From: Polyangiaceae bacterium
GTDB lineage: Bacteria > Myxococcota_A > Polyangia > Polyangiales > Polyangiaceae
Length of the DNA stretch: 64,000 nucleotides
Assembly (NCBI GenBank): GCA_025353725.1
Contig: JANXOF010000023.1
Span: 248,001-312,000 of the forward strand
Direction of reading: 5' to 3'
Positions 1-64,000 of the stretch are shown piece by piece. Each line of letters opens with the position of its first letter. Positions within the stretch are counted from its first letter, which is position 1. The position numbers were made by a program, and so were the translations under genes. The notes beneath the pieces were generated by a model. The model made no database searches and was not told the origin of the DNA. It saw only the letters and a program-made list of their open reading frames with translations.

Positions 1-1
1 C

Positions 2-757
2 GGAAAGATCACGGCGAGTATCGCCCAAACGCGCTACGCAAAGTGGGTGCTCGGTGCGGCCACAGGTCAACTTGGGCTCTCGCCGCGAGACGGCGAACCC
101 GTGTTCGACAAGCTTGTCTCGCGCGCGCCCGTCACGCTAGGGATGGCGTTTCTCGCGCTGCTCCTCAACCTCGGAGTCGCCGTCCCACTGGGTGTCCTCT
201 CGGCGTGGCGTCAAGGGCGCGCGCTCGATCGCGCGACGTCGCTTCTCTTACTTGCCTTTTATTCGCTCCCGACGTTCTTGGTGGCCGAAATACTCACGAC
301 CTTCGGTCGCGCCGAAGAGGCTCCGATTTTTCTCCCTGTCGCGGCGCTTTCCACGGTCTCACTCGCGGCGACGACGCAGCAGCAGCGGGCCTCGATGATC
401 GAAGCGCTCGGACAAGACTACGTGCGTTCAGCGCTGGCGAAAGGAGCACGGACCTGGAGGGCTGTTGTCGTCCATGCGCTCCGCAACGCGCTCGTTCCGA
501 CCGTGACTCTCGCGGGGATCCAGTTCCCTATCTTGGTCGGCGCGGCGTTCGTCGTCGAAGAGGTTTTTGACATTCACGGAATGGGCTGGGAAACGCTCCG
601 CGCGATCGAGTCACGCGATGCGGCTTGGATCGTCGCCGTGACGCTGCTTTGTGCGTTTGTCACGACCTCGTGTCTTGTCGCGAGCGACGTAGTTTATGCG
701 TTGCTCGACCCGCGCGCGCGGGAGCAACAACTTAGCGTTCGTAGGCGATCGACATGA
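2..757 (+). CDS. ABC transporter permease, DppB/OppB type (5' end outside window)
   Basis: Integral membrane subunit of a peptide/nickel-type ABC importer. The reading frame is open from the first bases of the window, so the N-terminus lies upstream; 251 residues are visible. Several hydrophobic segments are seen, and the cytoplasmic coupling loop is recognisable (ALGQDYVRSALAKGA, the EAA-like motif of binding-protein-dependent permeases), followed by the conserved RNALVPTVTL stretch typical of DppB. The gene overlaps the next permease by four bases (ATGA), so the two are translationally coupled. Substrate cannot be told from the permease alone; the binding protein and ATPases would lie outside this window. 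Confidence 0.9.
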   Translation, partial: GKITASIAQTRYAKWVLGAATGQLGLSPRDGEPVFDKLVSRAPVTLGMAFLALLLNLGVAVPLGVLSAWRQGRALDRATSLLLLAFYSLPTFLVAEILTTFGRAEEAPIFLPVAALSTVSLAATTQQQRASMIEALGQDYVRSALAKGARTWRAVVVHALRNALVPTVTLAGIQFPILVGAAFVVEEVFDIHGMGWETLRAIESRDAAWIVAVTLLCAFVTTSCLVASDVVYALLDPRAREQQLSVRRRST

Positions 758-1725
758 ATCGACGTTTGGCACGAGGCCCGCAAGCGGGCGCGATAGGCGG
801 ATGGCTCGCCGTCGCGCTTCTGCTTTTTGCGCTTTTTGCAGATGTACTCGCGAGCGACTTTCCGGTCCTCGCGAAGGTGCATGGCGCGCTTTGGATTTTC
901 CCCAACGTAACGCAGCCCGAGGAGCTCGCCGCGTTGGGCGTCGAAGAGACGTTCGCATCCGCGGAATGGAGCCTGGCGCCGCTTGTCGCTCACGGCCCAG
1001 GAGGCGGTGTTGGAACCGGGTCCACGGCGGCACTTCTGCCGCCAGGGCGCGTCCGGAGTCATCCGTTTGGCACCGATCGCGAAGGGAGAGACGTCTTCGC
1101 GCGAGTCGTGCATGGTACACGCACTTACCTCGTCTTCGCGATCGCGGCGGTTTTCGCATCCCTCTGTTTTGGAGGTGTGCTCGGGGCGCTCGCGGGCCTT
1201 TTTGGAGGGCTCACAGACGCGCTCGTCGGTCGGGCCATCGAAACCGTAAGTGCGTTTCCGCCGGTCGTGCTCGTCCTTGGTATTCAAGCGCTCGTCCCAC
1301 GGGCGAGTGTGGGGACTCTCTTCCTGGCGATAGCCGTGACGCGTTGGCCCGAAGTGGCGCGCCTCGTTCGCGGCGAGGTCATCCAACTTACGACACGCGA
1401 CTATGTGATGGCGGCGCGTGCCTTGGGCGCGTCCCCCCTCCGCGTCCTCCGAAAGCACGTCGCGCCGCAGGTCCGCGGACAGCTCGCGGTACTCGGCGCC
1501 ATTGGCGTCCCCGCGGTCATCTTGCTCGAGGCATCGCTCGACTTTTTGCGACTCGGCGGAAGGACGACCGCGCCGTCGTGGGGCGAAACGATGAGCGAGT
1601 TTCGTGATGCGCCCGGTGCGTGGTGGCTTCTCGCGTTCCCCGGCGCATTCTTGTGCGTCACGGTCATCGCACTCCACTTGATCGGCGAAGCGCGCCGCGC
1701 CCGACTCGACCCGAAAACGCGGTGA
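754..1725 (+). CDS. ABC transporter permease, DppC/OppC type
   Basis: Second membrane subunit of the same importer, 323 aa. It has an N-terminal membrane segment, then a long periplasmic stretch containing the DppC signature HPFGTDREGRDVFARVVHG (about residues 103-121), and the EAA-type coupling loop TRDYVMAARALGASPLRVL near residue 215. Starts at the ATG that overlaps the previous stop. The insertion between the first membrane helix and the GTDxxGRD motif is long (about 75 residues, with a stretch around ALWIFPNV), as in some oligopeptide transporter permeases of delta-proteobacteria-like lineages. Family assignment is firm; substrate is not. Confidence 0.9.
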   Translation: MNRRLARGPQAGAIGGWLAVALLLFALFADVLASDFPVLAKVHGALWIFPNVTQPEELAALGVEETFASAEWSLAPLVAHGPGGGVGTGSTAALLPPGRVRSHPFGTDREGRDVFARVVHGTRTYLVFAIAAVFASLCFGGVLGALAGLFGGLTDALVGRAIETVSAFPPVVLVLGIQALVPRASVGTLFLAIAVTRWPEVARLVRGEVIQLTTRDYVMAARALGASPLRVLRKHVAPQVRGQLAVLGAIGVPAVILLEASLDFLRLGGRTTAPSWGETMSEFRDAPGAWWLLAFPGAFLCVTVIALHLIGEARRARLDPKTR

Positions 1726-2122
1726 CCACCGGTCGTCGTCAGAGTTAGGACGGGCGAGGCCCCCGGTCAGCGCTGCTGCCTGCGACGGCTACGCTAAGTC
1801 GCGAGCGGAGTGCGATTGGACGGCCATGCGTAGCCAAGATGGCTTCATCGCACTTGGTACACCATGCACGGAGTGCTGGTGGCGCGACCGCCCGAATCGC
1901 GACAAGCGCGTGCATCCGGCGAGGAAGTCCTATTCCCGCCACGCGGGAACGTGCCCGCGCGCTGACCCGAAAAGCCAGTTTTTTTCGGGTCGGATTGGCT
2001 GCGTTCGGAACTGGCAGTTCCGCGGCGTGGCACTGGGGGTTCCGCGGCCCACCCGCAAACGCCACAAATGCCGCTCGTGCACCTTCCGTGGTGCGGCGCA
2101 ATTCTTGCGGGCAGCCGTGACG
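1726..2122. other. 397-bp non-coding stretch with three closely spaced hairpins
   Basis: No convincing gene. The frame of the downstream protease lipoprotein stays open back to 1826, but a normal lipoprotein signal only begins at 2123. Three perfect inverted repeats lie within 90 bases: 1933-1938 with 1944-1949 (TTCCCG/CGGGAA), 1964-1973 with 1982-1991 (GACCCGAAAA and its complement), and 2006-2012 with 2016-2022 (CGGAACT/AGTTCCG). The middle one has a run of seven T in its loop and 3' arm. They could be the terminator of the permease operon, a structured leader for the next gene, or both. Confidence 0.5.
1964..1991 (+). terminator. Possible terminator or leader hairpin
   Basis: Ten-base perfect stem (GACCCGAAAA paired with TTTTCGGGTC) and an eight-base loop. 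The T run sits in the loop and 3' arm rather than after the stem, so it is not a classical intrinsic terminator. Located 239 bases after the permease stop and 132 bases before the next start. Confidence 0.35.
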
Positions 2123-3688
2123 ATGCGCAGCCTTGTAGGTGTTCTGGCGGTCGGGCTAAGCGTCTTCTCCACGGGCTGCGCTTCGGTGCCCACGGACTCG
2201 CCAAACGTCACGTCGCCCGCAGTGGTCATTGACTTTTATGCGGGCGACGCGCCGTCGGGCTCGTGCTCGGGGACTCTCATCGCCGAGAATCTGGTTTTGA
2301 CGGCAGCCCACTGCGCGGCAGGGAGCACAGGCGCCGTTGTGACGGCGCCAGCGCTCAGCGCGTCTGTGCCCGCTCTGCGTGTGCTTCAACATCAGGACGC
2401 GAGCGACGCGTCGGAAGTCGACGTCGATATCGCCGTGGTGGTCCTTGGCGCGCCGTTGAAGCTTGAGCGCTATCCGGCACTCGGGACGTGCTCGGGCTGC
2501 ACGGTCTCGCAGGTCATGAGCGACATCGGGGGAAAGGCCGCCGCAAGTGCGACCGCCCGACTGTCGACCGCGGCGCCCGCAGCTTACCCGAACACGCGCT
2601 ACTTGGAACAAGGCCTTCCGGATAGCGGAGGGGCCGTCTACCAGATCGACGACGACGGACGCGCGATGTCTGTGGTCGGCGTCACGGTAGGTCGCGGCGA
2701 GACAACGGGCGGCGGGTACGTCGCAGACCTGGCCGTGTACGACTTTCACGCTTGGCTGCAGGCCGTGGTCGAAGCCGGCCCGACGTTGACATCCAACGCG
2801 TCGAACGCCTTGAATGCCTCAAGTCGCTCGAGTGCGACGGAGTCCGGTCTTCAGCCGCAGGGCGTGACGAAGCCTGCCGCCGTCCAGAAGTTGAACGACA
2901 ACCTTTTGGGTGGCTCCAGCCCAACGCTTCTCTCGGGATCGGGCGACCCGCTCCTCGTCCCAACGCCGCCGACGAAAAGCGAGGTGATTCGAGGACCTGT
3001 CGCACGTAGCGCCGCCCGCCCATGCGGCGCGGGTGCGACCGTAGGAGCAGGCGCGCCAAAACAGGACTGCAACTCGCGCTATAGTACGCAGCTTATATTC
3101 GATGTTACGCGCGAAGGTAAGTGGCATTCGCTTGGAACAAGCAATTCAAAGACGAATCCCAACGCGGTGGGATATTTTAGCGATGACGATCTCGCATTTT
3201 CCACCGCGCAATCCGAGGCAAAAGCCATTAACGCGCGCGGTTACAACTACTTCACCGGGCACGGCGATGCGGGAGTGCTCTACGCCTCATCGAAAGAATT
3301 GCCACAATTCATGTCCAACTCCTACCCAAGTCTCCTGACAAGCTGCCACGGCGGCGATATCAGGAACGGCAACTCAGCCGCTTATCTTCTTGCGAAGAAC
3401 GCAGGGGTCGACCCGGCTTCGGTGTGGGGCTGCACGGGCAACGTGTGGCCGGCGCAGACGTTGGAACGCAAGGGGAAGACGATCACGCTCACCGGGATCA
3501 GCTGCAGAGGCGCCTGGGTAAACGGGAACGGAGAGCTGATGCCCACGAGAATTCAAAAGGACCTTGACCTCGCCTGCATCGACTCGGATGTAGCTACCGT
3601 AACTTGCCGGTTACCGAACGCTTGCCAGTTGGTAGCCGAAGGTAGCGGTGGGGTACGGAGCGGAGGCGTTGGCCAATCCTGCAACTAG
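2123..3688 (+). CDS. Lipoprotein: trypsin-like S1 protease fused to an HG...C (caspase-clan-like) module
   Basis: 521 aa. Signal peptide with lipobox STGC (Cys about residue 19) sets the start at the ATG at 2123. The N-terminal half is a small S1 protease: LTAAHC (His about 63), VDIAVV (Asp about 102) and LPDSGGAV (Ser about 167, in place of the usual GDSGGP). After a Ser/Thr/Pro-rich linker (about 220-310) comes a Cys-containing C-terminal region with YFTGHGDAG (His about 379) and LLTSCHGGD (Cys about 407), 28 residues apart. A His-Gly followed by a strand ending in Cys is the catalytic layout of clan CD proteases (caspase, gingipain, CHAT, DUF4347); that fold is my inference. The C-terminal region is AT-richer than the N-terminal one, suggesting a mosaic origin. 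The same two parts occur as separate genes at 43081-45800. Confidence 0.75.
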   Translation: MRSLVGVLAVGLSVFSTGCASVPTDSPNVTSPAVVIDFYAGDAPSGSCSGTLIAENLVLTAAHCAAGSTGAVVTAPALSASVPALRVLQHQDASDASEVDVDIAVVVLGAPLKLERYPALGTCSGCTVSQVMSDIGGKAAASATARLSTAAPAAYPNTRYLEQGLPDSGGAVYQIDDDGRAMSVVGVTVGRGETTGGGYVADLAVYDFHAWLQAVVEAGPTLTSNASNALNASSRSSATESGLQPQGVTKPAAVQKLNDNLLGGSSPTLLSGSGDPLLVPTPPTKSEVIRGPVARSAARPCGAGATVGAGAPKQDCNSRYSTQLIFDVTREGKWHSLGTSNSKTNPNAVGYFSDDDLAFSTAQSEAKAINARGYNYFTGHGDAGVLYASSKELPQFMSNSYPSLLTSCHGGDIRNGNSAAYLLAKNAGVDPASVWGCTGNVWPAQTLERKGKTITLTGISCRGAWVNGNGELMPTRIQKDLDLACIDSDVATVTCRLPNACQLVAEGSGGVRSGGVGQSCN

Positions 3689-3803
3689 GAGACGCTGGCG
3701 ATTTCTTCCAACCTTTTTCCAACTCTTGCCATCGGGCCAAGCGCCACTGTCTTGTAACCTGCCACAGGGAAAGCTCTGAGCGACGACATAGCGCGGGTAC
3801 AGA

Positions 3804-3824
3804 CGGGGCCGACAGTTGGCCCCG
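3804..3824. terminator. Hairpin between convergent genes
   Basis: Seven-base perfect stem (CGGGGCC / GGCCCCG) with a seven-base loop, lying between the convergent stops at 3688 and 3922. No T tract follows on either strand, so this is a weak bidirectional terminator candidate. Confidence 0.35.
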
Positions 3825-3865
3825 CACTATACCGGGCGTTTATTCTTCGACGTCTCAGCCCTCTG

Positions 3866-3904
3866 CTCGGTCACGCCGATCGGTCAGGCCAATCGGTCGG
3901 GCCA
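3866..3904. repeat. Three tandem 13-bp units
   Basis: Consecutive units CTCGGTCACGCCG, ATCGGTCAGGCCA and ATCGGTCGGGCCA; the last two differ by one base, the first is more diverged. Situated 18 bases from the stop of the DUF4397 gene, in the convergent intergenic region. No function evident. Confidence 0.6.
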
Positions 3905-3921
3905 AGCCGCTGGAAGCTACT

Positions 3922-5424
3922 TTAGTGGTTAGCGGATGACGGCATCACGCGAACGGGCGTGCTCAGCGTCCATTCTGCCTTGGTGGTATCAACGATGAAG
4001 GGCCGAGGAAACCGCGATCCACGTGGCGCCTGCAGTGTTCCGGTGACGACGACAAAGCTGCGGCCCGCGGCAGGAAGCATGAAATCCCACGTGCCGAGGT
4101 AAACCGGAATGATGTCGTCCGGACGCTCGATTCCGATTTGGTAGTCTCCCGGCGCGACACCGAGACCGAGCGCATCGGTGGAGTCCAAGTACCGAAGCCC
4201 TCTCACGAGCTTGTTGTCCAGCCTCGATCTCGTGGCCGTACCCACATTGACGGGTCCGACATCCGAGGCGGTATGCACCGCGCGAATAAGCGACTGGGTC
4301 TGCGCGCGAGCGCCGAGGTCGAACCCCTCCGCGTACGCCGAAAGGGTCACCGCGGATCGGTATCCGGGGGCGGCGATGCCTGAGGCGACGGCGAGGTACT
4401 TTTGTCCTGCGTCAAGCTGTCCAGTACCTAGCGTTGCGAGAGCCGTGGTGGCCGGACGCGCAGGACCGGGAGTCGCGGCATAGAAGTCGAGAGCGTACGC
4501 TCCGGGAGGCACTTGAATGCCGGCGGAGAGTTCGTCTGGCGCAAGATCGGACGCGAGCTCGGCATCGCCGGCGAAGATGTCAACGGGGCCAAGAGCTTGC
4601 ACGCCGTGGAGGGCATAAATCTTCGGATTTTGCCGAATAACGCCGATGACTCCGTCCGGACCGACCGCGAGAAGCGCGAAGCCCTCGTTTTCGCGTGGTA
4701 GTTTCGCGAGGAGGCCTGTCGCGATGACGAACAGGTTGGCTTGTGGCGGAAGCGCCGGGGTTGTGAATGCGGTGACACGGCTACCGCCTGCGGTAATGCC
4801 AATCTGCAAAGAGGTGCCGGATGGCACCTCGACGCCCGCTGCGCCCGTATCGGCGAACCGGTCCAGCGCGGCCACTTCCGGCGCGACCGGATTATCGTTT
4901 CCCAGGTCAATCCCGACGGTAGGCGCATCGGCAGACGCGTGCACAATCCGGACGCGCGCGTTGCTCGGCCCGCCGCCGAAGCTTTCCGCAAGCGGCAGCA
5001 CGCGAAACGCGTCCTCCGTGCCGGACGAGCCGAGGAGGCCGGAAGCAACAGCCGTAATTTTCGAGCCACGGTCAATCGTCAGGGGCCCCGTGGAGTACGC
5101 GACCGGGTCGTTCGACGTCGAGGGGGCTGCGCGAAGTTGAAGGGTGTAAGAGCCCGCGGGCAAACGGAGGTAGGGAGAGGCTTCGGCAAAGCCGAGTGCC
5201 TTGATGAGTGGCTCAACGACCCCCTCGGCATACACGTCGACGCGCGGAGCGTCTGGAGAAGCGTGAACGACACGAACCTGAGCGAAGCGCGAGGTGCGGA
5301 GCTCGGCAGCTTGCTCTCCGTTTTGGGTGTCCACCGCAACTGAATCGCTCGAAGCGGCTAAGCAGCCTACTGCGGAGAGAGCAAGCAAAGGGAGAACGGA
5401 GAGACTTGAAAGTCGAAATGTCAT
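3922..5424 (-). CDS. DUF4397-domain lipoprotein
   Basis: 500 aa. Start chosen at the ATG at 5424 because it opens directly into a lipoprotein signal with cysteine in SAVGCLA. The frame is open further upstream but without signal-like sequence. Internal repeats begin with VRVVHASPDAPRVDVY (about residue 50), VRIVHASADAPTVGID (about 160) and a weaker IRAVHTASDVGPVNVG copy (about 380); these are hallmarks of DUF4397, a beta-sandwich domain of cell-surface proteins with no known enzymatic activity. Likely exported and lipid-anchored. It is transcribed alone, convergent with the protease fusion gene and followed upstream by an intergenic region carrying a possible Uma2-like relic. Confidence 0.85.
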   Translation of the reverse strand: MTFRLSSLSVLPLLALSAVGCLAASSDSVAVDTQNGEQAAELRTSRFAQVRVVHASPDAPRVDVYAEGVVEPLIKALGFAEASPYLRLPAGSYTLQLRAAPSTSNDPVAYSTGPLTIDRGSKITAVASGLLGSSGTEDAFRVLPLAESFGGGPSNARVRIVHASADAPTVGIDLGNDNPVAPEVAALDRFADTGAAGVEVPSGTSLQIGITAGGSRVTAFTTPALPPQANLFVIATGLLAKLPRENEGFALLAVGPDGVIGVIRQNPKIYALHGVQALGPVDIFAGDAELASDLAPDELSAGIQVPPGAYALDFYAATPGPARPATTALATLGTGQLDAGQKYLAVASGIAAPGYRSAVTLSAYAEGFDLGARAQTQSLIRAVHTASDVGPVNVGTATRSRLDNKLVRGLRYLDSTDALGLGVAPGDYQIGIERPDDIIPVYLGTWDFMLPAAGRSFVVVTGTLQAPRGSRFPRPFIVDTTKAEWTLSTPVRVMPSSANH

Positions 5425-5582
5425 AGCGAACCTACTTAGTGAAGTGAGCGCAACCCTTGTTGCGCCCCGTATGAGTCTGCGAGTGGCGCCGTCGCGACCG
5501 TGTCGCACGTCGGCAAGGGATAGTTCGCCCAGACGGAACGTTTGGATTCACCGCTCGAAAAAAACTTCGTTGGATTTGTGGT

Positions 5583-5693
5583 CACGAGCCCGCGCGTTGG
5601 CTCCTCGCCGATACGTTTCAAAACGACGCCATCGTAAACGCCGAGCCCTTCGAGGCATTCGACCTTACGCTCGACTTGCTTTTGGAGCGGTAG
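5583..5693 (+). pseudogene. Possible C-terminal relic of a Uma2-family (DUF820) gene
   Basis: In the frame ending with the TAG at 5691-5693, the translation has a run PARWLLADTFQNDAIVNAEP followed by FEAFDLTLDLLLER and stop. This resembles the tail of Uma2-family proteins, where a short strand reading like 'W.LL..F..D..V.AEPF.A.EL.L' ends the fold. Upstream the frame becomes unlike protein and has no start. I read it as a 5'-truncated remnant. A possible N-terminal Uma2 relic lies at 19721. Family call is by eye only. Confidence 0.35.
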
Positions 5694-5697
5694 CCGC

Positions 5698-6564
5698 CTA
5701 GCGCAGCGCCGCGAGAACGCGCTTCCATGCGGAGGGCCAAAACCGACGCGGGTGCCATGCGAGCGCGTGACGCTCTTTCAGCACGCGGCGCGGCTCGAGG
5801 ATCGCAAGCTCGCCACGCGCTACGAACGGCGAAGCGAACTCGACGCTTAGAACGGAATAGCCCATACCTAGCGAGACCATCTGCGCGAGGCCGTCTGTGT
5901 TGTTCGCGAAGTGGCGCTCGGGGCGGCACACTGCCGCTAAGTCCCATTGTGCCAAATAGCGTTGCGTGAGCGTGTCGGCGGGATTGAAGTCGACGATTCG
6001 CTCCTTGCTCGCGACGTCGCGCACGGTTCGTTCCTCCCACGCTTTCGGCACCACCATCACGTACGCCTCGTCGCGGAGTAACCGCCGCGAGAGCGCGGGC
6101 GCCACCCGATCGTGGGCCACCACGATAAAATCACACTCCATGCGCTTCAAGGCCTCGACGTCGCACGCGAGGTCCTCGATTTGCCATTCGATCGTCACCT
6201 CGAAATCCGCGGCAACGATCGCCGCCGCGGACGCCGGAAGGAGACGCGAGCGTACGAGACTCGAAGGCCCACGGATGCGCATATGCGTGCATTCCACTTG
6301 CATCGAAACGCCGAGTCCTGCGAGCGTCGTCTGCTCAATCGCGGCCATGTCTTTGCTCGCCCGAAGAAGCAGCGCGCCTTGCTCGGTGAGAACCATGCCT
6401 CGGGGGGTCCGCAAAAACAGAGAGCAATGAAGGTCTCCTTCAAGGTTTGCAAGTCGCCGCGTCACGGCGGTCTGCGTCAGACCGAGGCGAACCGACGCCG
6501 CCCTCACCGTACCCTCCTCCGCGATACGCAGGAACGCGTCGAGATCGGCCGAGAGCATTGCCAT
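5698..6564 (-). CDS. LysR-family transcriptional regulator (ArgP-like)
   Basis: 288 aa, full LysR length. An N-terminal winged helix-turn-helix is seen at about residues 5-62 (LDAFLRIAEEGTVRAASVRLG, then LTQTAVTRRLANLE), followed by a co-inducer-binding domain. The order and spacing, including the AWEERTVRDV and FNPADTLTQRYL region, resemble ArgP/IciA, which controls lysine/arginine exporter genes. No LysE-type exporter is adjacent; the divergent neighbour is a small secreted protein (6684). A pair of palindromes in the 120-bp divergent region (6575-6601) are likely operator sequence. ArgP-like is inference; LysR is firm. Confidence 0.88.
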   Translation of the reverse strand: MAMLSADLDAFLRIAEEGTVRAASVRLGLTQTAVTRRLANLEGDLHCSLFLRTPRGMVLTEQGALLLRASKDMAAIEQTTLAGLGVSMQVECTHMRIRGPSSLVRSRLLPASAAAIVAADFEVTIEWQIEDLACDVEALKRMECDFIVVAHDRVAPALSRRLLRDEAYVMVVPKAWEERTVRDVASKERIVDFNPADTLTQRYLAQWDLAAVCRPERHFANNTDGLAQMVSLGMGYSVLSVEFASPFVARGELAILEPRRVLKERHALAWHPRRFWPSAWKRVLAALR

Positions 6565-6574
6565 GGCCCTAACT

Positions 6575-6601
6575 TATGCGTTTTTTGCATCGCGCTATGC
6601 A
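6575..6601. promoter_or_regulatory. Probable LysR-type operator
   Basis: Overlapping inverted repeats: ATGC at 6576-6579 with GCAT at 6587-6590 (seven-base spacer), and TGCAT at 6586-6590 with ATGCA at 6597-6601 (six-base spacer). The size fits the T-N11-A type boxes bound by LysR proteins. It lies just 11-37 bases upstream of the LysR start and about 83 bases upstream of the divergent gene, a standard autoregulatory position. Confidence 0.5.
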
Positions 6602-6683
6602 AAGAACTCATTTTCTTTCATCGATGGGATGCGGCAGATGTCTGCGCGTCCCAACCAGGGGACCCATCAAGAAAGCAGAAACC

Positions 6684-7079
6684 ATGAAAGCCTCGTTTGC
6701 TACCGCCGCTTGCGCACTCGCCCTCACGCTCGCCTCGTCCGCCCAGGCCGAAGCACCGATCGCGACTCCGGCGCACGTTCACTTTTCGTTCGACGGTAAT
6801 AGTGCGTTCGCGCAGCAAATCGTGACTCACCTCCCCGTTTGGTACTCCACCTTTACGCGCACGGGCTCGAGCGAGGTCAAAGCCGCACTCGTCGCGGCCC
6901 CCGGCGGCAACTTGCTTGTGTCATGCACGGAACGGTTAACGACCGGTGGGCGGCTCGGCGATATTCGATCGCTCGACGGGTGCTACCTAAACGAAGCGCC
7001 CGCGACGGTCACGGGGCTAACGACGGTTGACATCGCGACAGTGTTTGGATGGTTCGCGACCGTCCCGGCCGCACCGTGA
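6684..7079 (+). CDS. Small exported protein of unknown function
   Basis: 131 aa. The ATG at 6684 begins a Sec signal peptide (residues 1-22, MKASFATAACALALTLASS then AQA cleavage site). The mature part is about 108 residues with two cysteines (LLVSCTERL and LDGCYL) that could form a disulfide. No family recognised. It is divergent from the LysR gene and its stop overlaps the GTG start proposed for the di-heme cytochrome (GTGA at 7076-7079), so the two are probably co-transcribed and may work together in the periplasm. Confidence 0.7.
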   Translation: MKASFATAACALALTLASSAQAEAPIATPAHVHFSFDGNSAFAQQIVTHLPVWYSTFTRTGSSEVKAALVAAPGGNLLVSCTERLTTGGRLGDIRSLDGCYLNEAPATVTGLTTVDIATVFGWFATVPAAP

Positions 7080-7984
7080 AGGCTCGCCCGCGTCCACTGA
7101 GCCTTCGAGCAACGTGTGGCCTCTTCGGTTTCGCGATGCTCGCTTTCATCACCTTCGCCGGATGCACGACTGGACGGGTGGGCCAGGGACGCGGGCACTT
7201 CGACTCCTCGCCGAATGTCGCGTCGTCCACGGACGCGACGTTGGACATGAAGCGCTCTTTGGCGCGGGTGGCTTTCGACCAACTCGACCCTGCGAGCGCG
7301 CACGAACGACCGCTTTCGTTCGTATCGGCAGAATCAACACTGGGAAGTCATATGCGTATCGAGAATCGTATTCGGGCGGCCTCCTCCGAACGATTCGACG
7401 TTTGGTTGATGCGCCAACGGCACGGCGACACGGATACGAGCGACCCATTAACGTGGTCTTTCGTGGCGATTGTGGTCAACAAGTTCGTGCCCGCGGGTGA
7501 GCGCTTTCGGGCTCACTATTTTGAATTTGAGAGAGCGGCCGTAACAAAGGGGAGCGAGCCCGCACGGGCGCCGATGACCGCGCCTTGCCAGGGATGCCAT
7601 GCGAGCGGACCGCGCGTGATTCGCCCGACGCGTGAAAGTCTCGACGCGATGAGCGCGGCGGAGAGAGACATGCTTGCGGTCTACAATCAAACGATACGCC
7701 GTTACGGGAACGTCGAGAATGTCGCTGTCGAGGGCGGTATGCCACGGGTCGCCGCGGTCACGGGAAGCGCCGAGCTGTCCTTGGCGCGTTGCACCGGATG
7801 TCACTATGCGGGTAGCCGCGTTCGCGCGCCGCTCTTTCCTTGGCACGCGGGCACGATCGAGTTCATGGTCGCGGACCACGAAAACGTTCGGCCCATGCCT
7901 CCGACCGGGGCCGCGCTCTCCACCGGCGACCTGACGTATCTCGAGCGTTGGTGCGACCCGAGCGGCACAATAGGCAAGAAGTAA
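7076..7984 (+). CDS. Di-heme c-type cytochrome lipoprotein
   Basis: About 302 aa. I prefer the GTG at 7076, overlapping the previous stop, because it gives a normal lipoprotein signal (charged KARPRPLSLR, hydrophobic core, lipobox FAGC); an ATG at 7049 in the same frame is the alternative. Two CxxCH heme-attachment motifs are present, PCQGCH around residue 178 and RCTGCH around 240, so it should bind two covalent hemes in the periplasm. A conserved PMPP stretch near the C-terminus (residue about 280) may supply a Met ligand. Probable electron-transfer protein; the partner is unknown. No oxidase or reductase gene lies nearby. Confidence 0.8.
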   Translation: MKARPRPLSLRATCGLFGFAMLAFITFAGCTTGRVGQGRGHFDSSPNVASSTDATLDMKRSLARVAFDQLDPASAHERPLSFVSAESTLGSHMRIENRIRAASSERFDVWLMRQRHGDTDTSDPLTWSFVAIVVNKFVPAGERFRAHYFEFERAAVTKGSEPARAPMTAPCQGCHASGPRVIRPTRESLDAMSAAERDMLAVYNQTIRRYGNVENVAVEGGMPRVAAVTGSAELSLARCTGCHYAGSRVRAPLFPWHAGTIEFMVADHENVRPMPPTGAALSTGDLTYLERWCDPSGTIGKK

Positions 7985-8011
7985 AAAGGGTTCCCCAAGC
8001 GTTGACGACTC

Positions 8012-8028
8012 CCCGCGACAGCCGCGGG
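8012..8028 (+). terminator. Weak GC hairpin before ppc
   Basis: CCCGCG / CGCGGG stem with a five-base loop in the 66-base gap between the cytochrome and ppc. No T tract follows; could reduce read-through or be incidental. Confidence 0.25.
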
Positions 8029-8050
8029 CCGTGCGACAGTTCGTTTTGCC

Positions 8051-10774
8051 ATGATTGACCCTTTCGAGGCGCTTCGTCGGGATATCTCTGAGCTTGGTCA
8101 CGTGCTGGGCGACACGCTCGTTGAACAGGAGGGGCCCGCGCTGCTCGAGCTCGAGGAGTCCGTTCGGGCACTCGCGAAGCTCAGAAGAAAGCGCGACCGG
8201 CGCGGGCCGTCCGCACTCAGCATGCGCGCGATCATCGAGACGCTCGACGCGCCAGGGGCCGAACGACTCGCCCGCGCCTTCACTCACTACTTTCAGCTCG
8301 TGAACCTCGCCGAGCAGCACCATCGCGCCAGGCGACGACGGGACTACGCGCGGGAGGGGCGCCCGCAGCCCGGGTCGCTCGCGTTCGAGCTCGGTCGGAT
8401 GGCCGCGCGCTGCTCCCGGGGCGAGTTCGACAGCCTTCTCGCCCGCGCGTCGGTAGAACTCGTGTTTACCGCGCACCCGAGCGAGGCGCAGCGGCGAACC
8501 GTCCTCGACAAGCATCAAAATATCGCGCGACTGCTCACGCGGCGCGACCGCTCGGAGCTCATTCCCGACGAGCGGGCGCGACTCGACGAATCGCTCCGCG
8601 AGGAGGTCGCTTCCCTCTGGCAGACCGATGAGATCAGGAGCGAAAAGCCGCGCGTGGGCGACGAGGTGAAGAACACGCTGTTCTACCTCGAAGAGGTTTT
8701 GTTTCCGCTCGTGCCCGCGTTTTACGAGGCGTTCGAGAAAACGGCAAAAGCTGCGTTCGGCGACGGAGTTCGCATCCCCTCGACGCTCCTTCGCTTCGGA
8801 TCGTGGGTGGGCGCGGACATGGACGGAAATCCGAATGTAACGCCCGATGTCGCGCTCGACACGGCCTACGCGCAGGCCGCTCGCGTCGCCGGACTCTACC
8901 TCCAGAGGCTCGACGCGCTGGGCCAAACGCTCTCACAAAGTACAAGGCGTATCAAAGTAAGTCAGCTTCTTTTGGAATCGCTCGCGCACGACGCTCAGGC
9001 GATGCCGGCGCTCGCGGCTCAACTCGAGGCTTCGACTCGGAATGAGCCATACCGCAAAAAGATGCACTTTGCACGCGCTCGACTCGAAGCGACACAACAG
9101 GCGCTCGTCGAGGCGCGTCGTATGGCCGCGACGAAAGCAACGCTTCCGAGCCATGCTTATGCGACCCCTGCCGAGCTTCTCTCCGACCTTTCGCTTATGG
9201 CGGATTCGCTTGTCGCGCACCGAGGTACGCGCGCCGGCCTGAGGCATGTGCGCGCGCTCACGCGCCAAGTCGAGACGTTCGGATTTCACCTGGCGACGCT
9301 CGACCTCCGTGTTCCGTCCGCGTGGGTACGCGACGCCGCGCGCACCGCGCTTTGGCTGCCAGAAGGCGCGCCGCTCGACACGTTGACGCTCGAGCGCGCG
9401 TTGACTGCTAACCACGTTCCGCCTCGCCCGGACGCGGCAGGAATGGCCGCGATGGACGCCGTCGCTCGTATTCGAGGAGTGACCGCGAACGGCGGCGCGG
9501 AATCGTTCATTCTAAGCATGGCACGCGGTCATGAAGACATGATGGCCACGCTTGTCCTCGCGCGCGTCGCCGGTTTGTACCGGCCGGCGGACTCCGTCGC
9601 GAACGTTTCCGTCGTCCCGCTTTTTGAAACCCTCGACGACCTTGAGCGATGCCCAAACGAAGTGGAGCTGGCCGTACGAAACCCAGCCTACCGCCGCTAC
9701 CTTGACCTTCGAGGCGGCGTGCAGGAGATTATGCTCGGCTACTCCGATTCGAACAAGGACGGCGGCCTGTGGATGTCGTCGTTCGCGCTCTACCGCGCGC
9801 AGCAAAAGCTGGTCGTCGTCGCGAAACGAAACGACTTTCGCCTCAAGATCTTCCACGGTCGTGGCGGGTCCATCGGTCGAGGCGGGGGACCGTCGCAGCG
9901 GGCCATCGAGAGCCTCCCGTGTGGCTCGATCGACGGTCGCTTCAAGCTTACAGAGCAAGGCGAAGTGCTAGGCTGGAAGTACCTGCTCCCCGAGATCGCG
10001 GAGCGAAATCTCGAAACCACCTTGAGCGGCGTCCTCCGTGCCTCGCTCGACGCGCATGTAGACTACACTGAATTTGAGGAGGCCTTTGCCGACAGCGCCG
10101 AGCAAAGCCTTAAAACGTACCGCGCACTCGTCGACGACCCGTCGTTCGTCGCTTACTACGAACAGTCGACGCCACTCGCCGAGATTAGCCTTCTCAATAT
10201 CGGGTCGAGACCCGCACGGCGCGCCGAAAAAACGCGCCGCACGCTCGAAGACTTGCGCGCTATCCCGTGGGTCTTCGCGTGGACGCAATCGCGCCAAATG
10301 GTTCCCGGATCCTTCGGAGCGGGGCGCGCCCTCATGCGGCTCATCGAAACACGAGGTCTCGCATTCGCCCGGCGCATGCACGCGTCTTGGCCTTTTTTTG
10401 CCTCGACGCTCGACGCCGTCGCGGTCTCGCTCGCGACCGCGGACATGGATATCGCACGACGGTATGCAGGTCTCGTTCAAGACAAAGACGCCGCCCGCAG
10501 AATCTTCTTCAAGATTGCGCTCGATCACGGCCGCGCAGAACGGGCGATTATGCTCATTCTCGACCGGCCTTCCGTCCTCGCGAAAGACGGAACACTCGCG
10601 CGGTCGATTGAGCTTCGGAACCCGTATGTCGACCCCCTAAGCTTTATCCAACTCGAGCTGCTGCGGCGCAAGCGCGCGCTCGTCGCCGACGGGCACGAAG
10701 TCCCTCACGAACTCGATCGCGCGCTCCTTCTGACGATCAACGGTATCGCCGCCGGCCTTAGAAATACAGGTTGA
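8051..10774 (+). CDS. ppc: Phosphoenolpyruvate carboxylase
   Basis: 907 aa, normal family length. Converts phosphoenolpyruvate and bicarbonate to oxaloacetate, the main anaplerotic step of the TCA cycle; cytoplasmic homotetramer in the family. Catalytic signatures are present: VFTAHPSEAQRR with the active-site His near residue 142, FGSWVGADMDGNPNVT near 255, the GYSDSNKDGG stretch near 560, the mobile loop FHGRGGSIGRGGGP near 605, and IPWVFAWTQSR near 738. It ends in the short conserved C-terminus (GIAAGLRNTG), which carries the catalytic/effector arginine-Asn-Thr-Gly tail. ATG at 8051. Stands alone; convergent with the next minus-strand gene. Confidence 0.97.
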   Translation: MIDPFEALRRDISELGHVLGDTLVEQEGPALLELEESVRALAKLRRKRDRRGPSALSMRAIIETLDAPGAERLARAFTHYFQLVNLAEQHHRARRRRDYAREGRPQPGSLAFELGRMAARCSRGEFDSLLARASVELVFTAHPSEAQRRTVLDKHQNIARLLTRRDRSELIPDERARLDESLREEVASLWQTDEIRSEKPRVGDEVKNTLFYLEEVLFPLVPAFYEAFEKTAKAAFGDGVRIPSTLLRFGSWVGADMDGNPNVTPDVALDTAYAQAARVAGLYLQRLDALGQTLSQSTRRIKVSQLLLESLAHDAQAMPALAAQLEASTRNEPYRKKMHFARARLEATQQALVEARRMAATKATLPSHAYATPAELLSDLSLMADSLVAHRGTRAGLRHVRALTRQVETFGFHLATLDLRVPSAWVRDAARTALWLPEGAPLDTLTLERALTANHVPPRPDAAGMAAMDAVARIRGVTANGGAESFILSMARGHEDMMATLVLARVAGLYRPADSVANVSVVPLFETLDDLERCPNEVELAVRNPAYRRYLDLRGGVQEIMLGYSDSNKDGGLWMSSFALYRAQQKLVVVAKRNDFRLKIFHGRGGSIGRGGGPSQRAIESLPCGSIDGRFKLTEQGEVLGWKYLLPEIAERNLETTLSGVLRASLDAHVDYTEFEEAFADSAEQSLKTYRALVDDPSFVAYYEQSTPLAEISLLNIGSRPARRAEKTRRTLEDLRAIPWVFAWTQSRQMVPGSFGAGRALMRLIETRGLAFARRMHASWPFFASTLDAVAVSLATADMDIARRYAGLVQDKDAARRIFFKIALDHGRAERAIMLILDRPSVLAKDGTLARSIELRNPYVDPLSFIQLELLRRKRALVADGHEVPHELDRALLLTINGIAAGLRNTG

Positions 10775-10814
10775 GCGAGCGTCTTCGCGGCAACTAGGTA
10801 CGCCTCGTGCGAAC

Positions 10815-11428
10815 TCACTCGAGCCCGAAAACGTAGTTGTGGCCGCCGAGCGAGTCAAAGTCGCGACAGTGCTTGCTGTCGCGCGCTTGGAACCAAAGTT
10901 CGAGGTGGTGAGCCTTCGGGTCGACCGGCACGGGGAACGTCGACACCGCTCCGTACACGCTGTTGTACGAGCGCGACGTCCACGCGCCGGCATCGAATCG
11001 CCAAAAAGCCTCCACGATGTGCTCCCCCTCTTGGCCGGAAGCATAGCAACCGGGGACTCGGCGACCGTCATAGGTCACATGGACGATGCCACCCGAAGGA
11101 AGCGCCGAAGCCACGACCGGCGCGCTGCCGCGGGTGCCGTCAAAAATTTCAGCTCCGCGCGCACGTCCTTGGGCGTCACGGGGGAGAAACCGCAAAGACT
11201 TGAAAGATTGTCCAAGTGATATCTAATTTGGACGTCGGTTTCCGTCGTGATTGCGCCTCCGCTTACGTCGAGAGTCCGAAAATCACGGAGCGGGGTGAGC
11301 ATCACCGACCGTTGGATCGTCAGCGAGCTTTCCGTGGAGACTGAGGAGTCGGCCTCGAAGGCGCAGCCGCTTGCAAGGGCGAGCGTAGTAAGTAGGAGGG
11401 ACCATCGGCGAAACGGTGAGGTACGCAT
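10815..11428 (-). pseudogene. Frameshifted lipoprotein gene (DUF6209-like)
   Basis: Two overlapping frames look like halves of one protein. The upstream half (ATG at 11428) has a lipoprotein signal (ALASGCAF) and a strand pattern ending DVQIRYHLDNLSSLCGF. The downstream half, in the -1 frame, reads IFDGTRGSAPVV, then VHVTYDGRRVPGCYASG and finishes HLELWFQARDSKHC...NYVFGLE at 10815. Joined around 11150, near an AAATTTTT run, they make a single 200-residue exported protein. The tail pattern (ordered strands, a Cys pair, LELWF) resembles DUF6209. Beyond the run the upstream frame becomes Arg-rich noise, which favours a genuine single-base loss or sequencing error over two genes. The -1 direction equals one missing base. 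Confidence 0.6.
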
Positions 11429-11625
11429 GGGAGTGGGTGCAGCACTCACCCTTTTCGCGGCTGTCGCGTGGACGCCAAAGGCTATGTCGCTGCCGTCAGT
11501 ACGGCGCTACATACCCTATCGCCTCTGCATGAAAGGCGTAGCTTAGCGGCGGCACAAAAGATGACGTCGGCACGACAGCCATGGCGCGGTCACGAAGGTA
11601 AGCGGTTTAGGCAAAAGGATTTCCA

Positions 11626-12505
11626 ATGACCAACGCTTCTAAAGCCGCTCTTTTAACCGTCGTCGCCGCAGTGTCGGCTTGCGACTCAGACAGCGTGCAT
11701 GTCGAGAGCCCGGCGCGCGTCGTCGGAGCCTCGGCTTCTCGAACGTCGACGGCCGCACCGGGATGGCGCGCGCAGGTTCTTTACCTCGTCATGACCGACA
11801 GATTCCGCAACGGCGACCTGGAAAACGACGACGCAGGGTCTCCGGGGTGCCATGACGCAGACGACCCTCAGCAATTTCACGGCGGCGATCTCGAAGGCCT
11901 TCGGCAGAACTTAGACTACGTGCGCGAGGTCGGAGCTACCGCGATTTGGGTAACGCCTACCTATCGCCCAATTGGACGCCTACCTAACCATCGTTGCGGG
12001 TACCATGGCTATTGGGCGGATAACGTCGAACCCTACGACGATGCGCTCGAGCCGAAGCTCGGCACTCCCGCGGACCTTACGCGACTGATTGCCGATATGC
12101 ACGGCGGCGGGATGCGATTCATCCTCGACATGGTCGTCAACCACACCGGTGACATCGCGCGCTTACCGAGGCAGAAACCCGACTGGTTTCATGACCCCCG
12201 GTCGTGCGGTGCTCTCGGTGATGCGACCGTTTACTGTCCGCTCGACGCGCACCCGGATTTCAAGCAAGAGCGCGCAGACACGGCTGCGTACCTCTCTGAC
12301 GTCGCGGCGCGATGGGCATCGAAGTACGCTCTCGACGGGATTCGTATGGATACCGCCAAACATGTCCCAAAATCCTATTTCACGTCGAGCTTCTTACCTG
12401 CCGTGAGAGGCATTCGACCACCCCTTTTTACGGTAGCCGAAGCGTTTGACGAGGGGTCGATCGATCCTGGAGCTCGATACGTCGACGCGGGGTTTGATCA
12501 GCTCG
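11626..12505 (+). pseudogene. Truncated GH13 alpha-amylase-type lipoprotein
   Basis: Starts with an ATG after an AAAGGA ribosome site and a lipoprotein signal (AAVSAC). GH13 landmarks follow in order: YLVMTDRFRNGDLENDD, GATAIWVTPTY, region I DMVVNH (about residue 168), region II DGIRMDTAKH with the nucleophile Asp (about 241) and region III TVAEAFDE (acid/base Glu about 272). The resemblance stops at VDAGFDQL, near 12500; region IV, with the third catalytic Asp, is absent. The frame stays open to 13119 but that sequence is the antisense of an AraC-type gene, not amylase. The product cannot be an active amylase. Secreted starch or maltodextrin hydrolysis would have been the ancestral role. Confidence 0.8.
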
Positions 12506-12960
12506 TTGACCCAAGTCGTACGCACCATGAATTGCACGTCGGTGACGTAGCGTTCGAACCGAGTCATGCGGATTTCGCAGCCGTACATCTGGACCACAGC
12601 CGCTCGAAGAAGAGGCGTCACCGAAAGCATCATCGTCTGCGTCACCGGGCTCTTCGCGCGCACGGTGGCTCGCCTGCCGGCGGGGATGAGCACCCAAGAA
12701 GCCCTATCGACCAGGTGCCGTTCGGCTCCAACTTGGACCTCGGCGAGACCGGCGTGGACAGGAAGCAAAAGCGTCGGCGTCTTGGCTTCGACAAAGACGC
12801 GGGCGACGGGTTCGCCGCAACTCTGTACGAGAAGCCGGATACCCATCGCACCACTCGGGTCGTCGATGGGAGAGGTCGCCTCCGCGCACGTCTTAGTGCC
12901 GCGCGCACCGCGCAGATCGTCGATCCGAACGTCGCCAAACCCATCACGCTCGGCCCTCAT
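12497..12960 (-). pseudogene. 3'-truncated AraC-type regulator (ligand-binding half only)
   Basis: The minus frame contains an AraC-type N-terminal cupin domain: EAKTPTLLLPVHAGLAEV, VDRASWVLIPAGRRATVRAK, then SVTPLLRAAVVQMYG and FMVRTTWVNEL. This order is typical of a proteobacterial AraC subfamily in which the two helix-turn-helix motifs follow about 60 residues later. Here the similarity breaks at WVNEL (about 12500) and the remaining frame (to 12394) is the antisense of the amylase, so the DNA-binding domain is missing. ATGs at 12960 or 12846 are possible starts. The two truncated genes were convergent, so one deletion (or a misassembly) explains both losses. Confidence 0.65.
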
Positions 12961-13051
12961 GGAAGGAATCAGCGTACCACCGAACGTTCGTTTCAACGCG
13001 ATACGCCATCCGTCCGAGAGCCTTGGTTCCGGCACGGGGATGAGTTACGGC

Positions 13052-13783
13052 ATGTACGAAATGCACATCTTCGGCAGCTCGAAAGGTCCGTCGGCTCCGG
13101 CCGGTGCCACGCAAAATGAAAGCGGCGCACGCGCGCAAGGAACAGGTGGGCTCCCGTCCATCACGGAGCGCGAGTTCGAACAGGAGGTCTTGCTATCGGA
13201 ACTTCCGGTGCTCGTCGCGTTCGTGCGGGCGGCTTCTGCGGCATGTAAGTCGATGGAGCCCGAGCTCGTCGCTTTCGCAAAGGGAGTAGAAGGCAAAGCT
13301 AAGGTGATGCAAGTCGATATCGACAAGTCTCCCACGCTTGCGCGACAACTCCGTCTCCAGCAGGTGCCGACGTTTATGGTGTTTGCCGACCAAAAGCTCG
13401 GCGATGCGCAGGTTGGACCTCTCTCGAAGAAACAGCTCGCCGCGATGGTGGAACCGTTTTTGCCGCGTCAGGAGGGAGCGCTCAAGCCGCGCGAACTCGC
13501 AGAGCTCATCAAGCAGGGGGTCGTCATCGCTGTCGACGTCCGAGACGCTTCCGCTTTTGGTCGCGCCCATCTTCCGAAGGCAAAGAGCCTGCCGTTCGAG
13601 GAAATAGAGACGCGCCTCGCTGAACTCTTCATGATGCCAGGTCAACCGGTCCTGTACGACCGCGCCGGTGAGAAGGCCAAGGGGCTGGTTGAGGCCGTCG
13701 GAGGCGCCGACGCGCCACTCGCATTTCTCGAAGGCGGGATTCTCGCGTGGGAAGCCGAGGGGCTTCCCATCGAGCGAGGCTAA
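13052..13783 (+). CDS. Thioredoxin-rhodanese fusion with degenerate active sites
   Basis: 243 aa. The frame is open far upstream, but only from about 13052 does it read like protein; a GGGGATGAG stretch ahead makes that ATG the best start (13040 and 13061 are alternatives). Residues 35-138 are a thioredoxin fold (LPVLVAFVRA, VDIDKSPTLARQL, cis-proline VPTFMVF) and 145-243 a rhodanese fold (VDVRDASAFGRAHLPKA, FLEGGILAWEAEGLPI). The thioredoxin WCGPC motif is replaced by ASAAC, leaving one Cys (about 65, the only Cys in the protein). The rhodanese catalytic Cys position (LYxxxG) holds Asp, in LYDRAG (about 203). Redox and sulfurtransferase chemistry are therefore unlikely; a binding or glutathione-type role is possible. 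Divergent from the AraC remnant. Confidence 0.8.
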   Translation: MYEMHIFGSSKGPSAPAGATQNESGARAQGTGGLPSITEREFEQEVLLSELPVLVAFVRAASAACKSMEPELVAFAKGVEGKAKVMQVDIDKSPTLARQLRLQQVPTFMVFADQKLGDAQVGPLSKKQLAAMVEPFLPRQEGALKPRELAELIKQGVVIAVDVRDASAFGRAHLPKAKSLPFEEIETRLAELFMMPGQPVLYDRAGEKAKGLVEAVGGADAPLAFLEGGILAWEAEGLPIERG

Positions 13784-13838
13784 AGCGAGGCCGGGACGAG
13801 ACCGGGACGGGAAACGCGCGTTAACGCGAAAGAAAGCT

Positions 13839-14279
13839 TTAGCCCAATTGCTTTTTAAGCTCGCGTACTCCCGTGTGCGTGCGCTTCTGCTCTGGCAGAA
13901 TTTTTCCTAAAATAAACGCCTTTGTGGGTTCGTCGAGTTTGGCAACATCGGTTTCATAATCCTTCATACCGTGGTCTTCGCCTTCCTCGAGGGCAGCGAT
14001 GGCGCTTTTTTCTCCGAGTACCGAGGCGCCTGCCTCGACCAGCTTCGCGAAGGCGCCCCACGCTCCCGATCCCTTCGCCGGCTGTCCCCCTCGTTTCACG
14101 ATCTCACTCGTGAGGAGCGAGACGCGCATTTCATGAGACTTTTGCCACTGCGCGAGCATCGCTGCTGACGAACCGCTCGCGAGCTTTTCGATCGCTTGTC
14201 GGTATGTTTCGACGGCCGAGATCTCTCCGCGCAAAAACGAATTGAGTTGATCGACGGGCTCTGTATTTGCGAATGACAT
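13839..14279 (-). CDS. DUF2383 / PA2169-family four-helix-bundle protein
   Basis: 146 aa. The ATG at 14279 has an AGGAG site seven bases upstream, so the longer frame is not used. The sequence is helical, with the family's pattern of Glu and His residues (LNSFLRGEISAVETYRQAIE, then KSHEMRVSLLTSEI, AALEEGEDHGMKDYE and ILPEQKRTH). DUF2383 is ferritin-like in fold, and these acidic/His positions could bind a metal, though the family function is not established. Convergent with the thioredoxin-rhodanese gene and divergent from the Fur-family regulator, 298 bases away; a Fur link is possible but no Fur box was found. Confidence 0.85.
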   Translation of the reverse strand: MSFANTEPVDQLNSFLRGEISAVETYRQAIEKLASGSSAAMLAQWQKSHEMRVSLLTSEIVKRGGQPAKGSGAWGAFAKLVEAGASVLGEKSAIAALEEGEDHGMKDYETDVAKLDEPTKAFILGKILPEQKRTHTGVRELKKQLG

Positions 14280-14577
14280 AAAACGCTCCTGGGTCAAAGA
14301 AGCGATAAGGATGGGATACTTATCGGACTTCGACAATGTGGCATTCGACCGCTTTCCTACCGACTGCGACCGGGCGTCGCGTGTGGCAAGCGCCCTCAGG
14401 CGCAGCAGGACCTCACAAAAACCGTTCTGCCGTTTTCGGGTCTTTCGCAACAAAGCGGGCGAGAGCCCGCACGCGTCACGCGCGGGTCAGTCACTCGGCT
14501 CGAAGCCGAAATGTTTTCCGACTTGACGGGCCGTCTCGCCAGCGCGACACGGGTGACATGGGGCCGCTTCGATCTCG
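14280..14577. other. Divergent intergenic region, no gene seen
   Basis: 298 bases between the DUF2383 gene and the Fur-type gene. No convincing gene, hairpin or recognisable Fur box found by eye. It must hold both promoters. Confidence 0.5.
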
Positions 14578-15132
14578 ATGCCGCGCGAGGAACTCGTGAA
14601 GGCAAAATTTGCGCCCGCTACAGCGTCTGGCACTTCGGGTGCGCATGGGTCGGAAGCAAGCTTTGACCACTTTCGTGCGATGTTAGCGACGCATATGGAG
14701 CGGCGCGGGCTCCGGTCGACGGACCAACGCAAGCTCATCATCGAAACATTTTTCAAATCCCCAAACCACATCAGCATCGAGGAGCTCCTGGCCCAGGTCA
14801 GGCAAGAAGACGCGAAGATTGGCTACGCCACCGTCTATCGAACGCTCAAGCTACTCTCGGAGTGCGGCGTGGCCTTCGAGCGAAAATTCGGCGACGGACT
14901 TACGCGCTACGAGCTCGCCGACGAGTCCTCGCACCACGACCATCTCATCTGCACCTCGTGTGCGACGATCATTGAGTTTGAGGAGCCCCAAATCGAGGAG
15001 CTTCAGGAGAAGGTGGCATCGCGCCACGGGTTCCAGCTCTTAAGCCACAAGCACGAAATGTACGGAACGTGCGGCGCATGCCTCGCGAAAGGTCACGGCC
15101 ACGCCCAGATTGCCCGGCGCACGGGGAACTGA
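14578..15132 (+). CDS. Fur-family metal-responsive regulator
   Basis: 184 aa. An N-terminal extension of about 30 residues precedes the winged-helix domain (MERRGLRSTDQRKLIIETFF, then ISIEELLAQV and GYATVYRTLKLL with the recognition helix). The C-terminal dimerisation domain shows the HHDHLICTSC motif and a second CxxC (GTCGAC), the structural zinc site of Fur proteins, and FEEPQIEELQEKVA. Fur, Zur and PerR cannot be separated here; the HHDHLIC spacing and E...H residues are compatible with Fur. ATG at 14578 without a strong ribosome site; ATG at about 14677 is an alternative start that would remove the extension. Confidence 0.92.
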   Translation: MPREELVKAKFAPATASGTSGAHGSEASFDHFRAMLATHMERRGLRSTDQRKLIIETFFKSPNHISIEELLAQVRQEDAKIGYATVYRTLKLLSECGVAFERKFGDGLTRYELADESSHHDHLICTSCATIIEFEEPQIEELQEKVASRHGFQLLSHKHEMYGTCGACLAKGHGHAQIARRTGN

Positions 15133-15163
15133 CGCGCAGGCGCCCGTTCAGCGCGCCGTTAGC

Positions 15164-15838
15164 TCACGCTGGACGTGTGCCAAGTGCTTGATGTCTCGCG
15201 TCAAACGTACGAACGTCCGTCACCACCCACGCACATCGCACGTCGTGCGCTGTAGCCGGCACCTCCGCGACGAGCTGCCAATCGTAGGCCACGGCGATGG
15301 ACACCGCCGGCGGCGCATAGCGCGGAAGAACCCGGTCGTAGTAACCCGCTCCGTAGCCGATGCGATGTCCCGTCGGGTCAACAGCGAGCGCAGGCACGAT
15401 AATCACGTCCAACTCCGTCGCTTCGGGTGCATCCGACGCCGGCTCCAAAAATCCGTACCCCTTGTCTTCAAGGGCGGCGAGGGCCGTGGCGAAACGAAAC
15501 GTCATCACGCCGCTCTCTGGCTCAATCGACGGGTACGCCACGCGAACCCCGCGTGCGCGAAACCGCTCATCGAGCCCGCGAAGGTCCACCTCGTGCCTCG
15601 ACTCAATGGGACAAAACAAAGCGATGGCCGCCGGAGAAAGCGCGTGGGTCTGGGACCGAGCCTCCGCACCGACTACGGCCTCATGCGCCTCGAGGCGACG
15701 CGCGATCTTGAGCGACCGTTCGAGGCAAGCCTCGGCAGGCGTCGTCTTCCGTACACCACGCAGGCGCTTTCGAAGCTCGGCTTTCACTTTTAGACGAATG
15801 AAATCATCAGGCGCTAGTTTGTGAGAATGGTCGCTCAT
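15164..15838 (-). CDS. 5-formyltetrahydrofolate cyclo-ligase
   Basis: 224 aa. ATP-dependent conversion of 5-formyl-THF to 5,10-methenyl-THF, rescuing an inhibitory folate. Landmarks: KAELRKRLRGVR near the N-terminus, ALFCPIESRHEVDLRGL, and the diagnostic nucleotide/folate motif PALAVDPTGHRIGYGAGYYDR at about residues 155-175 with the conserved GxGxGYYDR loop (here GYGAGYYDR). Starts at ATG 15838, overlapping the stop of the Dam-type methylase by four bases (ATGA), so it is the second gene of a two-gene operon. The pairing with a DNA methylase is unusual but both use one-carbon metabolism indirectly. Confidence 0.93.
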   Translation of the reverse strand: MSDHSHKLAPDDFIRLKVKAELRKRLRGVRKTTPAEACLERSLKIARRLEAHEAVVGAEARSQTHALSPAAIALFCPIESRHEVDLRGLDERFRARGVRVAYPSIEPESGVMTFRFATALAALEDKGYGFLEPASDAPEATELDVIIVPALAVDPTGHRIGYGAGYYDRVLPRYAPPAVSIAVAYDWQLVAEVPATAHDVRCAWVVTDVRTFDARHQALGTRPA

Positions 15839-16809
15839 TCCGTGGCCCCTAGGTCGGCCGTCGACGCGCTGCTGCGCGGGTCTGGCGCGCGATGAAGCGG
15901 TAAGGCGTGAGCGCTCTCTCGAGCGGGAAAATTTGTAACCACGAGCTCCTCGACATCACCACGTTTCGTTCGGTCTGAATTGATGCTTCGCTTTGCTCGA
16001 ATTGTAGTGACGTGAAAGCCGCGCGTCGCATAAAGCGCGCGACTGGAGACCGTCGAGGCGTTCGACAGCATCGCGAAAACCTGGCGCTCCTTTAGAGAGA
16101 TGAGATCGTCCGCGAGACGCGCTTGCGCGTCAGCGCCAAACGCATCCGACGAGTAGGCGGTGAAGCTCGCCGTTTTGGAGAGCGGCACGTAGGGCGGGTC
16201 AAAGTAGACGACGTCGCCGGCAACGAGTTCCTTCGTGATGTCCGAAAAGTCGGCGACTCGTATCGTCGCTTTCGCAAGCGCGACGTGTGCCGATCGCAGC
16301 ACCTCTGCGTTCAGGATCCGCGGCTTTGCGTACGTGCCAAACGGCACGTTGAAAAGCCCCGCAGCGTTCACTCGCCACAGTCCGTTGAAGCACGTCTTGT
16401 TGAGGAACACGAGTCGCGCTCCACGCTCGACGTTCGACATCTTTGCCGTGCTTAGAGCACGCACCTTGTAGAAGTGCTCGCGCCGCTTCTCCTCACTCTT
16501 GCGCAGGTGGGTGTCGGAGTACTTCCGAAGCCGTTCGATCAGTGGGTCGACGTCCGTTTGAATGGCTAGGTAGAGGGCCACAAGGTCTGCGTTTTTGTCC
16601 GCGAGCAGCGCGCGGTCGAACCGTTCCTCGGCCGCGAGCGCGAAAAACATCGCCGCGCCGCCACAGAAAGGCTCGGCGTAGGTTGGAAACCTACCCGCTG
16701 GGAGGCGCGCGACTAGCTGCTCGAGGAGCCGAGTCTTGCCCCCAGCCCACTTTACAACCGAGCGCGACGCCACGCCGAGTTCGTTATCGTGCCCTCCAGT
16801 GCGGCGCAA
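15835..16809 (-). CDS. dam: DNA adenine methylase (D12 class, Dam-like)
   Basis: 324 aa. N6-adenine methyltransferase, S-adenosylmethionine-dependent. Motifs: VKWAGGKTRLLEQL near the N-terminus, AEPFCGGAAMFFAL (SAM motif I), LADKNADLVALY, FNVPFGTYAKP, and the catalytic DPPYVPLSKT (DPPY motif IV) around residue 200. No restriction endonuclease is next to it, so it is an orphan that likely recognises GATC as in Dam. The start is unclear: the longest frame uses TTG at 16809, and GTG about 33 bases downstream (opening GVASRSVVKWAGGKT) is more natural. Followed by the cyclo-ligase with an ATGA overlap. Confidence 0.92.
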   Translation of the reverse strand: MRRTGGHDNELGVASRSVVKWAGGKTRLLEQLVARLPAGRFPTYAEPFCGGAAMFFALAAEERFDRALLADKNADLVALYLAIQTDVDPLIERLRKYSDTHLRKSEEKRREHFYKVRALSTAKMSNVERGARLVFLNKTCFNGLWRVNAAGLFNVPFGTYAKPRILNAEVLRSAHVALAKATIRVADFSDITKELVAGDVVYFDPPYVPLSKTASFTAYSSDAFGADAQARLADDLISLKERQVFAMLSNASTVSSRALYATRGFHVTTIRAKRSINSDRTKRGDVEELVVTNFPARESAHALPLHRAPDPRSSASTADLGATE

Positions 16810-17023
16810 TGTTCATCCACAGCCGTCGAGGTGGCGGGGCGACCTTTTGATCAAGTAGCGCGCGCGGGTCGCCCCATGGGAGCTGCGCGTGCGGGCGACA
16901 TGTGGTGACGAAGGAGCGCCGCGTCGGCTCATTCGTACACGGACAAGCCTGCGCGCTTCGTGACATCGTTTGGAGACCGAGAGCCTCGCGGAGCTCTTGT
17001 TCCATCGCTACCCAGGAGTTCGT

Positions 17024-17749
17024 ATGAGCCACAAAGTCATGTCCCTCTTTGCCTGCTTTGCCGTCGCGTGCAGTCTGACGCCCGACCCCGCGCCTTCGGA
17101 GGGAAAGACCAATGAGCAGAGCGTAAAGTCGAATCAGCAGACACAGGCGGCGGGCATTCTTGGAGCCACCGGCGGAAACCCGGAGGACGGCGTCGACCAA
17201 CTCGTGAGTGCTGGCAGTTCGTCTCAAGGCAATATTGCGCCGGCCTCCGTCGCGATTCATTCGGAGCTCCTGCCTTCGACCGTCGAGATTGCGACCGGGC
17301 CGACGGGCGACCCGGGATGCGCGTGCGCGGCAGGCTCCTGTACGTTCACGAACTGCCAACGCGGAGGCGCCACGCTTGACGGCACGCTGACTGCGAAGGG
17401 CGGAGTCTTCAAGTGTGATTTCACTTGGAAGAACGATAATTCGCAAGGCGGCGCGTCCGCCGGGTACGCGTCGAAGGTGTCTCTGCATATCAAGGCCGAT
17501 ATGACGACGACCCCAACAACGATTAAAGGCAGCTATCATACGGATGGCGCCATCGAAACATCGGGCCCCTCGTTACCTTCCTCTATCCCGGGTGTGGGAG
17601 CGGGATTCGGCAATATTACTTGGGTGAACGACGCGACGTGGGACGTCACTGTCGGCGCAAACAAGATTTCAGGCGGGTCTATCACCCACAATGGGACTTA
17701 CACAGCGGGCGGAAAGACCTATACGGGAAACGGAAATACCACCTTCTAA
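17024..17749 (+). CDS. Putative lipoprotein of unknown function
   Basis: 241 aa. The ATG at 17024 has a CAGGAG site and begins a short hydrophobic signal ending at Cys in FAVACSL, so it is a probable lipoprotein. After a Ser/Thr/Asn-rich linker comes a cluster of cysteines (PGCACAAGSCTFTNCQRGG, about residues 103-121), then a beta-rich, glycine-rich domain ending NGNTTF. No family recognised. It stands alone and is followed by about 500 bases with no clear gene. Confidence 0.75.
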   Translation: MSHKVMSLFACFAVACSLTPDPAPSEGKTNEQSVKSNQQTQAAGILGATGGNPEDGVDQLVSAGSSSQGNIAPASVAIHSELLPSTVEIATGPTGDPGCACAAGSCTFTNCQRGGATLDGTLTAKGGVFKCDFTWKNDNSQGGASAGYASKVSLHIKADMTTTPTTIKGSYHTDGAIETSGPSLPSSIPGVGAGFGNITWVNDATWDVTVGANKISGGSITHNGTYTAGGKTYTGNGNTTF

Positions 17750-18252
17750 CAAGTCGGGCCAGGAGGCGGGCTCGAAGGACCTCGACGGTGACGTCATCGA
17801 GGCGGTCTGGATGGACCTGGAAGCTGCGATGAAGGTCGCGCCGACGCAGCCGACCACCCAGGCGTGACCGGACGAATGCGCACGAAGCGCAGGCCGAGTC
17901 GGCGGTTTCAGCAGACATCGACCGTACGCTCACATCCGTCGACATGTGCTCGAAGCGGACGTCCGCCGATAGGGTCGCCGCCTGACGCAGTACGGTTCGA
18001 GGGTCGCCCTGGTGAGCGACCTTCGAGGCCCCTCTCTTTCGCGTCGTGCGCCGCTACGACGCGTCCCGCGTGCGCGCCACCGGTCGAACCCTTGGCGCCT
18101 CACGATCTTCATCGCGAAGGCGAACGTCGCTTTCGCTCGCGCGCCGCTCTTCGGTGTCCTCGGTGGGTGGCGCGCGATGAAGCGGAGCGACGATCGTAGC
18201 GTGAGTCGCGAGCATCATTTCAGCGCTTGCGCGAATGTGCATCCATCTGCCG
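17750..18252. other. 503-bp region with no convincing gene; possible relics
   Basis: No start-to-stop gene is convincing. One plus frame ending with the TGA at 17865-17867 reads DLDGDVIEAVWMDLEAAMKV before a Pro/Thr tail, and another ending near 17984 reads NAHEAQAESAVSADIDRTL. Both look more like protein than the surrounding frames but lack starts, so they may be decayed gene fragments. The second half is GC-rich with no strong frame. Confidence 0.35.
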
Positions 18253-18987
18253 ATGACGACTGACGCGCTACCTCATGATTCTATCCAAAAACTCTCCGAA
18301 AACCTTTGGCGCGTGGAGGGTGCGTTGCCCCACTTGGGCGGACGCCGCGTGATGACCGTGGCGAGGCTCTCGGACGGACGCCTCGTGATTCATAGCGCCA
18401 TCACCTTGAACGAGGAGGCGATGTGTGAGCTCGAAAGCTTCGGAAAGCCGGCTGTCTTGCTCATTCCCCACAAGCGGCACCGGATGGATGCGCCCTACTT
18501 CAAGCAGCGCTATCCCGAGCTTCGTGTCTTTGCCCCTCGAGCGGTCGTTCCGAAAGCGCGTGAGGTCGTAGCCGTCGACGGCACCTACGATGACTTCGAC
18601 GGCGACGCCACAGTTCGGCTGGAGATGCTCGACGGAATCGGGGATTCCGAAGGGGCGATGATCGTGCGGTCAACCGACGGCACCACGGTCATCCTCAACG
18701 AGGTGGTCTTCGACATGGGCCCGCCACGAAACCTTGCCGCCCGCGTACTCACGCGACTCATCGGCCTAAGGCCCGGTCCCCGCGTCACGCCGGTCGTAAG
18801 GCTCGAACTCGTCACCGACCGCCGCGCGCTGCGCAAGCACCTCGAACGGCTCGCGGCGATCCCCGACCTCACGCGCCTGATTGTTTCCCACGAAAAAATG
18901 TCCTCGGGCGCACGCGCATCACTCGCGCTCGCACACGCCGCACGGACACTCGGACACCGCCATGAGCGCAAGGACATAGAAGCCTAA
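18253..18987 (+). CDS. DUF4336-like (metallo-beta-lactamase-fold-like) protein
   Basis: About 244 aa. N-terminal strands read LWRVEGALPHLGGRRVMTVARL, followed by VIHSAITLNEEAMCELESFG, then LLIPHKRHRMDAPYFKQRYP. These are the pattern of DUF4336 proteins, which look like metallo-beta-lactamase folds but lack the full HxHxDH zinc site; the same applies here. No signal peptide, so probably cytoplasmic. Function unknown. ATG at 18253 chosen; a GTG at 18235 is an alternative. Convergent with the YdeI-family gene. Confidence 0.7.
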   Translation: MTTDALPHDSIQKLSENLWRVEGALPHLGGRRVMTVARLSDGRLVIHSAITLNEEAMCELESFGKPAVLLIPHKRHRMDAPYFKQRYPELRVFAPRAVVPKAREVVAVDGTYDDFDGDATVRLEMLDGIGDSEGAMIVRSTDGTTVILNEVVFDMGPPRNLAARVLTRLIGLRPGPRVTPVVRLELVTDRRALRKHLERLAAIPDLTRLIVSHEKMSSGARASLALAHAARTLGHRHERKDIEA

Positions 18988-19017
18988 TTTTGCGAAACGC
19001 TTCCCTGTCGCCAACAA

Positions 19018-19641
19018 TCATGTCTTCTCTTTTTTTTTCTGCGGATTTTTCTGCGGATAGAAGGTCTCACCGCGCGCCAACATCGCGACGAAGCGTTCGA
19101 TCTTCGACGCGCGTACCGCTTCGGTCTTAACGCTCCGCGTGCGATACGCGAGGGCATACACGTTCTGCTTCGTCAGCTGCTCGAACGTCGCGAGCGCCTT
19201 CGGCACACATCGGATGGCCGCCGCCAGGTCGTCTGGGACGGTCATCTGACTTCCCGGGGCGTAGGCCGAATCCCATCGTCCGTCTCCGTTCGCCGCGTCG
19301 ACGTGGCGCTGCCCGTGCTCAGTCATCCGCCCAGCCGCCGTGAGTCGCGCGACGTGCCGGCGGTTGACCTGACTCCAAACGCTCTTCCGTTTGCGGAGCG
19401 TGAACCGCTGAAGAAACGAGGCCTCGTCGAACGACTTTCTGAGCCCGTCGATCCAGCCCCAGCAGAGCGCGACATCCAACGCCTCCGCGTAGGTCACGGT
19501 CGGAAGCCCCGAGCCCTTTTTGTGGATCTTCAGCCAGAGCTCGCTTTCGCGTGCATGATGCTTGGCGAGCCACGTCTCAAAGGCCTGCGCATCGCTGAAG
19601 CTGCGGATTCGTTTGGAATCGGGGATTACCGGCGCCAACAA
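19018..19641 (-). CDS. YdeI/OmpD-associated-family protein
   Basis: 207 aa. Opening residues (FSDAQAFETWLAKHHARESELWLKI then VTYAEALDVALCWGWIDG) are typical of the YdeI family, a cytoplasmic protein linked in enteric bacteria to polymyxin and bacteriocin protection, with the second half (KIERFVAMLARGETFYP) also conserved. It ends in a Lys-rich tail (PQKNPQKKKEKT). Single gene, divergent from the Uma2-like fragment and VWA operon. Function in this organism is not known. Confidence 0.85.
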   Translation of the reverse strand: MLAPVIPDSKRIRSFSDAQAFETWLAKHHARESELWLKIHKKGSGLPTVTYAEALDVALCWGWIDGLRKSFDEASFLQRFTLRKRKSVWSQVNRRHVARLTAAGRMTEHGQRHVDAANGDGRWDSAYAPGSQMTVPDDLAAAIRCVPKALATFEQLTKQNVYALAYRTRSVKTEAVRASKIERFVAMLARGETFYPQKNPQKKKEKT

Positions 19642-19720
19642 GAACCGCTTACCACCCCTGGGAGCTCTGCGCTTTGCCTTCCGGAAGCTCTCTCGGTGAA
19701 AATATCGCTATCCTTTGGAA

Positions 19721-19885
19721 ATGGCGGACTCGTCGCAGCTACCCTCCTCACCGGCACGTTCGATCCGCGTCGGCCCCTTGTCGGAGGAGTGGCGAGCCAT
19801 GTCCCCAGACGCGCGAGAGAGCTTCCTTTTGGACGTGATCGACGCGCTTTCTGACGTGCAGACCAGCATTGAGGCATCGCTCTTA
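19721..19885 (+). pseudogene. Possible N-terminal fragment of a Uma2-family gene
   Basis: The ATG frame at 19721 reads EEWRAMSPDARESFLLDVID followed by ALSDVQTS. 'W..MSP.AR..FL..V..AL' is how many myxobacterial Uma2-family proteins begin, but after about 55 codons the resemblance stops and the frame runs to a stop at 19969, overlapping the next gene's start. No nuclease domain follows. Best read as a 3'-truncated relic; a matching C-terminal relic is at 5583. Confidence 0.4.
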
Positions 19886-19913
19886 GGCTGGCCCCTGCGA
19901 TACGCTGCGCGAG

Positions 19914-21623
19914 GTGCAGATTCGCGTCGTTTTCTTCTCTCTTTTCTGCGTCTTCGCGACGGCGTGTAGTCGGCCCCGCGCGGACGCGACAGGCTCGGCC
20001 GGGACGGGCAGCACGCCCGCTTTAACCTCTTCCGCTTCGCAGGCGAGCCTGCCCGTGGAAGTCATCGTCGCTTACGGGAGCGAAAAAAAGACCTGGTTTG
20101 AAGAGGCGGCGCGAGCCTTTGAGCGCACCGGCGCGAAGACAGATAGCGGGCGCGTCATCAAGGTGCGCGGGCGCGCCATGGGCTCGGGCGAGTGCGTGCA
20201 AGGCATCGTCTCCGGCGACATCAAAGCTCACGTGTTCAGCCCGGCTTCTCAAGCCTATGTGACGTTGCTCAACGACGCCTGGCGTCAGAAGACGGGGCGT
20301 CCGCAAGCGCTCGCGCCTCAGGGAGACGTGCTCGTCTTGTCGCCGGTCGTCATCGCTATGTGGCGGTCGATGGCGGAAGCGCTCGGTTGGCCGAAGGCCT
20401 CCATCGGCTGGTCGGACCTTCTCGCCATCAGTGCCGACCCTCGCGGCTGGGGGGCAAAGGGAATGCCCGAGTGGGGACGCTTTAAGTTCGGTCATAGTCA
20501 TCCTGAATTTTCCAATTCAGGATTCCTCGCCGTGCTCGCCGAGGCTTACGCAGGCGCGAAAAAAACACGAGGACTCACGGCCCTGGACCTTGATCTCAAA
20601 GCCACACGCGCTCAGCTATCTTCGATTGAGGGCACGGTCGTTCACTACGGAAAGTCGACGGGGTTCTTCGCCGACAAGATGTTGGAACGCGGACCGAGCT
20701 ATCTCTCAGCCGCGGTCCTCTACGAAAATCTCGTGGTTGAATCGTATGCGGGAGCCGCGCGGACGACGCCTCCAGTCGTCGCGATTTACCCGAAAGAAGG
20801 TACATTTTGGAGCGACCACCCGTGGTCCATTCTCGACGCCGAGTGGGTGGGCGCCGAAGAGCGTAAAGCGGCCGAAAAGCTCGGAGCTTTTCTCAAAGCA
20901 AAGCCTCAGCAAGCACGTGCGATGGCCCTCGGCTTTCGTCCTGGCGACGCCTCGCTCGCCATCGGTGCGCCGATTGACGTAGCTCACGGCTGCGACCCGA
21001 AGCAGCCCCAGACACTCCTGGAGCTTCCCGATGCGCAAGCGATGCAGAGGCTCATTCAGGTATGGAAGGAAACGAAACGCGGGGCCGATGTAGTGTTCGT
21101 GTTCGACAAGTCGGGGTCCATGCGCGGTCCGCCGCTCGACCAGGCGCAGCGCGGGGCGAAGGCGTTCTTCTCGAACCTTTCGGACGGCGACGACGCGAGC
21201 TTGCTGTTCTTCGATAATCGCGTGTATCCCGTCGTTGGGCCGATACGTGTGGACTCTGCCGGGCGTGCGTCGCTCGGCAAGCGGATCGACGGCGTGGTCG
21301 CGGACGGCGGAACGGCGCTCTACGACGCGATTGAAGCAGCCTACGCGAGCCTCGAAGTGCGAGCCCGTATGAACCCGACGCGGATGCACGCGGTCGTCGT
21401 CATGACCGACGGAAATGACGAATCAAGCAAGACCAAGCTCACGGAGCTCAAACGGCATTTCCCGACCGAAGAAACCGCCATTCGAGTCTTTACGATAGCG
21501 TACGGTGCGCAAGCGAACCCGACAGCACTCTCCGAAATCGCAGAGGCCGCGCGAGGGTCGGCCGTCAAAGGGAGCACGGACGACATTCAACAGGTTTATG
21601 CCGACATGGCGGCGTTTTTCTGA
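19914..21623 (+). CDS. Lipoprotein with substrate-binding-like domain and C-terminal VWA domain
   Basis: 569 aa. Starts at GTG 19914 with a lipoprotein signal (FATACSRP). Residues about 45-350 resemble a type II periplasmic substrate-binding fold: VEVIVAYGSEKKTWFEEAA at the start, FSPAS near 108, FGHSHPEFSNSGFLAVLAEA near 195 and ALGFRPGDASLA near 340. Residues about 385-569 are a VWA domain with a full MIDAS: FDKSGSM, the GGTALYDAI threonine and MTDGNDES. It may bind ligand or other envelope proteins through the VWA domain. First gene of a three-gene operon: its stop overlaps the next start (TGATG). No ABC permease or ATPase is present. Confidence 0.88.
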   Translation: MQIRVVFFSLFCVFATACSRPRADATGSAGTGSTPALTSSASQASLPVEVIVAYGSEKKTWFEEAARAFERTGAKTDSGRVIKVRGRAMGSGECVQGIVSGDIKAHVFSPASQAYVTLLNDAWRQKTGRPQALAPQGDVLVLSPVVIAMWRSMAEALGWPKASIGWSDLLAISADPRGWGAKGMPEWGRFKFGHSHPEFSNSGFLAVLAEAYAGAKKTRGLTALDLDLKATRAQLSSIEGTVVHYGKSTGFFADKMLERGPSYLSAAVLYENLVVESYAGAARTTPPVVAIYPKEGTFWSDHPWSILDAEWVGAEERKAAEKLGAFLKAKPQQARAMALGFRPGDASLAIGAPIDVAHGCDPKQPQTLLELPDAQAMQRLIQVWKETKRGADVVFVFDKSGSMRGPPLDQAQRGAKAFFSNLSDGDDASLLFFDNRVYPVVGPIRVDSAGRASLGKRIDGVVADGGTALYDAIEAAYASLEVRARMNPTRMHAVVVMTDGNDESSKTKLTELKRHFPTEETAIRVFTIAYGAQANPTALSEIAEAARGSAVKGSTDDIQQVYADMAAFF

Positions 21624-22378
21624 TGCCGGAAGACGCGGTAAAAAAGTTCATCCGCGCCGCGACGAGTCGCCTTAATTTAGGCGTAGTCGGTGCGGCGGCC
21701 ACCGCCGCGGCGGCCCTTCAGTCGTGGCCCGTGGTCGCGCTCGGAGGCGCGGCCTATACGGCCCTTGTGGCCTGGGACTTCGTGAGCGGAAAGAAAGACA
21801 AAGCCGAGACGATTCCCGGCGCGGCTACTCTGCACGACGCGTCGATGCAGCGATTTGCAAACGCGATTGGCTCGGCCAACGTGGAACGCGAAACGGTACT
21901 TCGCGACACGTCCGACGAGGTGAAGGCCAATCTCGCACTTACACTCGCAAGTGCCGCGGAGCTTGAAGCACGAGCAGGCAAGCTCGTTCGCCGAGGAGAC
22001 GAGCTTGCCCGCTACCTCGCGACTGTAAATCCTCACGCGGTCGCAAAGAGCGTGGCGGACCTCACGCAACGCGTATCCCAAACGCCAGACGCTGAGGCTC
22101 GTGCGCACTACGAGTCGGCGCGAATCGCGCGCGTGCAGCACTATGAAGCCATTCAGGAGCTCGCGCTCGCCAAAGAGCGCATTGAAGCCACACTCCTCAG
22201 CATTGCGGCAACGCTCGACGGACTTGCTCCAAAAGTCGTTCGTATGAGAACGTTGGACGCCGCAGCGATGGATGCGTTGAGCGGAAACTTGAAGAGTGAA
22301 CTCGACACCATGAACGTTGAAATCGAGTCGTTCGAAGAGGCGCTCGCCTCGCTCACCCGGCCACCGAGTAAAGTATGA
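21623..22378 (+). CDS. Coiled-coil protein with N-terminal membrane segment (VWA operon)
   Basis: 251 aa. N-terminal hydrophobic helices (AATAAAALQSWPVVALGGAAYTAL, about residues 20-50) followed by a long helical region rich in Ala, Glu and Leu with heptad-like repeats (about 95-250: DEVKANLALTLASAAELEAR, RVQHYEAIQELALAKERIEA, LKSELDTMNVEIESFEEALASL). Probably membrane-anchored with a cytoplasmic coiled coil. The arrangement recalls the XpaC family (5-bromo-4-chloroindolyl phosphate hydrolysis protein) that accompanies VWA and TelA proteins in other bacteria, but the match is too weak to name it. Coupled on both sides (TGATG and ATGA overlaps). Confidence 0.75.
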   Translation: MPEDAVKKFIRAATSRLNLGVVGAAATAAAALQSWPVVALGGAAYTALVAWDFVSGKKDKAETIPGAATLHDASMQRFANAIGSANVERETVLRDTSDEVKANLALTLASAAELEARAGKLVRRGDELARYLATVNPHAVAKSVADLTQRVSQTPDAEARAHYESARIARVQHYEAIQELALAKERIEATLLSIAATLDGLAPKVVRMRTLDAAAMDALSGNLKSELDTMNVEIESFEEALASLTRPPSKV

Positions 22379-23598
22379 AAGCGAAACTCGCCATCATCGG
22401 CGCCTTCAGTCTTGCCGTTGCCGCCATTATCGCCATCACGGCACTCCGAAAGAGTGAGGATAGCGGTAAGGGCTCGCAAGAAACAGGACTCCTCAATAAG
22501 ACAGATGCTTCGATGGTCTCGGGGCAGACCTCTCCCGGACCTAGCGCCGTCGAAATCTCGATGCTTTATAGCACTGAGAAGAAGGAGTGGATTGAAGAGG
22601 TCGCGGCGTCGTTCGCGAAGGTACACCCTGAGATCAAGCTAAAGCTCGTGGCGAAGGGGTCGCTCGACGCCGAACAAGCCCTTCTTGAAGGAGTCGAGAA
22701 GTTCACGCTTTTCAGCCCGGCGGACTCGCTTGTCCTCAACCTTCTCGATGCTGACTGGACGTCGAAAAACCGCACTAAAGTACTTGCGACATCGGGGGAA
22801 GACGCACCGCAAACGTTGGTCATCACCCCCCTCGTTTTCGTCGCTTGGGAAGACCGCGCGGCCGCGCTCACGAAGGCGGGGGGAGGCGTCGTGACGTGGA
22901 AGTCTCTACGCAAAGCGCTTACCTCGAATCAAGGGTGGCCCGCGGTAGGAGGGAAAACAGAGTGGGGTTTCGTCAAGCTCGGTCACACCGACCCGACGCG
23001 CTCGAACTCAGGTTTGCAAGCCTTGACCCTCATGTCGTTCGAGTTCTTCGGGAGGCCGACCCTCGACGTGGGCGACGTTCTAAAGCCGGATTACCAAGCG
23101 TATATAAAAGACATTGAAAAAGGCGTCACAAAGTTCGAGTCTTCGACCGGCACGATGATGACGGACATGGTCCGTTTCGGCCCGTCCAAGTACGACATCT
23201 CAGTCGTGTACGAGAGCCTTGCCATTAGCCAAATTGAAAATGCGCAAGGGCGATGGGGCAGCCTGAAAGTCTATTACCCACAAACAACCTGTTGGAGTGA
23301 CAACCCCGTCGCGCTGCTTCAAGGTGACTGGGTGACTCCGGCACAGCGCACGGGCGCACGGACGTGGCTCGCTTTTTTGAGGAGCCGAGCGAACCAGGAG
23401 CGAGCGCTCGCGTATGGCTTTCGTCCGGGCGACCCGACCGTTCCAGTGAAAACCGCGGACGCTCAAAATCCGTTCACGCGCCTCGCAGCCTACGGCGTAC
23501 GCGTCGAAGTACCGCCCGTTGCGGCGCCTCCGTCGGGCCCCGTCGTGCGCAACATGCTCACGATGTGGTCGCGCGTTGCGGCACCTGGAAGTCGCTGA
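22375..23598 (+). CDS. Second substrate-binding-like protein (VWA operon), membrane-anchored
   Basis: 407 aa. Begins with a single hydrophobic helix (KLAIIGAFSLAVAAIIAITAL) with no lipobox, so it may be an anchored or cleaved signal. The rest resembles the substrate-binding part of the first gene in the operon: SMLYSTEKKEWIEEVAASFA near residue 63, LFSPADSLVLNLL, LGHTDPTRSNSGLQALTLM near 205 and AYGFRPGDPTVP near 355. Shared positions (YSTEKK / YGSEKK; FSPA; H-x-SNSG; GFRPGD) show the two are paralogs. No VWA domain. Overlaps the previous stop (ATGA). Terminates 35 bases before a convergent gene. Confidence 0.85.
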   Translation: MKAKLAIIGAFSLAVAAIIAITALRKSEDSGKGSQETGLLNKTDASMVSGQTSPGPSAVEISMLYSTEKKEWIEEVAASFAKVHPEIKLKLVAKGSLDAEQALLEGVEKFTLFSPADSLVLNLLDADWTSKNRTKVLATSGEDAPQTLVITPLVFVAWEDRAAALTKAGGGVVTWKSLRKALTSNQGWPAVGGKTEWGFVKLGHTDPTRSNSGLQALTLMSFEFFGRPTLDVGDVLKPDYQAYIKDIEKGVTKFESSTGTMMTDMVRFGPSKYDISVVYESLAISQIENAQGRWGSLKVYYPQTTCWSDNPVALLQGDWVTPAQRTGARTWLAFLRSRANQERALAYGFRPGDPTVPVKTADAQNPFTRLAAYGVRVEVPPVAAPPSGPVVRNMLTMWSRVAAPGSR

Positions 23599-23633
23599 AC
23601 CTCGTTCGCGTCGTCAAAACCACGCGCACGATC

Positions 23634-25730
23634 TTACTTATTCGGCGAGAGCGAGACGGACGACCCCGCATCATCGCTGTGCGCCGACGAAGTCAGAAAC
23701 GGAGCCAGCCGTGATTCTGCGACCGCGAACGTGGCACGAATACCGGCCGCGGAGCAGTGACGCTCGCTTGCAGAAAAAGCCCTACACGAAATGCGTTTCG
23801 GCGGCCCCCCCTCCCTCACGGTGACGTCGATAAGCAAGTCCGGTGGGCTTGTCAGCGTGGTAAGCGAGAGAACGCTCGTAGCCGTCAGACTCGCGACGGC
23901 GTCGGCGAGCGCTCCAGGGTCGCCCCCGAGGAGAACATTGCCTCCAGCTGTCACGCGCACGCGTTCAACGCGTTCGGCATCGCTCTGGAGCGCCGCGCGA
24001 CTTACGAAAATGCGACCCGCGAGCTCGCGCAGCGCACGTGGCACGACCATCACGCCAGTGCGCGAATCGACGCGCGCGTAGACTCCTCCTTCACCTTCGT
24101 TACCAAACCACAACGTCGCGAGGGAGGCGCCTTCTTCGACATCGAGTGTTACGCGGCATCCGTCAGGCGTGAAACCAAAGTGTCCGTCGTCAGCGTCCGC
24201 CACCCAGGCGTCGACGTGGCCGCGGACGATACCGTCGACGAGCTGCACGATAGCGCCATCTGTCTCGAAGCCGCGCGGCGACACGAGCCGGAGCCCCTCA
24301 CCGCTCTCGCGAAGCTCCTGCTCCACACCACAACGCAAGAGCACGCCCGTGACACGACGTGACTCGCCCTCGAGTGCATCGCGCGCACGCAGACTCGTCT
24401 CCCGCGCGAGCAAGCGACGAACCACCGAAGCGTCAACCTCGAGTCGCGCGTCATCCATGACACGCCTGAGCGTCGCGCCGCCGTCCGGGCGGAGCGTGCC
24501 GATGTCTACGCTCTCCTCGTGCTCTCCAGACCGCAGCGTCGTACGCGCGATCGAGGAAAACGCGCCACCGCCGCGCGCGACCGAGCTCGCGGCCGAGGCT
24601 GTGATGCGTGAGAGGAGCTCCGTCGCGGCCTCCGCTTCTTTGGGCAATACGTCTCTATCGAGCGGTGAGCGTTGATGAAAACCAGAACCTTTACGGGCCA
24701 GTTCAAGGGCACCTTGCGCACCCATCGACGCGAAGCGCACTTCCTCGATTTCGTCCATGCGGAGGCCAAAAACGAGCGTTTCGGTCATGTGTGCGGCGTC
24801 GACGACAAAAGCGTCGACGATGTCCTTCGGGGCGCAGACCGCGACTCGTGTGGGCGCCTTTCGAAGAACGATAACGTCGGCCGGATGCCCCGGACACGTA
24901 GAGCCAATCACGAGTTCGGCCACGGACTTCGCGCCGTCGGTCGGGGTGAGACGCAGCGTGACGGCAGGGTGAGCCGTCAAGGCGTCAACGTCGGCGTCTT
25001 TCGGAAACGCTTCAGCACGCATTTCTGCAAGCGCCGCCCACACGCGCTCGATGGCGATCCGTGACGCAAGCACCCCCGTCTCCAGCACGCGGAACCCGCG
25101 TTCGTCGAGACGCTCAAGCGTGAAACCATCGTTCGGCGTTCTCGCCTCGAGTCGATGCAACTCAGTGGCGAGATAGGGAACTACGGCGCGGTCGCGGTAA
25201 ACATCGGAGGAGGCGAGGAGCGCCTCCGTAAACTCTTTGGAAACGACGAGAGCGGACTCGCCCGTCACGCGAAAATAACTCGACCCCTCAGGCGTTGGTG
25301 AAGCGCCGCCGAGCGCGAAGGACACCTCGAGCTTGCCCATCCGCAGCATGCCCTTCGCGCGGGGCGCGTCGAATCCGAGCGCGGCGCCCTCCGCAGCTTT
25401 GCGCTCGAACCGCGCGTTTCCGAGAACGGAGACGAGTCTGCGCACGGCGACGGAATCCGCCCGTTCCTGCCTCGGCGCGACCATGCGCCAGTGGTCGTCG
25501 AGTCCCGCGGCCGCCGTGCGATCCCCAGGGTGCTCCCGCTGAAGAACGAGCGTTTCAACGTCATGCACTATCGTGATGCGCTCGAGATCCTCGACGTTCC
25601 AAGTTACGAAAGCGCTACTTCCGCGCGTCTTTCGCTCCTCATCGGTCGCGCGCGGACGGTCGAACCAAAGCCAAAGTCCGAGTACGAGAGCACTCGCGAG
25701 GAGCATCACCGTCACGGCGTGCGTCTTCAA
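23634..25730 (-). CDS. DUF4340 protein (Gld-type ABC system accessory)
   Basis: 698 aa. N-terminal membrane helix (TVMLLASALVLGLWLWFD), then a large beta-rich extracytoplasmic region with several repeats of a DUF4340 pattern (for example WRMVAPRQERADSVAVRRLVSVLGNARFE near 80, and YRDRAVVPYLATELHRLEA). DUF4340 proteins accompany GldA/GldF/GldG-like ABC systems, as here, and are thought to act with the GldG-like component at the outer face of the membrane. It is separated from gldG by two foreign-looking genes. Its start is a TTG at 25730 that overlaps the stop of the upstream TOPRIM-like gene (TTGA), possibly the new start after insertion. Role is inferred from synteny. Confidence 0.8.
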   Translation of the reverse strand: MKTHAVTVMLLASALVLGLWLWFDRPRATDEERKTRGSSAFVTWNVEDLERITIVHDVETLVLQREHPGDRTAAAGLDDHWRMVAPRQERADSVAVRRLVSVLGNARFERKAAEGAALGFDAPRAKGMLRMGKLEVSFALGGASPTPEGSSYFRVTGESALVVSKEFTEALLASSDVYRDRAVVPYLATELHRLEARTPNDGFTLERLDERGFRVLETGVLASRIAIERVWAALAEMRAEAFPKDADVDALTAHPAVTLRLTPTDGAKSVAELVIGSTCPGHPADVIVLRKAPTRVAVCAPKDIVDAFVVDAAHMTETLVFGLRMDEIEEVRFASMGAQGALELARKGSGFHQRSPLDRDVLPKEAEAATELLSRITASAASSVARGGGAFSSIARTTLRSGEHEESVDIGTLRPDGGATLRRVMDDARLEVDASVVRRLLARETSLRARDALEGESRRVTGVLLRCGVEQELRESGEGLRLVSPRGFETDGAIVQLVDGIVRGHVDAWVADADDGHFGFTPDGCRVTLDVEEGASLATLWFGNEGEGGVYARVDSRTGVMVVPRALRELAGRIFVSRAALQSDAERVERVRVTAGGNVLLGGDPGALADAVASLTATSVLSLTTLTSPPDLLIDVTVREGGPPKRISCRAFSASERHCSAAGIRATFAVAESRLAPFLTSSAHSDDAGSSVSLSPNK

Positions 25731-26407
25731 TGGTTCCGTCGCAGGGAGTCGGCGCGTTGCTCGATGGCTGCCATCGTGCGATTCGCCTCCCTACATACCT
25801 TGCGGACTTGTTTGGTCTTTGTCGCAACGATTTCACCAAATTGTTGATAACGATGCAGTTCTTTCCAAGGCTTTTGATCCTTCGAGCTAGTGCGAAGTTT
25901 CTTCTTCTTGACGAGAAAGGCGACGGGGTTGTCGATCGCCTCCGGCGAAACCTCTTTTGGAAACAACGCTGCAATGACCCAAGCCTCCACTGCCCGCACG
26001 GGGGTACAAATGATCACGGCCTCGGGCAGCTTCCGAAGCGTTTCCGTGAGTAGCCAGCTCGTGACGACGTCACGCAAGCGACCCGCTTCGTAGCTTCCCA
26101 CATCCTGCGGTGGGTCGACGATTCCTGCGTCCAGGGCGATGTCTACGTCGATAGCCACGAGCAGAAGATCGATAGGGTCGCCAACGTCTGGGTCTAAAAC
26201 ATCGCGCAAACGATCCGCGTGGGTCTCGCACCAACGTTTGACCTGCGTCCAGCCTGCGGCGCCCTTTGCGCGATCGGTTTCGTCAAGTTCAGGCTGTAAG
26301 TAGCGCACCTCCCCAATATCAGGCCAGAGAGACATGAGGATGGCTCGCAAAATGGGTACGTCAGTCTGCCCTTCACAGACGAGCGCGGCGACGCGTGACT
26401 TAGACAT
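25727..26407 (-). CDS. TOPRIM-like protein (DUF4276-type), second gene of ATPase pair
   Basis: 226 aa. The first strand reads VAALVCEGQTDVPILRAIL, with the acidic Glu of a TOPRIM-like fold (residue about 13), and a later strand reads LLLVAIDVDIALDAG (DxD, about 85-95). The rest contains ICTPVRAVEAWVIAALFP, a pattern seen in DUF4276-type proteins. TOPRIM domains cut or nick DNA/RNA in OLD, Gabija and PARIS (AriB) effectors. It overlaps the ATPase by eight bases and the DUF4340 gene by four. Base composition is lower in GC than neighbours. Nuclease role is inference from the acidic motifs and pairing. Confidence 0.7.
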   Translation of the reverse strand: MSKSRVAALVCEGQTDVPILRAILMSLWPDIGEVRYLQPELDETDRAKGAAGWTQVKRWCETHADRLRDVLDPDVGDPIDLLLVAIDVDIALDAGIVDPPQDVGSYEAGRLRDVVTSWLLTETLRKLPEAVIICTPVRAVEAWVIAALFPKEVSPEAIDNPVAFLVKKKKLRTSSKDQKPWKELHRYQQFGEIVATKTKQVRKVCREANRTMAAIEQRADSLRRNH

Positions 26408-27656
26408 CGGGCATGCCCCCGAGCAACCCCTCCACCCAAAGCCGGCTTACGGCATGCTCCCCGTGCTTGGCCTTCAGCGCTGCAAAGTCACGAACGGGAA
26501 CACGTTTGACTTTGGTGTGTCCCTGCCTGTCGCGGCCCACTGTAAAAAGGCGCACCCGTTCGTCGCTAAGATCAAGGCCGTCTAGAACCAGTGGATTATG
26601 CGTCGTCAAGAGCGCTTGCCGCCCCGAGTCCAATGCATGACGCACGAAGGCGCGCGTAAGTTCGCGTGCTGTCCGCGGATTAAGCGCTTGATCGAAATTG
26701 TCGACGGCAAACACGCGTGGGGATTGCGAATGTGCAGCGAGTACTAACATAAAGAGCACGTAGAGCGCGCCTTCGCTCGCATCGTAGCCAGAAAGGCTAC
26801 TGCGACCTTTCGCCATGAACCGATCCGTAAATTCTACAACAATGCGATTGGCCGGAACGCTCGGAGAAAGAAAGCTACGCTTCGGCTCGCCTGCCGTTAC
26901 GCTTTTTGCCCAATCGATCATAGAAAGCGCTTCATCAATGATGGTTTTACCTCCTCCCTGACGCTCCAGCAGTGAGATCGCTTCGGCAAGCTGGCCCCCA
27001 TAGAGACCGACCGGACTCCTCGGCGCCGTATCGGGGGCGATCCCGCGAAGTACCGGCGTTACGGGAGCGAAAATAGCAAATCCGTCGAGCGCATCGAGAA
27101 AGCCTCGAACGTGCACCGGCGTTTTTCGACTCGCACGTACGAGCGTCGTGACGCTGCGATTGTTCTCCAAAGGAACCGAGAGATCGAGCGCGGTCGCATT
27201 TCCTTTTGGACCGCGGGAAGCGAGCGTTTTTTTTTGCTCTCGGAGAGTCTCATTGCCAAATACCCAATAGGTTCCCGCTTGCTTGGTAGGATTAGTAATG
27301 TATACGTGATAGTCAGTATCCTTACCGGACACGGCTCGCAGTGAAATCTTCGGGGCGACTTTCTCAGTACCAAAACTACTTTTGTAGAGTTCGGGAACTC
27401 CAGGACGGACTCCCCTTCGGAGCAATGCCTGATCGTCCACGGAACCTGCCGCGCACGCGCCGAGGATACCGATCGCTTCGAGCAAGCAGCTTTTACCGGC
27501 CCCATTCGCGCCGACGAACACATTTACCTGACCGAGTTCGACAGACACGTCCTTCAGCGACTTGAAGTCTTTGACAGTCACCGATGCCAGATGCGCCGTC
27601 GTGTCCGCGGTTTCGGCGACACGTCCGTGAGCGCCTTTTCTTTGCTTCATCGCCAT
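26400..27656 (-). CDS. AAA ATPase of OLD/AAA_21 type, first gene of the TOPRIM pair
   Basis: 418 aa. A GGAG site sits about ten bases before the ATG at 27656; the frame is open further but not likely used. ATPase signatures: FKSLKDVSVELGQVNVFVGA then Walker A GANGAGKS (about residues 49-56); signature-type region SLSGYDASEGALYVLFMLVL; Walker B region RVFAVDNFDQALNPR (the usual catalytic Glu position is Asn here, which is common in this subfamily); H-loop LLTTHNPLVLDGL. SMC/ABC-like DNA or anti-phage ATPase folds share this order (OLD, AriA, RloA). Lower GC than its neighbours and located inside the Gld operon, suggesting lateral acquisition. Confidence 0.85.
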   Translation of the reverse strand: MAMKQRKGAHGRVAETADTTAHLASVTVKDFKSLKDVSVELGQVNVFVGANGAGKSCLLEAIGILGACAAGSVDDQALLRRGVRPGVPELYKSSFGTEKVAPKISLRAVSGKDTDYHVYITNPTKQAGTYWVFGNETLREQKKTLASRGPKGNATALDLSVPLENNRSVTTLVRASRKTPVHVRGFLDALDGFAIFAPVTPVLRGIAPDTAPRSPVGLYGGQLAEAISLLERQGGGKTIIDEALSMIDWAKSVTAGEPKRSFLSPSVPANRIVVEFTDRFMAKGRSSLSGYDASEGALYVLFMLVLAAHSQSPRVFAVDNFDQALNPRTARELTRAFVRHALDSGRQALLTTHNPLVLDGLDLSDERVRLFTVGRDRQGHTKVKRVPVRDFAALKAKHGEHAVSRLWVEGLLGGMPDV

Positions 27657-27717
27657 CGTGTTTATTCTCCGCGTGAACGTCTCAGTACAACGAAGCGTAT
27701 TGTCGGTGCGTGCATCT

Positions 27718-29352
27718 TCACGGATTCTTCTTTCGGCGAGTCGCGTGGCTACTGACGTCGCGTTGACGGGGCCTCGTCGACGCCCTTTTCTTGCCCTCAC
27801 CGGCTCGGCGAAAGACCGCCATCGCGATCCCGAGCATCGCGACCGTCGCCGGCATGAAGAAGACGACGTAGCGCCTGATTTCCGATCGCGATGCCTCGCT
27901 CACGCGCATTCCGGTGGCCACGGCAGCTTTCTCGGGGACATCAAGAATCTGCGGCTTCGACGCGAGCCAGGAGAGTGCGCTCGAAGCGAAAAGAGCGCCC
28001 CCCCTATACGTCGCAGCCTCGCGAAAGGCGCTCCCACCGAGCATACGGCTCGTTCCCGTGACGACGACGCGCGGACCTCGAAGCTTCGCGGCCGAGGCCC
28101 TCGGACGCTCGGCGGCCATCGCAAGAGTAAGCGGTCCGGACAAGTCGCCCGCCTGCTGCTTGGGCGTCTCTTTCCACTCGGCCGCCCCCTCGAGGCGCAC
28201 GAGGCCATAGGCCCGAGGTGACGTGCTAAGCAGTTCGTTGGCTATCACGGAGCCAGATTCAGTAGACGCATGCATCGAGCGTGTGAAATCGACAACGATG
28301 CGCGGGACGTCGCGCGCATGGTCCGAGGCGACGAGCGCCGCCGTCACGGGATGCTTCCGCGCCTGCGCGAGGAATCGAAAACCGCCGCTCAAAGCAAGGG
28401 CTTCGTCGAGCGCCGGCTCCGTCACGATATCCGCATCGAGTGCGATACCAAACGGCCCAAGGACGCGCGAAAACTCCCCTGTAGACGGTCGCGAATCGGG
28501 ACGCATGGTAGGCGGAAGCGGACTCGCCGCGAGGAAGAGATTCCCGTCTTCCAAAAGCCATGTCCGAAGTCGCTCCGACTCTTCTGGGGCAAAAGGGGAC
28601 TGAAGGCCTGCAACGATAGCGACGGCGCATCCTTCGAGCGGCTTTTGCGTTTCGGCCGACGAAAGGTCGACCTGAGCGACGGTAAAGTTGTCTTTCTCGA
28701 GAATTTCGCGCAACGCGCCGGCGCCGCGCTCCCCCGCGTCGAGCGGGCTCATTTCGCCGTGCCCCGACGTAAAGCAAAGGCGTAGCTTCGTGCCGCCGCC
28801 GACGACGTTGCGAATCGCGAGCGTCAGCGCGCGCTCTTCGCGAGGCCTCACCCGTGCGGCATCGGCGTCCGCCAGCTCGACGAGTTCACCGCTTGTCACG
28901 AACCAATGGTTTTCGCCACGCGCGACGACCACGACAGCGTCGGCGACGATATGCCCCGCCTCCGTGCGGCCTGAGTCGATGGAAAATCGTTTTCGAAGGT
29001 CTTCGAAAGCGAGCGTGTCCCGATCGGGGTCGACATAGTGCACTTCGAGTTTTCCGGTCTCTCCTTGATAGGCGACGAGGAGCTGTTTCACGCTCTGTCC
29101 AAGCGGATCGGCGCTACCGAGAAGCACCCAAACCTGAAGGACGTCCGGCAGGTCGTGCAGCGTTTGCACGGTCGCCGGGGAGAGCGAATAACGTTTGTTT
29201 GCCGTCCAGTCCCAGCGCGTGAAGCGACGCGCGGACGCAACGTTGAGAAGGACAACGACGACCACCGCCATCACGACGCCGACAAGCTGAGACGCCTTCG
29301 AGAGATCGAACGACCGCGCGCGCCCAGGACGCGACACTAACCCCACCGCCAT
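27718..29352 (-). CDS. GldG-like ABC component
   Basis: About 544 aa. N-terminal membrane helix (LVGVVMAVVVVVLLNVASA) and a C-terminal one (YVVFFMPATVAMLGIAMAVF), with a periplasmic region between that contains WDWTANKRYSLSPATVQTLHDL, the opening conserved in GldG/Gldg-type proteins, and KLRLCFTSGHGEMSP. These proteins partner GldA-type ATPases and GldF-type permeases; in Bacteroidetes they serve gliding, in Deltaproteobacteria-like lineages the substrate is unknown. Start is either ATG 29352 or GTG 29337 (overlapping the permease stop). The downstream gap of 61 bases before the AAA ATPase holds a fresh ribosome site, marking the boundary of the inserted pair. Confidence 0.82.
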   Translation of the reverse strand: MAVGLVSRPGRARSFDLSKASQLVGVVMAVVVVVLLNVASARRFTRWDWTANKRYSLSPATVQTLHDLPDVLQVWVLLGSADPLGQSVKQLLVAYQGETGKLEVHYVDPDRDTLAFEDLRKRFSIDSGRTEAGHIVADAVVVVARGENHWFVTSGELVELADADAARVRPREERALTLAIRNVVGGGTKLRLCFTSGHGEMSPLDAGERGAGALREILEKDNFTVAQVDLSSAETQKPLEGCAVAIVAGLQSPFAPEESERLRTWLLEDGNLFLAASPLPPTMRPDSRPSTGEFSRVLGPFGIALDADIVTEPALDEALALSGGFRFLAQARKHPVTAALVASDHARDVPRIVVDFTRSMHASTESGSVIANELLSTSPRAYGLVRLEGAAEWKETPKQQAGDLSGPLTLAMAAERPRASAAKLRGPRVVVTGTSRMLGGSAFREAATYRGGALFASSALSWLASKPQILDVPEKAAVATGMRVSEASRSEIRRYVVFFMPATVAMLGIAMAVFRRAGEGKKRASTRPRQRDVSSHATRRKKNP

Positions 29353-30086
29353 GCATCGACGGCTCGGACCGTCACGAAGAGCGGGAGGACAATGCACGAC
29401 CCGTAGAACACGAGGCGACGCGAATCAACGATACCGGACGCAAAGTCGTTCATATGAGCCCAAGCCGAGACGTAGGAAGCCACCGTGTGCATCGGCGTGC
29501 CGTCGCGCGTGACAAACTCACCGACGCCAAGAATGAAGAGCCCTAGGACGACGAGCGCCGTGAGAACGAGCGCCAAAAACTGGCTCGAAGTCAGCGCGCT
29601 CATGAGAAGCCCGAACGCGAGGTAGCCTGCTCCTACGAGGAATACCCCAAGGTACGCGGAGGCCGCCGCGCCCCAGTCAACGTCGCTGCTTCGCTGCAGA
29701 ATAACCAAGTAAAGCGCCGTAGGCGCCCACATCGCGCCATACGCCGTCAGCACGGACGCGTACTTCGCGAGCACCACCGCGGGGCTCGAAACGGGCGCCG
29801 TCATGAGCGACTCAATCGTACCGCTGTGTCTCTCCTCTGCAAAAAGGCGCATCGTCATGGGCGGAACCAACAAGAACAGAACAAGATAGAGCAGAATCGT
29901 ATTACCGAAGAAGGCTTGCACGGGAGTCTGGTCACTCGCCGCTGAACCCGCATTGGCAAAGTTCTCGACGAGCAAAAAGAAGTGCATTCCTTGAACGAGG
30001 AGAAACACCGTGATGAGCACCCACGCGAGAGGTGTCACGAAGAACGCGAAAAGCTCGCGCTTGTAGATAGGCCAAAAACTCTTCAC
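29337..30086 (-). CDS. ABC-2 type permease (GldF-like)
   Basis: 249 aa with six probable membrane helices. Family landmarks are MKSFWPIYKRELFAFFVTPL at the start, EERHSGTIESLMTAPVSS (the ABC-2 coupling region, about 85-105) and the Gld-type second half ending with RRLVFYGSCIVL. It is the membrane partner of the ATPase at 30083, with an ATGA overlap, and it overlaps or abuts the GldG-like gene. Role in gliding or cell-surface transport is inferred from synteny. Confidence 0.88.
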   Translation of the reverse strand: MKSFWPIYKRELFAFFVTPLAWVLITVFLLVQGMHFFLLVENFANAGSAASDQTPVQAFFGNTILLYLVLFLLVPPMTMRLFAEERHSGTIESLMTAPVSSPAVVLAKYASVLTAYGAMWAPTALYLVILQRSSDVDWGAAASAYLGVFLVGAGYLAFGLLMSALTSSQFLALVLTALVVLGLFILGVGEFVTRDGTPMHTVASYVSAWAHMNDFASGIVDSRRLVFYGSCIVLPLFVTVRAVDAWRWG

Positions 30087-31102
30087 GACCCCTCGTTCGC
30101 CGCCTCGGATGACTCCACGTCATCTTCACGTGCGTGCTCCCCTCCGAGGGTGAGCTCCGCGAAAACCTGTTCAAGCGAACTACGCTCGGGGCGCACCTCG
30201 CGCACCAAACAGCCCGCCCTCACCACCGCGGAGACGGCTTGTTCCGTCGCGCGGAGTCGCGCGCTGTCGTCGATGGCGCGCGCCCATAATAACCTGAGAT
30301 CATGAGACTCGCCGGTGGTCGTAGAGGTCACCGACGCTACGCCATCGAGAGCTTGAAGCGCGCTTCGAGCCATCTCGAGGTCACCGCGCACGACGAGATT
30401 CGCCCCCGAAGAGCGACGCTTTCGCGCCAGCTCCTCCATCGTGCCGTCCGCGACGAGCTTGCCCTTCGCTATCACGAGGACACGGCCGCAACTGGCCTCG
30501 ACTTCGCTCAGGATATGCGTCGACAAGAGAACCGTGTGCTCTTTGCCAAGCCCACGAATCACCTCGCGTACCTCTCGAATCTGATTGGGGTCCAGACCGG
30601 CCGTGGGCTCGTCTAAAATGAGCAGTGGCGGCCGAGCCACGAGGGCGTCGGCGAGACCGACACGTTGTTTATAACCTTTCGACAAATGACCAATGACCAC
30701 GTTGGCTACGTCGGTCACGTTCACTTTCGCCATCGCGTCGTCGACGTACGCCGCGCGACGTGCACGCGCCACACGTTTCAACTCGGCGCGGAACGAGAGA
30801 TACTCGACGACGCGCATCTCGGGATAGAGCGGGACAGCCTCGGGCATATAGCCAATGCGCTGGCGCGCCTCGAAGCTAGCGTCGCGAATGTCATGACCCG
30901 CGACCGTCACAGAGCCGCGCGTCATTCCGAGAAAGCCCGCAAGAATGCGGAGTGTCGTGCTTTTCCCGGCGCCGTTCGGCCCTAGAAAGCCGACCACCTC
31001 ACCGCGCGCCACCTCGAACGACAGCTCATCAACGGCAAGCTCCCCGCCGCCGCCCGAGCCCCCGCGACCGTAGCGCTTGACGAGCTTTTGAACGGAGATC
31101 AT
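30083..31102 (-). CDS. ABC transporter ATPase (GldA-like)
   Basis: 339 aa. Classic ABC signatures: Walker A GPNGAGKSTTLR (about 44-55), signature HLSKGYKQRVGLA (about 145), Walker B LLILDEPTAGLDP (about 165), and switch STHILSE. The Gly-rich insertion RGGSGGGGELAVDEL before the P-loop is unusual. The C-terminal domain with EQVFAELTLGG is typical of GldA/CcmA/NatA-type ATPases. ATG at 31102; a TTG codon at 31105 is not needed. First gene of the Gld operon; the FHA regulator ends 66 bases upstream. Confidence 0.9.
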   Translation of the reverse strand: MISVQKLVKRYGRGGSGGGGELAVDELSFEVARGEVVGFLGPNGAGKSTTLRILAGFLGMTRGSVTVAGHDIRDASFEARQRIGYMPEAVPLYPEMRVVEYLSFRAELKRVARARRAAYVDDAMAKVNVTDVANVVIGHLSKGYKQRVGLADALVARPPLLILDEPTAGLDPNQIREVREVIRGLGKEHTVLLSTHILSEVEASCGRVLVIAKGKLVADGTMEELARKRRSSGANLVVRGDLEMARSALQALDGVASVTSTTTGESHDLRLLWARAIDDSARLRATEQAVSAVVRAGCLVREVRPERSSLEQVFAELTLGGEHAREDDVESSEAANEGS

Positions 31103-31168
31103 CAAAGTCGGAAAGGTCTACCACGGCCACGACCCGAGGCGGATCCCGTCCGCTGCCGTCGGACGCGT

Positions 31169-32599
31169 CTAATCCCTCGAGGCGACTTGCTCCCTCAAGC
31201 CGTGCCTCTGGAGGACACGATACAGGTTCATCCGGTCCATATTGGCCTTACGGGCGGCTCGACTCAGATTTCCTTCGGCCCATCGGATGAGCGCTGTCAC
31301 GTACGCGCGTTCGTAGTCGGCAATGGCGCGATCCTTCCCGTCTCGAAACGTGACTTCGAGGTCGACAAGCCCACTCGGTACCAGCGACCCATGCGCGCGG
31401 GCTCCGTCAGCGCCAACCACGGGCCCGGGCCTTGATGATGCCGTTTCCGGGACCGTCTCAAACACGAGGCTGCGCTCGACATAGTTTCGGAGCTCACGCA
31501 CGTTTCCTGGCCAATCGTGGCGCCGAAGCATCGCTATCACCTCGGGTGTGAACAGCCCCGCGCCCTGTCGCTGCGGGCGTAGATTTCGCAAGAACGCATG
31601 CACCAGGATCTCAATGTCGTCCCCACGCTCGCGCAGCGGCGGCACCCTCACCGTCACCACGGAGAGCCTGTAAAAAAGATCCTCGCGAAACGTGCCCCGA
31701 TTGACCTCTCGCTCGAGGTGACGATTCGTCGCTGCAATCACGCGCACGTTGACTTTGCGCGCGGCAGTCTCCCCGACGCGCCGAACCTCGCGAGCCTCGA
31801 GGGCTCGAAGGAGCTTCGGCTGCATTTCAAGCGGAAGCTCGCCAATCTCATCGAGAAACACCGTGCCCCCGTGCGCCGCCTCGAACGCCCCCATCCGCTC
31901 ACGATCGGCACCCGTAAACGACCCGCGAGCGTGCCCGAAAAGTTCGGACTCAATGAGATTCGGGGAAATCGAACTGCAATCGAGAATGATGAACGGCTTT
32001 CGCGCGCGCGCGCCGCGCCGCACGAGCTCGGCGGCCACGAGCTCTTTGCCCGTGCCACTTTCGCCTTCGATAAGGACGTTCGCATCGCTATGAGCGATCT
32101 TGTCAAGCACGGCAAAGAGCCGTTGCATCGCGACCGACTGTCCGTAGAGATCGCCAAAGCTGGCTTGTTCGATGAGCTCGACTTGCGTAGCGGCAGGCAG
32201 CTCACGCATCCGCACTACGGAGTCCCCGATCTGTAGCGAACAAGACGCGGGAAGGTCGGCATCTCGCACCGACAACCCCCCCAGATAGGTGCCATTGAGC
32301 GAACCGCTATCCATGACGCGCCACGCGCTTTCGGTCCGCTCAATGCAGCAATGAAAACGTGATACGCGCGGGTCGTCGAGAACAAGGTCGTTCTTCTTGT
32401 GCGACCCGAGCAAGAAACGCTCGCCGTCAAGGACCATGACGCGGAGGCTTTCGACTCCAGCCTCGCGCTCGACGACGACCTCAACGCGAGGAGCGGAAAT
32501 GCGCTTCCGGTGCGTAGGCGCTGTCGCGTCGGACGAGGCGCGCTCAGAGTCGGGACCAGGGTCGGACGCAGACCGTTCGGAAGCGTGCGGTTCATTCAT
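31169..32599 (-). CDS. FHA-domain sigma-54 dependent transcriptional activator
   Basis: 476 aa. An N-terminal FHA domain (about residues 55-125: FLLGSHKKNDLVLDDPRVSR, SGSLNGTYLGG, which binds phosphothreonine) is followed by the AAA+ sigma-54 activation domain with Walker A GESGTGKE, the sigma-54 contact loop GSFTGAD, and sensor region (RLSVVTVRVPPLRERGDDIE). The C-terminal Fis-type helix-turn-helix is KANMDRMNLYRVLQRHGL. FHA-NtrC proteins in myxobacteria act under Ser/Thr kinase control. Starts at the ATG overlapping the stop of the upstream unknown gene (ATGA), so it is the second gene of that pair. It may control the adjacent Gld operon. Confidence 0.93.
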   Translation of the reverse strand: MNEPHASERSASDPGPDSERASSDATAPTHRKRISAPRVEVVVEREAGVESLRVMVLDGERFLLGSHKKNDLVLDDPRVSRFHCCIERTESAWRVMDSGSLNGTYLGGLSVRDADLPASCSLQIGDSVVRMRELPAATQVELIEQASFGDLYGQSVAMQRLFAVLDKIAHSDANVLIEGESGTGKELVAAELVRRGARARKPFIILDCSSISPNLIESELFGHARGSFTGADRERMGAFEAAHGGTVFLDEIGELPLEMQPKLLRALEAREVRRVGETAARKVNVRVIAATNRHLEREVNRGTFREDLFYRLSVVTVRVPPLRERGDDIEILVHAFLRNLRPQRQGAGLFTPEVIAMLRRHDWPGNVRELRNYVERSLVFETVPETASSRPGPVVGADGARAHGSLVPSGLVDLEVTFRDGKDRAIADYERAYVTALIRWAEGNLSRAARKANMDRMNLYRVLQRHGLREQVASRD

Positions 32600-33423
32600 G
32601 GCGAGAGGGCTCCATAAGTGCGGAGGATCGTGGCTAGACCCTCCACCGTGCGCGGTACCGTAGCGCGGAAGTGCGGTAGGGCAACGCACGTCGTCGCCAG
32701 CGCGGACGCGTCGACCACGTCCGGACGCGTCCGAACGAACTCCAGAAGAGCGACGAACGCGCGCGTATCGCTGAGGCGCCTGAGAACGACGTGGTCTTCG
32801 CGGTCGGGCGATAAAATCCAGAGCTCGTGAATCGCCGAGGAATCAGCCCAAACGCCCGAACGTGTCTGGAACACATCGAGACCAAAGGGCTCAACCTTCA
32901 CGAGGTCTCGTCCCACGGCATCCACTCCTAAGGCCGCGGCGGACACGACGAACCTCTCGACGTCACCTCGCTTCCCCACGACGACTAGCGCCCCTGCGGC
33001 CACGCGCACCGTGATGGCGTAGACGCCGAGTCGGCCGTCCTCGTCGCCCAGATCTCGCGCCGAGCGCCAGGAAGGCGGCTCGGCGAACCTCCGTAGCAGA
33101 GGACGTCCACAGGCTCCTTCGAACGTGGCCGCCTCGCCCGGCCTAAGCACTGGCTGACCAAAGAGCTCGCGACGCACCACGAAAAGCGCCTCGCGGGCGC
33201 AATCGGAACCCTCGCTAAAGCTTGCCCCGCGAGCCCAATGCGCGCGCCGACTCAGCGTATCGAGCGCTGTCGCAGCAGCCTCTCCAAGCTCGAAAGCGCT
33301 CTGCGACCGCGCGTCCAACACGATACTTCCCCGTAAGAAACGCGAGACGATAAAGGTTTCCCATTCGTAGGTCGCAACTCGGCAAAGCCCGTCGCACGCC
33401 CGCCTCGCCACAACCGCGTCCAT
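32596..33423 (-). CDS. Unknown protein coupled to the FHA regulator
   Basis: 275 aa. No signal or membrane helix, and no recognised domain. Mixed alpha/beta composition, with FIVSRFLRGSIVLDARSQSAFELGE near the N-terminus and HELWILSPDREDHVVLRRLSDTRAF near residue 215. Its stop overlaps the start of the FHA activator by four bases, so the two are translated together and probably act together, for instance as a partner of the FHA domain. ATG at 33423 chosen over the TTG 12 bases earlier. Confidence 0.7.
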   Translation of the reverse strand: MDAVVARRACDGLCRVATYEWETFIVSRFLRGSIVLDARSQSAFELGEAAATALDTLSRRAHWARGASFSEGSDCAREALFVVRRELFGQPVLRPGEAATFEGACGRPLLRRFAEPPSWRSARDLGDEDGRLGVYAITVRVAAGALVVVGKRGDVERFVVSAAALGVDAVGRDLVKVEPFGLDVFQTRSGVWADSSAIHELWILSPDREDHVVLRRLSDTRAFVALLEFVRTRPDVVDASALATTCVALPHFRATVPRTVEGLATILRTYGALSP

Positions 33424-33682
33424 AGCCGCCCCCAAGCCAGGCCCATGCCGAGGCGCGACGCCGCAGAAAGCATGGCTAAAAAGGCCATATCGCGCTCATC
33501 CGTAGCACTGGCGCTACATCAGACGTCGCGCCCCAGCGACACTCTTGCTGTGCAATCTGGAGTCAATTTGCCTAGCTTCGAGGGGCATGAGTCGTGCTAA
33601 GGCTCGCGCCGCTACCCATAGGCTCGGTTGCCACTCTCGGCACTCGAGTCCCTTTTTATCCTTCGAACTGGAGTTCGCGAAC

Positions 33683-35506
33683 ATGATCGCACGCCCGCGT
33701 GGATCGCTCTCACTGCTGGCCTTCGCCGCAGCCTTGACCGTTGGGTCAACCGCAAGCGCGCAAGAGCAGGCTGGCTATGCCGCCAATCACATCGACCTAT
33801 CCGAGCGAGGGAGCCGTTGGTTCGTCCTCGACTCCGTGGACATTCAAGGCAACGGCCGCCTCGCCCTCGGCGTGGTCAACGATTATTCGTTCCGGTCGCT
33901 CGTCCACTACAACTCCGACGGCAACGCCGAAGCCTCGATGGTTCGCAACCAATATGTGATGCACCTCGGTGGGTCGATCGTGCTCGCGGACCGCGTGCGC
34001 ATCGGGGTCGGCGTGCCGCTCCAGCTCTTTGCGGACGGCAACGCGGCCGTGATCAACGGCGTCGGACACCGAGCGGCCGAGGACACCGCTGTGGGTGACG
34101 TACGCGTTTCTGTCGACGGCCGTATTTTCGGTTCTCCGGGCGACGCCGCTTCCCTCGCTGTCGGCGTGGCGCTCTTTGCGCCTTCGGGCAGCACGAAGGA
34201 GTACGCGGGCGACGGCAAACCGCGCGTCGAACCTCGCGCGGCCTTCGCCGGTCGAATGTCTTCGTTCGCGTACGCGGCGAAGCTCGGCGTGATGTTTCGC
34301 GGCCGCGACGAAGCGTTCGGTGATGGCTACATCGGCCATTCGGTGACCGGCGCGCTCAGCGCGGGCGTTCTCCTTGCCGACGACAAGATTTTCATCGGCC
34401 CCGAGTTTTTCGGTTCAACCGTCGTTTCTGACGGCCGCGCGTTCGAGTCGAAAACCACGCCCATCGAAGCTCTTCTCGGTGCGCACATCAACGTCATGCC
34501 CAGCGTTAGAGTTGGCGTTGCGGGCGGACTCGGACTGACCCGCGGCTACGGTGTTCCCGTCGGCCGCGGACTTCTCTCCCTCGAATGGGTTCCTGGAGAC
34601 GCAGCCGCTGAAGTCGCCGCGACCCCGAAGGACGCCTCCGATCGCGACGGCGACGGCGTCGCCGACAGCGATGACGCCTGCGGGTATGCGCGCGGCGTGG
34701 CCTCGGCTGACCCCGCGAAGAACGGTTGCCCCGTCGACGGCGACGGCGACGGCGTGCCTGATGACGTCGACGCGTGCGTCGGCGTGGCTGGCCCCGCGAC
34801 GACCGACCCAACCACGAACGGCTGCCCGCAAGACACGGACAAAGACGGCGTGGCCGACAACGTCGATGCATGTCCGCAAGAAGCCGGCAAGCGCAGTGAC
34901 GACCCGAAAATGTCGGGCTGCCCGGATCGCGACAAGGACGGCGACGGCGTGCTCGACAACGTCGACGCGTGTCCAGACAAAGCCGGCGTACGCACCGCCG
35001 ATCCGAAGTCGAACGGCTGCCCGAACGACCCCGACCGTGACCACGACGGCGTGCTCAATGACGTCGATGCCTGTCCCGATGAAGCGGGTAAGGCGGACGC
35101 GGACCCGAAGAAGAGCGGCTGCCCGAAGGCCTTCCTCCAGGGCAACGTCATCAAAATAACGGACCAAGTGAAATTCAAGACGAACAGCGCCGACATTGCC
35201 ACGGGCAAAGACAGCGAAGACGTTCTGAACGCGGTCCTCAACGTGATGAAGGCCCACCCCGAAGTGAAAGCCATTCGCGTGGAAGGTCACACCGACAACC
35301 GCGGTGACGCGGCGCGGAACAAGAAGCTAAGCCAGTCGCGGGCCGAGGCCGTGGCCAAGTGGCTCGAGGCCCACGGAATCGACAAGGCACGGTTGAGCGC
35401 TTCGGGCTTCGGCCAGGAGAAACCGCTCGACTCGAACGACAGCGAGACGGGCAGAACCAACAATAGGCGCGTGGAATTCCACGTTGAGCAAGGGAGCGGG
35501 CGATGA
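33683..35506 (+). CDS. OmpA-family outer membrane protein with thrombospondin type-3 repeats
   Basis: 607 aa. Signal peptide (LLAFAAALTVGSTASA) sets the start at 33683, which has a GGAG site nine bases before. Residues about 30-300 are a beta-barrel-like region with alternating aromatic strands; about 315-480 hold about six calcium-type TSP3 repeats (for example DRDGDGVADSDDACG, DKDGDGVLDNVDACP); about 490-607 is a peptidoglycan-binding OmpA domain (VKFKTNSADI, EGHTDNRGD, NNRRVEF). Outer-membrane protein anchoring to peptidoglycan. First gene of a long plus-strand array: ATGA overlap with the next gene. Confidence 0.92.
   Translation: MIARPRGSLSLLAFAAALTVGSTASAQEQAGYAANHIDLSERGSRWFVLDSVDIQGNGRLALGVVNDYSFRSLVHYNSDGNAEASMVRNQYVMHLGGSIVLADRVRIGVGVPLQLFADGNAAVINGVGHRAAEDTAVGDVRVSVDGRIFGSPGDAASLAVGVALFAPSGSTKEYAGDGKPRVEPRAAFAGRMSSFAYAAKLGVMFRGRDEAFGDGYIGHSVTGALSAGVLLADDKIFIGPEFFGSTVVSDGRAFESKTTPIEALLGAHINVMPSVRVGVAGGLGLTRGYGVPVGRGLLSLEWVPGDAAAEVAATPKDASDRDGDGVADSDDACGYARGVASADPAKNGCPVDGDGDGVPDDVDACVGVAGPATTDPTTNGCPQDTDKDGVADNVDACPQEAGKRSDDPKMSGCPDRDKDGDGVLDNVDACPDKAGVRTADPKSNGCPNDPDRDHDGVLNDVDACPDEAGKADADPKKSGCPKAFLQGNVIKITDQVKFKTNSADIATGKDSEDVLNAVLNVMKAHPEVKAIRVEGHTDNRGDAARNKKLSQSRAEAVAKWLEAHGIDKARLSASGFGQEKPLDSNDSETGRTNNRRVEFHVEQGSGR
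34640..35130 (+). repeat. TSP3 repeat-coding tract
   Basis: DNA encoding the Asp-rich repeats, each about 75-80 bases, with recurring GACGGCGACGGCGT and GTCGACGCGTG words. The repeats are similar enough to allow copy-number change by slippage. Confidence 0.7.
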
Positions 35507-36429
35507 AACGCGGAACTACCGGATTTTTGGCGGCAGCGTTCGTGTTGAGTGCGGCTCCCGTGGCGATGGCGCAGGACAAGCCTGCTCCCCTTCCCGGTGA
35601 AACACTCAAAGCCAAAACGGCGACGAGCGGTAGCACCGATGTAGCCAAAGAAGGCTTCGCGGCAACGGCCTTGCCGGGCGCAGACGATGCCCGGCAGACC
35701 ACGGAGGCTCAGATCTCCGCGGGCGGCCTTTTCTCTTCGGGGAACGCGCGAACGCTCGCGATTACGACGGCGGGTAAGTTCAAGATGCGCCGCGACGAGC
35801 ACCAGCTCAGCGTGGCCCTTGCGGCAAACTTTGCGCGCGGCGCGAAGAAAGCGGAGGCCGTCGATACAACGGTTGAGAACTATCAGGGGCTCCTTCGCTA
35901 CGACTACTTCTTCTCGGAGAACATCGCGGCGTTCGTTCAGACGAGCGGTCGCCGTGACAGGTTCCAGGGACTCGACCTTCGATACAATCTTGATCCGGGT
36001 TTGGCGTACTACTTCATCAATACGAAGAAGCACTCGCTACGGGGCGAAGGCGGTTACGACTTCCAGTACGACGTAAGGCGCGATGCTTCGCGTGTTCAGA
36101 CGCCCGCGGCCGTGCCCGCAGGCAGCCCGCCGGCGGCTCCTCTCCCGCTCCTCGACAAGACCCAAACGTTGCACAACGTCCGGCTTTTCGCGGGGTACGA
36201 AAATAAACTCTACAAGGAGGTCGGCCTCGTCACCGGGATCGAGTACCTGCAAAACGTGTCGGACTTCGGTACGTATCGGCTCGTCTTCGACATCGGTATC
36301 AAAACGACTGTCGCTGACAATCTCGCGATAGCGACTACGTATACGATGCGCTACGAAAATAAGCCGCTACCGGGCGTCGAGAACGCGGATTCGATTGCAT
36401 CCGTAAACCTCGTTTACACACTGTTCTGA
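35503..36429 (+). CDS. DUF481 outer-membrane protein
   Basis: 308 aa. Signal peptide (LAAAFVLSAAPVAMAQ). The beta-rich body has the DUF481 pattern: AQISAGGLFSSGNARTLAIT, DEHQLSVALAANFARG, NYQGLLRYDYFFSENIAAFV, LDLRYNLDPGLAYYFI, and it ends in VNLVYTLF with a C-terminal aromatic residue (Phe), as in outer-membrane barrel proteins. DUF481 proteins are predicted to form a barrel. Function unknown. Starts with ATG overlapping the OmpA stop. Confidence 0.88.
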   Translation: MKRGTTGFLAAAFVLSAAPVAMAQDKPAPLPGETLKAKTATSGSTDVAKEGFAATALPGADDARQTTEAQISAGGLFSSGNARTLAITTAGKFKMRRDEHQLSVALAANFARGAKKAEAVDTTVENYQGLLRYDYFFSENIAAFVQTSGRRDRFQGLDLRYNLDPGLAYYFINTKKHSLRGEGGYDFQYDVRRDASRVQTPAAVPAGSPPAAPLPLLDKTQTLHNVRLFAGYENKLYKEVGLVTGIEYLQNVSDFGTYRLVFDIGIKTTVADNLAIATTYTMRYENKPLPGVENADSIASVNLVYTLF

Positions 36430-36436
36430 GGTAATT

Positions 36437-36841
36437 ATGGGAATCATCAGCGACTTCAAAGACTTCACCCTCAAGGGCAACTTCATCGACTTGGCCGTTG
36501 GTGTCATTATCGGAGCAGCCTCCGGTAAGGTCGTGTCCGCCCTTGTCGACAAGGTGATCATGCCGCCCGTCGGCATGCTGCTTGGCAAGGTCAACTTTGC
36601 CGACCTCAAGCTCGTCGTGCAGCAGGGCACCGTGGGCACGGACGGCAAAGAACTCGTCAAAGAGGTCGCGATCGGATACGGCGCGGCACTTCAGTCGCTC
36701 ATCGATTTCCTGATCATTGGATTCATCGTGTTCATGATCGTGCGAGTCTACAATAAGGCTCGAACGGCCGCGCCGCCTGCGCCGCCGCCAGCCCAAGAGA
36801 AGCTCCTCGTCGAGATTCGCGATTTGTTGGCTAAGCGCTAG
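36437..36841 (+). CDS. mscL: Large-conductance mechanosensitive channel
   Basis: 134 aa. The N-terminal helix KDFTLKGNFIDLAVGVIIGA and the first transmembrane segment match MscL, as do DKVIMPPVG (the periplasmic boundary) and the second helix FLIIGFIVFMIVRVYNKA. A cytoplasmic bundle with LLVEIRDLLAKR ends it. Opens under membrane tension to release solutes in hypo-osmotic shock. The gene starts seven bases after the DUF481 stop and is followed 17 bases later by an adenylate cyclase, so osmotic response and signalling are linked by position. Confidence 0.96.
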   Translation: MGIISDFKDFTLKGNFIDLAVGVIIGAASGKVVSALVDKVIMPPVGMLLGKVNFADLKLVVQQGTVGTDGKELVKEVAIGYGAALQSLIDFLIIGFIVFMIVRVYNKARTAAPPAPPPAQEKLLVEIRDLLAKR

Positions 36842-36858
36842 TCGGCTCGTTCCTCTAA

Positions 36859-38586
36859 ATGCGATTCACACTCCGTGTGAAATGGACGTTCATCGTTTTA
36901 TCGGTGAGCGTCCTGCCGCTTTTTGTCAGTGCGCTCTTGGTCGGCCGAATCCAGCGTGACGGCCTTTTCCGCGCGGAGCAAGAGCTTGAGAACGCGGTCG
37001 TTGACGAGGCGAGTGGCGCGCTTTCGCGCTCGCTGGCGAACGGCGAAGACGCCGTCCATCGCACGGCGATGCTTCTCGGGGATGCGCGCATCCAGGAAGA
37101 GGCTCGTCTCGAACTCGCACGCGACGCGGTGAATTCGTCCGACATCGTTTCTGCGACAGCGATCTTCGGGACCGATGGAACGCTGCTTGGCGCGATAGAG
37201 AAGCGCGGGGAGGCCCCTGCGCCGCGCGAGATACCTGTCGCGGCTTCGCGCGAGAAGCGACCCGAGTGGCTGATGTCGCGCACCGCCGCTGGACTGACGC
37301 ACCTGCACTTCGTCGAGCCCGTCGTCGTCGACGGCGCCGTAACGGCGTGGGTGGTGGGCGAAATGCGACCGTCGGTGCTGAACGTGCAGCTGACGCAGCT
37401 CTCGCGAGGGAGGTTCGGTCGAGAGGATCGCCTCGTGGTCGTCGACCGTGAGAGGCGCGTCGTCGCGGGCGACGCCACCACGTGGCCGGCGGGGCGCGTC
37501 CTGCCCGAGGGCGGGCTGTTCGAAAAGGTGCGACTCGACGCAGCCTCTTTTGATGTCGGCGATCACGCCAAGACGTCGACCTATACGGATCGTGGCATCG
37601 CGATGGTCGGTACCGTCCGGGTCATGTCGTCGAAGGGTTGGGCCGTCGCCGTGGAGCGTCCAGAGTCGGAAGCGTTTGGTGCCTTGACGGCCGCGCGGCG
37701 AGCGTTTTTAGCGACCGCAACGGGGGTCGCCGCCTTAGCGCTCGTCCTCGGTACGCTGCTGGCAAGGCGCGCGACACGACCTATTCGAGAGCTCGTTGAG
37801 CTCACGCGGGCTTACGGACGACGCGAGTTCGCACGGAAAAGTCCAGTGCGTTCACGCGACGAGCTCCAAGAGCTCGGCGATTCACTCGGAAAGATGGCCG
37901 ATGATTTATCGGCGAGCGAGGTCGAAATCACGCGCCGCGCGGCTATCGAAGCGGGGCTCGCGAGGTACCTGCCTGCGGAAGTCGCGCGCGCCATTGGTGA
38001 CGGAACGGCGTCGCTCGCGCTCGGCGGAAGACGCGTCGCCATAAGCGTACTCTTTGCGGACGCCGCGTCGTTCACCAGCTTCGCGGAAAAGACCTCCCCG
38101 GAGCTCGTCGTCGCACTGCTCAACGAGCTTTTCACCGTCCTCACAGAGGTCGTGTTTCGGCACGGCGGGATGGTCGACAAGTTCATGGGGGACTGCATCA
38201 TGGCCGTGTTTGGCGCTCACGATCCCGCCCACGTGGACCACGTCGCGAGAGCTCTCGCCGCGGCGGAGGACATGCATCGCTTCGTCGAGGCAAGCGCTCC
38301 GCGGTGGAAGAGGGAGTACGCGTACGACGTGCGCCTCGGAATTGGCCTGTCGACGGGCGAATCCCTGGTGGGTAACCTCGGGAGTGAGGGGCGTATGGAG
38401 TTCACGGCCGTCGGCGATTCGGTCAACGTGGCCTCGCGCCTCGAAACACTGGCGCGCCCTGGCCAAACGCTCGTCACCCAAGACGTGATGCACGCGGCGG
38501 GCGAGGGCTTTGCGTTTCATTCGTTGGGCATGCATCCCCTCCGAGGCAAAGCGCAGCCTGTCGAAGTCCTCGAGGTCCTGGCGTGA
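36859..38586 (+). CDS. Membrane-bound class III adenylate cyclase with HAMP domain
   Basis: 575 aa. One N-terminal membrane helix (about 11-28), a periplasmic sensor region (about 30-280), a second helix and HAMP linker (ARRATRPIRELVELTRAYGR, about 305-325) and a catalytic class III cyclase (about 390-575). Metal and substrate residues are present: VLFADAASFTSF (first Asp), FMGDCIMAVFG (second Asp), Lys in VDKFMGD for adenine recognition, and TAVGDSVNVASRLE. Expected product cAMP. The GTG start of the kinase gene overlaps its stop (GTGA). Confidence 0.92.
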   Translation: MRFTLRVKWTFIVLSVSVLPLFVSALLVGRIQRDGLFRAEQELENAVVDEASGALSRSLANGEDAVHRTAMLLGDARIQEEARLELARDAVNSSDIVSATAIFGTDGTLLGAIEKRGEAPAPREIPVAASREKRPEWLMSRTAAGLTHLHFVEPVVVDGAVTAWVVGEMRPSVLNVQLTQLSRGRFGREDRLVVVDRERRVVAGDATTWPAGRVLPEGGLFEKVRLDAASFDVGDHAKTSTYTDRGIAMVGTVRVMSSKGWAVAVERPESEAFGALTAARRAFLATATGVAALALVLGTLLARRATRPIRELVELTRAYGRREFARKSPVRSRDELQELGDSLGKMADDLSASEVEITRRAAIEAGLARYLPAEVARAIGDGTASLALGGRRVAISVLFADAASFTSFAEKTSPELVVALLNELFTVLTEVVFRHGGMVDKFMGDCIMAVFGAHDPAHVDHVARALAAAEDMHRFVEASAPRWKREYAYDVRLGIGLSTGESLVGNLGSEGRMEFTAVGDSVNVASRLETLARPGQTLVTQDVMHAAGEGFAFHSLGMHPLRGKAQPVEVLEVLA

Positions 38587-39902
38587 CCGAGGCGCACGAC
38601 AAGCGAATCGGGTCACTCGTCGGCGGTAAATACGTGATCTCGCGCGTGCTCGGCCGCGGCGGTATGGGCACGGTCTACAAGGCGCTCCACCGTGATCTCG
38701 GCGAATCGGTCGCGATCAAGTTTTTGCACGCGGCGTTCGCCGACGACCGCGAGCTCCGAGCCCGATTTCGACGAGAAGCGGTCGCTCTCGCACGGCTAAG
38801 GCACCCGGGGATTGTCTCTCTCCTCGATGTCAGTGGAGCGGAGGACGAGCCGTTTATCGTCATGGAGCTCGTGCGCGGAAATTCGCTTCAGTCCGTCCTG
38901 GAAGACAACCCCGGCACGATCGCGCTCCAGAGGATTGGCGCAATTTTCGGACCTCTTTTGGAGGTACTCGACGTCGCGCACGGCGAGGGCATCGTTCATC
39001 GCGATGTGAAACCGAGCAACGTGATGCTGCTCGAGAGTGATCACGTGAAGTTGCTCGATTTTGGGCTTGTCCACTTGCCGGGCAAAGACGTCGAGAAGCT
39101 CACCGAGACCGGAATCGTGCACGGGACGCCCGACTACATGTCGCCTGAGCAATGCCACGGCGACGCTACGGGCCCGCCGACGGACGTGTACGCCGTGGGC
39201 GTCATGCTTTTCGAGGCCCTCGCGGGGCGGCTCCCTTTCGAAGGGAAGGGTCCGGCAGCCCTCATGGCCGCACATCTTTTTGTCGAGCCACCGCGCATGG
39301 AGGAGCGTTCACTTGGGCGCACGATCGCGTCGCCGCTCGAAGAGCTTGTGCGGGCGGCCATCGCAAAGTCTGCGACCGAGCGTCCGACGGCACGCGAGAT
39401 GCGACATGAGCTAAGCTCCATCCTCCGAGGAACAGACCACGCGACGCTTGCCGAGCAAGCCGGTCGCGAGCGCCTCCGAGTCGGTGCGCTTAGCCGTAGC
39501 GAGCGCGCGTTGACGGGCAGCCGAATCGACGCTGCCGCCCCGCAGCCCGGGGCGTTGCATGTGCTCATTTGGTCGCGCGATGAGGCTCGCGCCTCGTCTA
39601 TCCGTTGCGCGCTCGCGGTGTCCGGCGTGGTGGCGAGGGTCGAGCGAGGCGACGCGCTGACCACGTCCATCCTCCCCGCTCCTTCGGCGATTCTCCTTTT
39701 GCACGGTGACGGCTCGCTCACCGCGCGCTTGACGCACGCTCGCACGATTTTCGTTGGCGTCCCGGTGCTCGTGGTCGACGTGAGCGGGCCCGAGGCCACG
39801 ACAGACGTGATCCGAGCTGGCGCAAGCGATATGATCCTCGCCGGCGCGCCCGATTCGGACCTTTCGAGTAGGTTAGCTCGCCTCGCGCGGCGCAAGAGGT
39901 AG
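38583..39902 (+). CDS. Ser/Thr protein kinase with C-terminal receiver-like domain
   Basis: 439 aa. Kinase domain about 10-285: Gly loop LGRGGMGTVYKA, VAIKFLH (Lys about 46), HRDVKPSN (RD-type catalytic loop), LLDFGLVH, and YMSPEQ. Residues about 320-439 look like a response-regulator receiver fold (HVLIWSRDEARASSIRCALA, VPVLVVDVSG, IRAGASDMILAG), but the acceptor Asp strand reads AILLLHGDG, without the usual Asp-rich turn, and the conserved Lys is gone. I call it a pseudoreceiver (inference). It overlaps the cyclase stop (GTGA) and precedes a LysM/FecR gene by 55 bases. Confidence 0.9.
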   Translation: MTEAHDKRIGSLVGGKYVISRVLGRGGMGTVYKALHRDLGESVAIKFLHAAFADDRELRARFRREAVALARLRHPGIVSLLDVSGAEDEPFIVMELVRGNSLQSVLEDNPGTIALQRIGAIFGPLLEVLDVAHGEGIVHRDVKPSNVMLLESDHVKLLDFGLVHLPGKDVEKLTETGIVHGTPDYMSPEQCHGDATGPPTDVYAVGVMLFEALAGRLPFEGKGPAALMAAHLFVEPPRMEERSLGRTIASPLEELVRAAIAKSATERPTAREMRHELSSILRGTDHATLAEQAGRERLRVGALSRSERALTGSRIDAAAPQPGALHVLIWSRDEARASSIRCALAVSGVVARVERGDALTTSILPAPSAILLLHGDGSLTARLTHARTIFVGVPVLVVDVSGPEATTDVIRAGASDMILAGAPDSDLSSRLARLARRKR

Positions 39903-39957
39903 AGTCGGATTTCTCGGGCCCATACCGCGCCCATCTCGTTCTTTTTGAGGTTCCGTC

Positions 39958-42036
39958 ATGCAACGCGTCTTGTTCACTCTTACAGCGGCTATCGCGGGCG
40001 CCGTCTTCGTTGCGCCTCACGTGGCGTTCGCCGCGGATGATGCAAAACCGACGGAATACGTCGTTAAGGCTGGCGAAACTTGTTCCACGATCGCGGCGAC
40101 CGCGTTCGGTGACATCAAGCGAGTCGATCTCGTTCACCTTCTCAACACGTCGCTCGGTCCGGTGCCGCACATCCTCCACGCCGGCCAGATTCTGCTCCTC
40201 CCGCCGAAACCTACGCCCGCGCCTCTCGCGCCCGATGCGACGCTCACACGCATTCGAAACGTCGTGGAAGTACGAACGCCGGAGCCCCGACCTGGGAAGC
40301 CGAACGACCCGCTCTTTCGGGGCAATCGCGTGGGCACCAAGGAGTCGTCGGCCGCAGACCTGACGTTTCGCGACGAGACCCAAGTGAAGCTCGGAGAGAA
40401 CACGTTGGTCGTGATCTTCGGCGATACTCAGGCGCGGGCGGCACGCACGAACGCGGCGGACGCGACGCTCGTAAGCGGTCACCTGAGGGCTAGTCTGTCC
40501 TCGATCGCCGGCAAAAAGCCGGACAAGCCACGCTTCGACACGTCGAGCGGCGCGGTCGTCATCAACGACGGCGAAGCGCAGATAAGCGTCGACGACAAGC
40601 AGGCCACGCGACTCGCCGTCTACCGGGGTGGATCGACGGTGACGGCGCAGCGTCGCACGGTACCCGTCGACGACGGCTTCGGGTCAAAAGCCGAAGTCGG
40701 CCGTGTGCCCACGCCGCCAAAACCGCTGCCAGCGGCTCCGGTCTGGACCGTGCCGCCCGCGGCGCTCGTGCTCACGGGAGGTGCGCAGGGCGACGTCTCC
40801 GGCACGTACGCGGCTGGGCAAGGCCCGGGCGACGCGCCAGCCGAATGGCACGTGCAGATTGCACGCGACACCAACTTCGACACCGTCGTCGTCGACGTGC
40901 GGGTCCCCGTGGCTGTCGTCGCGCTTCAAGCGCAAAAAGTGCCGCCGGGAACGTACGCCACGCGCGTGAGTGCGATCGACGGCGACCACTTCGAGGGCAA
41001 GTGGAGTGCGCCCGCGAGCTTTGCGGTCTCGCGTCTCGCGGTTCTCGATAAGCCTCGTCACCGCGCGCGCATCGAGACCGAAGACAAATCCCTGACCTGT
41101 ACCGTCGATGGCGGCGCTCACGAGCTCTTTCCGATCGAGCTTGGGCGAAGCTCGCGTCATTCGCTCACGTGCACGCGCGCGGGTTCTACGGCGACCTTTG
41201 CCATCGACGCGCTCCCTTTGACCCAAGTGCGCGCCACGGCCGACATGCTTTGGCGTTCCGATCACGCCGGAGCGCTGCGCGTCCGCCTCACGGACGAGAA
41301 CGACGAACCCCTTGATCGGATCGACGTCTTCGCCGACGCACCGAAGGCGAACGTGGAAATCGGGCGCTTTCACAGATTCGCAAGCGAAGGCGTCTACATC
41401 GCTCCGATTTCGTGGAAGCCCGGGGCGGGAACTCCGCGCTTCACGCTGCGGGTTGCGGGCGCATTCGTAGCGGAGACCAACGCCGTGGCGCTTGACCCGG
41501 CCGTGGCGGTCGAGAGCAAGCGGAAGGCTCGCGCCGAACTGTCGCTTGGCGGTGGCGCTTCCGTTCGGGCGGCGGCGCAGCTCGGCTTCTCGGGGTTCGT
41601 GGGGCTCGGGCTAGCCGTACCGCTTGGCCGCGGCGACGTCAGCCTCGAGCTTCGTGGGTTCGGCGACCGCTACCCCGTCGCTTCGGTCGACGTGGAACTC
41701 CAGGGAATCAAGCGCGAATCGCGCATAGGCGTCACGCTCTTGGGTGCTTCGCTGCCCCTCGGCTACCGCTTCGGGCTGGAGACGGCGACGGTGGTTCCCT
41801 ACATTGTTGCCGGACCTCAGCTTGCGCGTCAAAGCGTCGACGACGACGCGACGGGCACCCGCGCGACCGCCTTGGCGCTCGGCGTTTATGCGGCCGTCGG
41901 AGTCGGATTGCGCGCGGGCCCCGGTGCGGTCTTCCTCGAGGGCGGGTTCCGTGGGGCGACCCTCCTCGGGAAGGACACGTCTTCGGTTTCCTCAAGCGCA
42001 CTTGGGCTCGCACTCGGGTACCGACTTCGTCCGTGA
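39958..42036 (+). CDS. LysM/FecR-domain outer-membrane-associated protein
   Basis: 692 aa. Signal peptide, then a LysM domain (EYVVKAGETCSTIAATAFGD to HAGQILLLPP, about 33-80), a FecR-like domain (about 85-240: FRGNRVGTKESSAADLTFRD, GENTLVVIF, VINDGEAQISV), Ig-like beta domains (about 275-500) and a C-terminal beta-rich, Gly-rich region (about 520-692) whose alternating strands and final YRLRP suggest a barrel. LysM binds peptidoglycan and FecR domains act in signalling or as structural folds. Likely a periplasmic/outer-membrane protein. Sits between the kinase and the FGE-sulfatase-like gene. Confidence 0.82.
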   Translation: MQRVLFTLTAAIAGAVFVAPHVAFAADDAKPTEYVVKAGETCSTIAATAFGDIKRVDLVHLLNTSLGPVPHILHAGQILLLPPKPTPAPLAPDATLTRIRNVVEVRTPEPRPGKPNDPLFRGNRVGTKESSAADLTFRDETQVKLGENTLVVIFGDTQARAARTNAADATLVSGHLRASLSSIAGKKPDKPRFDTSSGAVVINDGEAQISVDDKQATRLAVYRGGSTVTAQRRTVPVDDGFGSKAEVGRVPTPPKPLPAAPVWTVPPAALVLTGGAQGDVSGTYAAGQGPGDAPAEWHVQIARDTNFDTVVVDVRVPVAVVALQAQKVPPGTYATRVSAIDGDHFEGKWSAPASFAVSRLAVLDKPRHRARIETEDKSLTCTVDGGAHELFPIELGRSSRHSLTCTRAGSTATFAIDALPLTQVRATADMLWRSDHAGALRVRLTDENDEPLDRIDVFADAPKANVEIGRFHRFASEGVYIAPISWKPGAGTPRFTLRVAGAFVAETNAVALDPAVAVESKRKARAELSLGGGASVRAAAQLGFSGFVGLGLAVPLGRGDVSLELRGFGDRYPVASVDVELQGIKRESRIGVTLLGASLPLGYRFGLETATVVPYIVAGPQLARQSVDDDATGTRATALALGVYAAVGVGLRAGPGAVFLEGGFRGATLLGKDTSSVSSSALGLALGYRLRP

Positions 42037-42097
42037 GACGCCCGCACTTCGCGCAAACAAGCTTCCACCCGAGCGCGCCGCGGGGCAGAGTTACCGC

Positions 42098-43084
42098 GTG
42101 GTCCACCGAAGTGTCGCGGCGTTGATTCTGGTCGTATCGTGCGCCAGTTTCGAACTTCGTTCGGCGCCCGCGCCCCTTGCAAAGGAGTCTCCGTCCTCGC
42201 GAGAAGCGAGCGTCGACGAGCATGCCTCGGTGACGCGCGCTTCCGTCGTACCCCTCGAACTCGATGCAGGGACAGCCGAATCGGGAACCACCGACGCGCC
42301 TCCGCTCGCGGCAAAAAGCGAACTCCCCGAAGGTATGCAGCTCGTGCCCGGGGGTACGTTCACGATGGGCACTGAGGCAGGCGGTGAAGGCGATGAGCGA
42401 CCGGCCCACCCGGTGACCGTAGCGACGTTCTGGCTCGATACGACGGAGGTGACCCAAGCGGCGTACGACGCGTGCGTCACGGAGGCCGTATGTGTCCCCC
42501 CCGACGCCGCGATTCTCGCGACGTTCGCGGGCCTTTTCAAAGGACCGAACAAGCCCGTGATTGGCGTATCTTGGTTCGCGGCGCGCGACTACTGCGGATG
42601 GGGGCAAAAACGATTGCCTTCAGAGGCCGAATACGAGCGCGCCGTACGCGGCGATGACGGTCGCCGCTTCCCATGGGGCAACGAACCGCCGACGCACGAG
42701 CGAACCGTATTCGAAGCGAACGCAACCGATGACGTCGGGGCCCATCCGTCCGGGCGCGGTCCCTATGGCCACGACGATCTGGCCGGAAATGTGTGGGAGT
42801 GGATAGCCGACGACTACGATCCGTTCGCGTACACGCGGGCGGGAGCAGAAACGGGTCAGGCAGGCTCGTGCCAAGAGATCCTTCGGGCTCAGAACCAGCT
42901 TCGTTCGGAGGGAAAACAGGGATTCACCGGGTCGAATCCGATTCCCACGGAGTGCGAAAAATCGATTCGAGGTGGCGCCTACAATTACGCGTCTGCGGGG
43001 CTACGCAGCACCAATCGCATTCACCACCCACCCTCGTTTAAACTGCGCATGACAGGCGTACGCTGCGCGAAAGACGCACGCTAA
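42098..43084 (+). CDS. FGE-sulfatase (SUMF1/PvdO) domain lipoprotein
   Basis: 328 aa from the GTG at 42098, giving a lipoprotein signal ending in VVSC. The SUMF1-type domain is clear: GMQLVPGGTFTMGTEAGG, TTEVTQAAYDACV, NKPVIGVSWFAARDYCGW, RLPSEAEYERAVRG, DDLAGNVWEWIADDYDPF, SIRGGAYNYA, and GVRCAKD at the end. Family members include formylglycine-generating enzymes, ergothioneine synthases and lectin-like surface proteins; the copper-Cys pair of FGE is not identifiable, so enzymatic activity is uncertain. Convergent with and overlapping the protease gene at the stop codons. Confidence 0.85.
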   Translation: MVHRSVAALILVVSCASFELRSAPAPLAKESPSSREASVDEHASVTRASVVPLELDAGTAESGTTDAPPLAAKSELPEGMQLVPGGTFTMGTEAGGEGDERPAHPVTVATFWLDTTEVTQAAYDACVTEAVCVPPDAAILATFAGLFKGPNKPVIGVSWFAARDYCGWGQKRLPSEAEYERAVRGDDGRRFPWGNEPPTHERTVFEANATDDVGAHPSGRGPYGHDDLAGNVWEWIADDYDPFAYTRAGAETGQAGSCQEILRAQNQLRSEGKQGFTGSNPIPTECEKSIRGGAYNYASAGLRSTNRIHHPPSFKLRMTGVRCAKDAR

Positions 43085-44229
43085 GGTCGCCGAAGCCTAA
43101 CGACCTTGCCGTCGTGCTCTTCAAGAACGGCCTTTTCAAAGACCTGAGTCCACACGCTAGGCCCCGCCGCGCGAAGGTCATACCGAGCTGCGGAGAGTGG
43201 GTTCCCGAGCGCAGGCTCACCGCCGGCCTCTGCGAACGCCCGCGCAAACGAGCCGCAAACTTCGACCCTCGACACCCGACTCGGAAGGCACGTGTCGTAG
43301 TGAGACGAGGGAGTTCCGCCCACGACGACAACCCCCTTCGACGCGAGCCAGCTGCCGCTATCGAATCGAGACGCGAGGTCGAACCTCGTATGCCAATTTG
43401 CAACGCTCACATCCTGCTTATTTTTATCGGCGAACGTATAGTAGGCGTTCACCCCCACCACGAGACGCGCGCCACTCTCACCGCGGTAGACTGGCCCGCC
43501 CGAATCACCCGGACAAAGACTCGCGGCAGCCGGGTCGAGCCGCTGCCCTGGAGAAAAGAAGTACCCATTGTCGACCAAGGCCGCTGACGTCTGGCCAGGA
43601 CGATTGAAGTGACTGTCTTCGAGCGAAATCACGTTCGTCGCCTGCTGCTTCAGCACGCGCGCGTTGGGAACCGGCGCCGTTAGGCCTACCTCACAGCCGT
43701 ACCCCATAATCACAATAGGATCACCTCTCTTTACTGGAGATATATCTACTTGCGCGACAGGAACGCTCGAAAGTCTATCCTCCGCATCCGCCGTGAGCTC
43801 GACGAGGGCCACGTCCGAAGCCACTGCGGCGTCGAGGACGCGTACGCCAAGCAGGTCGCCCTCGAAGTAGGAAGACTCAACATACGTATGTGCAATAGTC
43901 ACCAACCAATCGAGACTAGACTTGTCATTAATGACTTTGTTTGCACCGGTAAGCATCATCGTGGCGCCGGGCCGAAACGAGGCAAGAACAGACTTCGATA
44001 CAGAGTCCGACACGCAGTGCGCTGCCATAAGAATATGGCGCGGCCCAACACGCGACGCAGTGCAGTTGCCTTGAACCCGAAGCGTCGCGAGGAACTCGTG
44101 TTCCTCCGCGATTTTCCCTCCGATCAAGGCCGACTCATCGGAGTTATCCATCAGCTCACCTTGACTCGCGCATCCGGTCACGCCGGACAATGCGACCAAA
44201 AGAGCACACGACATCCGACACGTTATCAT
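43081..44229 (-). CDS. Trypsin-like S1 serine protease lipoprotein
   Basis: 382 aa. Lipoprotein signal (LVALSGVTGC, Cys about 20). Full S1 catalytic triad: ILMAAHC (His about 71), SDVALVEL (Asp about 139), LCPGDSGGPVY (Ser about 243); IGGKIAEEHEF resembles the activation site after propeptide removal, so it may be a zymogen. After the protease domain (to about 290) comes a C-terminal region of about 90 residues with two Cys (DTCLPSRVSRVEVCGSF). Two bases separate its start from the stop of the upstream HG...C protein, so both are made from one message. The segment is AT-richer than the surroundings. Confidence 0.85.
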   Translation of the reverse strand: MITCRMSCALLVALSGVTGCASQGELMDNSDESALIGGKIAEEHEFLATLRVQGNCTASRVGPRHILMAAHCVSDSVSKSVLASFRPGATMMLTGANKVINDKSSLDWLVTIAHTYVESSYFEGDLLGVRVLDAAVASDVALVELTADAEDRLSSVPVAQVDISPVKRGDPIVIMGYGCEVGLTAPVPNARVLKQQATNVISLEDSHFNRPGQTSAALVDNGYFFSPGQRLDPAAASLCPGDSGGPVYRGESGARLVVGVNAYYTFADKNKQDVSVANWHTRFDLASRFDSGSWLASKGVVVVGGTPSSHYDTCLPSRVSRVEVCGSFARAFAEAGGEPALGNPLSAARYDLRAAGPSVWTQVFEKAVLEEHDGKVVRLRRP

Positions 44230-44231
44230 GG

Positions 44232-45800
44232 CTACTTCGCGCTCCACATACGAACAACGTACTCGGGAGTCACACCATCAGTCTGTGCTCGAACCGAAAT
44301 TGAGACAGGTGCAGGCGTTGTAACTCGAACGTTACAGAAAGAGTTCATCCCGCTTTTAAGGTCGTCGCATCGAACGAATTCGCCGTCTCCAACTTTCAAT
44401 CTCAGCTCCGCGCTTCCGCCGGACCTCGATAGACTTGGTCCCATAGACACGCGATACAATCCTGCCGGAACCGTACCTAACTCATGACTTCGAGTTTCGC
44501 CTTGACGGACGGTGCCAACTACGGAGGTCGCGTACGTCGGGTCGATTTTCGAGTTCGAGTCGAAGGCATTGTCTTCATCTCCCGTGACGACAGAAACCTG
44601 GCCGGCATCCATCTCTCTCAACATATCTTGGTATGACCGCCTCGCCTCGGGCTGCATGAGCCCAGAGATCATGGCGGCTGCGTTTCCCGACATGGAATAA
44701 AACATGGCAGGCATGGCGGTTGTAACGATGTCCAAGTACTTTGAACTCCATGGATCGTCCGAGTTCAGATGACGCCGCGCATCAAAAAACTTCTGATCTG
44801 CATAGGAAAATGTATTGCAGTTATCAAAAAATACGATCTGGTACTTACTTGGAACAAACGTACCCATACTCGACAGCGCGCGCACGTTTGCACCGAGACC
44901 TGCATGACCGTGATACATAAGAAGGTCTGCAAACGGTGACAGCTCCGAGTACCTCCTGATCTGCGCGGGCGTCATCTCGGCTGGAGAATCGATGAGAGCA
45001 GCCGTGATGAGAATCGTACGTCCGGGAGATAGCGTCGCCTGGAGAGCCGTCTCTGAGCCTGCGGCGCTCGAGTCACCTACCGTCGCGACCGCGGCGTTTG
45101 GGAGCAGCTTCCGCATGCGAAGAATAAAGTTATTATAACCTAAGACGCCGGGGTCCTGAGGGTCGCCGCCGTTTTTGACTTTACCAAAATAGCTAACGAC
45201 GTTGAGAATACCATCCTCCCAGACGCGATCGTACTCGGGGTACTTGACTGACCTTTCGACTGCTCCGACAGAAACTTTGGCGTCGGTTTTCGCAACGTCT
45301 CTGGCATCCATCGCACAGGCGTTCGCGGAAGGGCGGTAGTAAAACCAAAAGTTGAAATCCGTCACTTTCTCGGGATGGCCGTCGTTACACAACTGACCAT
45401 ATTTGTTTTTAAATGTGCTTCGCGCCGATTCAGACATCGAGAGCGGCAACACAACCGATAACGTTTGAGGAATGGCGCTTCGCTTTCCCCATGCTACGGG
45501 CACCTTTGCATGATAGCGAATGCGCCTCACGTTGCCGGCGTCCTGACGCTCTTCGACCTCCGTGAGAGCTATCTGTTCGAGCCTTGGTCCGCTGCCATGT
45601 CCGTTCAGCTGCCCGACCAAAAACATTAGTTGATTCTTAATCACTCGCTCCGCTTTTTCATCTCCCGGCGCGACGACTTCGGCGTGGAAGTCGAGGCTGA
45701 CGAGCGTACTTGCGTCGCTACTAAAGACAATGTCGTTGTCTTTCGTGCCGCCTTCGGTCACGGGCGTTGAGCACGCTACGCCGAGCGCGAGCAAGCTCAT
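44232..45800 (-). CDS. HG...C (caspase-clan-like) exported protein, operon with S1 protease
   Basis: About 522 aa from ATG 45800 (short lipobox-like LGVACS). The frame is open far upstream with no better start, so the true N-terminus is uncertain. Mostly without recognised domain, but residues about 290-335 show LLMYHGHAGLG (His about 297) then VPSKYQIVFFDNCNTFSY (Cys about 328), the same HGxAG ... Cys order as in the fused protein at 2123. Beta-rich C-terminal region (about 440-522) ends RMWSAK, perhaps a targeting or Ig-like domain. Very low GC for this window. Protease activity is inference from the dyad and clan-CD-like spacing. Confidence 0.65.
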   Translation of the reverse strand: MSLLALGVACSTPVTEGGTKDNDIVFSSDASTLVSLDFHAEVVAPGDEKAERVIKNQLMFLVGQLNGHGSGPRLEQIALTEVEERQDAGNVRRIRYHAKVPVAWGKRSAIPQTLSVVLPLSMSESARSTFKNKYGQLCNDGHPEKVTDFNFWFYYRPSANACAMDARDVAKTDAKVSVGAVERSVKYPEYDRVWEDGILNVVSYFGKVKNGGDPQDPGVLGYNNFILRMRKLLPNAAVATVGDSSAAGSETALQATLSPGRTILITAALIDSPAEMTPAQIRRYSELSPFADLLMYHGHAGLGANVRALSSMGTFVPSKYQIVFFDNCNTFSYADQKFFDARRHLNSDDPWSSKYLDIVTTAMPAMFYSMSGNAAAMISGLMQPEARRSYQDMLREMDAGQVSVVTGDEDNAFDSNSKIDPTYATSVVGTVRQGETRSHELGTVPAGLYRVSMGPSLSRSGGSAELRLKVGDGEFVRCDDLKSGMNSFCNVRVTTPAPVSISVRAQTDGVTPEYVVRMWSAK

Positions 45801-46177
45801 AAGTGAACACGCGAGTATCCGTTCATTCGCTCGTCGAGAGAAGCTCCGGTGTCCGTCTGCTACGCGGCCCGTTCCCGAGCGACGCTTCCGGTCGCTGCCG
45901 ACAACGTCAGGAGTGTGCGGAGCGGCGATACGTAACCAAGGAGGCGACATAACCTTACCCACCGCAAGGCTCATGCCGAGCCAAACTACGCTCAGATTCG
46001 TGGCCCTAGGGGTGCCGTTTGCGACTCTCACCCCACGTTTTGGTGGCTTTCCGATCCAGGTCCACGAGGCCTCTGCCCCACTTATTACGGCAAGAGGCCC
46101 AAGGCAGTCGCGGCGGAGGCTACGAGGAAGCCGTCGCCCGAGCGTGCCTGGACGGTCCCAGCCGAAAGTCAACGTCG
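45801..46177. other. 377-bp stretch with no gene seen
   Basis: The minus frame is open through it but is Arg-rich and lacks a signal or start-like features, so I do not read it as coding. Promoter of the HG...C-protease pair should be here. Confidence 0.4.
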
Positions 46178-46891
46178 CTAGCGGGGTCCGTCGAGCAACG
46201 AAAAGAGACCTCCCATGTCGGCCTCGAGGGTCTCTGTGATGTGCTGAATCGTTTTGCTTCGAAGGCGCATTTTTGTCGCCACGTAGGCGTTACGAGGGAG
46301 TGCGCCGAGGCGCGCAGCCTCCGCTTTGGCTCGCTCGAGGACCTCCGTCGCGGGCACAACCGTATCCAGATATCCGACTCTCGCAGCTCCCTCAGGATCG
46401 TAGATCGTGCCTTGAAGCGTCGCGCGCCCGAGTTCGGTCGTTAGGATACGGTCGCGCGCAAGCTCCATCGCGAGCACGGGAACGGGCATGCCTATCGACA
46501 CCTCGTTCAAGCCTATCCGGTAGGCGCCAGCCGTCCCGATGCGGACATCCGCCGTGAGAAGCAACAGCGAGCCGCCTGCAAGTGCGTGACCCGTACACGC
46601 GATCACCACCGGCAGCGTTGCGCCATAAAGCTTCGTGTAGAGGTCCGAGCCGAGGCGCAGGAGCGCTTTGGCATTCTCGGGCCCGCTCATCATCACTTTG
46701 AGGTCAAACCCTCCGCAAAAGCGGTCCGGGCGACCGGCGAGGACAACCGCGCTGGCCTCTTTTTCGGCGCGCGCGATCGCCGCGACGAGCGCGCCTATCA
46801 TCGGCTCGGAAAGCGCATTCGCTTTTCCGTCATCCATCTGGAGAACGGCGGTTGTACCTTCGAGCGTGTAGGTGAGAGGTTCGGTGGTCAC
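46178..46891 (-). CDS. Enoyl-CoA hydratase/isomerase (crotonase) family protein
   Basis: 237 aa from GTG 46891. Crotonase features: VLQMDDGKANALSEPMI (N-terminal, the NALS region), GRPDRFCGGFDLKVM (oxyanion hole loop) and ACTGHALAGGSLLLLTADVRIG, the second oxyanion-hole and active-site segment. Acts on acyl-CoA thioesters; the exact reaction is unknown and the usual Glu pair is not clearly both present. It starts 10 bases after the DUF3293 stop, in the same direction, last gene of the two-component operon. Confidence 0.85.
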   Translation of the reverse strand: MTTEPLTYTLEGTTAVLQMDDGKANALSEPMIGALVAAIARAEKEASAVVLAGRPDRFCGGFDLKVMMSGPENAKALLRLGSDLYTKLYGATLPVVIACTGHALAGGSLLLLTADVRIGTAGAYRIGLNEVSIGMPVPVLAMELARDRILTTELGRATLQGTIYDPEGAARVGYLDTVVPATEVLERAKAEAARLGALPRNAYVATKMRLRSKTIQHITETLEADMGGLFSLLDGPR

Positions 46892-46901
46892 GCTTCCGAG
46901 T

Positions 46902-47378
46902 CTATCCTCGCACCCGCCAGTTGCCCACGAACGTCTTCCAAAGCTCGTCACACGTCGGATCGGTCACGATGAGCTCCGGCCTACCATTTCGGTTGACGAC
47001 GATGGTGTTCTGGCGAAACACGCGCCCGAAAGCGCACGCCTCCTCCCGCCCCATGTCGTGGACGAGCCACGCCGGCTCGCGCCACGTGCCGTCAGGCTCC
47101 TCCTCGTACCCGACGCACTGCTCTACGCGGTAGCAGCCGAGAATGAGCATGTCGCGCAAGACGGAATGCCGCCCCTCGTTCACTTTTCGCGGCAGCAACA
47201 TCGACCTGGGATTGAATGCCGTGAGGAGCGTAAAGGGACGCGTAAGAAGCTCCGGAAGCGACGACACATCTTGGACGATGTCACCATCCAGCGACACCCG
47301 GAGGGGGCTGCGAGTCTCGCTCGAGCTCGGAAGCTCGTAGACCGTTGAAAGGTATTGCCGAAGGAGATGTTGGTCCAT
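46902..47378 (-). CDS. DUF3293 family protein
   Basis: 158 aa from ATG 47378. It contains the pattern of DUF3293, PFTLLTAFNPRSMLLPRKVNEGRHSVLRDML, then YRVEQCVGYEEEPDGTWREPAWLV and AFGRVFRQNTIVV. A small cytoplasmic protein; function unknown. Between the response regulator (29 bases upstream) and the crotonase (10 bases downstream), so in the same operon. Confidence 0.8.
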   Translation of the reverse strand: MDQHLLRQYLSTVYELPSSSETRSPLRVSLDGDIVQDVSSLPELLTRPFTLLTAFNPRSMLLPRKVNEGRHSVLRDMLILGCYRVEQCVGYEEEPDGTWREPAWLVHDMGREEACAFGRVFRQNTIVVNRNGRPELIVTDPTCDELWKTFVGNWRVRG

Positions 47379-47407
47379 GCGCGGCGCGTGTCTTACCTCA
47401 AATTCGC

Positions 47408-48142
47408 TCAACCGTCGAAGCGATAGCCGACGCCGCGCACCGTCTGGATATAGACAGGCTCTTGGGAGTCGACCTCGAGCTTCGCTCTGAGCTGTTGGAT
47501 GAAATTGTCGACGGTTCGTGGCGTGCCGTGGTGCTTCGGTCCCCAAACGCGTCGAAAGATATCCTCGCGCGAGAGCACGCGACCGCGCTCGTTCAAGAGG
47601 CAGACGAGTACGTCGAACTCGCGCGCTGTCATGTCCACGGGCTCTCCCGCACGCTTCACGTTTCGCGCGGCGACGTCGACCGCGACGTCACCAAAAAGGA
47701 TCGCGGGAATGCGCGCCGAGACGACCGCGCCGTGCGCAAGGCCGTGGCCTCGACGGAGGGCCGCACGCACGCGCGCGAGAAGCTCCGCGAGACTAAAAGG
47801 CTTGGCGACGTAGTCTTCCGCGCCGAGCTCGAGTCCTGCCACCTTGTCCATTTCAGCGGCCTTGGCCGACAAAATGATGATGGGCATCGTTCGCCCTTCC
47901 GATCGAAGTTCGTGCAAAACCTCGAGGCCATTCCGCTTCGGAAGCATCACGTCGAGAAGAATGAGATCCGGCGATGCGCCACGGGCGAGCACGAGGCCGG
48001 CTTCGCCGTCTTCGGCAAGGTCGACGAGGTATCCCTCATTTTCGAGGTTGATACGCAAGCCGATGGCGATGCTCGGGTCGTCTTCCACGACCAACACACG
48101 CTTCCCCGACAAGTCGGCTGTTTTTCGCTTCACTTCCGTCAT
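47408..48142 (-). CDS. OmpR/PhoB-type response regulator
   Basis: 244 aa from ATG 48142. Receiver domain (about 14-130): VLVVEDDPSIAIG (acidic pocket), LILLDVMLP (phospho-acceptor Asp about 63), IILSAKA, and YVAKPF with the conserved Lys. C-terminal winged-helix domain (about 150-244): MTAREFDVLVCLLNERGRV, RTVDNFIQQLRAKLE, TVRGVGYRF. Works with the histidine kinase at 48243, which is upstream with a 100-base gap. Confidence 0.95.
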   Translation of the reverse strand: MTEVKRKTADLSGKRVLVVEDDPSIAIGLRINLENEGYLVDLAEDGEAGLVLARGASPDLILLDVMLPKRNGLEVLHELRSEGRTMPIIILSAKAAEMDKVAGLELGAEDYVAKPFSLAELLARVRAALRRGHGLAHGAVVSARIPAILFGDVAVDVAARNVKRAGEPVDMTAREFDVLVCLLNERGRVLSREDIFRRVWGPKHHGTPRTVDNFIQQLRAKLEVDSQEPVYIQTVRGVGYRFDG

Positions 48143-48242
48143 CGGCTCTTGCCAAAACTCGTCTAGCCCGGAAGGTGCGACGCGCCCAGCGGTTCCGGCA
48201 CGGGTCGCTACGGGGTCACAACGGACGTGCCCCGCCCGTTGC

Positions 48243-49205
48243 CTAGCGATGCGGAGCTGGCGGGAGAACCAGCGTAAACGTACTTCCTTCGCCGGGAGAA
48301 CTCTCCACGATGACGCGAGCTTGATGGGCGCGCGCCACGTGCTTGACAATCGCGAGGCCGAGCCCCGCTCCCTCTCGCGTGCGAGAAAGGCGATCGTCGA
48401 TTCGATAAAATTTGTCGAAAATGCGCCGAAATTCAGGCCGAGGAATGCCATGACCGTTGTCGGTCACCGCGATGCCGACGTCTCCCTTCGCCGTAAGCGA
48501 CGCGCGGAGGCTCACCCGCGGAGGAACGCCTCCGTACTTGTGCGCGTTCGAGACCAGGTTGACGATGGCGTCGACGATGGCCGCACGGTCGACGATGACT
48601 CTCGGTAAAGCGGTGGCGACGTCAAACGTGAGGTCGAGATCCTTCCCAAGATGCGCTTGCGGCATGTACGCGGCGATAGCGTCGTCCACGATGTCTTGAA
48701 CATACTCGAGGCGAAGTTCGTAGATCTTCCGGCCCGCCGCCATGCGACCCCAATCGAGTAAACGCTCGATAAGCCGAGAGAGCCGCGCCGACTCGGAAAT
48801 AAGGAGAGAGGTGCACTTTTCTCGTATCGCGGCGTCCTCTCCCGAACGCTCGATGGTCTCCGCGAAGAGCCGAATCGCGGTGAGCGGAGTTCGCAAGTCG
48901 TGGCTAACTTTTGACACAAAGTCGGCTTGGAGCTCCGAGAGATTTGCCTCGCGACGGACGAACACGAGCACGAGCACGACACCTGTAACCACGACCGAGA
49001 CGAAGCTCACGGAGAGAATACCGAACAGCAGATTGATGCGAGCTTCGAGGAACATTTGAATGATCCCAATAGCCAACAACAAAACTGTCGGAACAATAAT
49101 AAGATACACAAGGAGCTGTACGATCCGGCGGTACCCCATGCGCTGGAGATTTTTCGCCGCCACTTGACGAATCGTCTCGCCCGTCGGCGCAGGTCGCTCA
49201 CTCAT
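48243..49205 (-). CDS. Sensor histidine kinase
   Basis: 320 aa. Two close transmembrane helices near the N-terminus (about 28-50 and 58-82), with a very short outside loop, so signal detection is probably within the membrane or cytoplasm. HisKA: KVSHDLRTPLTAIRL (phospho-acceptor His). ATPase: LVSNAHKYGGVPPR (N box), VTDNGHGIPRPEF (G1), REGAGLGLAIVKHVARAH (G2). First gene of its operon, with the response regulator, DUF3293 and crotonase following. Confidence 0.93.
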   Translation of the reverse strand: MSERPAPTGETIRQVAAKNLQRMGYRRIVQLLVYLIIVPTVLLLAIGIIQMFLEARINLLFGILSVSFVSVVVTGVVLVLVFVRREANLSELQADFVSKVSHDLRTPLTAIRLFAETIERSGEDAAIREKCTSLLISESARLSRLIERLLDWGRMAAGRKIYELRLEYVQDIVDDAIAAYMPQAHLGKDLDLTFDVATALPRVIVDRAAIVDAIVNLVSNAHKYGGVPPRVSLRASLTAKGDVGIAVTDNGHGIPRPEFRRIFDKFYRIDDRLSRTREGAGLGLAIVKHVARAHQARVIVESSPGEGSTFTLVLPPAPHR

Positions 49206-49282
49206 GCGCGTGTCGCGTCGACAGGGGCTTTACACATCGGCGGCTGGCTCCGGAGACAAGGTCTGCTAGGCTCGGACAACTC

Positions 49283-50272
49283 ATGCGACAAGCCGTTCTA
49301 TCGCTCTTTCTCGCTGTTGTGTGCTCCTGTAGCTCGAACGGTGCGAGTCAGGCGCCTGAGGCTCCCGGCGACCGGCGCGACGGCGATCCGGCCGGGGGAG
49401 GCGTAACGCCCGTCAATCCGTCGATGACGGGTCCGCGGACCGATGACGTCGACGGGCCTCCGCCTTCGACGCCGCGGGCTTCCGGACACCTACGCGTGAT
49501 GGCTGCCAACATCTCGAGCGGTTCGCCCCCGGCGTACGGCGCCGCCGACGGCGTTCGCATCTTTCAAGGACTTCGCGCGGACGTCGTGCTGATTCAAGAG
49601 CTCAACGTTGGGCACGACACCAAGGCCGAGCTTGACGCGTTCGTCGCAACGACCTTCGGCGCATCGTTTAGTTACTACCGGGAGCAAGGCCAAGGGGTTC
49701 AGATCCCGAACGGCATTATCTCTCGTTATCCGATTACTGATTCGGGCAGCTGGTCCGATCCGCAGGTCGGCAATCGTGGTTTCGCGTATGCAAAACTGGC
49801 GATTCCCGGACCTCACCCACTCTGGGCGATTAGCCTTCATCTTTTGACGAGCGGCGGTACGGAACGAGCGGCGGAGGCTGACGCAGTCGTCGCAAAGATC
49901 AAGGCAACGGTTCCCGCCTCCGACTACGTTATCCTAGGCGGCGACTTCAATACGTCGAGTCGGACCGAGCCGTGCATCACGACGCTCTCGAACATCGTCG
50001 TTACCGCGGCTCCGTATCCCGTCGATCGAACGGGCAACGACAACACGAGCCTCGCGCGGAAAAAGCCCCACGATTGGCTTCTTGCCGGCCATGGCTTCGC
50101 AAGCCTTGCCGTGCCGACTGTCTTCGGGGAGCATTCCTTTCCCTCGGGCTTGGTGTTCGATAGCCGGGTTTACAGCCCCCTCGCCGAGGTCGCGCCCATT
50201 CAGGCACGCGACAGTGATTCCGTGAACACGCAACACATGCCCGTCGTGCGTGACTTCCAGCTCGCCCCTTGA
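49283..50272 (+). CDS. Endonuclease/exonuclease/phosphatase-family lipoprotein
   Basis: 329 aa. Lipoprotein signal (VVCSCSS). After a Pro-rich linker, the EEP fold begins: LRVMAANISSG (metal Asn), VVLIQELN (catalytic Glu), NGIISRYPI, WAISLHLL, VILGGDFNT (GDFN, catalytic Asp), and the terminal QHMPVVRD (His of SDH motif reads QHMPV). Phosphodiesterase or nuclease-type activity in the periplasm is likely; substrate unknown. Divergent from the two-component operon. Confidence 0.88.
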   Translation: MRQAVLSLFLAVVCSCSSNGASQAPEAPGDRRDGDPAGGGVTPVNPSMTGPRTDDVDGPPPSTPRASGHLRVMAANISSGSPPAYGAADGVRIFQGLRADVVLIQELNVGHDTKAELDAFVATTFGASFSYYREQGQGVQIPNGIISRYPITDSGSWSDPQVGNRGFAYAKLAIPGPHPLWAISLHLLTSGGTERAAEADAVVAKIKATVPASDYVILGGDFNTSSRTEPCITTLSNIVVTAAPYPVDRTGNDNTSLARKKPHDWLLAGHGFASLAVPTVFGEHSFPSGLVFDSRVYSPLAEVAPIQARDSDSVNTQHMPVVRDFQLAP

Positions 50273-50321
50273 GGAGCGGTCCTCCGTGCGTCGGCGCGTA
50301 GAGATTGCGCGAAGGGCTTGG

Positions 50322-51209
50322 CTACCCGATCGGACCTTTGATTGCAGCAAGCATGACGTCGACTGGCGGTAGCTCACCAAGCCAAAGCTCAAACGCGCGC
50401 GCGCCCTGCTGCGCCAACATGCCGAGTCCGTTATCGACCGCGAGGTGCCGTGACTTCGCTCGCTCGATAAATGGCGTGACCGTGGGGGCATAAACAACGT
50501 CAAGCGCCACGGCGTCCGAGGGGACGCTCGCCCAATCGACAGCGTCCGCAACGCGCGCCCCCGAGGCCGCTCCCGTCATTCCGCAGCTGGTCGCCTGAAC
50601 AATCGCCACGAGGCGCGCGTCTTCTTTTTCGGGTCGCTCGAGTCCCGAAACGTCCAGCGTAGGAGAAGCGCCCGCCGCCGCGAGGGTCCGACCCATGGCG
50701 AGGCGGTAGGCCTTCGCCGCCGCCGGTTCGCCGAGCGAGCGGCCGCGAATCACCAGGCGCCCCAAAGAGAGGGAGGAGGCAAGTGCGACGATCGCCGCAC
50801 CGGCCGCGCCTCCCGTTCCGAGGATGAGACCCGTTCCGCCCACAAACCGGCTCGCGCTCCCCGCAAGCCGCGTCAATTCATCGGCTATCGCGGGCCTATC
50901 GGTGTTGTACGCAAGGACGCGGCCGTCGTTCGTCCGAACGAGCGTGTTCGCAGCGCCGATAGCTTTCGCGCTCGCATCCACATCGTCGACGAGCGCGAGG
51001 ACACGCGCCTTGTGCGGCACCGTCACGTTGAGCCCAGCGAAGTCCCCCCTGCGAAGCGCCTCGACCCGCAGGGCGAGCTCGTCGGGCGATGTCTCAAGCG
51101 CCTCGTAGGTGTGAGGAAGACCGAGCGCGCGGAAGGCCGCGAGGTGCATGACAGGGCTTTTTGAGTGCGCGATCGGCAATCCTAGGACCGCGAAGCGGAG
51201 AGGCGTCAC
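50322..51209 (-). CDS. aroE: Shikimate dehydrogenase
   Basis: 295 aa. Reduces 3-dehydroshikimate to shikimate with NADPH in aromatic amino acid synthesis. Landmarks: LGLPIAHSKSPVMHLAAF (shikimate binding Ser/Ser), GLNVTVPHKARV (catalytic Lys), AANTLVR, YNTDRPAI (the usual NTDG.G is NTDRPA), NADP site LGTGGAAGAAIVAL. GTG start overlapping the xseA stop (GTGA). The Gly-to-Arg change after NTD is unusual for the family. Confidence 0.93.
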   Translation of the reverse strand: MTPLRFAVLGLPIAHSKSPVMHLAAFRALGLPHTYEALETSPDELALRVEALRRGDFAGLNVTVPHKARVLALVDDVDASAKAIGAANTLVRTNDGRVLAYNTDRPAIADELTRLAGSASRFVGGTGLILGTGGAAGAAIVALASSLSLGRLVIRGRSLGEPAAAKAYRLAMGRTLAAAGASPTLDVSGLERPEKEDARLVAIVQATSCGMTGAASGARVADAVDWASVPSDAVALDVVYAPTVTPFIERAKSRHLAVDNGLGMLAQQGARAFELWLGELPPVDVMLAAIKGPIG

Positions 51210-52735
51210 GGTTCGCCTTCGGAACCGCTAGGCGAAGTCACGGTCGCCTCAAACGACCCCTCGCCGACGCGAACGTGCACGGCTTCGCCGACGGAAACCT
51301 CACGTGCGTCACGGATCGCGTGATCGTTATCGACCCGCGAAACTATCGCGTAGCCGCGCGAAAGGACTTTCAGCGGACTCATCGCGTCGAGCCTTCCCGC
51401 GAGGGCAGAAAGGTCGCGCCGCTCGTGAACGAGCCGTGAGCGTCCGGCATCGACGAGTCGAAGGTGCGAAGCGGAGGCGCCCGTCAGAGCTTCGCGCAGA
51501 CGCGCCCGAAGTTGCGACGCGAGGCGCGCTTGGAACGCGAGGGCAACGCCTTTGTCGCGCGCGATACGCTCACGAGGATGTGCCGCGCCGAGCCGCGCCG
51601 CGAGCCGCGTTGCCGTATCCCTTTGAGTCGAGATTCGGAGCGTGATTCGCCGCGACATTCGGGCGACAGAATCATCGACGCGCTGCTGCGCGCTTGCAAT
51701 AAGCAACCGCGGATCGCGGAAGGCGGTGCCAAGCTTCGTGGTGCGCGCACGGTCCTCTTGGATGCGCGCGTGGACGGCCCGACGAAGGCGTATCGCGCGT
51801 TCCTCGAGAAGTCGCCTCCGCGCGTTCGCGTCAGGAACCAACAACTCGGCCGCCTGCGACGGCGTCGACGCGCGGGCGTCCGCGGCAAAGTCCACCAGCG
51901 TCACATCCGTCTCGTGACCGACCGCGCTCACGACAGGCACGCGGCACGCAGCGACATCACGCACGAGTTGCTCGTCGTGAAACGCGAGGAGATCGTCCTG
52001 GGAGCCGCCGCCGCGGCCCACGATGATGACATCCACCTCGGGGATCCGCTGCAACGCGGCGAGCGACCGACGCACGGCCTCCGCAGCGCCCACGCCTTGC
52101 ACCTGGGCCGGAGCGAGCAAAATCCGTGCGCCACCCCGCCGAAACGCGACTTTGCAGATGTCGTGAATCACGGCCCCCGCGGCGCTCGTCACGACTCCGA
52201 TGATGCGCGGCTCCTGAGGCAGCGGCCGCTTCCTATCCGAAGAAAAGAGGCCCTCGGCCTGGAGTTTTGCTTTTAGTTTCTCAAGCGCCTCGAGGAGCGC
52301 GCCCTTTCCCGTAGGCTCGATGCGATCGCCTACGAATTGCATCTTGCCGCGCGGCGCCCAGAACGTCGGTTTTCCGCGGAGGCGAACGCGAACACCGTCT
52401 TTGACGAGCAGCTTCGAGCGCGGAGTGACGTTCGCGCGGTAGACCACCACGTCGACCACGGCGTCATCGTCTTCGTCTTTCAACGAAAAATAGAGATGGC
52501 CACTCGGCGCGGGACGAGCGCCGCTGACTTCGCCTTCGACCCATATCGACGTCTCGAACGTGCGTTCCAGAGTGCGCGAGAGCACTCTCCCAAGCTGCGC
52601 GACAGAAAGGATCTCCGGCGTCACGGGCGTCACGGGCGTCACCGCGCGCGGGGTGTCGTGAACGACGGGCTTCGGCACAAACGCATCGAAGTCGAACGCA
52701 AGTGTTTTGCCGCTACCTGAGCTTCGGTCGACCAT
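51206..52735 (-). CDS. xseA: Exodeoxyribonuclease VII large subunit
   Basis: 509 aa. N-terminal OB-fold (about 58-155: IWVEGEVSGARPAPSGHLYF and FVGDRIEPTG), catalytic region (about 160-350: RIIGVVTSAAGAVIHDI, VDVIIVGRGGGSQDDLLAF, VVSAVGHETDVTL, ASTPSQAAELLVPD) and a long helical C-terminus. Degrades single-stranded DNA with XseB (not in this window). About 60 residues longer at the N-terminus than usual, including a TPVTPVTP repeat encoded by a 9-bp tandem repeat. Coupled to aroE. Confidence 0.93.
   Translation of the reverse strand: MVDRSSGSGKTLAFDFDAFVPKPVVHDTPRAVTPVTPVTPEILSVAQLGRVLSRTLERTFETSIWVEGEVSGARPAPSGHLYFSLKDEDDDAVVDVVVYRANVTPRSKLLVKDGVRVRLRGKPTFWAPRGKMQFVGDRIEPTGKGALLEALEKLKAKLQAEGLFSSDRKRPLPQEPRIIGVVTSAAGAVIHDICKVAFRRGGARILLAPAQVQGVGAAEAVRRSLAALQRIPEVDVIIVGRGGGSQDDLLAFHDEQLVRDVAACRVPVVSAVGHETDVTLVDFAADARASTPSQAAELLVPDANARRRLLEERAIRLRRAVHARIQEDRARTTKLGTAFRDPRLLIASAQQRVDDSVARMSRRITLRISTQRDTATRLAARLGAAHPRERIARDKGVALAFQARLASQLRARLREALTGASASHLRLVDAGRSRLVHERRDLSALAGRLDAMSPLKVLSRGYAIVSRVDNDHAIRDAREVSVGEAVHVRVGEGSFEATVTSPSGSEGEP
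52617..52643 (-). repeat. 9-bp tandem repeat, three units, in xseA
   Basis: GGCGTCACG GGCGTCACG GGCGTCACC on the plus strand, encoding the Thr-Pro-Val repeat in the N-terminal extension of XseA. Confidence 0.7.
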
Positions 52736-52797
52736 GACGCAGCCTAGCGCGGCAGGCACTGGCCGGCGCCATCGATCCGCGGTACCCCTGGCGACCT

Positions 52798-54321
52798 ATG
52801 CAGCAGTCCCGCACCTTCAAAAAGGTTTTGGTCGCCAACCGCGGCGAGATCGCCGTCCGGGTCACACGCACGCTCCACGAGATGGGCATTGCCGCGGTGG
52901 CTGTTCACTCCGAGGTCGATCGAGGCGCGTTGCACGTGCGGATGGCCGACGAGGCTTACTTGATAGGACCCGCCCCCGCGGCCGAGAGCTACCTTCGCAT
53001 CGACAAGATCCTCGACGCGGCGAAAAAAGCGGGGTGCGACGCCATTCACCCGGGCTACGGCTTCCTGAGCGAAAACGCAGACTTTGCGGAGGCTTGCGAG
53101 CGCGAAGGCATCACGTTCATTGGGCCGCCCGCGAGCGCGATGCGCGCGATGGGGTCAAAGACCGCCGCGCGAAAGAAAATGGCCGAGGCCGGCGTGCCCA
53201 TCGTTCCAGGCGCGATGTGCTCGACCACGGACGAGGCTATCGCCGCGGCGAAACTCATCGGGTTTCCGGTCATGCTCAAAGCCTCTGCCGGCGGCGGCGG
53301 GAAGGGCATTCGGCTCGTTCACGAGGCGAGCGAAATGGCCTCGGCTTGGGAGCGTGCTCGCTCCGAGGCAAAAAAGTTTTTCGGCGATGACACGGTCTAC
53401 CTCGAAAAAGCGCTCATCAAGCCACGCCATGTCGAAATTCAAGTCCTCGGCGATCGCGACGGCAACATGGTGCACGTCTTCGAGCGCGACTGCTCGATTC
53501 AGCGCCGCAACCAAAAGGTCGTCGAGGAGACGCCCTCGCCCGCAGCGTCACGAGAGCTCGTCGCGCGCATGGGCGCCATTTCGGTGCAGGGCGCGAAGGC
53601 CGTTGGGTATCACAGTGCCGGTACGTTCGAATTTCTGCTCACGCCCGACGGCGAATTTTACTTTCTGGAGATGAACACGCGTCTTCAAGTCGAGCATCCC
53701 GTCACGGAGCTTGTCGCAGGTCACGATCTCGTGCGCGAGATGGTGAGCATCGCTCAAGGCGAAAAGCTGCACTTTACACAGACGGATCTCGTCTCACGTG
53801 GAGCGGCTATCCAGTGTCGCATCTACGCGGAAGACCCTTCGAACGGCTTTCTCCCCTCGCCCGGGCGAATCGAGAGCCTTGTCACCCCCGCAGGCCCCGG
53901 CGTTCGCGACGACGGCGGCGCCTACCCTGGGTGCGAGATTTCAAGTTACTACGACCCGCTCATCTCGAAACTTTGCGTGTGGGCCTCGACCCGTGAACGA
54001 GCCATCGCGAGAATGCGGCGCGCGCTTTCGGAGTACATCGTCACCGGGATTCGGACGAACCTGGCCTTCCACGAGAAGCTTTTTCAGCATCCCGAATTCG
54101 TCGCGGGCGACTACGACACGGCGTTTATCGATCGAAACAAGGAGCAGCTACTTGGCTATCCGACCGTTCCGGAAGCCGACCGCGAGGCCGTCGCCGTCGC
54201 GGTCGCCGTCGCCGCCTCCCGCCTCGAACGCGCGACCGGCGCCGCGCGGGCGGAGACGGGAGAAAACGGCTCTCGCCTCTCTCCCTGGGTCGCGGGTCTT
54301 CGGGCCCGGCTTCACCGGTAG
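52798..54321 (+). CDS. accC: Biotin carboxylase subunit
   Basis: 507 aa. ATP-dependent carboxylation of biotin on its carrier protein, first half-reaction of acetyl-CoA carboxylase (or a related acyl-CoA carboxylase). Features: KKVLVANRGEIAVRVTRT, HPGYGFLSENADFAEAC, ATP-grasp glycine loop KASAGGGGKGIR, RDCSIQRRNQKVVEETP, FLEMNTRLQVEHPVTE, YPGCEISSYYDPLISKL. About 50 residues longer at the C-terminus than E. coli AccC. No carrier protein or carboxyltransferase gene is adjacent. ATG at 52798. Confidence 0.94.
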   Translation: MQQSRTFKKVLVANRGEIAVRVTRTLHEMGIAAVAVHSEVDRGALHVRMADEAYLIGPAPAAESYLRIDKILDAAKKAGCDAIHPGYGFLSENADFAEACEREGITFIGPPASAMRAMGSKTAARKKMAEAGVPIVPGAMCSTTDEAIAAAKLIGFPVMLKASAGGGGKGIRLVHEASEMASAWERARSEAKKFFGDDTVYLEKALIKPRHVEIQVLGDRDGNMVHVFERDCSIQRRNQKVVEETPSPAASRELVARMGAISVQGAKAVGYHSAGTFEFLLTPDGEFYFLEMNTRLQVEHPVTELVAGHDLVREMVSIAQGEKLHFTQTDLVSRGAAIQCRIYAEDPSNGFLPSPGRIESLVTPAGPGVRDDGGAYPGCEISSYYDPLISKLCVWASTRERAIARMRRALSEYIVTGIRTNLAFHEKLFQHPEFVAGDYDTAFIDRNKEQLLGYPTVPEADREAVAVAVAVAASRLERATGAARAETGENGSRLSPWVAGLRARLHR

Positions 54322-54339
54322 CGTCGCAACGTAGGCAAC

Positions 54340-54894
54340 CTAGTCGTCACGCGCGTCGGTGGACGCGTCGGTGGGTACGGAGGCGTCTGTCAGCACTGGC
54401 GCCCCGCACTCTACCGAGCACGAGCGGCTCACGCATCCGCCGAGCGCGACGCCGAGACTTCGCGTCGATGCCGACGCCGTGAAAAAGCCGGCGCCGCACG
54501 CGATGAAGTCCTGCTTCTCGGCGAAACACTCGAGCGTTTGCTTGCCGATGTCTTGGCAGCCAAGGTCTGACTTACTGCGGCTGCAATCTGCGGCGCACTC
54601 GTCGATTTGGCCACCGCACTTGGTGCGCGCGCAACCGAAACACGCACCGGTCGACGTGGAGCTGTCAGGAATCGCGGCGTCGGGGATCTCTTTCAGCAAA
54701 TCTCGTTTCGTATCGCACGCAGGAGGCACGTCGACGTCGGCGATAGCGACCCCCGGTCTGGCGTCGGCAGCGCCGTCGACGCCGCCATCCGTCGAGGTCG
54801 CCTCAGAGCTCCCGCCACACGCCCCGAGACCGAGACCGGTCCCGAGCAAACTCGCCGCTAGGACCGCGAAACAGAATCGAAAGTGGAAGTTCAA
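54340..54894 (-). CDS. Cysteine-rich lipoprotein with TTG start
   Basis: 184 aa. No ATG or GTG gives a sensible signal; the TTG at 54894 is preceded by an AGGAG site seven bases upstream and begins NFHFRFCFAVLAASLLG with lipobox LGACG. The mature part has an Asp-rich linker and a compact region with Cys pairs in FGCARTKCGGQIDECAADC, LGCQDIGKQTLEC, CVSRSCSVEC, a spacing seen in surface lipoproteins of myxobacteria. Ends with an Asp/Thr-rich tail (ending DASTDARDD). Function unknown; probably disulfide-stabilised surface protein. Confidence 0.7.
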   Translation of the reverse strand: MNFHFRFCFAVLAASLLGTGLGLGACGGSSEATSTDGGVDGAADARPGVAIADVDVPPACDTKRDLLKEIPDAAIPDSSTSTGACFGCARTKCGGQIDECAADCSRSKSDLGCQDIGKQTLECFAEKQDFIACGAGFFTASASTRSLGVALGGCVSRSCSVECGAPVLTDASVPTDASTDARDD

Positions 54895-55113
54895 AATGGA
54901 GCTCCTGGTATTCAGAGAAAGAGAGACACGGCTTACCCACAAAGAAATTATCACGGGAACTCTGTCGAACGCCATCGCGGCGCCGCTCCTACCTTCGACG
55001 ACTCACTTGCATCGTGGTAACTTTTGCCGGGGGCAGCAGCTCGAGCAAGATGCTACTTTGAGAAAGATGACCCCGCGCTCCGCGGGCGCGCGTTCGCTTG
55101 CGGGGTTACGAAG

Positions 55114-56268
55114 ATGCCTCGTCCGTCACCTTCCGTTGCGCCGTCGCCGTCGCACCATGCGTGCGCCCCAGCCCCGCCGGAAGGCAATCGGCCTCGCCAA
55201 GCCGAGCGTTGGGATTTGCTGCGACCGGCGCTTGATGCGTCACCGTCCACCACCCCGCGCTTGAGTATGAGCGGCGCGCGAACAATCATGTTTGGCGCAG
55301 GCGCCCTCGCGCTCGGGGGAGCCGCCTTTGCCCCCGCTGTCGCACTGGCCTTCGACGCACGATGCGCCGTTGGCCTCGCGGGTGCGCTCGCCGTTAGCCT
55401 CGCCCTGATCCCCTCAGTTTTGCGCAACGATGTCTCGCTCACGTTGAGGCGAAGACGCCCCCGAAGCCCCATTGACACCTACATCTATGCCGATGACGTG
55501 GGGTTGACACGCGTGGCCCGAGCCACGTCCACGCGCCTCGTAACGTGGAGCGAGCCCTTCGGCATGACTCTTTTTGCCTCCTATGGGCGGGTCACTGCGC
55601 TTCTTGCGTTCACGACCCCCACACACACACGCTACGTCCCCGTACGCATCGACGCCCCCTCCGCGGCCGACGATGAAATCCTCGCACGGATAGCCGTGTT
55701 GGCCGACCTCGATCTCCTCGACGGCGTCGCGCACGAGGACGCGCTTTCCACTTCCGCCGTCGCGGCTCTCGTCCGCCATGTTGAGTCGCGCAACGCACGC
55801 GCGCCCGGACGCGTCTTTTTGAGCGATACTCGAGGCGCCTCAATCACGCTCGATCGCGCAACCCTTGCGGTCGGTCATCGAACCTTTGACCTCACCAGCG
55901 AACTCGCATGGCGACCGCTCATGTTCCACGAATCGACGGGCCAGGGCGCAGCCCTCTACCAAGCCACATGGATCAGACAAGCGACGAACGAGCTCGTCCT
56001 CGTGGCGCCGATGCCGGCGTCGATCGTCCCGCGTGCTGAAACGTGCCCCCGCGCCGCAAGCGGCCAGCTGGGGCGCACGTTGACCCGCGACTTGTTGCTC
56101 CTCGAAGCGCCCGCGGACGCCCCGCCATCGCGCGACCTACGCCTCGCCATCGACCGCCCGTTTATGATGGCCGTGCGCCAGAGGCTCGGCGCCGCGCCCC
56201 TGGCCCGGTTGGCCGTTGCCGACCCGCCCCACAAGCCCGAAGCCGACCGACACGAAACCCTGCCCTGA
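55114..56268 (+). CDS. Membrane protein of unknown function
   Basis: 384 aa from ATG 55114. Pro-rich N-terminus, then two hydrophobic stretches (about 60-105: IMFGAGALALGGAAFAPAVALAF, LAGALAVSLALIP), and a soluble region of mostly beta strands (about 130-384). The pattern YIYADDVGLTRV, TRLVTWSEPFGMTLFASYGRVTALLAF, is similar to the layout of bacterial PH-like proteins but I cannot name a family. It ends 39 bases before metG and may be in its operon. Confidence 0.6.
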   Translation: MPRPSPSVAPSPSHHACAPAPPEGNRPRQAERWDLLRPALDASPSTTPRLSMSGARTIMFGAGALALGGAAFAPAVALAFDARCAVGLAGALAVSLALIPSVLRNDVSLTLRRRRPRSPIDTYIYADDVGLTRVARATSTRLVTWSEPFGMTLFASYGRVTALLAFTTPTHTRYVPVRIDAPSAADDEILARIAVLADLDLLDGVAHEDALSTSAVAALVRHVESRNARAPGRVFLSDTRGASITLDRATLAVGHRTFDLTSELAWRPLMFHESTGQGAALYQATWIRQATNELVLVAPMPASIVPRAETCPRAASGQLGRTLTRDLLLLEAPADAPPSRDLRLAIDRPFMMAVRQRLGAAPLARLAVADPPHKPEADRHETLP

Positions 56269-56307
56269 GCGGCCGCTCAACCCTGATTCGTGATACGCCG
56301 AGCGTCG

Positions 56308-58347
56308 ATGGGACGCTTTTACGTCACGACGCCGATCTACTACGTCAACGACGTGCCGCACTTGGGCACCGCCTACACCACCGTTGTGGTGGACGCGCTA
56401 AGACGCTTTCACCAACTGGTCGGCGACGAAACGTTCATGCTCACGGGGACCGACGAGCACGGTCTGAAAATCGAGCGTGCGGCGAAGGCCGAGGGTTTGG
56501 AGCCGAAGGCGTTCACGGACGGTATCAGCGCACGCTTTCGCGAGGCGTGGCCAAAGCTCGATATCGAAGCCGACAAGTTTATCCGCACGACCGATTCCGA
56601 CCACAAAGCCTTCGTTACCGAGCTTTGGAAGAAGGTCGAGGCAAACGGCGACCTCTACGAGGGCGAGTACGAGGGCTGGTATTGCGTCGGCTGCGAATCG
56701 CTCAAAACGGAGAAGGAGCTCGAGCAACCGGGAAACCTCTGTGCGACCCACAAGGCTCCTGCCGAGCTCGTCAAGGAGAGCTCGTACTTCTTCAAGCTCT
56801 CAAACTATCAAGAGAAACTGCTCGCTTTTTACGAGTCACACCCGAACTTCATCAAGCCAGAATCAAGGCGCAACGAAGTGCTTTCGTTCGTTCGCGGCGG
56901 ACTGAGAGATCTCTCGGTCTCACGCACCACATTTTCGTGGGGTATCCCCGTGCCGGGGAATCCGAAGCACGTGATGTACGTGTGGTTCGACGCCCTTGCG
57001 AACTACCTGAGCGCGCTCGGCGGCGAGGAGAGCGACCTCAAAAAATTCTGGCCGACCAACGACAAGAGTGAAACCGAGCAAGTCGTCCACGTTGTCGGAA
57101 AAGATGTTCTACGGTTTCACGCCGTCTACTGGCCGGCGTTCCTTTTGAGTGCAGGATACAAGGAGAGCGAGCTGCCCGATGTGATCTACGCCCATGGCTT
57201 TTTGACCGTAGACGGTCAGAAAATGGGCAAGGCGCTCCGCAACTCCATCGACCCGCTGAAGCTCGCCGCGGAGCTTGGAGTCGACACGCTTCGCTACCAG
57301 ATGCTGCGCGCCATCCCGTTCGGACAAGACGGCGACTTCAACCACGAAGCCCTGCTCGAGCGGTACAACGCCGACCTTGGTAAAAACGTGGGCAACTTGC
57401 TCTCTCGCGTTCTTGGCTTGTGCACGAAGATGACCGACGGCAAGCATCCGGCCGATCCACTCGATTCGGGCACGGAGGTCGAAGTCCCGCTCTTCAAGGA
57501 CTATGGATATTGCACGACGGAGGCACTCAGCGGTTGGATGGCATTCGCACCGCACTACGCGCTCGAATGGACTATGAAGCTCGCCAACTCGGCGAACCTC
57601 TACGTCGACCGAGCCGCTCCGTGGACCGCGGCCAAAAACGGCGAGTCGGCGCGCGTAAAAACCATTCTGTCGCGCCTTCTCCGCGTTCTAGAAGCGCTCA
57701 GCGTCATGCTTTGGCCCGCGATACCGGCGAAGGCGAACGAGATGCGAGCGCAGTTGGGATTGCCACCGATGGAGGTGAGTGTTGGCAAATCTCACTGGCC
57801 CACGTCGATGCCAGACCGGCACCCAGGCCTCGCGCTCGCGCCTTCAGGGCCGCTCTTTCCGACGTACGACGAACCCGCACGCAAGGCGATGCTGGCGAAG
57901 CTCGTTCCGCCGGCCGCCGCCGCCGCCGCCGCCGAGGCTGTCTCGCCGCCGGTTGCAGGATCAAACGCCAGCGCCGCCCCGGCGGACGCCGCGGGGACGA
58001 TCTCGTACGACGACTTTGCGAAGGTCGACCTGCGCGTCGGGCTCGTAAAAACAGCTGAAAAAGTACCGAAGAAGGACAAACTACTTCTTCTCACGGTCGA
58101 CGTAGGCGAGGCTGAGCCGCGGACGATCATCGCGGGGTTGGCGCTGAGTTTTGCCCCCGAGGCGCTCGTCGGGCGCCGCGTGGTCGTGGTGACGAACCTC
58201 GCGCCGCGCGAATTTGGTTCGGCGGAAATCGGCGGAAAGAAAGTGAAGCTCGTCTCGCATGGCATGCTCCTCGCGAGCGGCCCGTCCGAGGACCTGCGCC
58301 TCGCCACCATCGATGCCGACTGCGCCCCGGGATCGCGACTGAAGTGA
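56308..58347 (+). CDS. metG: Methionyl-tRNA synthetase with C-terminal tRNA-binding domain
   Basis: 679 aa from ATG 56308. Class I aminoacyl-tRNA synthetase. FYVTTPIYYVNDVPHLGTAY (HIGH-type motif HLGT), FMLTGTDEHGLKIERAA, zinc-knuckle-like WYCVGCES...NLCATH, WFDALANYL, and KMSKS variant VDGQKMGKALRNSID. C-terminal EMAP/Trbp111-type tRNA-binding domain (about 570-679: YDDFAKVDLRVG, GGKKVKLVSHGMLLASGPS). An Ala/Pro linker joins the two. Overlaps the start of the pseudokinase gene (GTGA). Confidence 0.96.
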   Translation: MGRFYVTTPIYYVNDVPHLGTAYTTVVVDALRRFHQLVGDETFMLTGTDEHGLKIERAAKAEGLEPKAFTDGISARFREAWPKLDIEADKFIRTTDSDHKAFVTELWKKVEANGDLYEGEYEGWYCVGCESLKTEKELEQPGNLCATHKAPAELVKESSYFFKLSNYQEKLLAFYESHPNFIKPESRRNEVLSFVRGGLRDLSVSRTTFSWGIPVPGNPKHVMYVWFDALANYLSALGGEESDLKKFWPTNDKSETEQVVHVVGKDVLRFHAVYWPAFLLSAGYKESELPDVIYAHGFLTVDGQKMGKALRNSIDPLKLAAELGVDTLRYQMLRAIPFGQDGDFNHEALLERYNADLGKNVGNLLSRVLGLCTKMTDGKHPADPLDSGTEVEVPLFKDYGYCTTEALSGWMAFAPHYALEWTMKLANSANLYVDRAAPWTAAKNGESARVKTILSRLLRVLEALSVMLWPAIPAKANEMRAQLGLPPMEVSVGKSHWPTSMPDRHPGLALAPSGPLFPTYDEPARKAMLAKLVPPAAAAAAAEAVSPPVAGSNASAAPADAAGTISYDDFAKVDLRVGLVKTAEKVPKKDKLLLLTVDVGEAEPRTIIAGLALSFAPEALVGRRVVVVTNLAPREFGSAEIGGKKVKLVSHGMLLASGPSEDLRLATIDADCAPGSRLK

Positions 58348-59912
58348 ACGGCGCGACGCTCGAGGCCTGCCAGCGCAACGCGTTCGCCCCAACGCCCGTT
58401 GGCGTCGCCGTGCACATCGTCTGCGAAGCGGCGCGCGCACTCGGCAACGCACACGTCACCGAACTCGAACCGCCCGCCGCCGATGCGTTTGTCCACGGCG
58501 ACCTTTGTCCCCGAGGGATCTTCCTCCATGACGACGGTACGGTCGAAATCGCACCGCCCGCGGAGGGCGCGCACGCCGAAGCGCGTAGCTCGAGGCCGGA
58601 CTACCTCGCGCCTGAGCAGGTCGAAGCCGGGGCTGTCGACGCCCGTGCAGACGTGTTCACCCTCGGCGTCATTCTTTGGGAGCTGTTGACGGCCTCACGG
58701 CTTTTCGCGCGCGAAACGGCCGCGGCCACGCGTATCGCCATTGCACACGATCCCATTTTTGATGTTCGCGACGTCACGCCCGAGGTGCCTGAAGCTATCA
58801 GCGAGGTGGTCGCCGTCGCACTCGCGAGGGAGCCTAACGATCGCTTTACTTCGGTTCATGCACTCTACAACGCGCTCCTTGGTGCACGCGCTTTGAGCCA
58901 CATCCCGAAGACGACAAACGAGGACGTGGCGCGGTGGGCGACCGAGTGCGCACGTCGTCCGCCTCGAGCGTCTTCCCTGCCTACAGAGGTCCCTGACTTG
59001 GATATTCCGGGCGCGTCACGTGCCCATCGGTCGCTACCAAAGATGGCCGCGGTCCATCCGCTTTTGATTCCCGACCTACGCGCCTCCAGCGTCGAACCGA
59101 TGCCATCGTCCGCGCGCGATCTTCCCGACCCCGAATCGTTCCCGAGGCCCTCGCCATTGGGCGGAGCTTCCGTCGCTCACGGAGGTGGGCGTGAAATCGC
59201 GTTCGAGGATGACGATGACGATTTCGACATGCCGATCGAACGTAATTTCGTCATGCCCGTGATGTCCGCGATGTCCGAGGTCGCCACGGCGCCTCGACCG
59301 TCGTCGGGCACGGCCGCACGCCAAGGGCTCGACCTGGCACAGCCCTCACGCATGGTGCGCGAGGGGCGCGAGCGACCGCGTTACGAGGCACGCGAACCGA
59401 GCGTGGCCGTTTCGGTCCTTGCCGCCGGCGGCTTACTCGTTCTTGCGAGCGGTACCGCATTCGTGATGCTCCACCAGCTGCATCGCACGGGCGGCCGAAA
59501 CGTCACCGCCGCTCTTCCTAGCGCGTTCGACGGGAGCTCGGCGACATCGAGCGGCGCCGTGGCACTCGTGTCGCTGGCCATCGCGCTCGCGGTCGGTTTC
59601 GTAGGGCTCAAGCTCAAGCCGCACGCGTGGGCTATCACCGCGTCAGGCGGCGCACTGCTGCTCCTCGCACTCGCGATGGTCACAGTGACGCTCGCTTCGA
59701 CCGGCGAAAGCCCAACGCCACCGGACGGCGTACTGCTGGTTCCCTACCTGGTCCCCGCATCGCTGCTGCTCTTCGCGGCAGGCCTTTATGAGCGCTCGAT
59801 TCGCGTCTTTGCCCGCCGCGAAGGCGCTCGGCGTGGAGCCGCATTGCCGCTTGCCGCGCTCGCTGGCGCGCTGGCGTTCGCCGCCGTCGAAACGAGCCGC
59901 TTTGCCCACTAG
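58344..59912 (+). CDS. Membrane-anchored pseudokinase lacking the N-lobe
   Basis: 522 aa from GTG 58344. Residues about 1-195 look like the C-lobe of a Ser/Thr kinase: AFVHGDLCPRGIFLHDDGTV (in place of HRDLKPxNIL), YLAPEQVEAG, DVFTLGVILWELLTASRLFA, LAREPNDRFTSV. The Gly-loop, VAIK Lys and DFG are absent. The rest is a long disordered Pro/Asp-rich linker (about 200-345) and four hydrophobic helices (about 355-515). Coupled to metG by overlap. A catalytic role is very unlikely; a scaffold or sensor role is possible. Confidence 0.8.
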   Translation: MNGATLEACQRNAFAPTPVGVAVHIVCEAARALGNAHVTELEPPAADAFVHGDLCPRGIFLHDDGTVEIAPPAEGAHAEARSSRPDYLAPEQVEAGAVDARADVFTLGVILWELLTASRLFARETAAATRIAIAHDPIFDVRDVTPEVPEAISEVVAVALAREPNDRFTSVHALYNALLGARALSHIPKTTNEDVARWATECARRPPRASSLPTEVPDLDIPGASRAHRSLPKMAAVHPLLIPDLRASSVEPMPSSARDLPDPESFPRPSPLGGASVAHGGGREIAFEDDDDDFDMPIERNFVMPVMSAMSEVATAPRPSSGTAARQGLDLAQPSRMVREGRERPRYEAREPSVAVSVLAAGGLLVLASGTAFVMLHQLHRTGGRNVTAALPSAFDGSSATSSGAVALVSLAIALAVGFVGLKLKPHAWAITASGGALLLLALAMVTVTLASTGESPTPPDGVLLVPYLVPASLLLFAAGLYERSIRVFARREGARRGAALPLAALAGALAFAAVETSRFAH

Positions 59913-60109
59913 GCGCACCTCATGCGCGAGGGTTAGATTCCCTCCAACTGTCGACGCCCAGGGCGGGCTCCCAGCCACCCCAGGAGGTTCGTAAAGATCA
60001 ACTCGCCCACGTCCGCGTCAAAACGTCACTTGAAGGCGCTATTGGCGAGGCATCCGCAGATTGGCTTTGGACGATGTCGCCCCAATCCGCGACCCCGCTT
60101 GGACACGGG

Positions 60110-61420
60110 CTACGTCAATCGGTCGATGACGAGCGGCTCGACGAGGGATGGGGCTTCGGTGTAGGTGAATGCGCGCGAGAGGCGCTCTAAAAGTGGATCT
60201 GCCGCGGATCGCGTACGAACGAACACGCGGGCAAGGACCTGACCGACCTGGACGGAGTCGCCTGGCTTCACGTCGATAGCGAGGCCCACCGCAGGGTCGA
60301 CGCGTTGGTCGGCGCGGGTTCGCCCGGCTCCCATCGCGACGCCGGTAAGGCCCACCGCGAGCGCATCAACGCTTTCAATAAACCCCGAACGCGAAGCGCG
60401 CAGTTCGACCGTCTCCTTCGCGATTTCGAGCTTCGACGGATCGGCTACAACGCTCGCGTCACCGCCTTGCGCCTCGACCATTCTCTCCATCACACGCACG
60501 CCCGAACCGTTTGCGATAGCCTCTTTTAGCCTGCCCGTCGCCTCCGCGAGGTTTTTGGCTCGACCCCCTAAAACGAGCATTTCGGCGCCCAAGACGAAGG
60601 TGCACTGAACGACGTCGGACGGACCGCCGCCATGCAACACTTCGAGCGCTTCACGCGTTTCGTTCGCGTTGCCGATGGCGCATCCCAGCGGTGCGTCCAT
60701 CCGCGTCAGAACGGCCACGACCTTCTTTCCTGCACGCGTGCCCACGCGCACGAGGGCGGTCGCAAGTTCACGCGCGCGAGGCTCGTCTTTCATGAACGCG
60801 CCTTTGCCAACTTTCACGTCGAGCACCAGGCCGTCAATTCCCTCCGCGAGCTTCTTCGACAAGATCGACGCGACGATCAGCGGAATCGATTCGACCGTCG
60901 CGGTCACGTCGCGCAGTGCGTAGATACGCTTGTCCGCCGGCGCGATGTCCTTCGTCTGGCCGATCATGCATGTCCCTACGTCACGCACGATGCGCGCGAA
61001 ATCTTGCGTCGACAGGTCCGTGCGGAAGCCCGGTATGGCTTCGAGCTTATCCAACGTTCCCCCCGTGTGACCAAGGCCGCGACCGCTGACCATCGGCACC
61101 GGAACGCCACACGCCGCGACAAGCGGCGCGAGACAAATCGAAACCTTGTCACCCACGCCGCCCGTCGAGTGCTTGTCGACCTTTACGCCGAGAACACCGT
61201 CGAGGTTAAGGACGCTTCCGGAGTGAAGCATCGCGTCCGTGAGCGCGGCCGTCTCTACGTCGTCAAGTCCGCGGAAGAAGACCGCCATCAGGAAAGCCGT
61301 CATCTGATAGTCCGCCAATGTGCCCTCCGTGAACGAGGTGATGAGACGACGAATCTCAGCCTCGGCAAGGCTACTTCCGTCACGTTTTGCCGCAATCATC
61401 TCAACAAGCGTTCGGTCCAT
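60110..61420 (-). CDS. Pyrimidine-nucleoside/thymidine phosphorylase
   Basis: 436 aa. Phosphorolysis of thymidine/uridine to base and (deoxy)ribose-1-phosphate. Signature KVDKHSTGGVGDKVS, GRGLGHTGGTLDKLEAIPG, LVLDVKVGKGAFMKD, and the C-terminal barrel-sandwich hybrid domain (VDPAVGLAIDVKPGDSVQVGQVLARV). Length and order fit the DeoA/Pdp family; thymidine versus broad pyrimidine specificity cannot be decided. Single gene, divergent from the cytochrome gene (41 bases). Confidence 0.94.
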   Translation of the reverse strand: MDRTLVEMIAAKRDGSSLAEAEIRRLITSFTEGTLADYQMTAFLMAVFFRGLDDVETAALTDAMLHSGSVLNLDGVLGVKVDKHSTGGVGDKVSICLAPLVAACGVPVPMVSGRGLGHTGGTLDKLEAIPGFRTDLSTQDFARIVRDVGTCMIGQTKDIAPADKRIYALRDVTATVESIPLIVASILSKKLAEGIDGLVLDVKVGKGAFMKDEPRARELATALVRVGTRAGKKVVAVLTRMDAPLGCAIGNANETREALEVLHGGGPSDVVQCTFVLGAEMLVLGGRAKNLAEATGRLKEAIANGSGVRVMERMVEAQGGDASVVADPSKLEIAKETVELRASRSGFIESVDALAVGLTGVAMGAGRTRADQRVDPAVGLAIDVKPGDSVQVGQVLARVFVRTRSAADPLLERLSRAFTYTEAPSLVEPLVIDRLT

Positions 61421-61461
61421 CGCCGGGCAGCCTAGCCAATCTTTTGTGTAAGCTCACGATC

Positions 61462-61962
61462 ATGGTGGCGCGCGCTTCATTCTTTTCCGCATTCGTTCCC
61501 AGCCACCGTTTGGTGCTCACGCTATGGCTCGCTCTTTCCGGTTGCGCCAAGAGTGAGGCCTCAGGCTCAACGGCAAACACGACGACGGCAAACACGACGA
61601 CGGCGACGCCCAGCGCGGCGGCAAGTACCAACAAAACCGCACCGGCCGAGAGCGCGACTCAGGCCAACACAGGCACGCCCGAATGCGGAGCGAAGCCCCT
61701 CCCCGACTGCCCGCTCCAGGCGTGGATGAAGGCGAACACGAGCGCTCAGCTGATTTCAAACGACTTTGCGGCGCTCGCAAGCGCGCTCGACAAGACCACA
61801 AGCTTTGCCCCCGCAGGATACACGAATTGGGCATCGATCTCAAAAGATGGCGCGGCGGCTGCGCGAACGAACGATATGGGCGCGACAAAAGCGTCTTGCC
61901 GCTCGTGCCACGAGCAATATAAAGACAAATACAAGAAAGAGCTGCGCGCGCGGAAGCTGTAA
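61462..61962 (+). CDS. Cytochrome c'-like lipoprotein
   Basis: 166 aa. Lipoprotein signal (LALSGCAKS), Thr/Ala/Asn-rich linker containing a 2 x 15-bp repeat, then a helical domain with KASCRSCHEQYKDKYKKEL at the C-terminus. A single CxxCH near the C-terminal end followed by a basic helix is the layout of cytochromes c' and c556. It should carry one covalent heme in the periplasm. Followed four bases later by the WYL regulator. Confidence 0.8.
   Translation: MVARASFFSAFVPSHRLVLTLWLALSGCAKSEASGSTANTTTANTTTATPSAAASTNKTAPAESATQANTGTPECGAKPLPDCPLQAWMKANTSAQLISNDFAALASALDKTTSFAPAGYTNWASISKDGAAAARTNDMGATKASCRSCHEQYKDKYKKELRARKL
61571..61600 (+). repeat. 15-bp tandem repeat, two units
   Basis: CGGCAAACACGACGA repeated exactly twice, then a partial copy; codes for the TANTT repeat in the lipoprotein linker. 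Confidence 0.7.
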
Positions 61963-61966
61963 GACC

Positions 61967-63061
61967 ATGAGCAGCAAAGCCACTCGGCGCCTTCCGAAGA
62001 CACACGCCGCGCGGGTCTTAGGGCGCCCGGAAGGAACCTTTACGCAGCACCGCCGCGTCGACCGACTCCGAGAGTTACTCGAGAGTGAGCCGCGTGGTCT
62101 CACACTCGACGAGCTCGCACGGAGGCTTCGCGTAACCCCGCGCTCCGTGAGGAGATACCTTCTCGAGCTCGACGGCACGACCGAACCTGGTAAATTCCTG
62201 CTTCTCGAGTCGGTTCCGATCACGCCGGGCGGAGCTCACCGCTGGCGCATTCGGCCGAGTGAGCGCGGGCGCGCTGTCTCCCTGAGACGTGCGCAAGCCT
62301 ACGCGATTCTCGCCACTCGCCGGGCACTCGATATCTTTAAAGGCTCGGCACTTTTCGATGAAGTCGATATCGCACTAGGCCACATCGAAAAGGTCGCGCA
62401 AACCCCTTTCCGCACCCAGGGCCGAGCGACGATCTCGGGTGATCAGGGCCTCGAGGGTCGATTCTTCTGCGTTCCCCCCGCATCACGAAGTTACGCGCGG
62501 CGCGGCGAGGACCTCGACGAGTTGTTCCGCGCGGTCGCGGATCTACGTGTCCTCCGTTTTCGACCACGAATCGAAGCCGGTGGCATGCAGCCCGCACGCA
62601 TCACGTTCCACCCCTACGCGATGATCGTAAGCGCGGGATCGATCGTAGTCGTCGGTGTGACCCAAGACGCGGAGGTCGTCGATGACGCTGAAGTGGTGCC
62701 TATCGACGCGATGACAGAACTCCGCGCAAGCGAGACAGAGCACTTTGAGCTTCCCCCATCGTTCGATGTCGCTCACTACGTGCACGGCGAGTTCGGAATC
62801 GCGAAGCCTTCGCAGCGTCGCGCGCTCATCGAATTCGACGCACGCATCGCCGACGAGATTCGTGCCAAAAAGCTTCATTCGGACCAGCGCGTGGCCATGA
62901 GCGCCGACGGTCGGCTTCGCCTCTCGCTGCCTCTCGTCAACGTCGAGACGCTTATCCCGTGGGTGCTCTCGTTCGGAGACGCCGCGACGGTGATCGAGCC
63001 GCCCGAAGTCGCAAGTCGGATGGCGGACATTTTGAAACGAGCCGCGGCACGCTACGCCTAA
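61967..63061 (+). CDS. WYL-domain transcriptional regulator
   Basis: 364 aa from ATG 61967, four bases after the cytochrome stop. N-terminal helix-turn-helix (RVDRLRELLESEPRGLTLDE, RRLRVTPRSVRRYLLEL) and a central/C-terminal WYL region (about 190-330: VLRFRPRIEAGGMQPARITF, HPYAMIVSAGSIVVVGVTQD, FELPPSFDVAHYVHGEFGI). WYL proteins bind nucleic acid or nucleotides and often control DNA-damage or defence genes. Apparent two-gene unit with the cytochrome. Confidence 0.88.
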   Translation: MSSKATRRLPKTHAARVLGRPEGTFTQHRRVDRLRELLESEPRGLTLDELARRLRVTPRSVRRYLLELDGTTEPGKFLLLESVPITPGGAHRWRIRPSERGRAVSLRRAQAYAILATRRALDIFKGSALFDEVDIALGHIEKVAQTPFRTQGRATISGDQGLEGRFFCVPPASRSYARRGEDLDELFRAVADLRVLRFRPRIEAGGMQPARITFHPYAMIVSAGSIVVVGVTQDAEVVDDAEVVPIDAMTELRASETEHFELPPSFDVAHYVHGEFGIAKPSQRRALIEFDARIADEIRAKKLHSDQRVAMSADGRLRLSLPLVNVETLIPWVLSFGDAATVIEPPEVASRMADILKRAAARYA

Positions 63062-63171
63062 TTCACGTTCGTGGAGCACGAGCGCAAGAGCCACGTTCGC
63101 GGGACGGCGCGTAAGGTTCGCCAAGTACAAACCGCAAGCAAGCGCGCGGCCGTTCCCGTACGCTCACCATC

Positions 63172-64000
63172 ATGTTGAACCCGGCCCCCTCTCGCCCCTA
63201 TGACATCGTTCTTTTCGGTGCGACTGGCTTTACCGGAAAGCTCGTCGCCGAATACCTTGCCGTGAATGCCCCCGGCGACATGCGGTGGGCCATCGCCGGG
63301 CGGAGCCAGAAGAAGCTCGAGGCCGTTCGCACGGAGCTCGCCACATTGAGGGGCGTGAATCCACGCACGTCGGCTCTTCCGATACTGCTCGCCGACGGCC
63401 GTGACCAAGCATCCCTGGATGAACTCGTGCCCCAAGCGCGCGTCATAGCCACAACTGTCGGACCGTTTGGCCACTACGGCCGAAAGCTTGCCGCCACCTG
63501 TGCGGGCCTTGGTACGCACTACTGCGATATCACCGGCGAGGTCCCTTTCGTACGCGACTCGATCGATCAAAACCACGCGAAAGCGATCGCGACGCGCGCT
63601 CGCATCGTTCACTGTTGTGGCTTCGACTCGATCCCTTCCGATCTCGGCGTTCACCTCTTGTGGGATCACGCGAAGCGCAGCGGCGGATCGCTGTCTTGGG
63701 CGAAGGGATTCGCCGGCGAAATGAGCGGTACCGCGAGCGGTGGCACCGCGGCCACGATGCTTGCGCTCGTGAGCGACGCGGCCGCGGACCCCAGCGTGCG
63801 CCGACTTCTCGGCAACCCTCACGCGCTTGATCCGAAGCTCCCCCGACCACTCACGCGTGACCCCTTCGAGGCTGACCCTCGCGGCGTTGCGTTCGACCGC
63901 GACATCGCGCGGTGGACAGCCCCCTTTGTCATGTCGGGTATCAACACACGTATTGTCAGACGCTCAAACGCCTTACTCCACTACGGCGAACCCTTTCGTT
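63172..64000 (+). CDS. Saccharopine-dehydrogenase-like / trans-acting enoyl reductase-like protein (3' end outside window)
   Basis: 276 codons visible, no stop before the end. ATG at 63172. N-terminal NAD(P)-binding fold YDIVLFGATGFTGKLVAEYL, RWAIAGRSQKKLEAVR, then VIATTVGPFGHYGRKLAATC, THYCDITGEVPFV, IVHCCGFDSIPSDLGVHLL. This matches the saccharopine dehydrogenase-like / trans-acting enoyl reductase family (including mycobacterial Rv2449c-like proteins), which reduce lipid-like substrates in some bacteria. Substrate not inferable. Confidence 0.88.
   Translation, partial: MLNPAPSRPYDIVLFGATGFTGKLVAEYLAVNAPGDMRWAIAGRSQKKLEAVRTELATLRGVNPRTSALPILLADGRDQASLDELVPQARVIATTVGPFGHYGRKLAATCAGLGTHYCDITGEVPFVRDSIDQNHAKAIATRARIVHCCGFDSIPSDLGVHLLWDHAKRSGGSLSWAKGFAGEMSGTASGGTAATMLALVSDAAADPSVRRLLGNPHALDPKLPRPLTRDPFEADPRGVAFDRDIARWTAPFVMSGINTRIVRRSNALLHYGEPFR

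Follow-up and report, generated by a model that had tools for sequence, protein, structure and literature searches.

The 5' parts of two convergent genes, one encoding a GH13 alpha-amylase and the other an AraC-type regulator, meet at a single point in the window (i.e., the whole stretch of 64,000 nucleotides that was analysed, positions 248001–312000 of contig C98), and these two pseudogenes were probably left by one ordinary deletion of approx. 1.2 kb across the convergent pair. Both genes are truncated at this one point, the tail-to-tail order of the pair was found in one relative, and the 3' parts of the genes were not found in the assembly; from these observations we infer that a single event took place, its size and mechanism, and the presence of the junction in the living cell. 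The genome comprises 6.62 Mb in 98 contigs, with a completeness of 97.55% and an estimated contamination of 3.43%. Relatives were searched in 183 genomes of the order, using cut-offs of E <= 1e-38 for the amylase and E <= 1e-8 for the AraC-type protein. The alignments include 12 relatives of the amylase subfamily plus one more distant GH13 protein (from genome G011), and seven relatives of the AraC-type protein; an AraC relative with 25% identity (from G018) was left out.

Table 1. Location of the gene fragments, their junction and adjoining features in the window
Feature	Position	Strand	Basis
GH13 alpha-amylase gene, 5' part	11626–12498	+	homology to relatives, PF00128
AraC-type regulator gene, 5' part (N-terminal half, ends VNEL)	12499–12960	-	homology to longer relatives
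Junction, breakpoint most likely 12498/12499	12496–12510		protein and DNA homology ends
Amylase frame continued past the junction, antisense to AraC and into the next gene	12499–13119	+	open frame; no evidence for a gene
Thioredoxin-rhodanese gene, downstream, outside the scar	13040–13783	+	adjoins the Fur gene in same-genus stretches

The two gene fragments and their junction

The region 11626–12510 is homologous to the catalytic domain of alpha-amylases (PF00128, E 1.9e-29, with the best stretch covering positions 2–95 of the 446 in the profile), and its best match among solved structures is the Anoxybacillus alpha-amylase 5a2b (E 1.3e-42). The best match in another genome reaches E 9.3e-135, far beyond chance, and the relatives with long open frames show 50% (G035, 561 codons) and 68% (G053) identity. 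By eye, the start of the protein is lipoprotein-like (...VSAC). The fragment carries the motifs DMVVNH, GIRMD with Asp242 and VAEAF with Glu272 (positions counted on the fragment), which we take to be regions I, II and III of GH13; Asp242 would presumably be the nucleophile and Glu272 the acid/base. The third catalytic Asp of GH13 enzymes is located on strand beta 7. The homology runs normally from 11626 to approx. 12498 and ends in GFD, in line with an earlier note on this DNA, which described a GH13 enzyme intact up to region III and stopping at GFDQL; the codons that follow do not fit the family, and the homology stops before the NHD motif that is present in G053 and G035, leaving the catalytic triad incomplete. 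With 5a2b the fragment shares regions I–III and the N-terminal portion of its catalytic domain, whereas region IV and everything beyond it, including the C-terminal end, are absent. Since catalytic region IV is missing, the remnant, without the final catalytic Asp and the end of the barrel, is almost certainly dead, judging from its sequence. The GH13 catalytic triad is described in the Sandaracinus amylolyticus genome paper (PMC5010890).

On the opposite strand, the homology to AraC-type proteins runs normally from 12960 to 12499 and departs after NEL, ahead of the helix-turn-helix (HTH) domain. The fragment shows 63% identity to its relative in G053 (residues 22–154, E 8.4e-52, far beyond chance) and 38% to the one in G037. 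No family match above the cut-off was obtained with Pfam (the one weak match was PF00408, E 0.047), and none with NCBIfam; therefore, its identity as an AraC-type protein comes from the longer relatives that match it, of which that of G037 carries HTH_18. The N-terminal half is common to the fragment and to the regulators on contigs C192 of G053 and C6 of G037; in contrast, the HTH half is missing, and no match to HTH_18 or HTH_AraC was detected in the fragment, in agreement with the earlier description of a protein without its DNA-binding domain. Given this loss, the remnant is almost certainly dead and would be unable to bind DNA.

The two homologies, which are independent, stop almost at the same place, a few bases apart. 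At the DNA level, the alignment with the G053 amylase gene ends at 12497 and that with the G053 AraC gene starts at 12500, opening with 14 identical bases; from these limits, the breakpoint is placed within a few bases of 12498/12499, which sharpens the earlier location of both lost gene ends at about 12,500.

Two open frames run across this point: the amylase frame stays open from 11626 to 13119 (497 aa), and the AraC frame continues to 12394, antisense to the amylase, as a 213-aa frame. The open amylase frame could be read as a new functional fusion gene; nevertheless, the amylase read-through spans 206 codons, and of 14 genes picked in the window, 6 carry an antisense open frame at least as long, from which it follows that such read-throughs are ordinary for this DNA. 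Moreover, the last part of the amylase fold would be missing, and no relative of the added tail came up in the searches made for the other parts. A functional fusion was therefore rejected as extremely improbable. The practical consequence is correct annotation, i.e., the name amylase should be withheld from the 497-aa frame, and the name regulator from the 213-aa frame; beyond this, the importance of the junction is small.

Ancestral arrangement and the missing sequence

Only one genome, G053, which belongs to the same family, is close to both genes, with protein identities of 68% for the amylase and 63% for the AraC-type protein. Its contig C192 (3223 bp) contains the 3' end of an amylase gene on the plus strand, with the stop codon at 377–379, and the orthologous AraC gene on the minus strand, as an open frame from 389 to 1312 with the stop codon at 386–388; the two are thus tail to tail, with 6 bp separating their stop codons. 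The 5' part of the G053 amylase is located at the edge of a different contig, C553, so that neighbours in this order and orientation were met in one genome, with the amylase split over two contigs. Both pieces probably belong to one gene, because the gap between them, approx. 22–27 residues, fits the full-length relatives, and because G053 has a single amylase of this subfamily at E <= 1e-38. The C192 end piece scores 47–72 bits with 11 orthologues (53 or more in 10 of them) and, in a comparison by a different program, as much as 52 bits with the remaining GH13 loci; the two ranges overlap, so that these scores contribute little to linking the pieces, which makes the deletion slightly less probable and an assembly error slightly more so. 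Apart from the pair itself, no convincing neighbours shared by the G053 contigs and the window were found (one weak match, E 4e-4), and the synonymous distance to G053 is near saturation, with dS values of 1.4 and 2.1.

In 11 full-length amylase relatives, GFD is followed by 247–255 residues, and in the AraC-type protein of G053, NEL is followed by 155 residues; together with the 6 bp, these lengths give an expected loss of 1218–1242 bp. It is proposed that an ancestral tail-to-tail pair, formed by the gene of a GH13 amylase and that of an AraC-type regulator, which maybe controlled starch genes, would have lost one internal segment, comprising the last approx. 250 codons of the amylase, a few intergenic bases and the last approx. 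155 codons of the AraC gene, and that illegitimate (RecA-independent) recombination would then have sealed the ends with little microhomology, if any. The single deletion across a convergent pair put forward in the earlier note thus receives backing from the arrangement on C192, i.e., from one genome in which the linkage is partly deduced.

The 3' parts were also sought elsewhere in the assembly, where such searches are blind to any DNA absent from it. The amylase C-terminus of G035 gave a best match with 39% identity (E 7.8e-10) and the AraC C-terminus of G037 one with 35% (E 5.3e-10), the amylase end of G053 reached E 0.04 at best, and the whole AraC-type protein of G053 recovered the window fragment (E 1.3e-50) followed by a match at 3.2e-5. 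These matches to the missing halves are distant paralogues alone, almost every one of them within a long open frame; the AraC-type paralogue match on C15 sits in a 116-aa frame. Hence intact copies of either gene elsewhere in the assembly, for which the earlier note had asked that the lost parts be searched, were discarded. A scan of genome contigs gave 19 loci with 24–34% identity, and a phage search gave 41 records, every one below 60% identity; neither led further. Starch use need not be lost, since the genome keeps other amylase-like proteins, the N-terminal part giving five additional hits with E <= 0.001.

Explanations for the junction

The main competitor of a true deletion is a local assembly error, in which the assembler would have dropped approx. 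1.2 kb while both genes are intact in the cell. Neither fragment contains a stop or frameshift, even though 122 of the 3996 possible single changes would create a stop; from this it follows that the event was fairly recent or that it is an assembly error, and that fewer than approx. 0.07 neutral changes per site have accumulated since the event (an upper bound at the 95% level). The division into 98 contigs, the contamination estimate, another sharp gene end in contig C17 and the apparent frameshift in the neighbouring DUF6209 gene likewise speak for an error. Against it, no repeat that could mislead an assembler was found: the 16-mer at 12496–12511 occurs exactly once in the 6.6 Mb assembly (two further copies carry one mismatch), and no 14-mer or longer from 12441–12560 recurs in C98 or C17. 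In addition, C98 and C17 contain no runs of N, the pieces that meet here lie side by side in G053, and the dropped sequence was nowhere recovered on its own, although it could be absent from the assembly. Altogether, an assembly error is considered unlikely. A chimera of unrelated pieces, produced by contamination or by a misjoin of distant loci, is very improbable; the contamination estimate would allow it, but the joined points are approx. 1.2 kb apart in the ancestral order and orientation, as expected for one deletion and not for a random chimera. The G053 arrangement argues strongly against such an origin, which was rejected on these grounds, and the GC content by codon position is also similar on both sides (0.66/0.49/0.66 versus 0.68/0.49/0.73).

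Within the deletion reading, a particular variant was suggested in the earlier note, namely that each gene carried a GATCAGCTCG-like copy and that the deletion took place between the two. The longest stretch that both homologies could share is the 15 bp GATCAGCTCGTTGAC (12496–12510), which loosely fits the ends of both protein homologies. Here the window amylase reads GFD-QLVD-P. GFD is present in 10 of the 12 relatives, and Leu at codon 5 (6/12) and Asp at codon 7 (8/12) would also be compatible with an amylase origin; on the other hand, Gln at codon 4 and Val at codon 6 are found in none of the 12, codon 6 encoding Phe in 11 and Leu in one, and codon 8, Pro in the window, encodes Phe in all 12. 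On the AraC side, the window reads ELI-Lys-Pro, and in the seven relatives the residue after E[LI] is Ala (5) or Val (2) and the next one His (5) or Gln (2), so that Ile after E[LI] occurs in none. As the residues encoded by CAG and GTT (amylase) and ATC (AraC) occur in no relative, a long microhomology is unsupported; in this comparison the diagnostic codons appear in 0/12 amylases and 0/7 AraC genes, with the closest relative just 63–68% identical. The suggested microhomology thus finds no support in the relatives, and a deletion between such copies is regarded as doubtful. In the simplest assignment of the codons, CAG and GTT would derive from the AraC gene, whereas GAT would be of amylase origin, and the two ends may have shared a stretch of 0 to approx. 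6 bp. No longer repeat at the junction was found within the window.

A deletion such as the one of approx. 1.2 kb proposed here has parallels in other bacteria. In Streptococcus agalactiae (PMC3637634), deletions of such kind are reported as part of reductive evolution; of 193 indels larger than 4 nt, 70% were located at repeats with a median of 8 nt, and RecA-independent recombination was held responsible for most indels. As in the pseudogenes of that study, a gene would have been lost here by deletion between two nearby points; in contrast to those deletions, which were mostly at repeats, the junction in the window shows no clear repeat, which is a mild misfit.

The pair in other genomes and the surrounding genes

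At the cut-offs used, an amylase of the window kind is present in 11 of the 183 genomes and the AraC-type protein in 5, with the genome studied here counted in each case. Neither gene is present in any of 11 genus-mates at these cut-offs, from which it is suggested that the pair may have been acquired by transfer and broken later; the listed genus-mate genomes range from 4.2 to 11.9 Mb, some are incomplete, and 9 of the 11 are larger than the 6.6 Mb of the genome studied here.

Outside the window, a GH13 amylase lies nearby in 6 of 7 AraC loci (AraC relatives L122, L124, L125, L126, L130 and L134), and when G053 is set aside, an amylase is within approx. 8 kb in 5 of 6, the exception being G037, where none was found in 13 kb; in these counts the G119 locus (L130) was chosen for its amylase and is thus non-independent, and the G018 locus was left out. 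The two genes are divergent at four loci (two in G120, one each in G119 and G175), approx. 0.7 to 7 kb apart, and in tandem in G011, where the amylase is a more distant GH13 protein. Seven further amylase loci (G104, G058, G181, G035, C10 of G119, G177 and G114) showed no AraC match in the stretch read. The association is therefore frequent, not universal, and the tail-to-tail order occurs in one genome. Given the nearby GH13 amylases in 6 of 7 loci, these AraC relatives are candidate regulators of starch genes.

Next to the amylase, a gene for a DUF6209 lipoprotein-like protein (10818–11449, minus strand) is seemingly split over two frames, the second part alone matching PF19714; the frameshift has either made it a pseudogene or stems from a sequencing indel. 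Elsewhere in the window, the segment 5697–8835 has a second copy on C17 (11444–14589, L096) with 77.6% DNA identity, which includes a LysR gene (86% aa identity), a gene of unknown function (62%) and the first 262 residues of PEP carboxylase (92%), inside which the copy stops abruptly. Either this stretch was partially duplicated and the copy carries a deletion scar of its own, or C17 stems from a sister species. A doubtful reading is that this lineage, with its genome smaller than those of most genus-mates, is actively losing genes through non-homologous deletions; the junction, the cut PEP carboxylase copy on C17 and the frameshifted DUF6209 gene would then be recent scars of this process. 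An attempt to relate PEP carboxylase to the junction region by synteny led nowhere: in G005 this gene and the thioredoxin-rhodanese gene are on different contigs, and G008 and G010 gave no PEP carboxylase match. Downstream of the junction, the DUF2383 gene that separates the thioredoxin-rhodanese gene from the Fur gene (14578–15132) had no match in the same-genus stretches of G005, G008 and G010, and in all three of them the thioredoxin-rhodanese and Fur genes are adjacent.

Follow-up and report, generated by a model that had tools for sequence, protein, structure and literature searches.

A widespread Myxococcota family of putative lipoproteins with a clan-CD-like predicted fold and sporadic S1 protease partners

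In the 64-kb window studied here, that is, the whole stretch of 64,000 nucleotides that was analysed, the gene for P0001 (positions 44232–45800, minus strand) encodes a member of an unnamed protein family that, judged from its sequences, is widespread in Myxococcota, uncharacterised, divided into two subfamilies and often present in several copies per genome. We see an even chance that P0001 is a clan-CD-like (gingipain/caspase-type) cysteine peptidase, putatively located at the surface or in the periplasm, which is made as a latent precursor and is activated by, or works alongside, the S1 protease encoded next to it. The family is an unannotated candidate branch of clan CD, without a clan CD match in Pfam or NCBIfam.

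P0001 is the first gene of a pair, and the gene for the S1 trypsin-like protease P0002 (43081–44229, minus strand; reading frame 43081–44229/44247), which also carries a lipoprotein signal, lies directly downstream. The TAG stop codon of P0001 is followed by cc and then by the ATG of P0002 at 44229 on the same strand, leaving a gap of 2 nt. The operon of an S1 gene and an HG...C protein gene named in the preliminary description is confirmed as tight, with its order corrected to P0001 before S1. The reading frame of P0001 continues open upstream of 45800 and, because the assigned M1 leaves just nine residues ahead of the conserved lipobox cysteine Cys10, the true start is uncertain. A scan for promoters and terminators produced no signal exceeding those of shuffled sequences. 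P0002 matches Pfam Trypsin (PF00089) with an E-value of 2.1e-14 and retains intact triad motifs (MAAHC, ASDVAL and CPGDSGGP); its sequence is that of an ordinary S1 family member, except that about 75 residues are added at the C-terminus. No relative of P0001 was detected on the contigs that carry the nearest relatives of P0002.

Relatives of P0001 are present in 32 of the 58 related genomes that were searched, and a scan of GTDB contigs yielded 178 loci encoding them, at up to seven places per genome; 80 of these loci were kept and their names are mostly Myxococcota or Deltaproteobacteria. On the strength of these numbers, the family may account for a considerable and so far hidden share of the proteases secreted by myxobacteria. 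Six residues of P0001, C10, C138, C162, G298, H299 and C328, are invariant among 42 aligned homologues, and both H299 (44904–44906) and C328 (44817–44819), the putative catalytic histidine and cysteine, are also invariant in a second homologue set (39/39). The conserved family motif reads Y-x-G-H-A-G-L-G...N-G-C-D-T, in which the invariant glycine, G298, directly precedes the histidine and the residue following it is Ala or Ser across the family. The glycine is therefore on the opposite side of the histidine from that found in caspases. P0001 itself reads YHGHAGLG and FFDNCN, and the separation of about 31 residues reported earlier for these two motifs is correct when counted from H297 to C328, while the two invariant residues, H299 and C328, are 29 residues apart.

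The second subfamily carries the motif YNGHSYIGYG...D[SG]CVSYNYY. With a threshold of E ≤ 1e-10, its profile gave matches in 64 of 194 genomes, among them some weak subfamily 1 matches. It is a full-length homologue of subfamily 1 (hhalign 99.9%, E 5.8e-31), with the His and Cys in register. Neither P0001 nor subfamily 2 corresponds to a named Pfam family, the family core lacks a Pfam or NCBIfam name, and searches of Pfam and PDB sequences with P0001 alone gave no useful match. Moreover, no significant match to a Pfam clan CD family was obtained for any member of the P0001 family examined. For C25 (PF01364) there was no match above the Pfam cut-off in P0001, in 25 other homologues or elsewhere in its own genome, and for C14 (PF00656) there was none in P0001 or the homologues tested; the genome has two C14 genes, both located away from P0001.

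An AlphaFold model of P0001, based on 39 sequences, was obtained with a pLDDT of 85.2 and a pTM of 0.85. It suggests that an N-terminal domain, which contains two invariant cysteines, would be followed by a clan-CD-like alpha/beta core carrying the His299-Cys328 dyad (residues 195–415; 44556–45218, minus strand) and then by a beta-sandwich of the bacterial pre-peptidase C-terminal (PPC) type (residues 421–522; 44235–44540, minus strand). In members of clan CD, strand beta3 has the catalytic His at its C-terminal end and strand beta4 ends with the Cys (PMC4357240). DSSP assignment of the P0001 model places H299 after strand 293–297 and C328 after strand 321–325, these being consecutive core strands, and the modelled positions of the two residues agree with the clan CD arrangement. 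When the alpha/beta domain was compared with known structures by VIA-align, the gingipain RgpB was the best clan CD match (Z 9.7 over 186 residues, rmsd 3.9), followed by Kgp (Z 8.4), the C11 peptidase iotapain (8.1) and a caspase (7.7). Small GTPases reach Z values of 7.7–8.2 on the same domain and, given their closeness to the gingipain, C11 and caspase values, the fold evidence favours clan CD without settling it. In searches with Foldseek alone, matches were dominated by the C-terminal sandwich and clan CD emerged only in the second look with VIA-align. The sandwich aligns with PPC and collagen-binding domains at Z values of about 10–11, and its assignment is supported by Pfam PPC matches in 12 of 26 homologues and by a match to PDB entry 2luw (E 2.5e-8).

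Profiles for C25, C14 and two decoys (Arf and S1) were built from Myxococcota genomes and compared by hhalign. The P0001 domain aligned with Myxococcota C25 at P 0.0046, with GHAG opposite GHG and the cysteines in register, and with C14 at P 0.0076 via its C-terminal part, whereas the decoys yielded P values of 0.15 (Arf) and 0.32 (S1). The C25 score of 27.8 is higher than any obtained from 120 column shuffles, if only narrowly (best shuffle 27.6), and in absolute terms both the C25 and C14 matches are weak, with probabilities of 5–8%. As a calibration, C25 and C14, which are both accepted clan members, aligned with one another at P 2.6e-4 under the same conditions. A profile combining both subfamilies performed no better against C25 (P 0.027); with subfamily 2 by itself, the match to C25 was confined to the GH motif (P 0.063) and that to C14 lay at the Cys motif (P 0.003).

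The gingipains give the best, though not decisive, fold match to the alpha/beta domain and a weak in-register profile match, and P0001 has in common with them the modelled placement of His and Cys after consecutive strands, predicted export and the presence of an N-terminal region ahead of the putative catalytic domain. It differs from them in lacking a significant PF01364 match, in carrying H-A/S instead of H-G, and in its different N-terminal domain, C-terminal PPC domain and lipoprotein signal. Clostripain (C11), legumain (C13) and the caspases and metacaspases (C14) have the same general topology and dyad order as the P0001 model, although P0001 has no Pfam membership in any of these families. 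The dyad, the model topology and the gingipain-like predicted fold together indicate that the assignment to clan CD guessed in the preliminary description probably holds for P0001.

The same data bear on whether P0001 is an enzyme at all. It could be a pseudo-enzyme or a surface protein of another non-proteolytic kind, its fold being clan-CD-like or otherwise Rossmann-like, in which the His and Cys serve a structural or binding role. The absence of any Pfam peptidase match in the family, the small GTPase values close to those of gingipains and the Ala or Ser following the histidine are all compatible with such a role. Nevertheless, neither subfamily shows variation at the His or the Cys, which occupy the catalytic positions of clan CD, and the GTPase-type decoy profile failed to match (P 0.15); we consider a non-proteolytic P0001 improbable.

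A second protein encoded in the window, P0003 (1826–3688, plus strand), had been presented as carrying the same motif fused to an S1 domain. It consists of a trypsin-like region (Pfam Trypsin, E 3.5e-8) joined by a linker to a C-terminal part that contains GHGDAG...LTSCHGG, and its start is likely to be an internal ATG at 2123. The reported spacing of 28 residues proved accurate, H479 and C507 being separated by that distance (3260–3346, plus strand). Of 194 related genomes, 3 encode the C-terminal domain, in each case as a fusion with an S1 domain, and H479-G480 and C507 are invariant in these three sequences. A single-sequence model of P0003 reached a pLDDT of only 34 and was left unused. 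P0003 has no Pfam membership in C11, C13 or C14, and its fusion domain aligned by profile with C14 at P 3.4e-4 and with C25 at P 0.0013, so that a clan CD assignment is probable here too. In a sample of the phylum, the sole other noteworthy match to this domain (E 6.3e-5) was a secreted protein that matches C13 in Pfam.

The shared HGxAG motif on which the preliminary description relied is not borne out. For P0001 it is out of register, since the invariant residues are G298-H299 and C328 and not H297; for the fusion family it is not conserved, since the two P0003 relatives read HGTPG and HGAPG and only H-G-x-x-G ... C is retained in all three proteins. The two motifs resemble each other only in the general caspase-type His/Cys signature. 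The proposal that both H...C regions form one domain family, constituting a dedicated module with S1 proteases, can draw on the 28–29 residues that separate His and Cys in both proteins, on the placing of YHGHAG on FTGHGDA in the best local alignment of the domains and on a direct domain score of 18.0, near the maximum of 18.4 among 120 shuffles. However, the hhalign comparison is not significant, whether made between the full alignments (probability 1.5%) or between the domains (P 0.065), which leaves homology beyond the clan level unsupported, the 'AG' is not kept in the fusion family, and the fusion domain scores better against C14 and C25 than against P0001. In addition, catalytic residues have been lost in two of the three fused S1 domains, which argues against S1 proteolysis as the reason for the fusion. 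We consider the one-family proposal very unlikely and, as a specific relationship between P0001 and the fusion protein, it is largely refuted. The profile scores suggest instead that both domains are remote clan CD members that are not close kin of each other, and P0003 is a separate, rare S1 plus clan-CD-like protein.

The significance of the P0001-P0002 pair was assessed by surveying 96 non-redundant subfamily 1 loci and 68 subfamily 2 loci, each with 900 nt or more of sequence available downstream, using an S1 profile detector that recovers 25 of the 28 S1 genes of the window's own genome. For subfamily 1, an S1 domain adjoins the family gene at only two loci, in the window and at L080 (1 of about 95 others), where a trypsin-RCC1 lipoprotein is encoded next downstream on the same strand. 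For subfamily 2, an S1 gene lies immediately downstream on the same strand at 4 of 68 loci (L205, L206, L207 and L258), which form one clade of the window's genus; two orthologous loci, L259 and L223, carry no S1 gene, and at L211 and L283 an S1 gene is encoded in the opposite orientation. Three S1 lineages, all with intact triad motifs, are represented by the partners in the window, at L080 and in the L205 clade, suggesting that the pairing arose about three times. From the 28 S1 genes among about 5,800 genes, we estimate that 0.3–0.6 independent pairings would be expected by chance, and the probability of observing three is 0.004–0.023, or 0.04–0.12 for two when the window that prompted the survey is left out.

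The S1 pairing is thus recurrent but sporadic, and marginally above chance, and a coupled S1 and clan CD module is not conserved across the homologues. Of the two outcomes named beforehand as counting against such a module, a lack of profile similarity between the two H...C regions was found and a lack of recurrence was not: recurrence is seen at the more distant locus L080 and at the four subfamily 2 loci of the genus, while for most members of the family no S1 gene lies alongside. The functional protease module inferred in the preliminary description from the fused and operonic arrangements is mostly unsupported, since the S1 partners belong to three lineages and two of the three fused S1 domains have lost catalytic residues.

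These counts also admit another account, in which P0001 is a clan-CD-like cysteine peptidase and its S1 neighbour is incidental, adjacent and co-transcribed without a functional link. The rarity of the arrangement, confined to the window, one other subfamily 1 locus and one subfamily 2 clade, the number of S1 genes in the genome and the modest significance of the two pairings outside the window are all in its favour, as is the lack of conservation of the P0001 neighbourhood, for which an all-against-all comparison revealed synteny just among close Labilithrix-type relatives. Against it, the same gene order, strand and immediate downstream position arose three times, in separate lineages and with S1 proteins that differ, and one pairing has been maintained in four genomes of the genus, with S1 identities of 55–70%. 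We hold an incidental neighbour to be a serious possibility, albeit one with a likelihood well short of even.

In the mechanism that we judge most likely, P0001 would be exported as a lipoprotein, as the lipobox signals and invariant cysteines suggest, and would remain latent until cut, thereby becoming a cell-surface or periplasmic cysteine peptidase. The S1 lipoprotein encoded directly downstream, here and independently in a few other lineages, would cut and activate P0001 or assist it. Precedents, which serve as analogies rather than tests, are provided by gingipains, which are activated by proteolysis (PMC4357240), and by bacterial defence systems in which a trypsin-like partner activates pro-nucleases (PMC12799240). 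Repeated association of S1-type genes with another enzyme is likewise a property of the caspase- and trypsin-containing conflict systems of multicellular bacteria (PMC7159879). The peptidases of these conflict and pro-nuclease systems are, however, tied to NTPases or nucleases, whereas P0001 and P0002 carry export signals and no NTPase or nuclease partner was found for them. PADLOC gave no match for P0001 or P0002, and a defence-system reading was rejected, the one match from the program being a weak one of the P0003 trypsin region to Avs1b (E 0.007).

A broader and more speculative extension, which we regard as rather unlikely, is that the family comprises phylum-specific surface clan CD cysteine peptidases for which S1 activators were recruited at least three times, producing a two-step extracellular zymogen cascade in myxobacteria. 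Should the S1 partner activate P0001, this would represent a bacterial extracellular protease cascade built through repeated recruitment; should it not, the record would be corrected in that a motif resemblance and a single adjacency do not amount to a module. The GC content of the P0001 gene is 0.539, compared with 0.626 for the 64-kb window.

Trypsin-like S1 proteases also adjoin genes of the second subfamily of P0001 homologues at four loci from the genus of the window (L205, L206, L207 and L258). Unlike the S1 proteases of L205 to L207, which carry Cys-containing, MYXO-CTERM-like C-terminal tails, the window protease P0002 (43081-44229, minus strand) lacks such a tail. At a further locus, L080, a relative of the exported lipoprotein P0001 is adjoined by a single exported protein (2936-5137) in which a trypsin domain is fused to RCC1-like repeats.

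Among relatives of the fusion P0003 (1826-3688, plus strand), the S1 domains of L069 and L070 have lost the catalytic Ser, and that of L070 the catalytic His as well; judged from this loss of residues, each of the two proteins seems to combine a pseudo-protease with a clan-CD-like domain.

The genome of the window encodes two paralogues of P0001, L066 (G000:C98:319678-321027) and L067 (G000:C47:7580-8761), neither of which has an S1 neighbour; one of them lies about 26 kb beyond the P0001 gene on the same contig. Tandem duplicates of the family occur at L055 (G007:C330; 2935-4446 and 4425-5735), where the end of one gene overlaps the start of the next.

The GC content of the P0001 gene (44232-45800, minus strand) is 0.539, compared with 0.590 for the S1 gene and 0.626 for the whole window, and the lower value relative to the window may reflect relaxed codon use or recent acquisition. 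Convergent with the S1 gene is a formylglycine-generating-enzyme-like gene (41744-43084; FGE-sulfatase match, E 2.6e-40), and the two genes share about 4 nt at the 3' end of the S1 gene.
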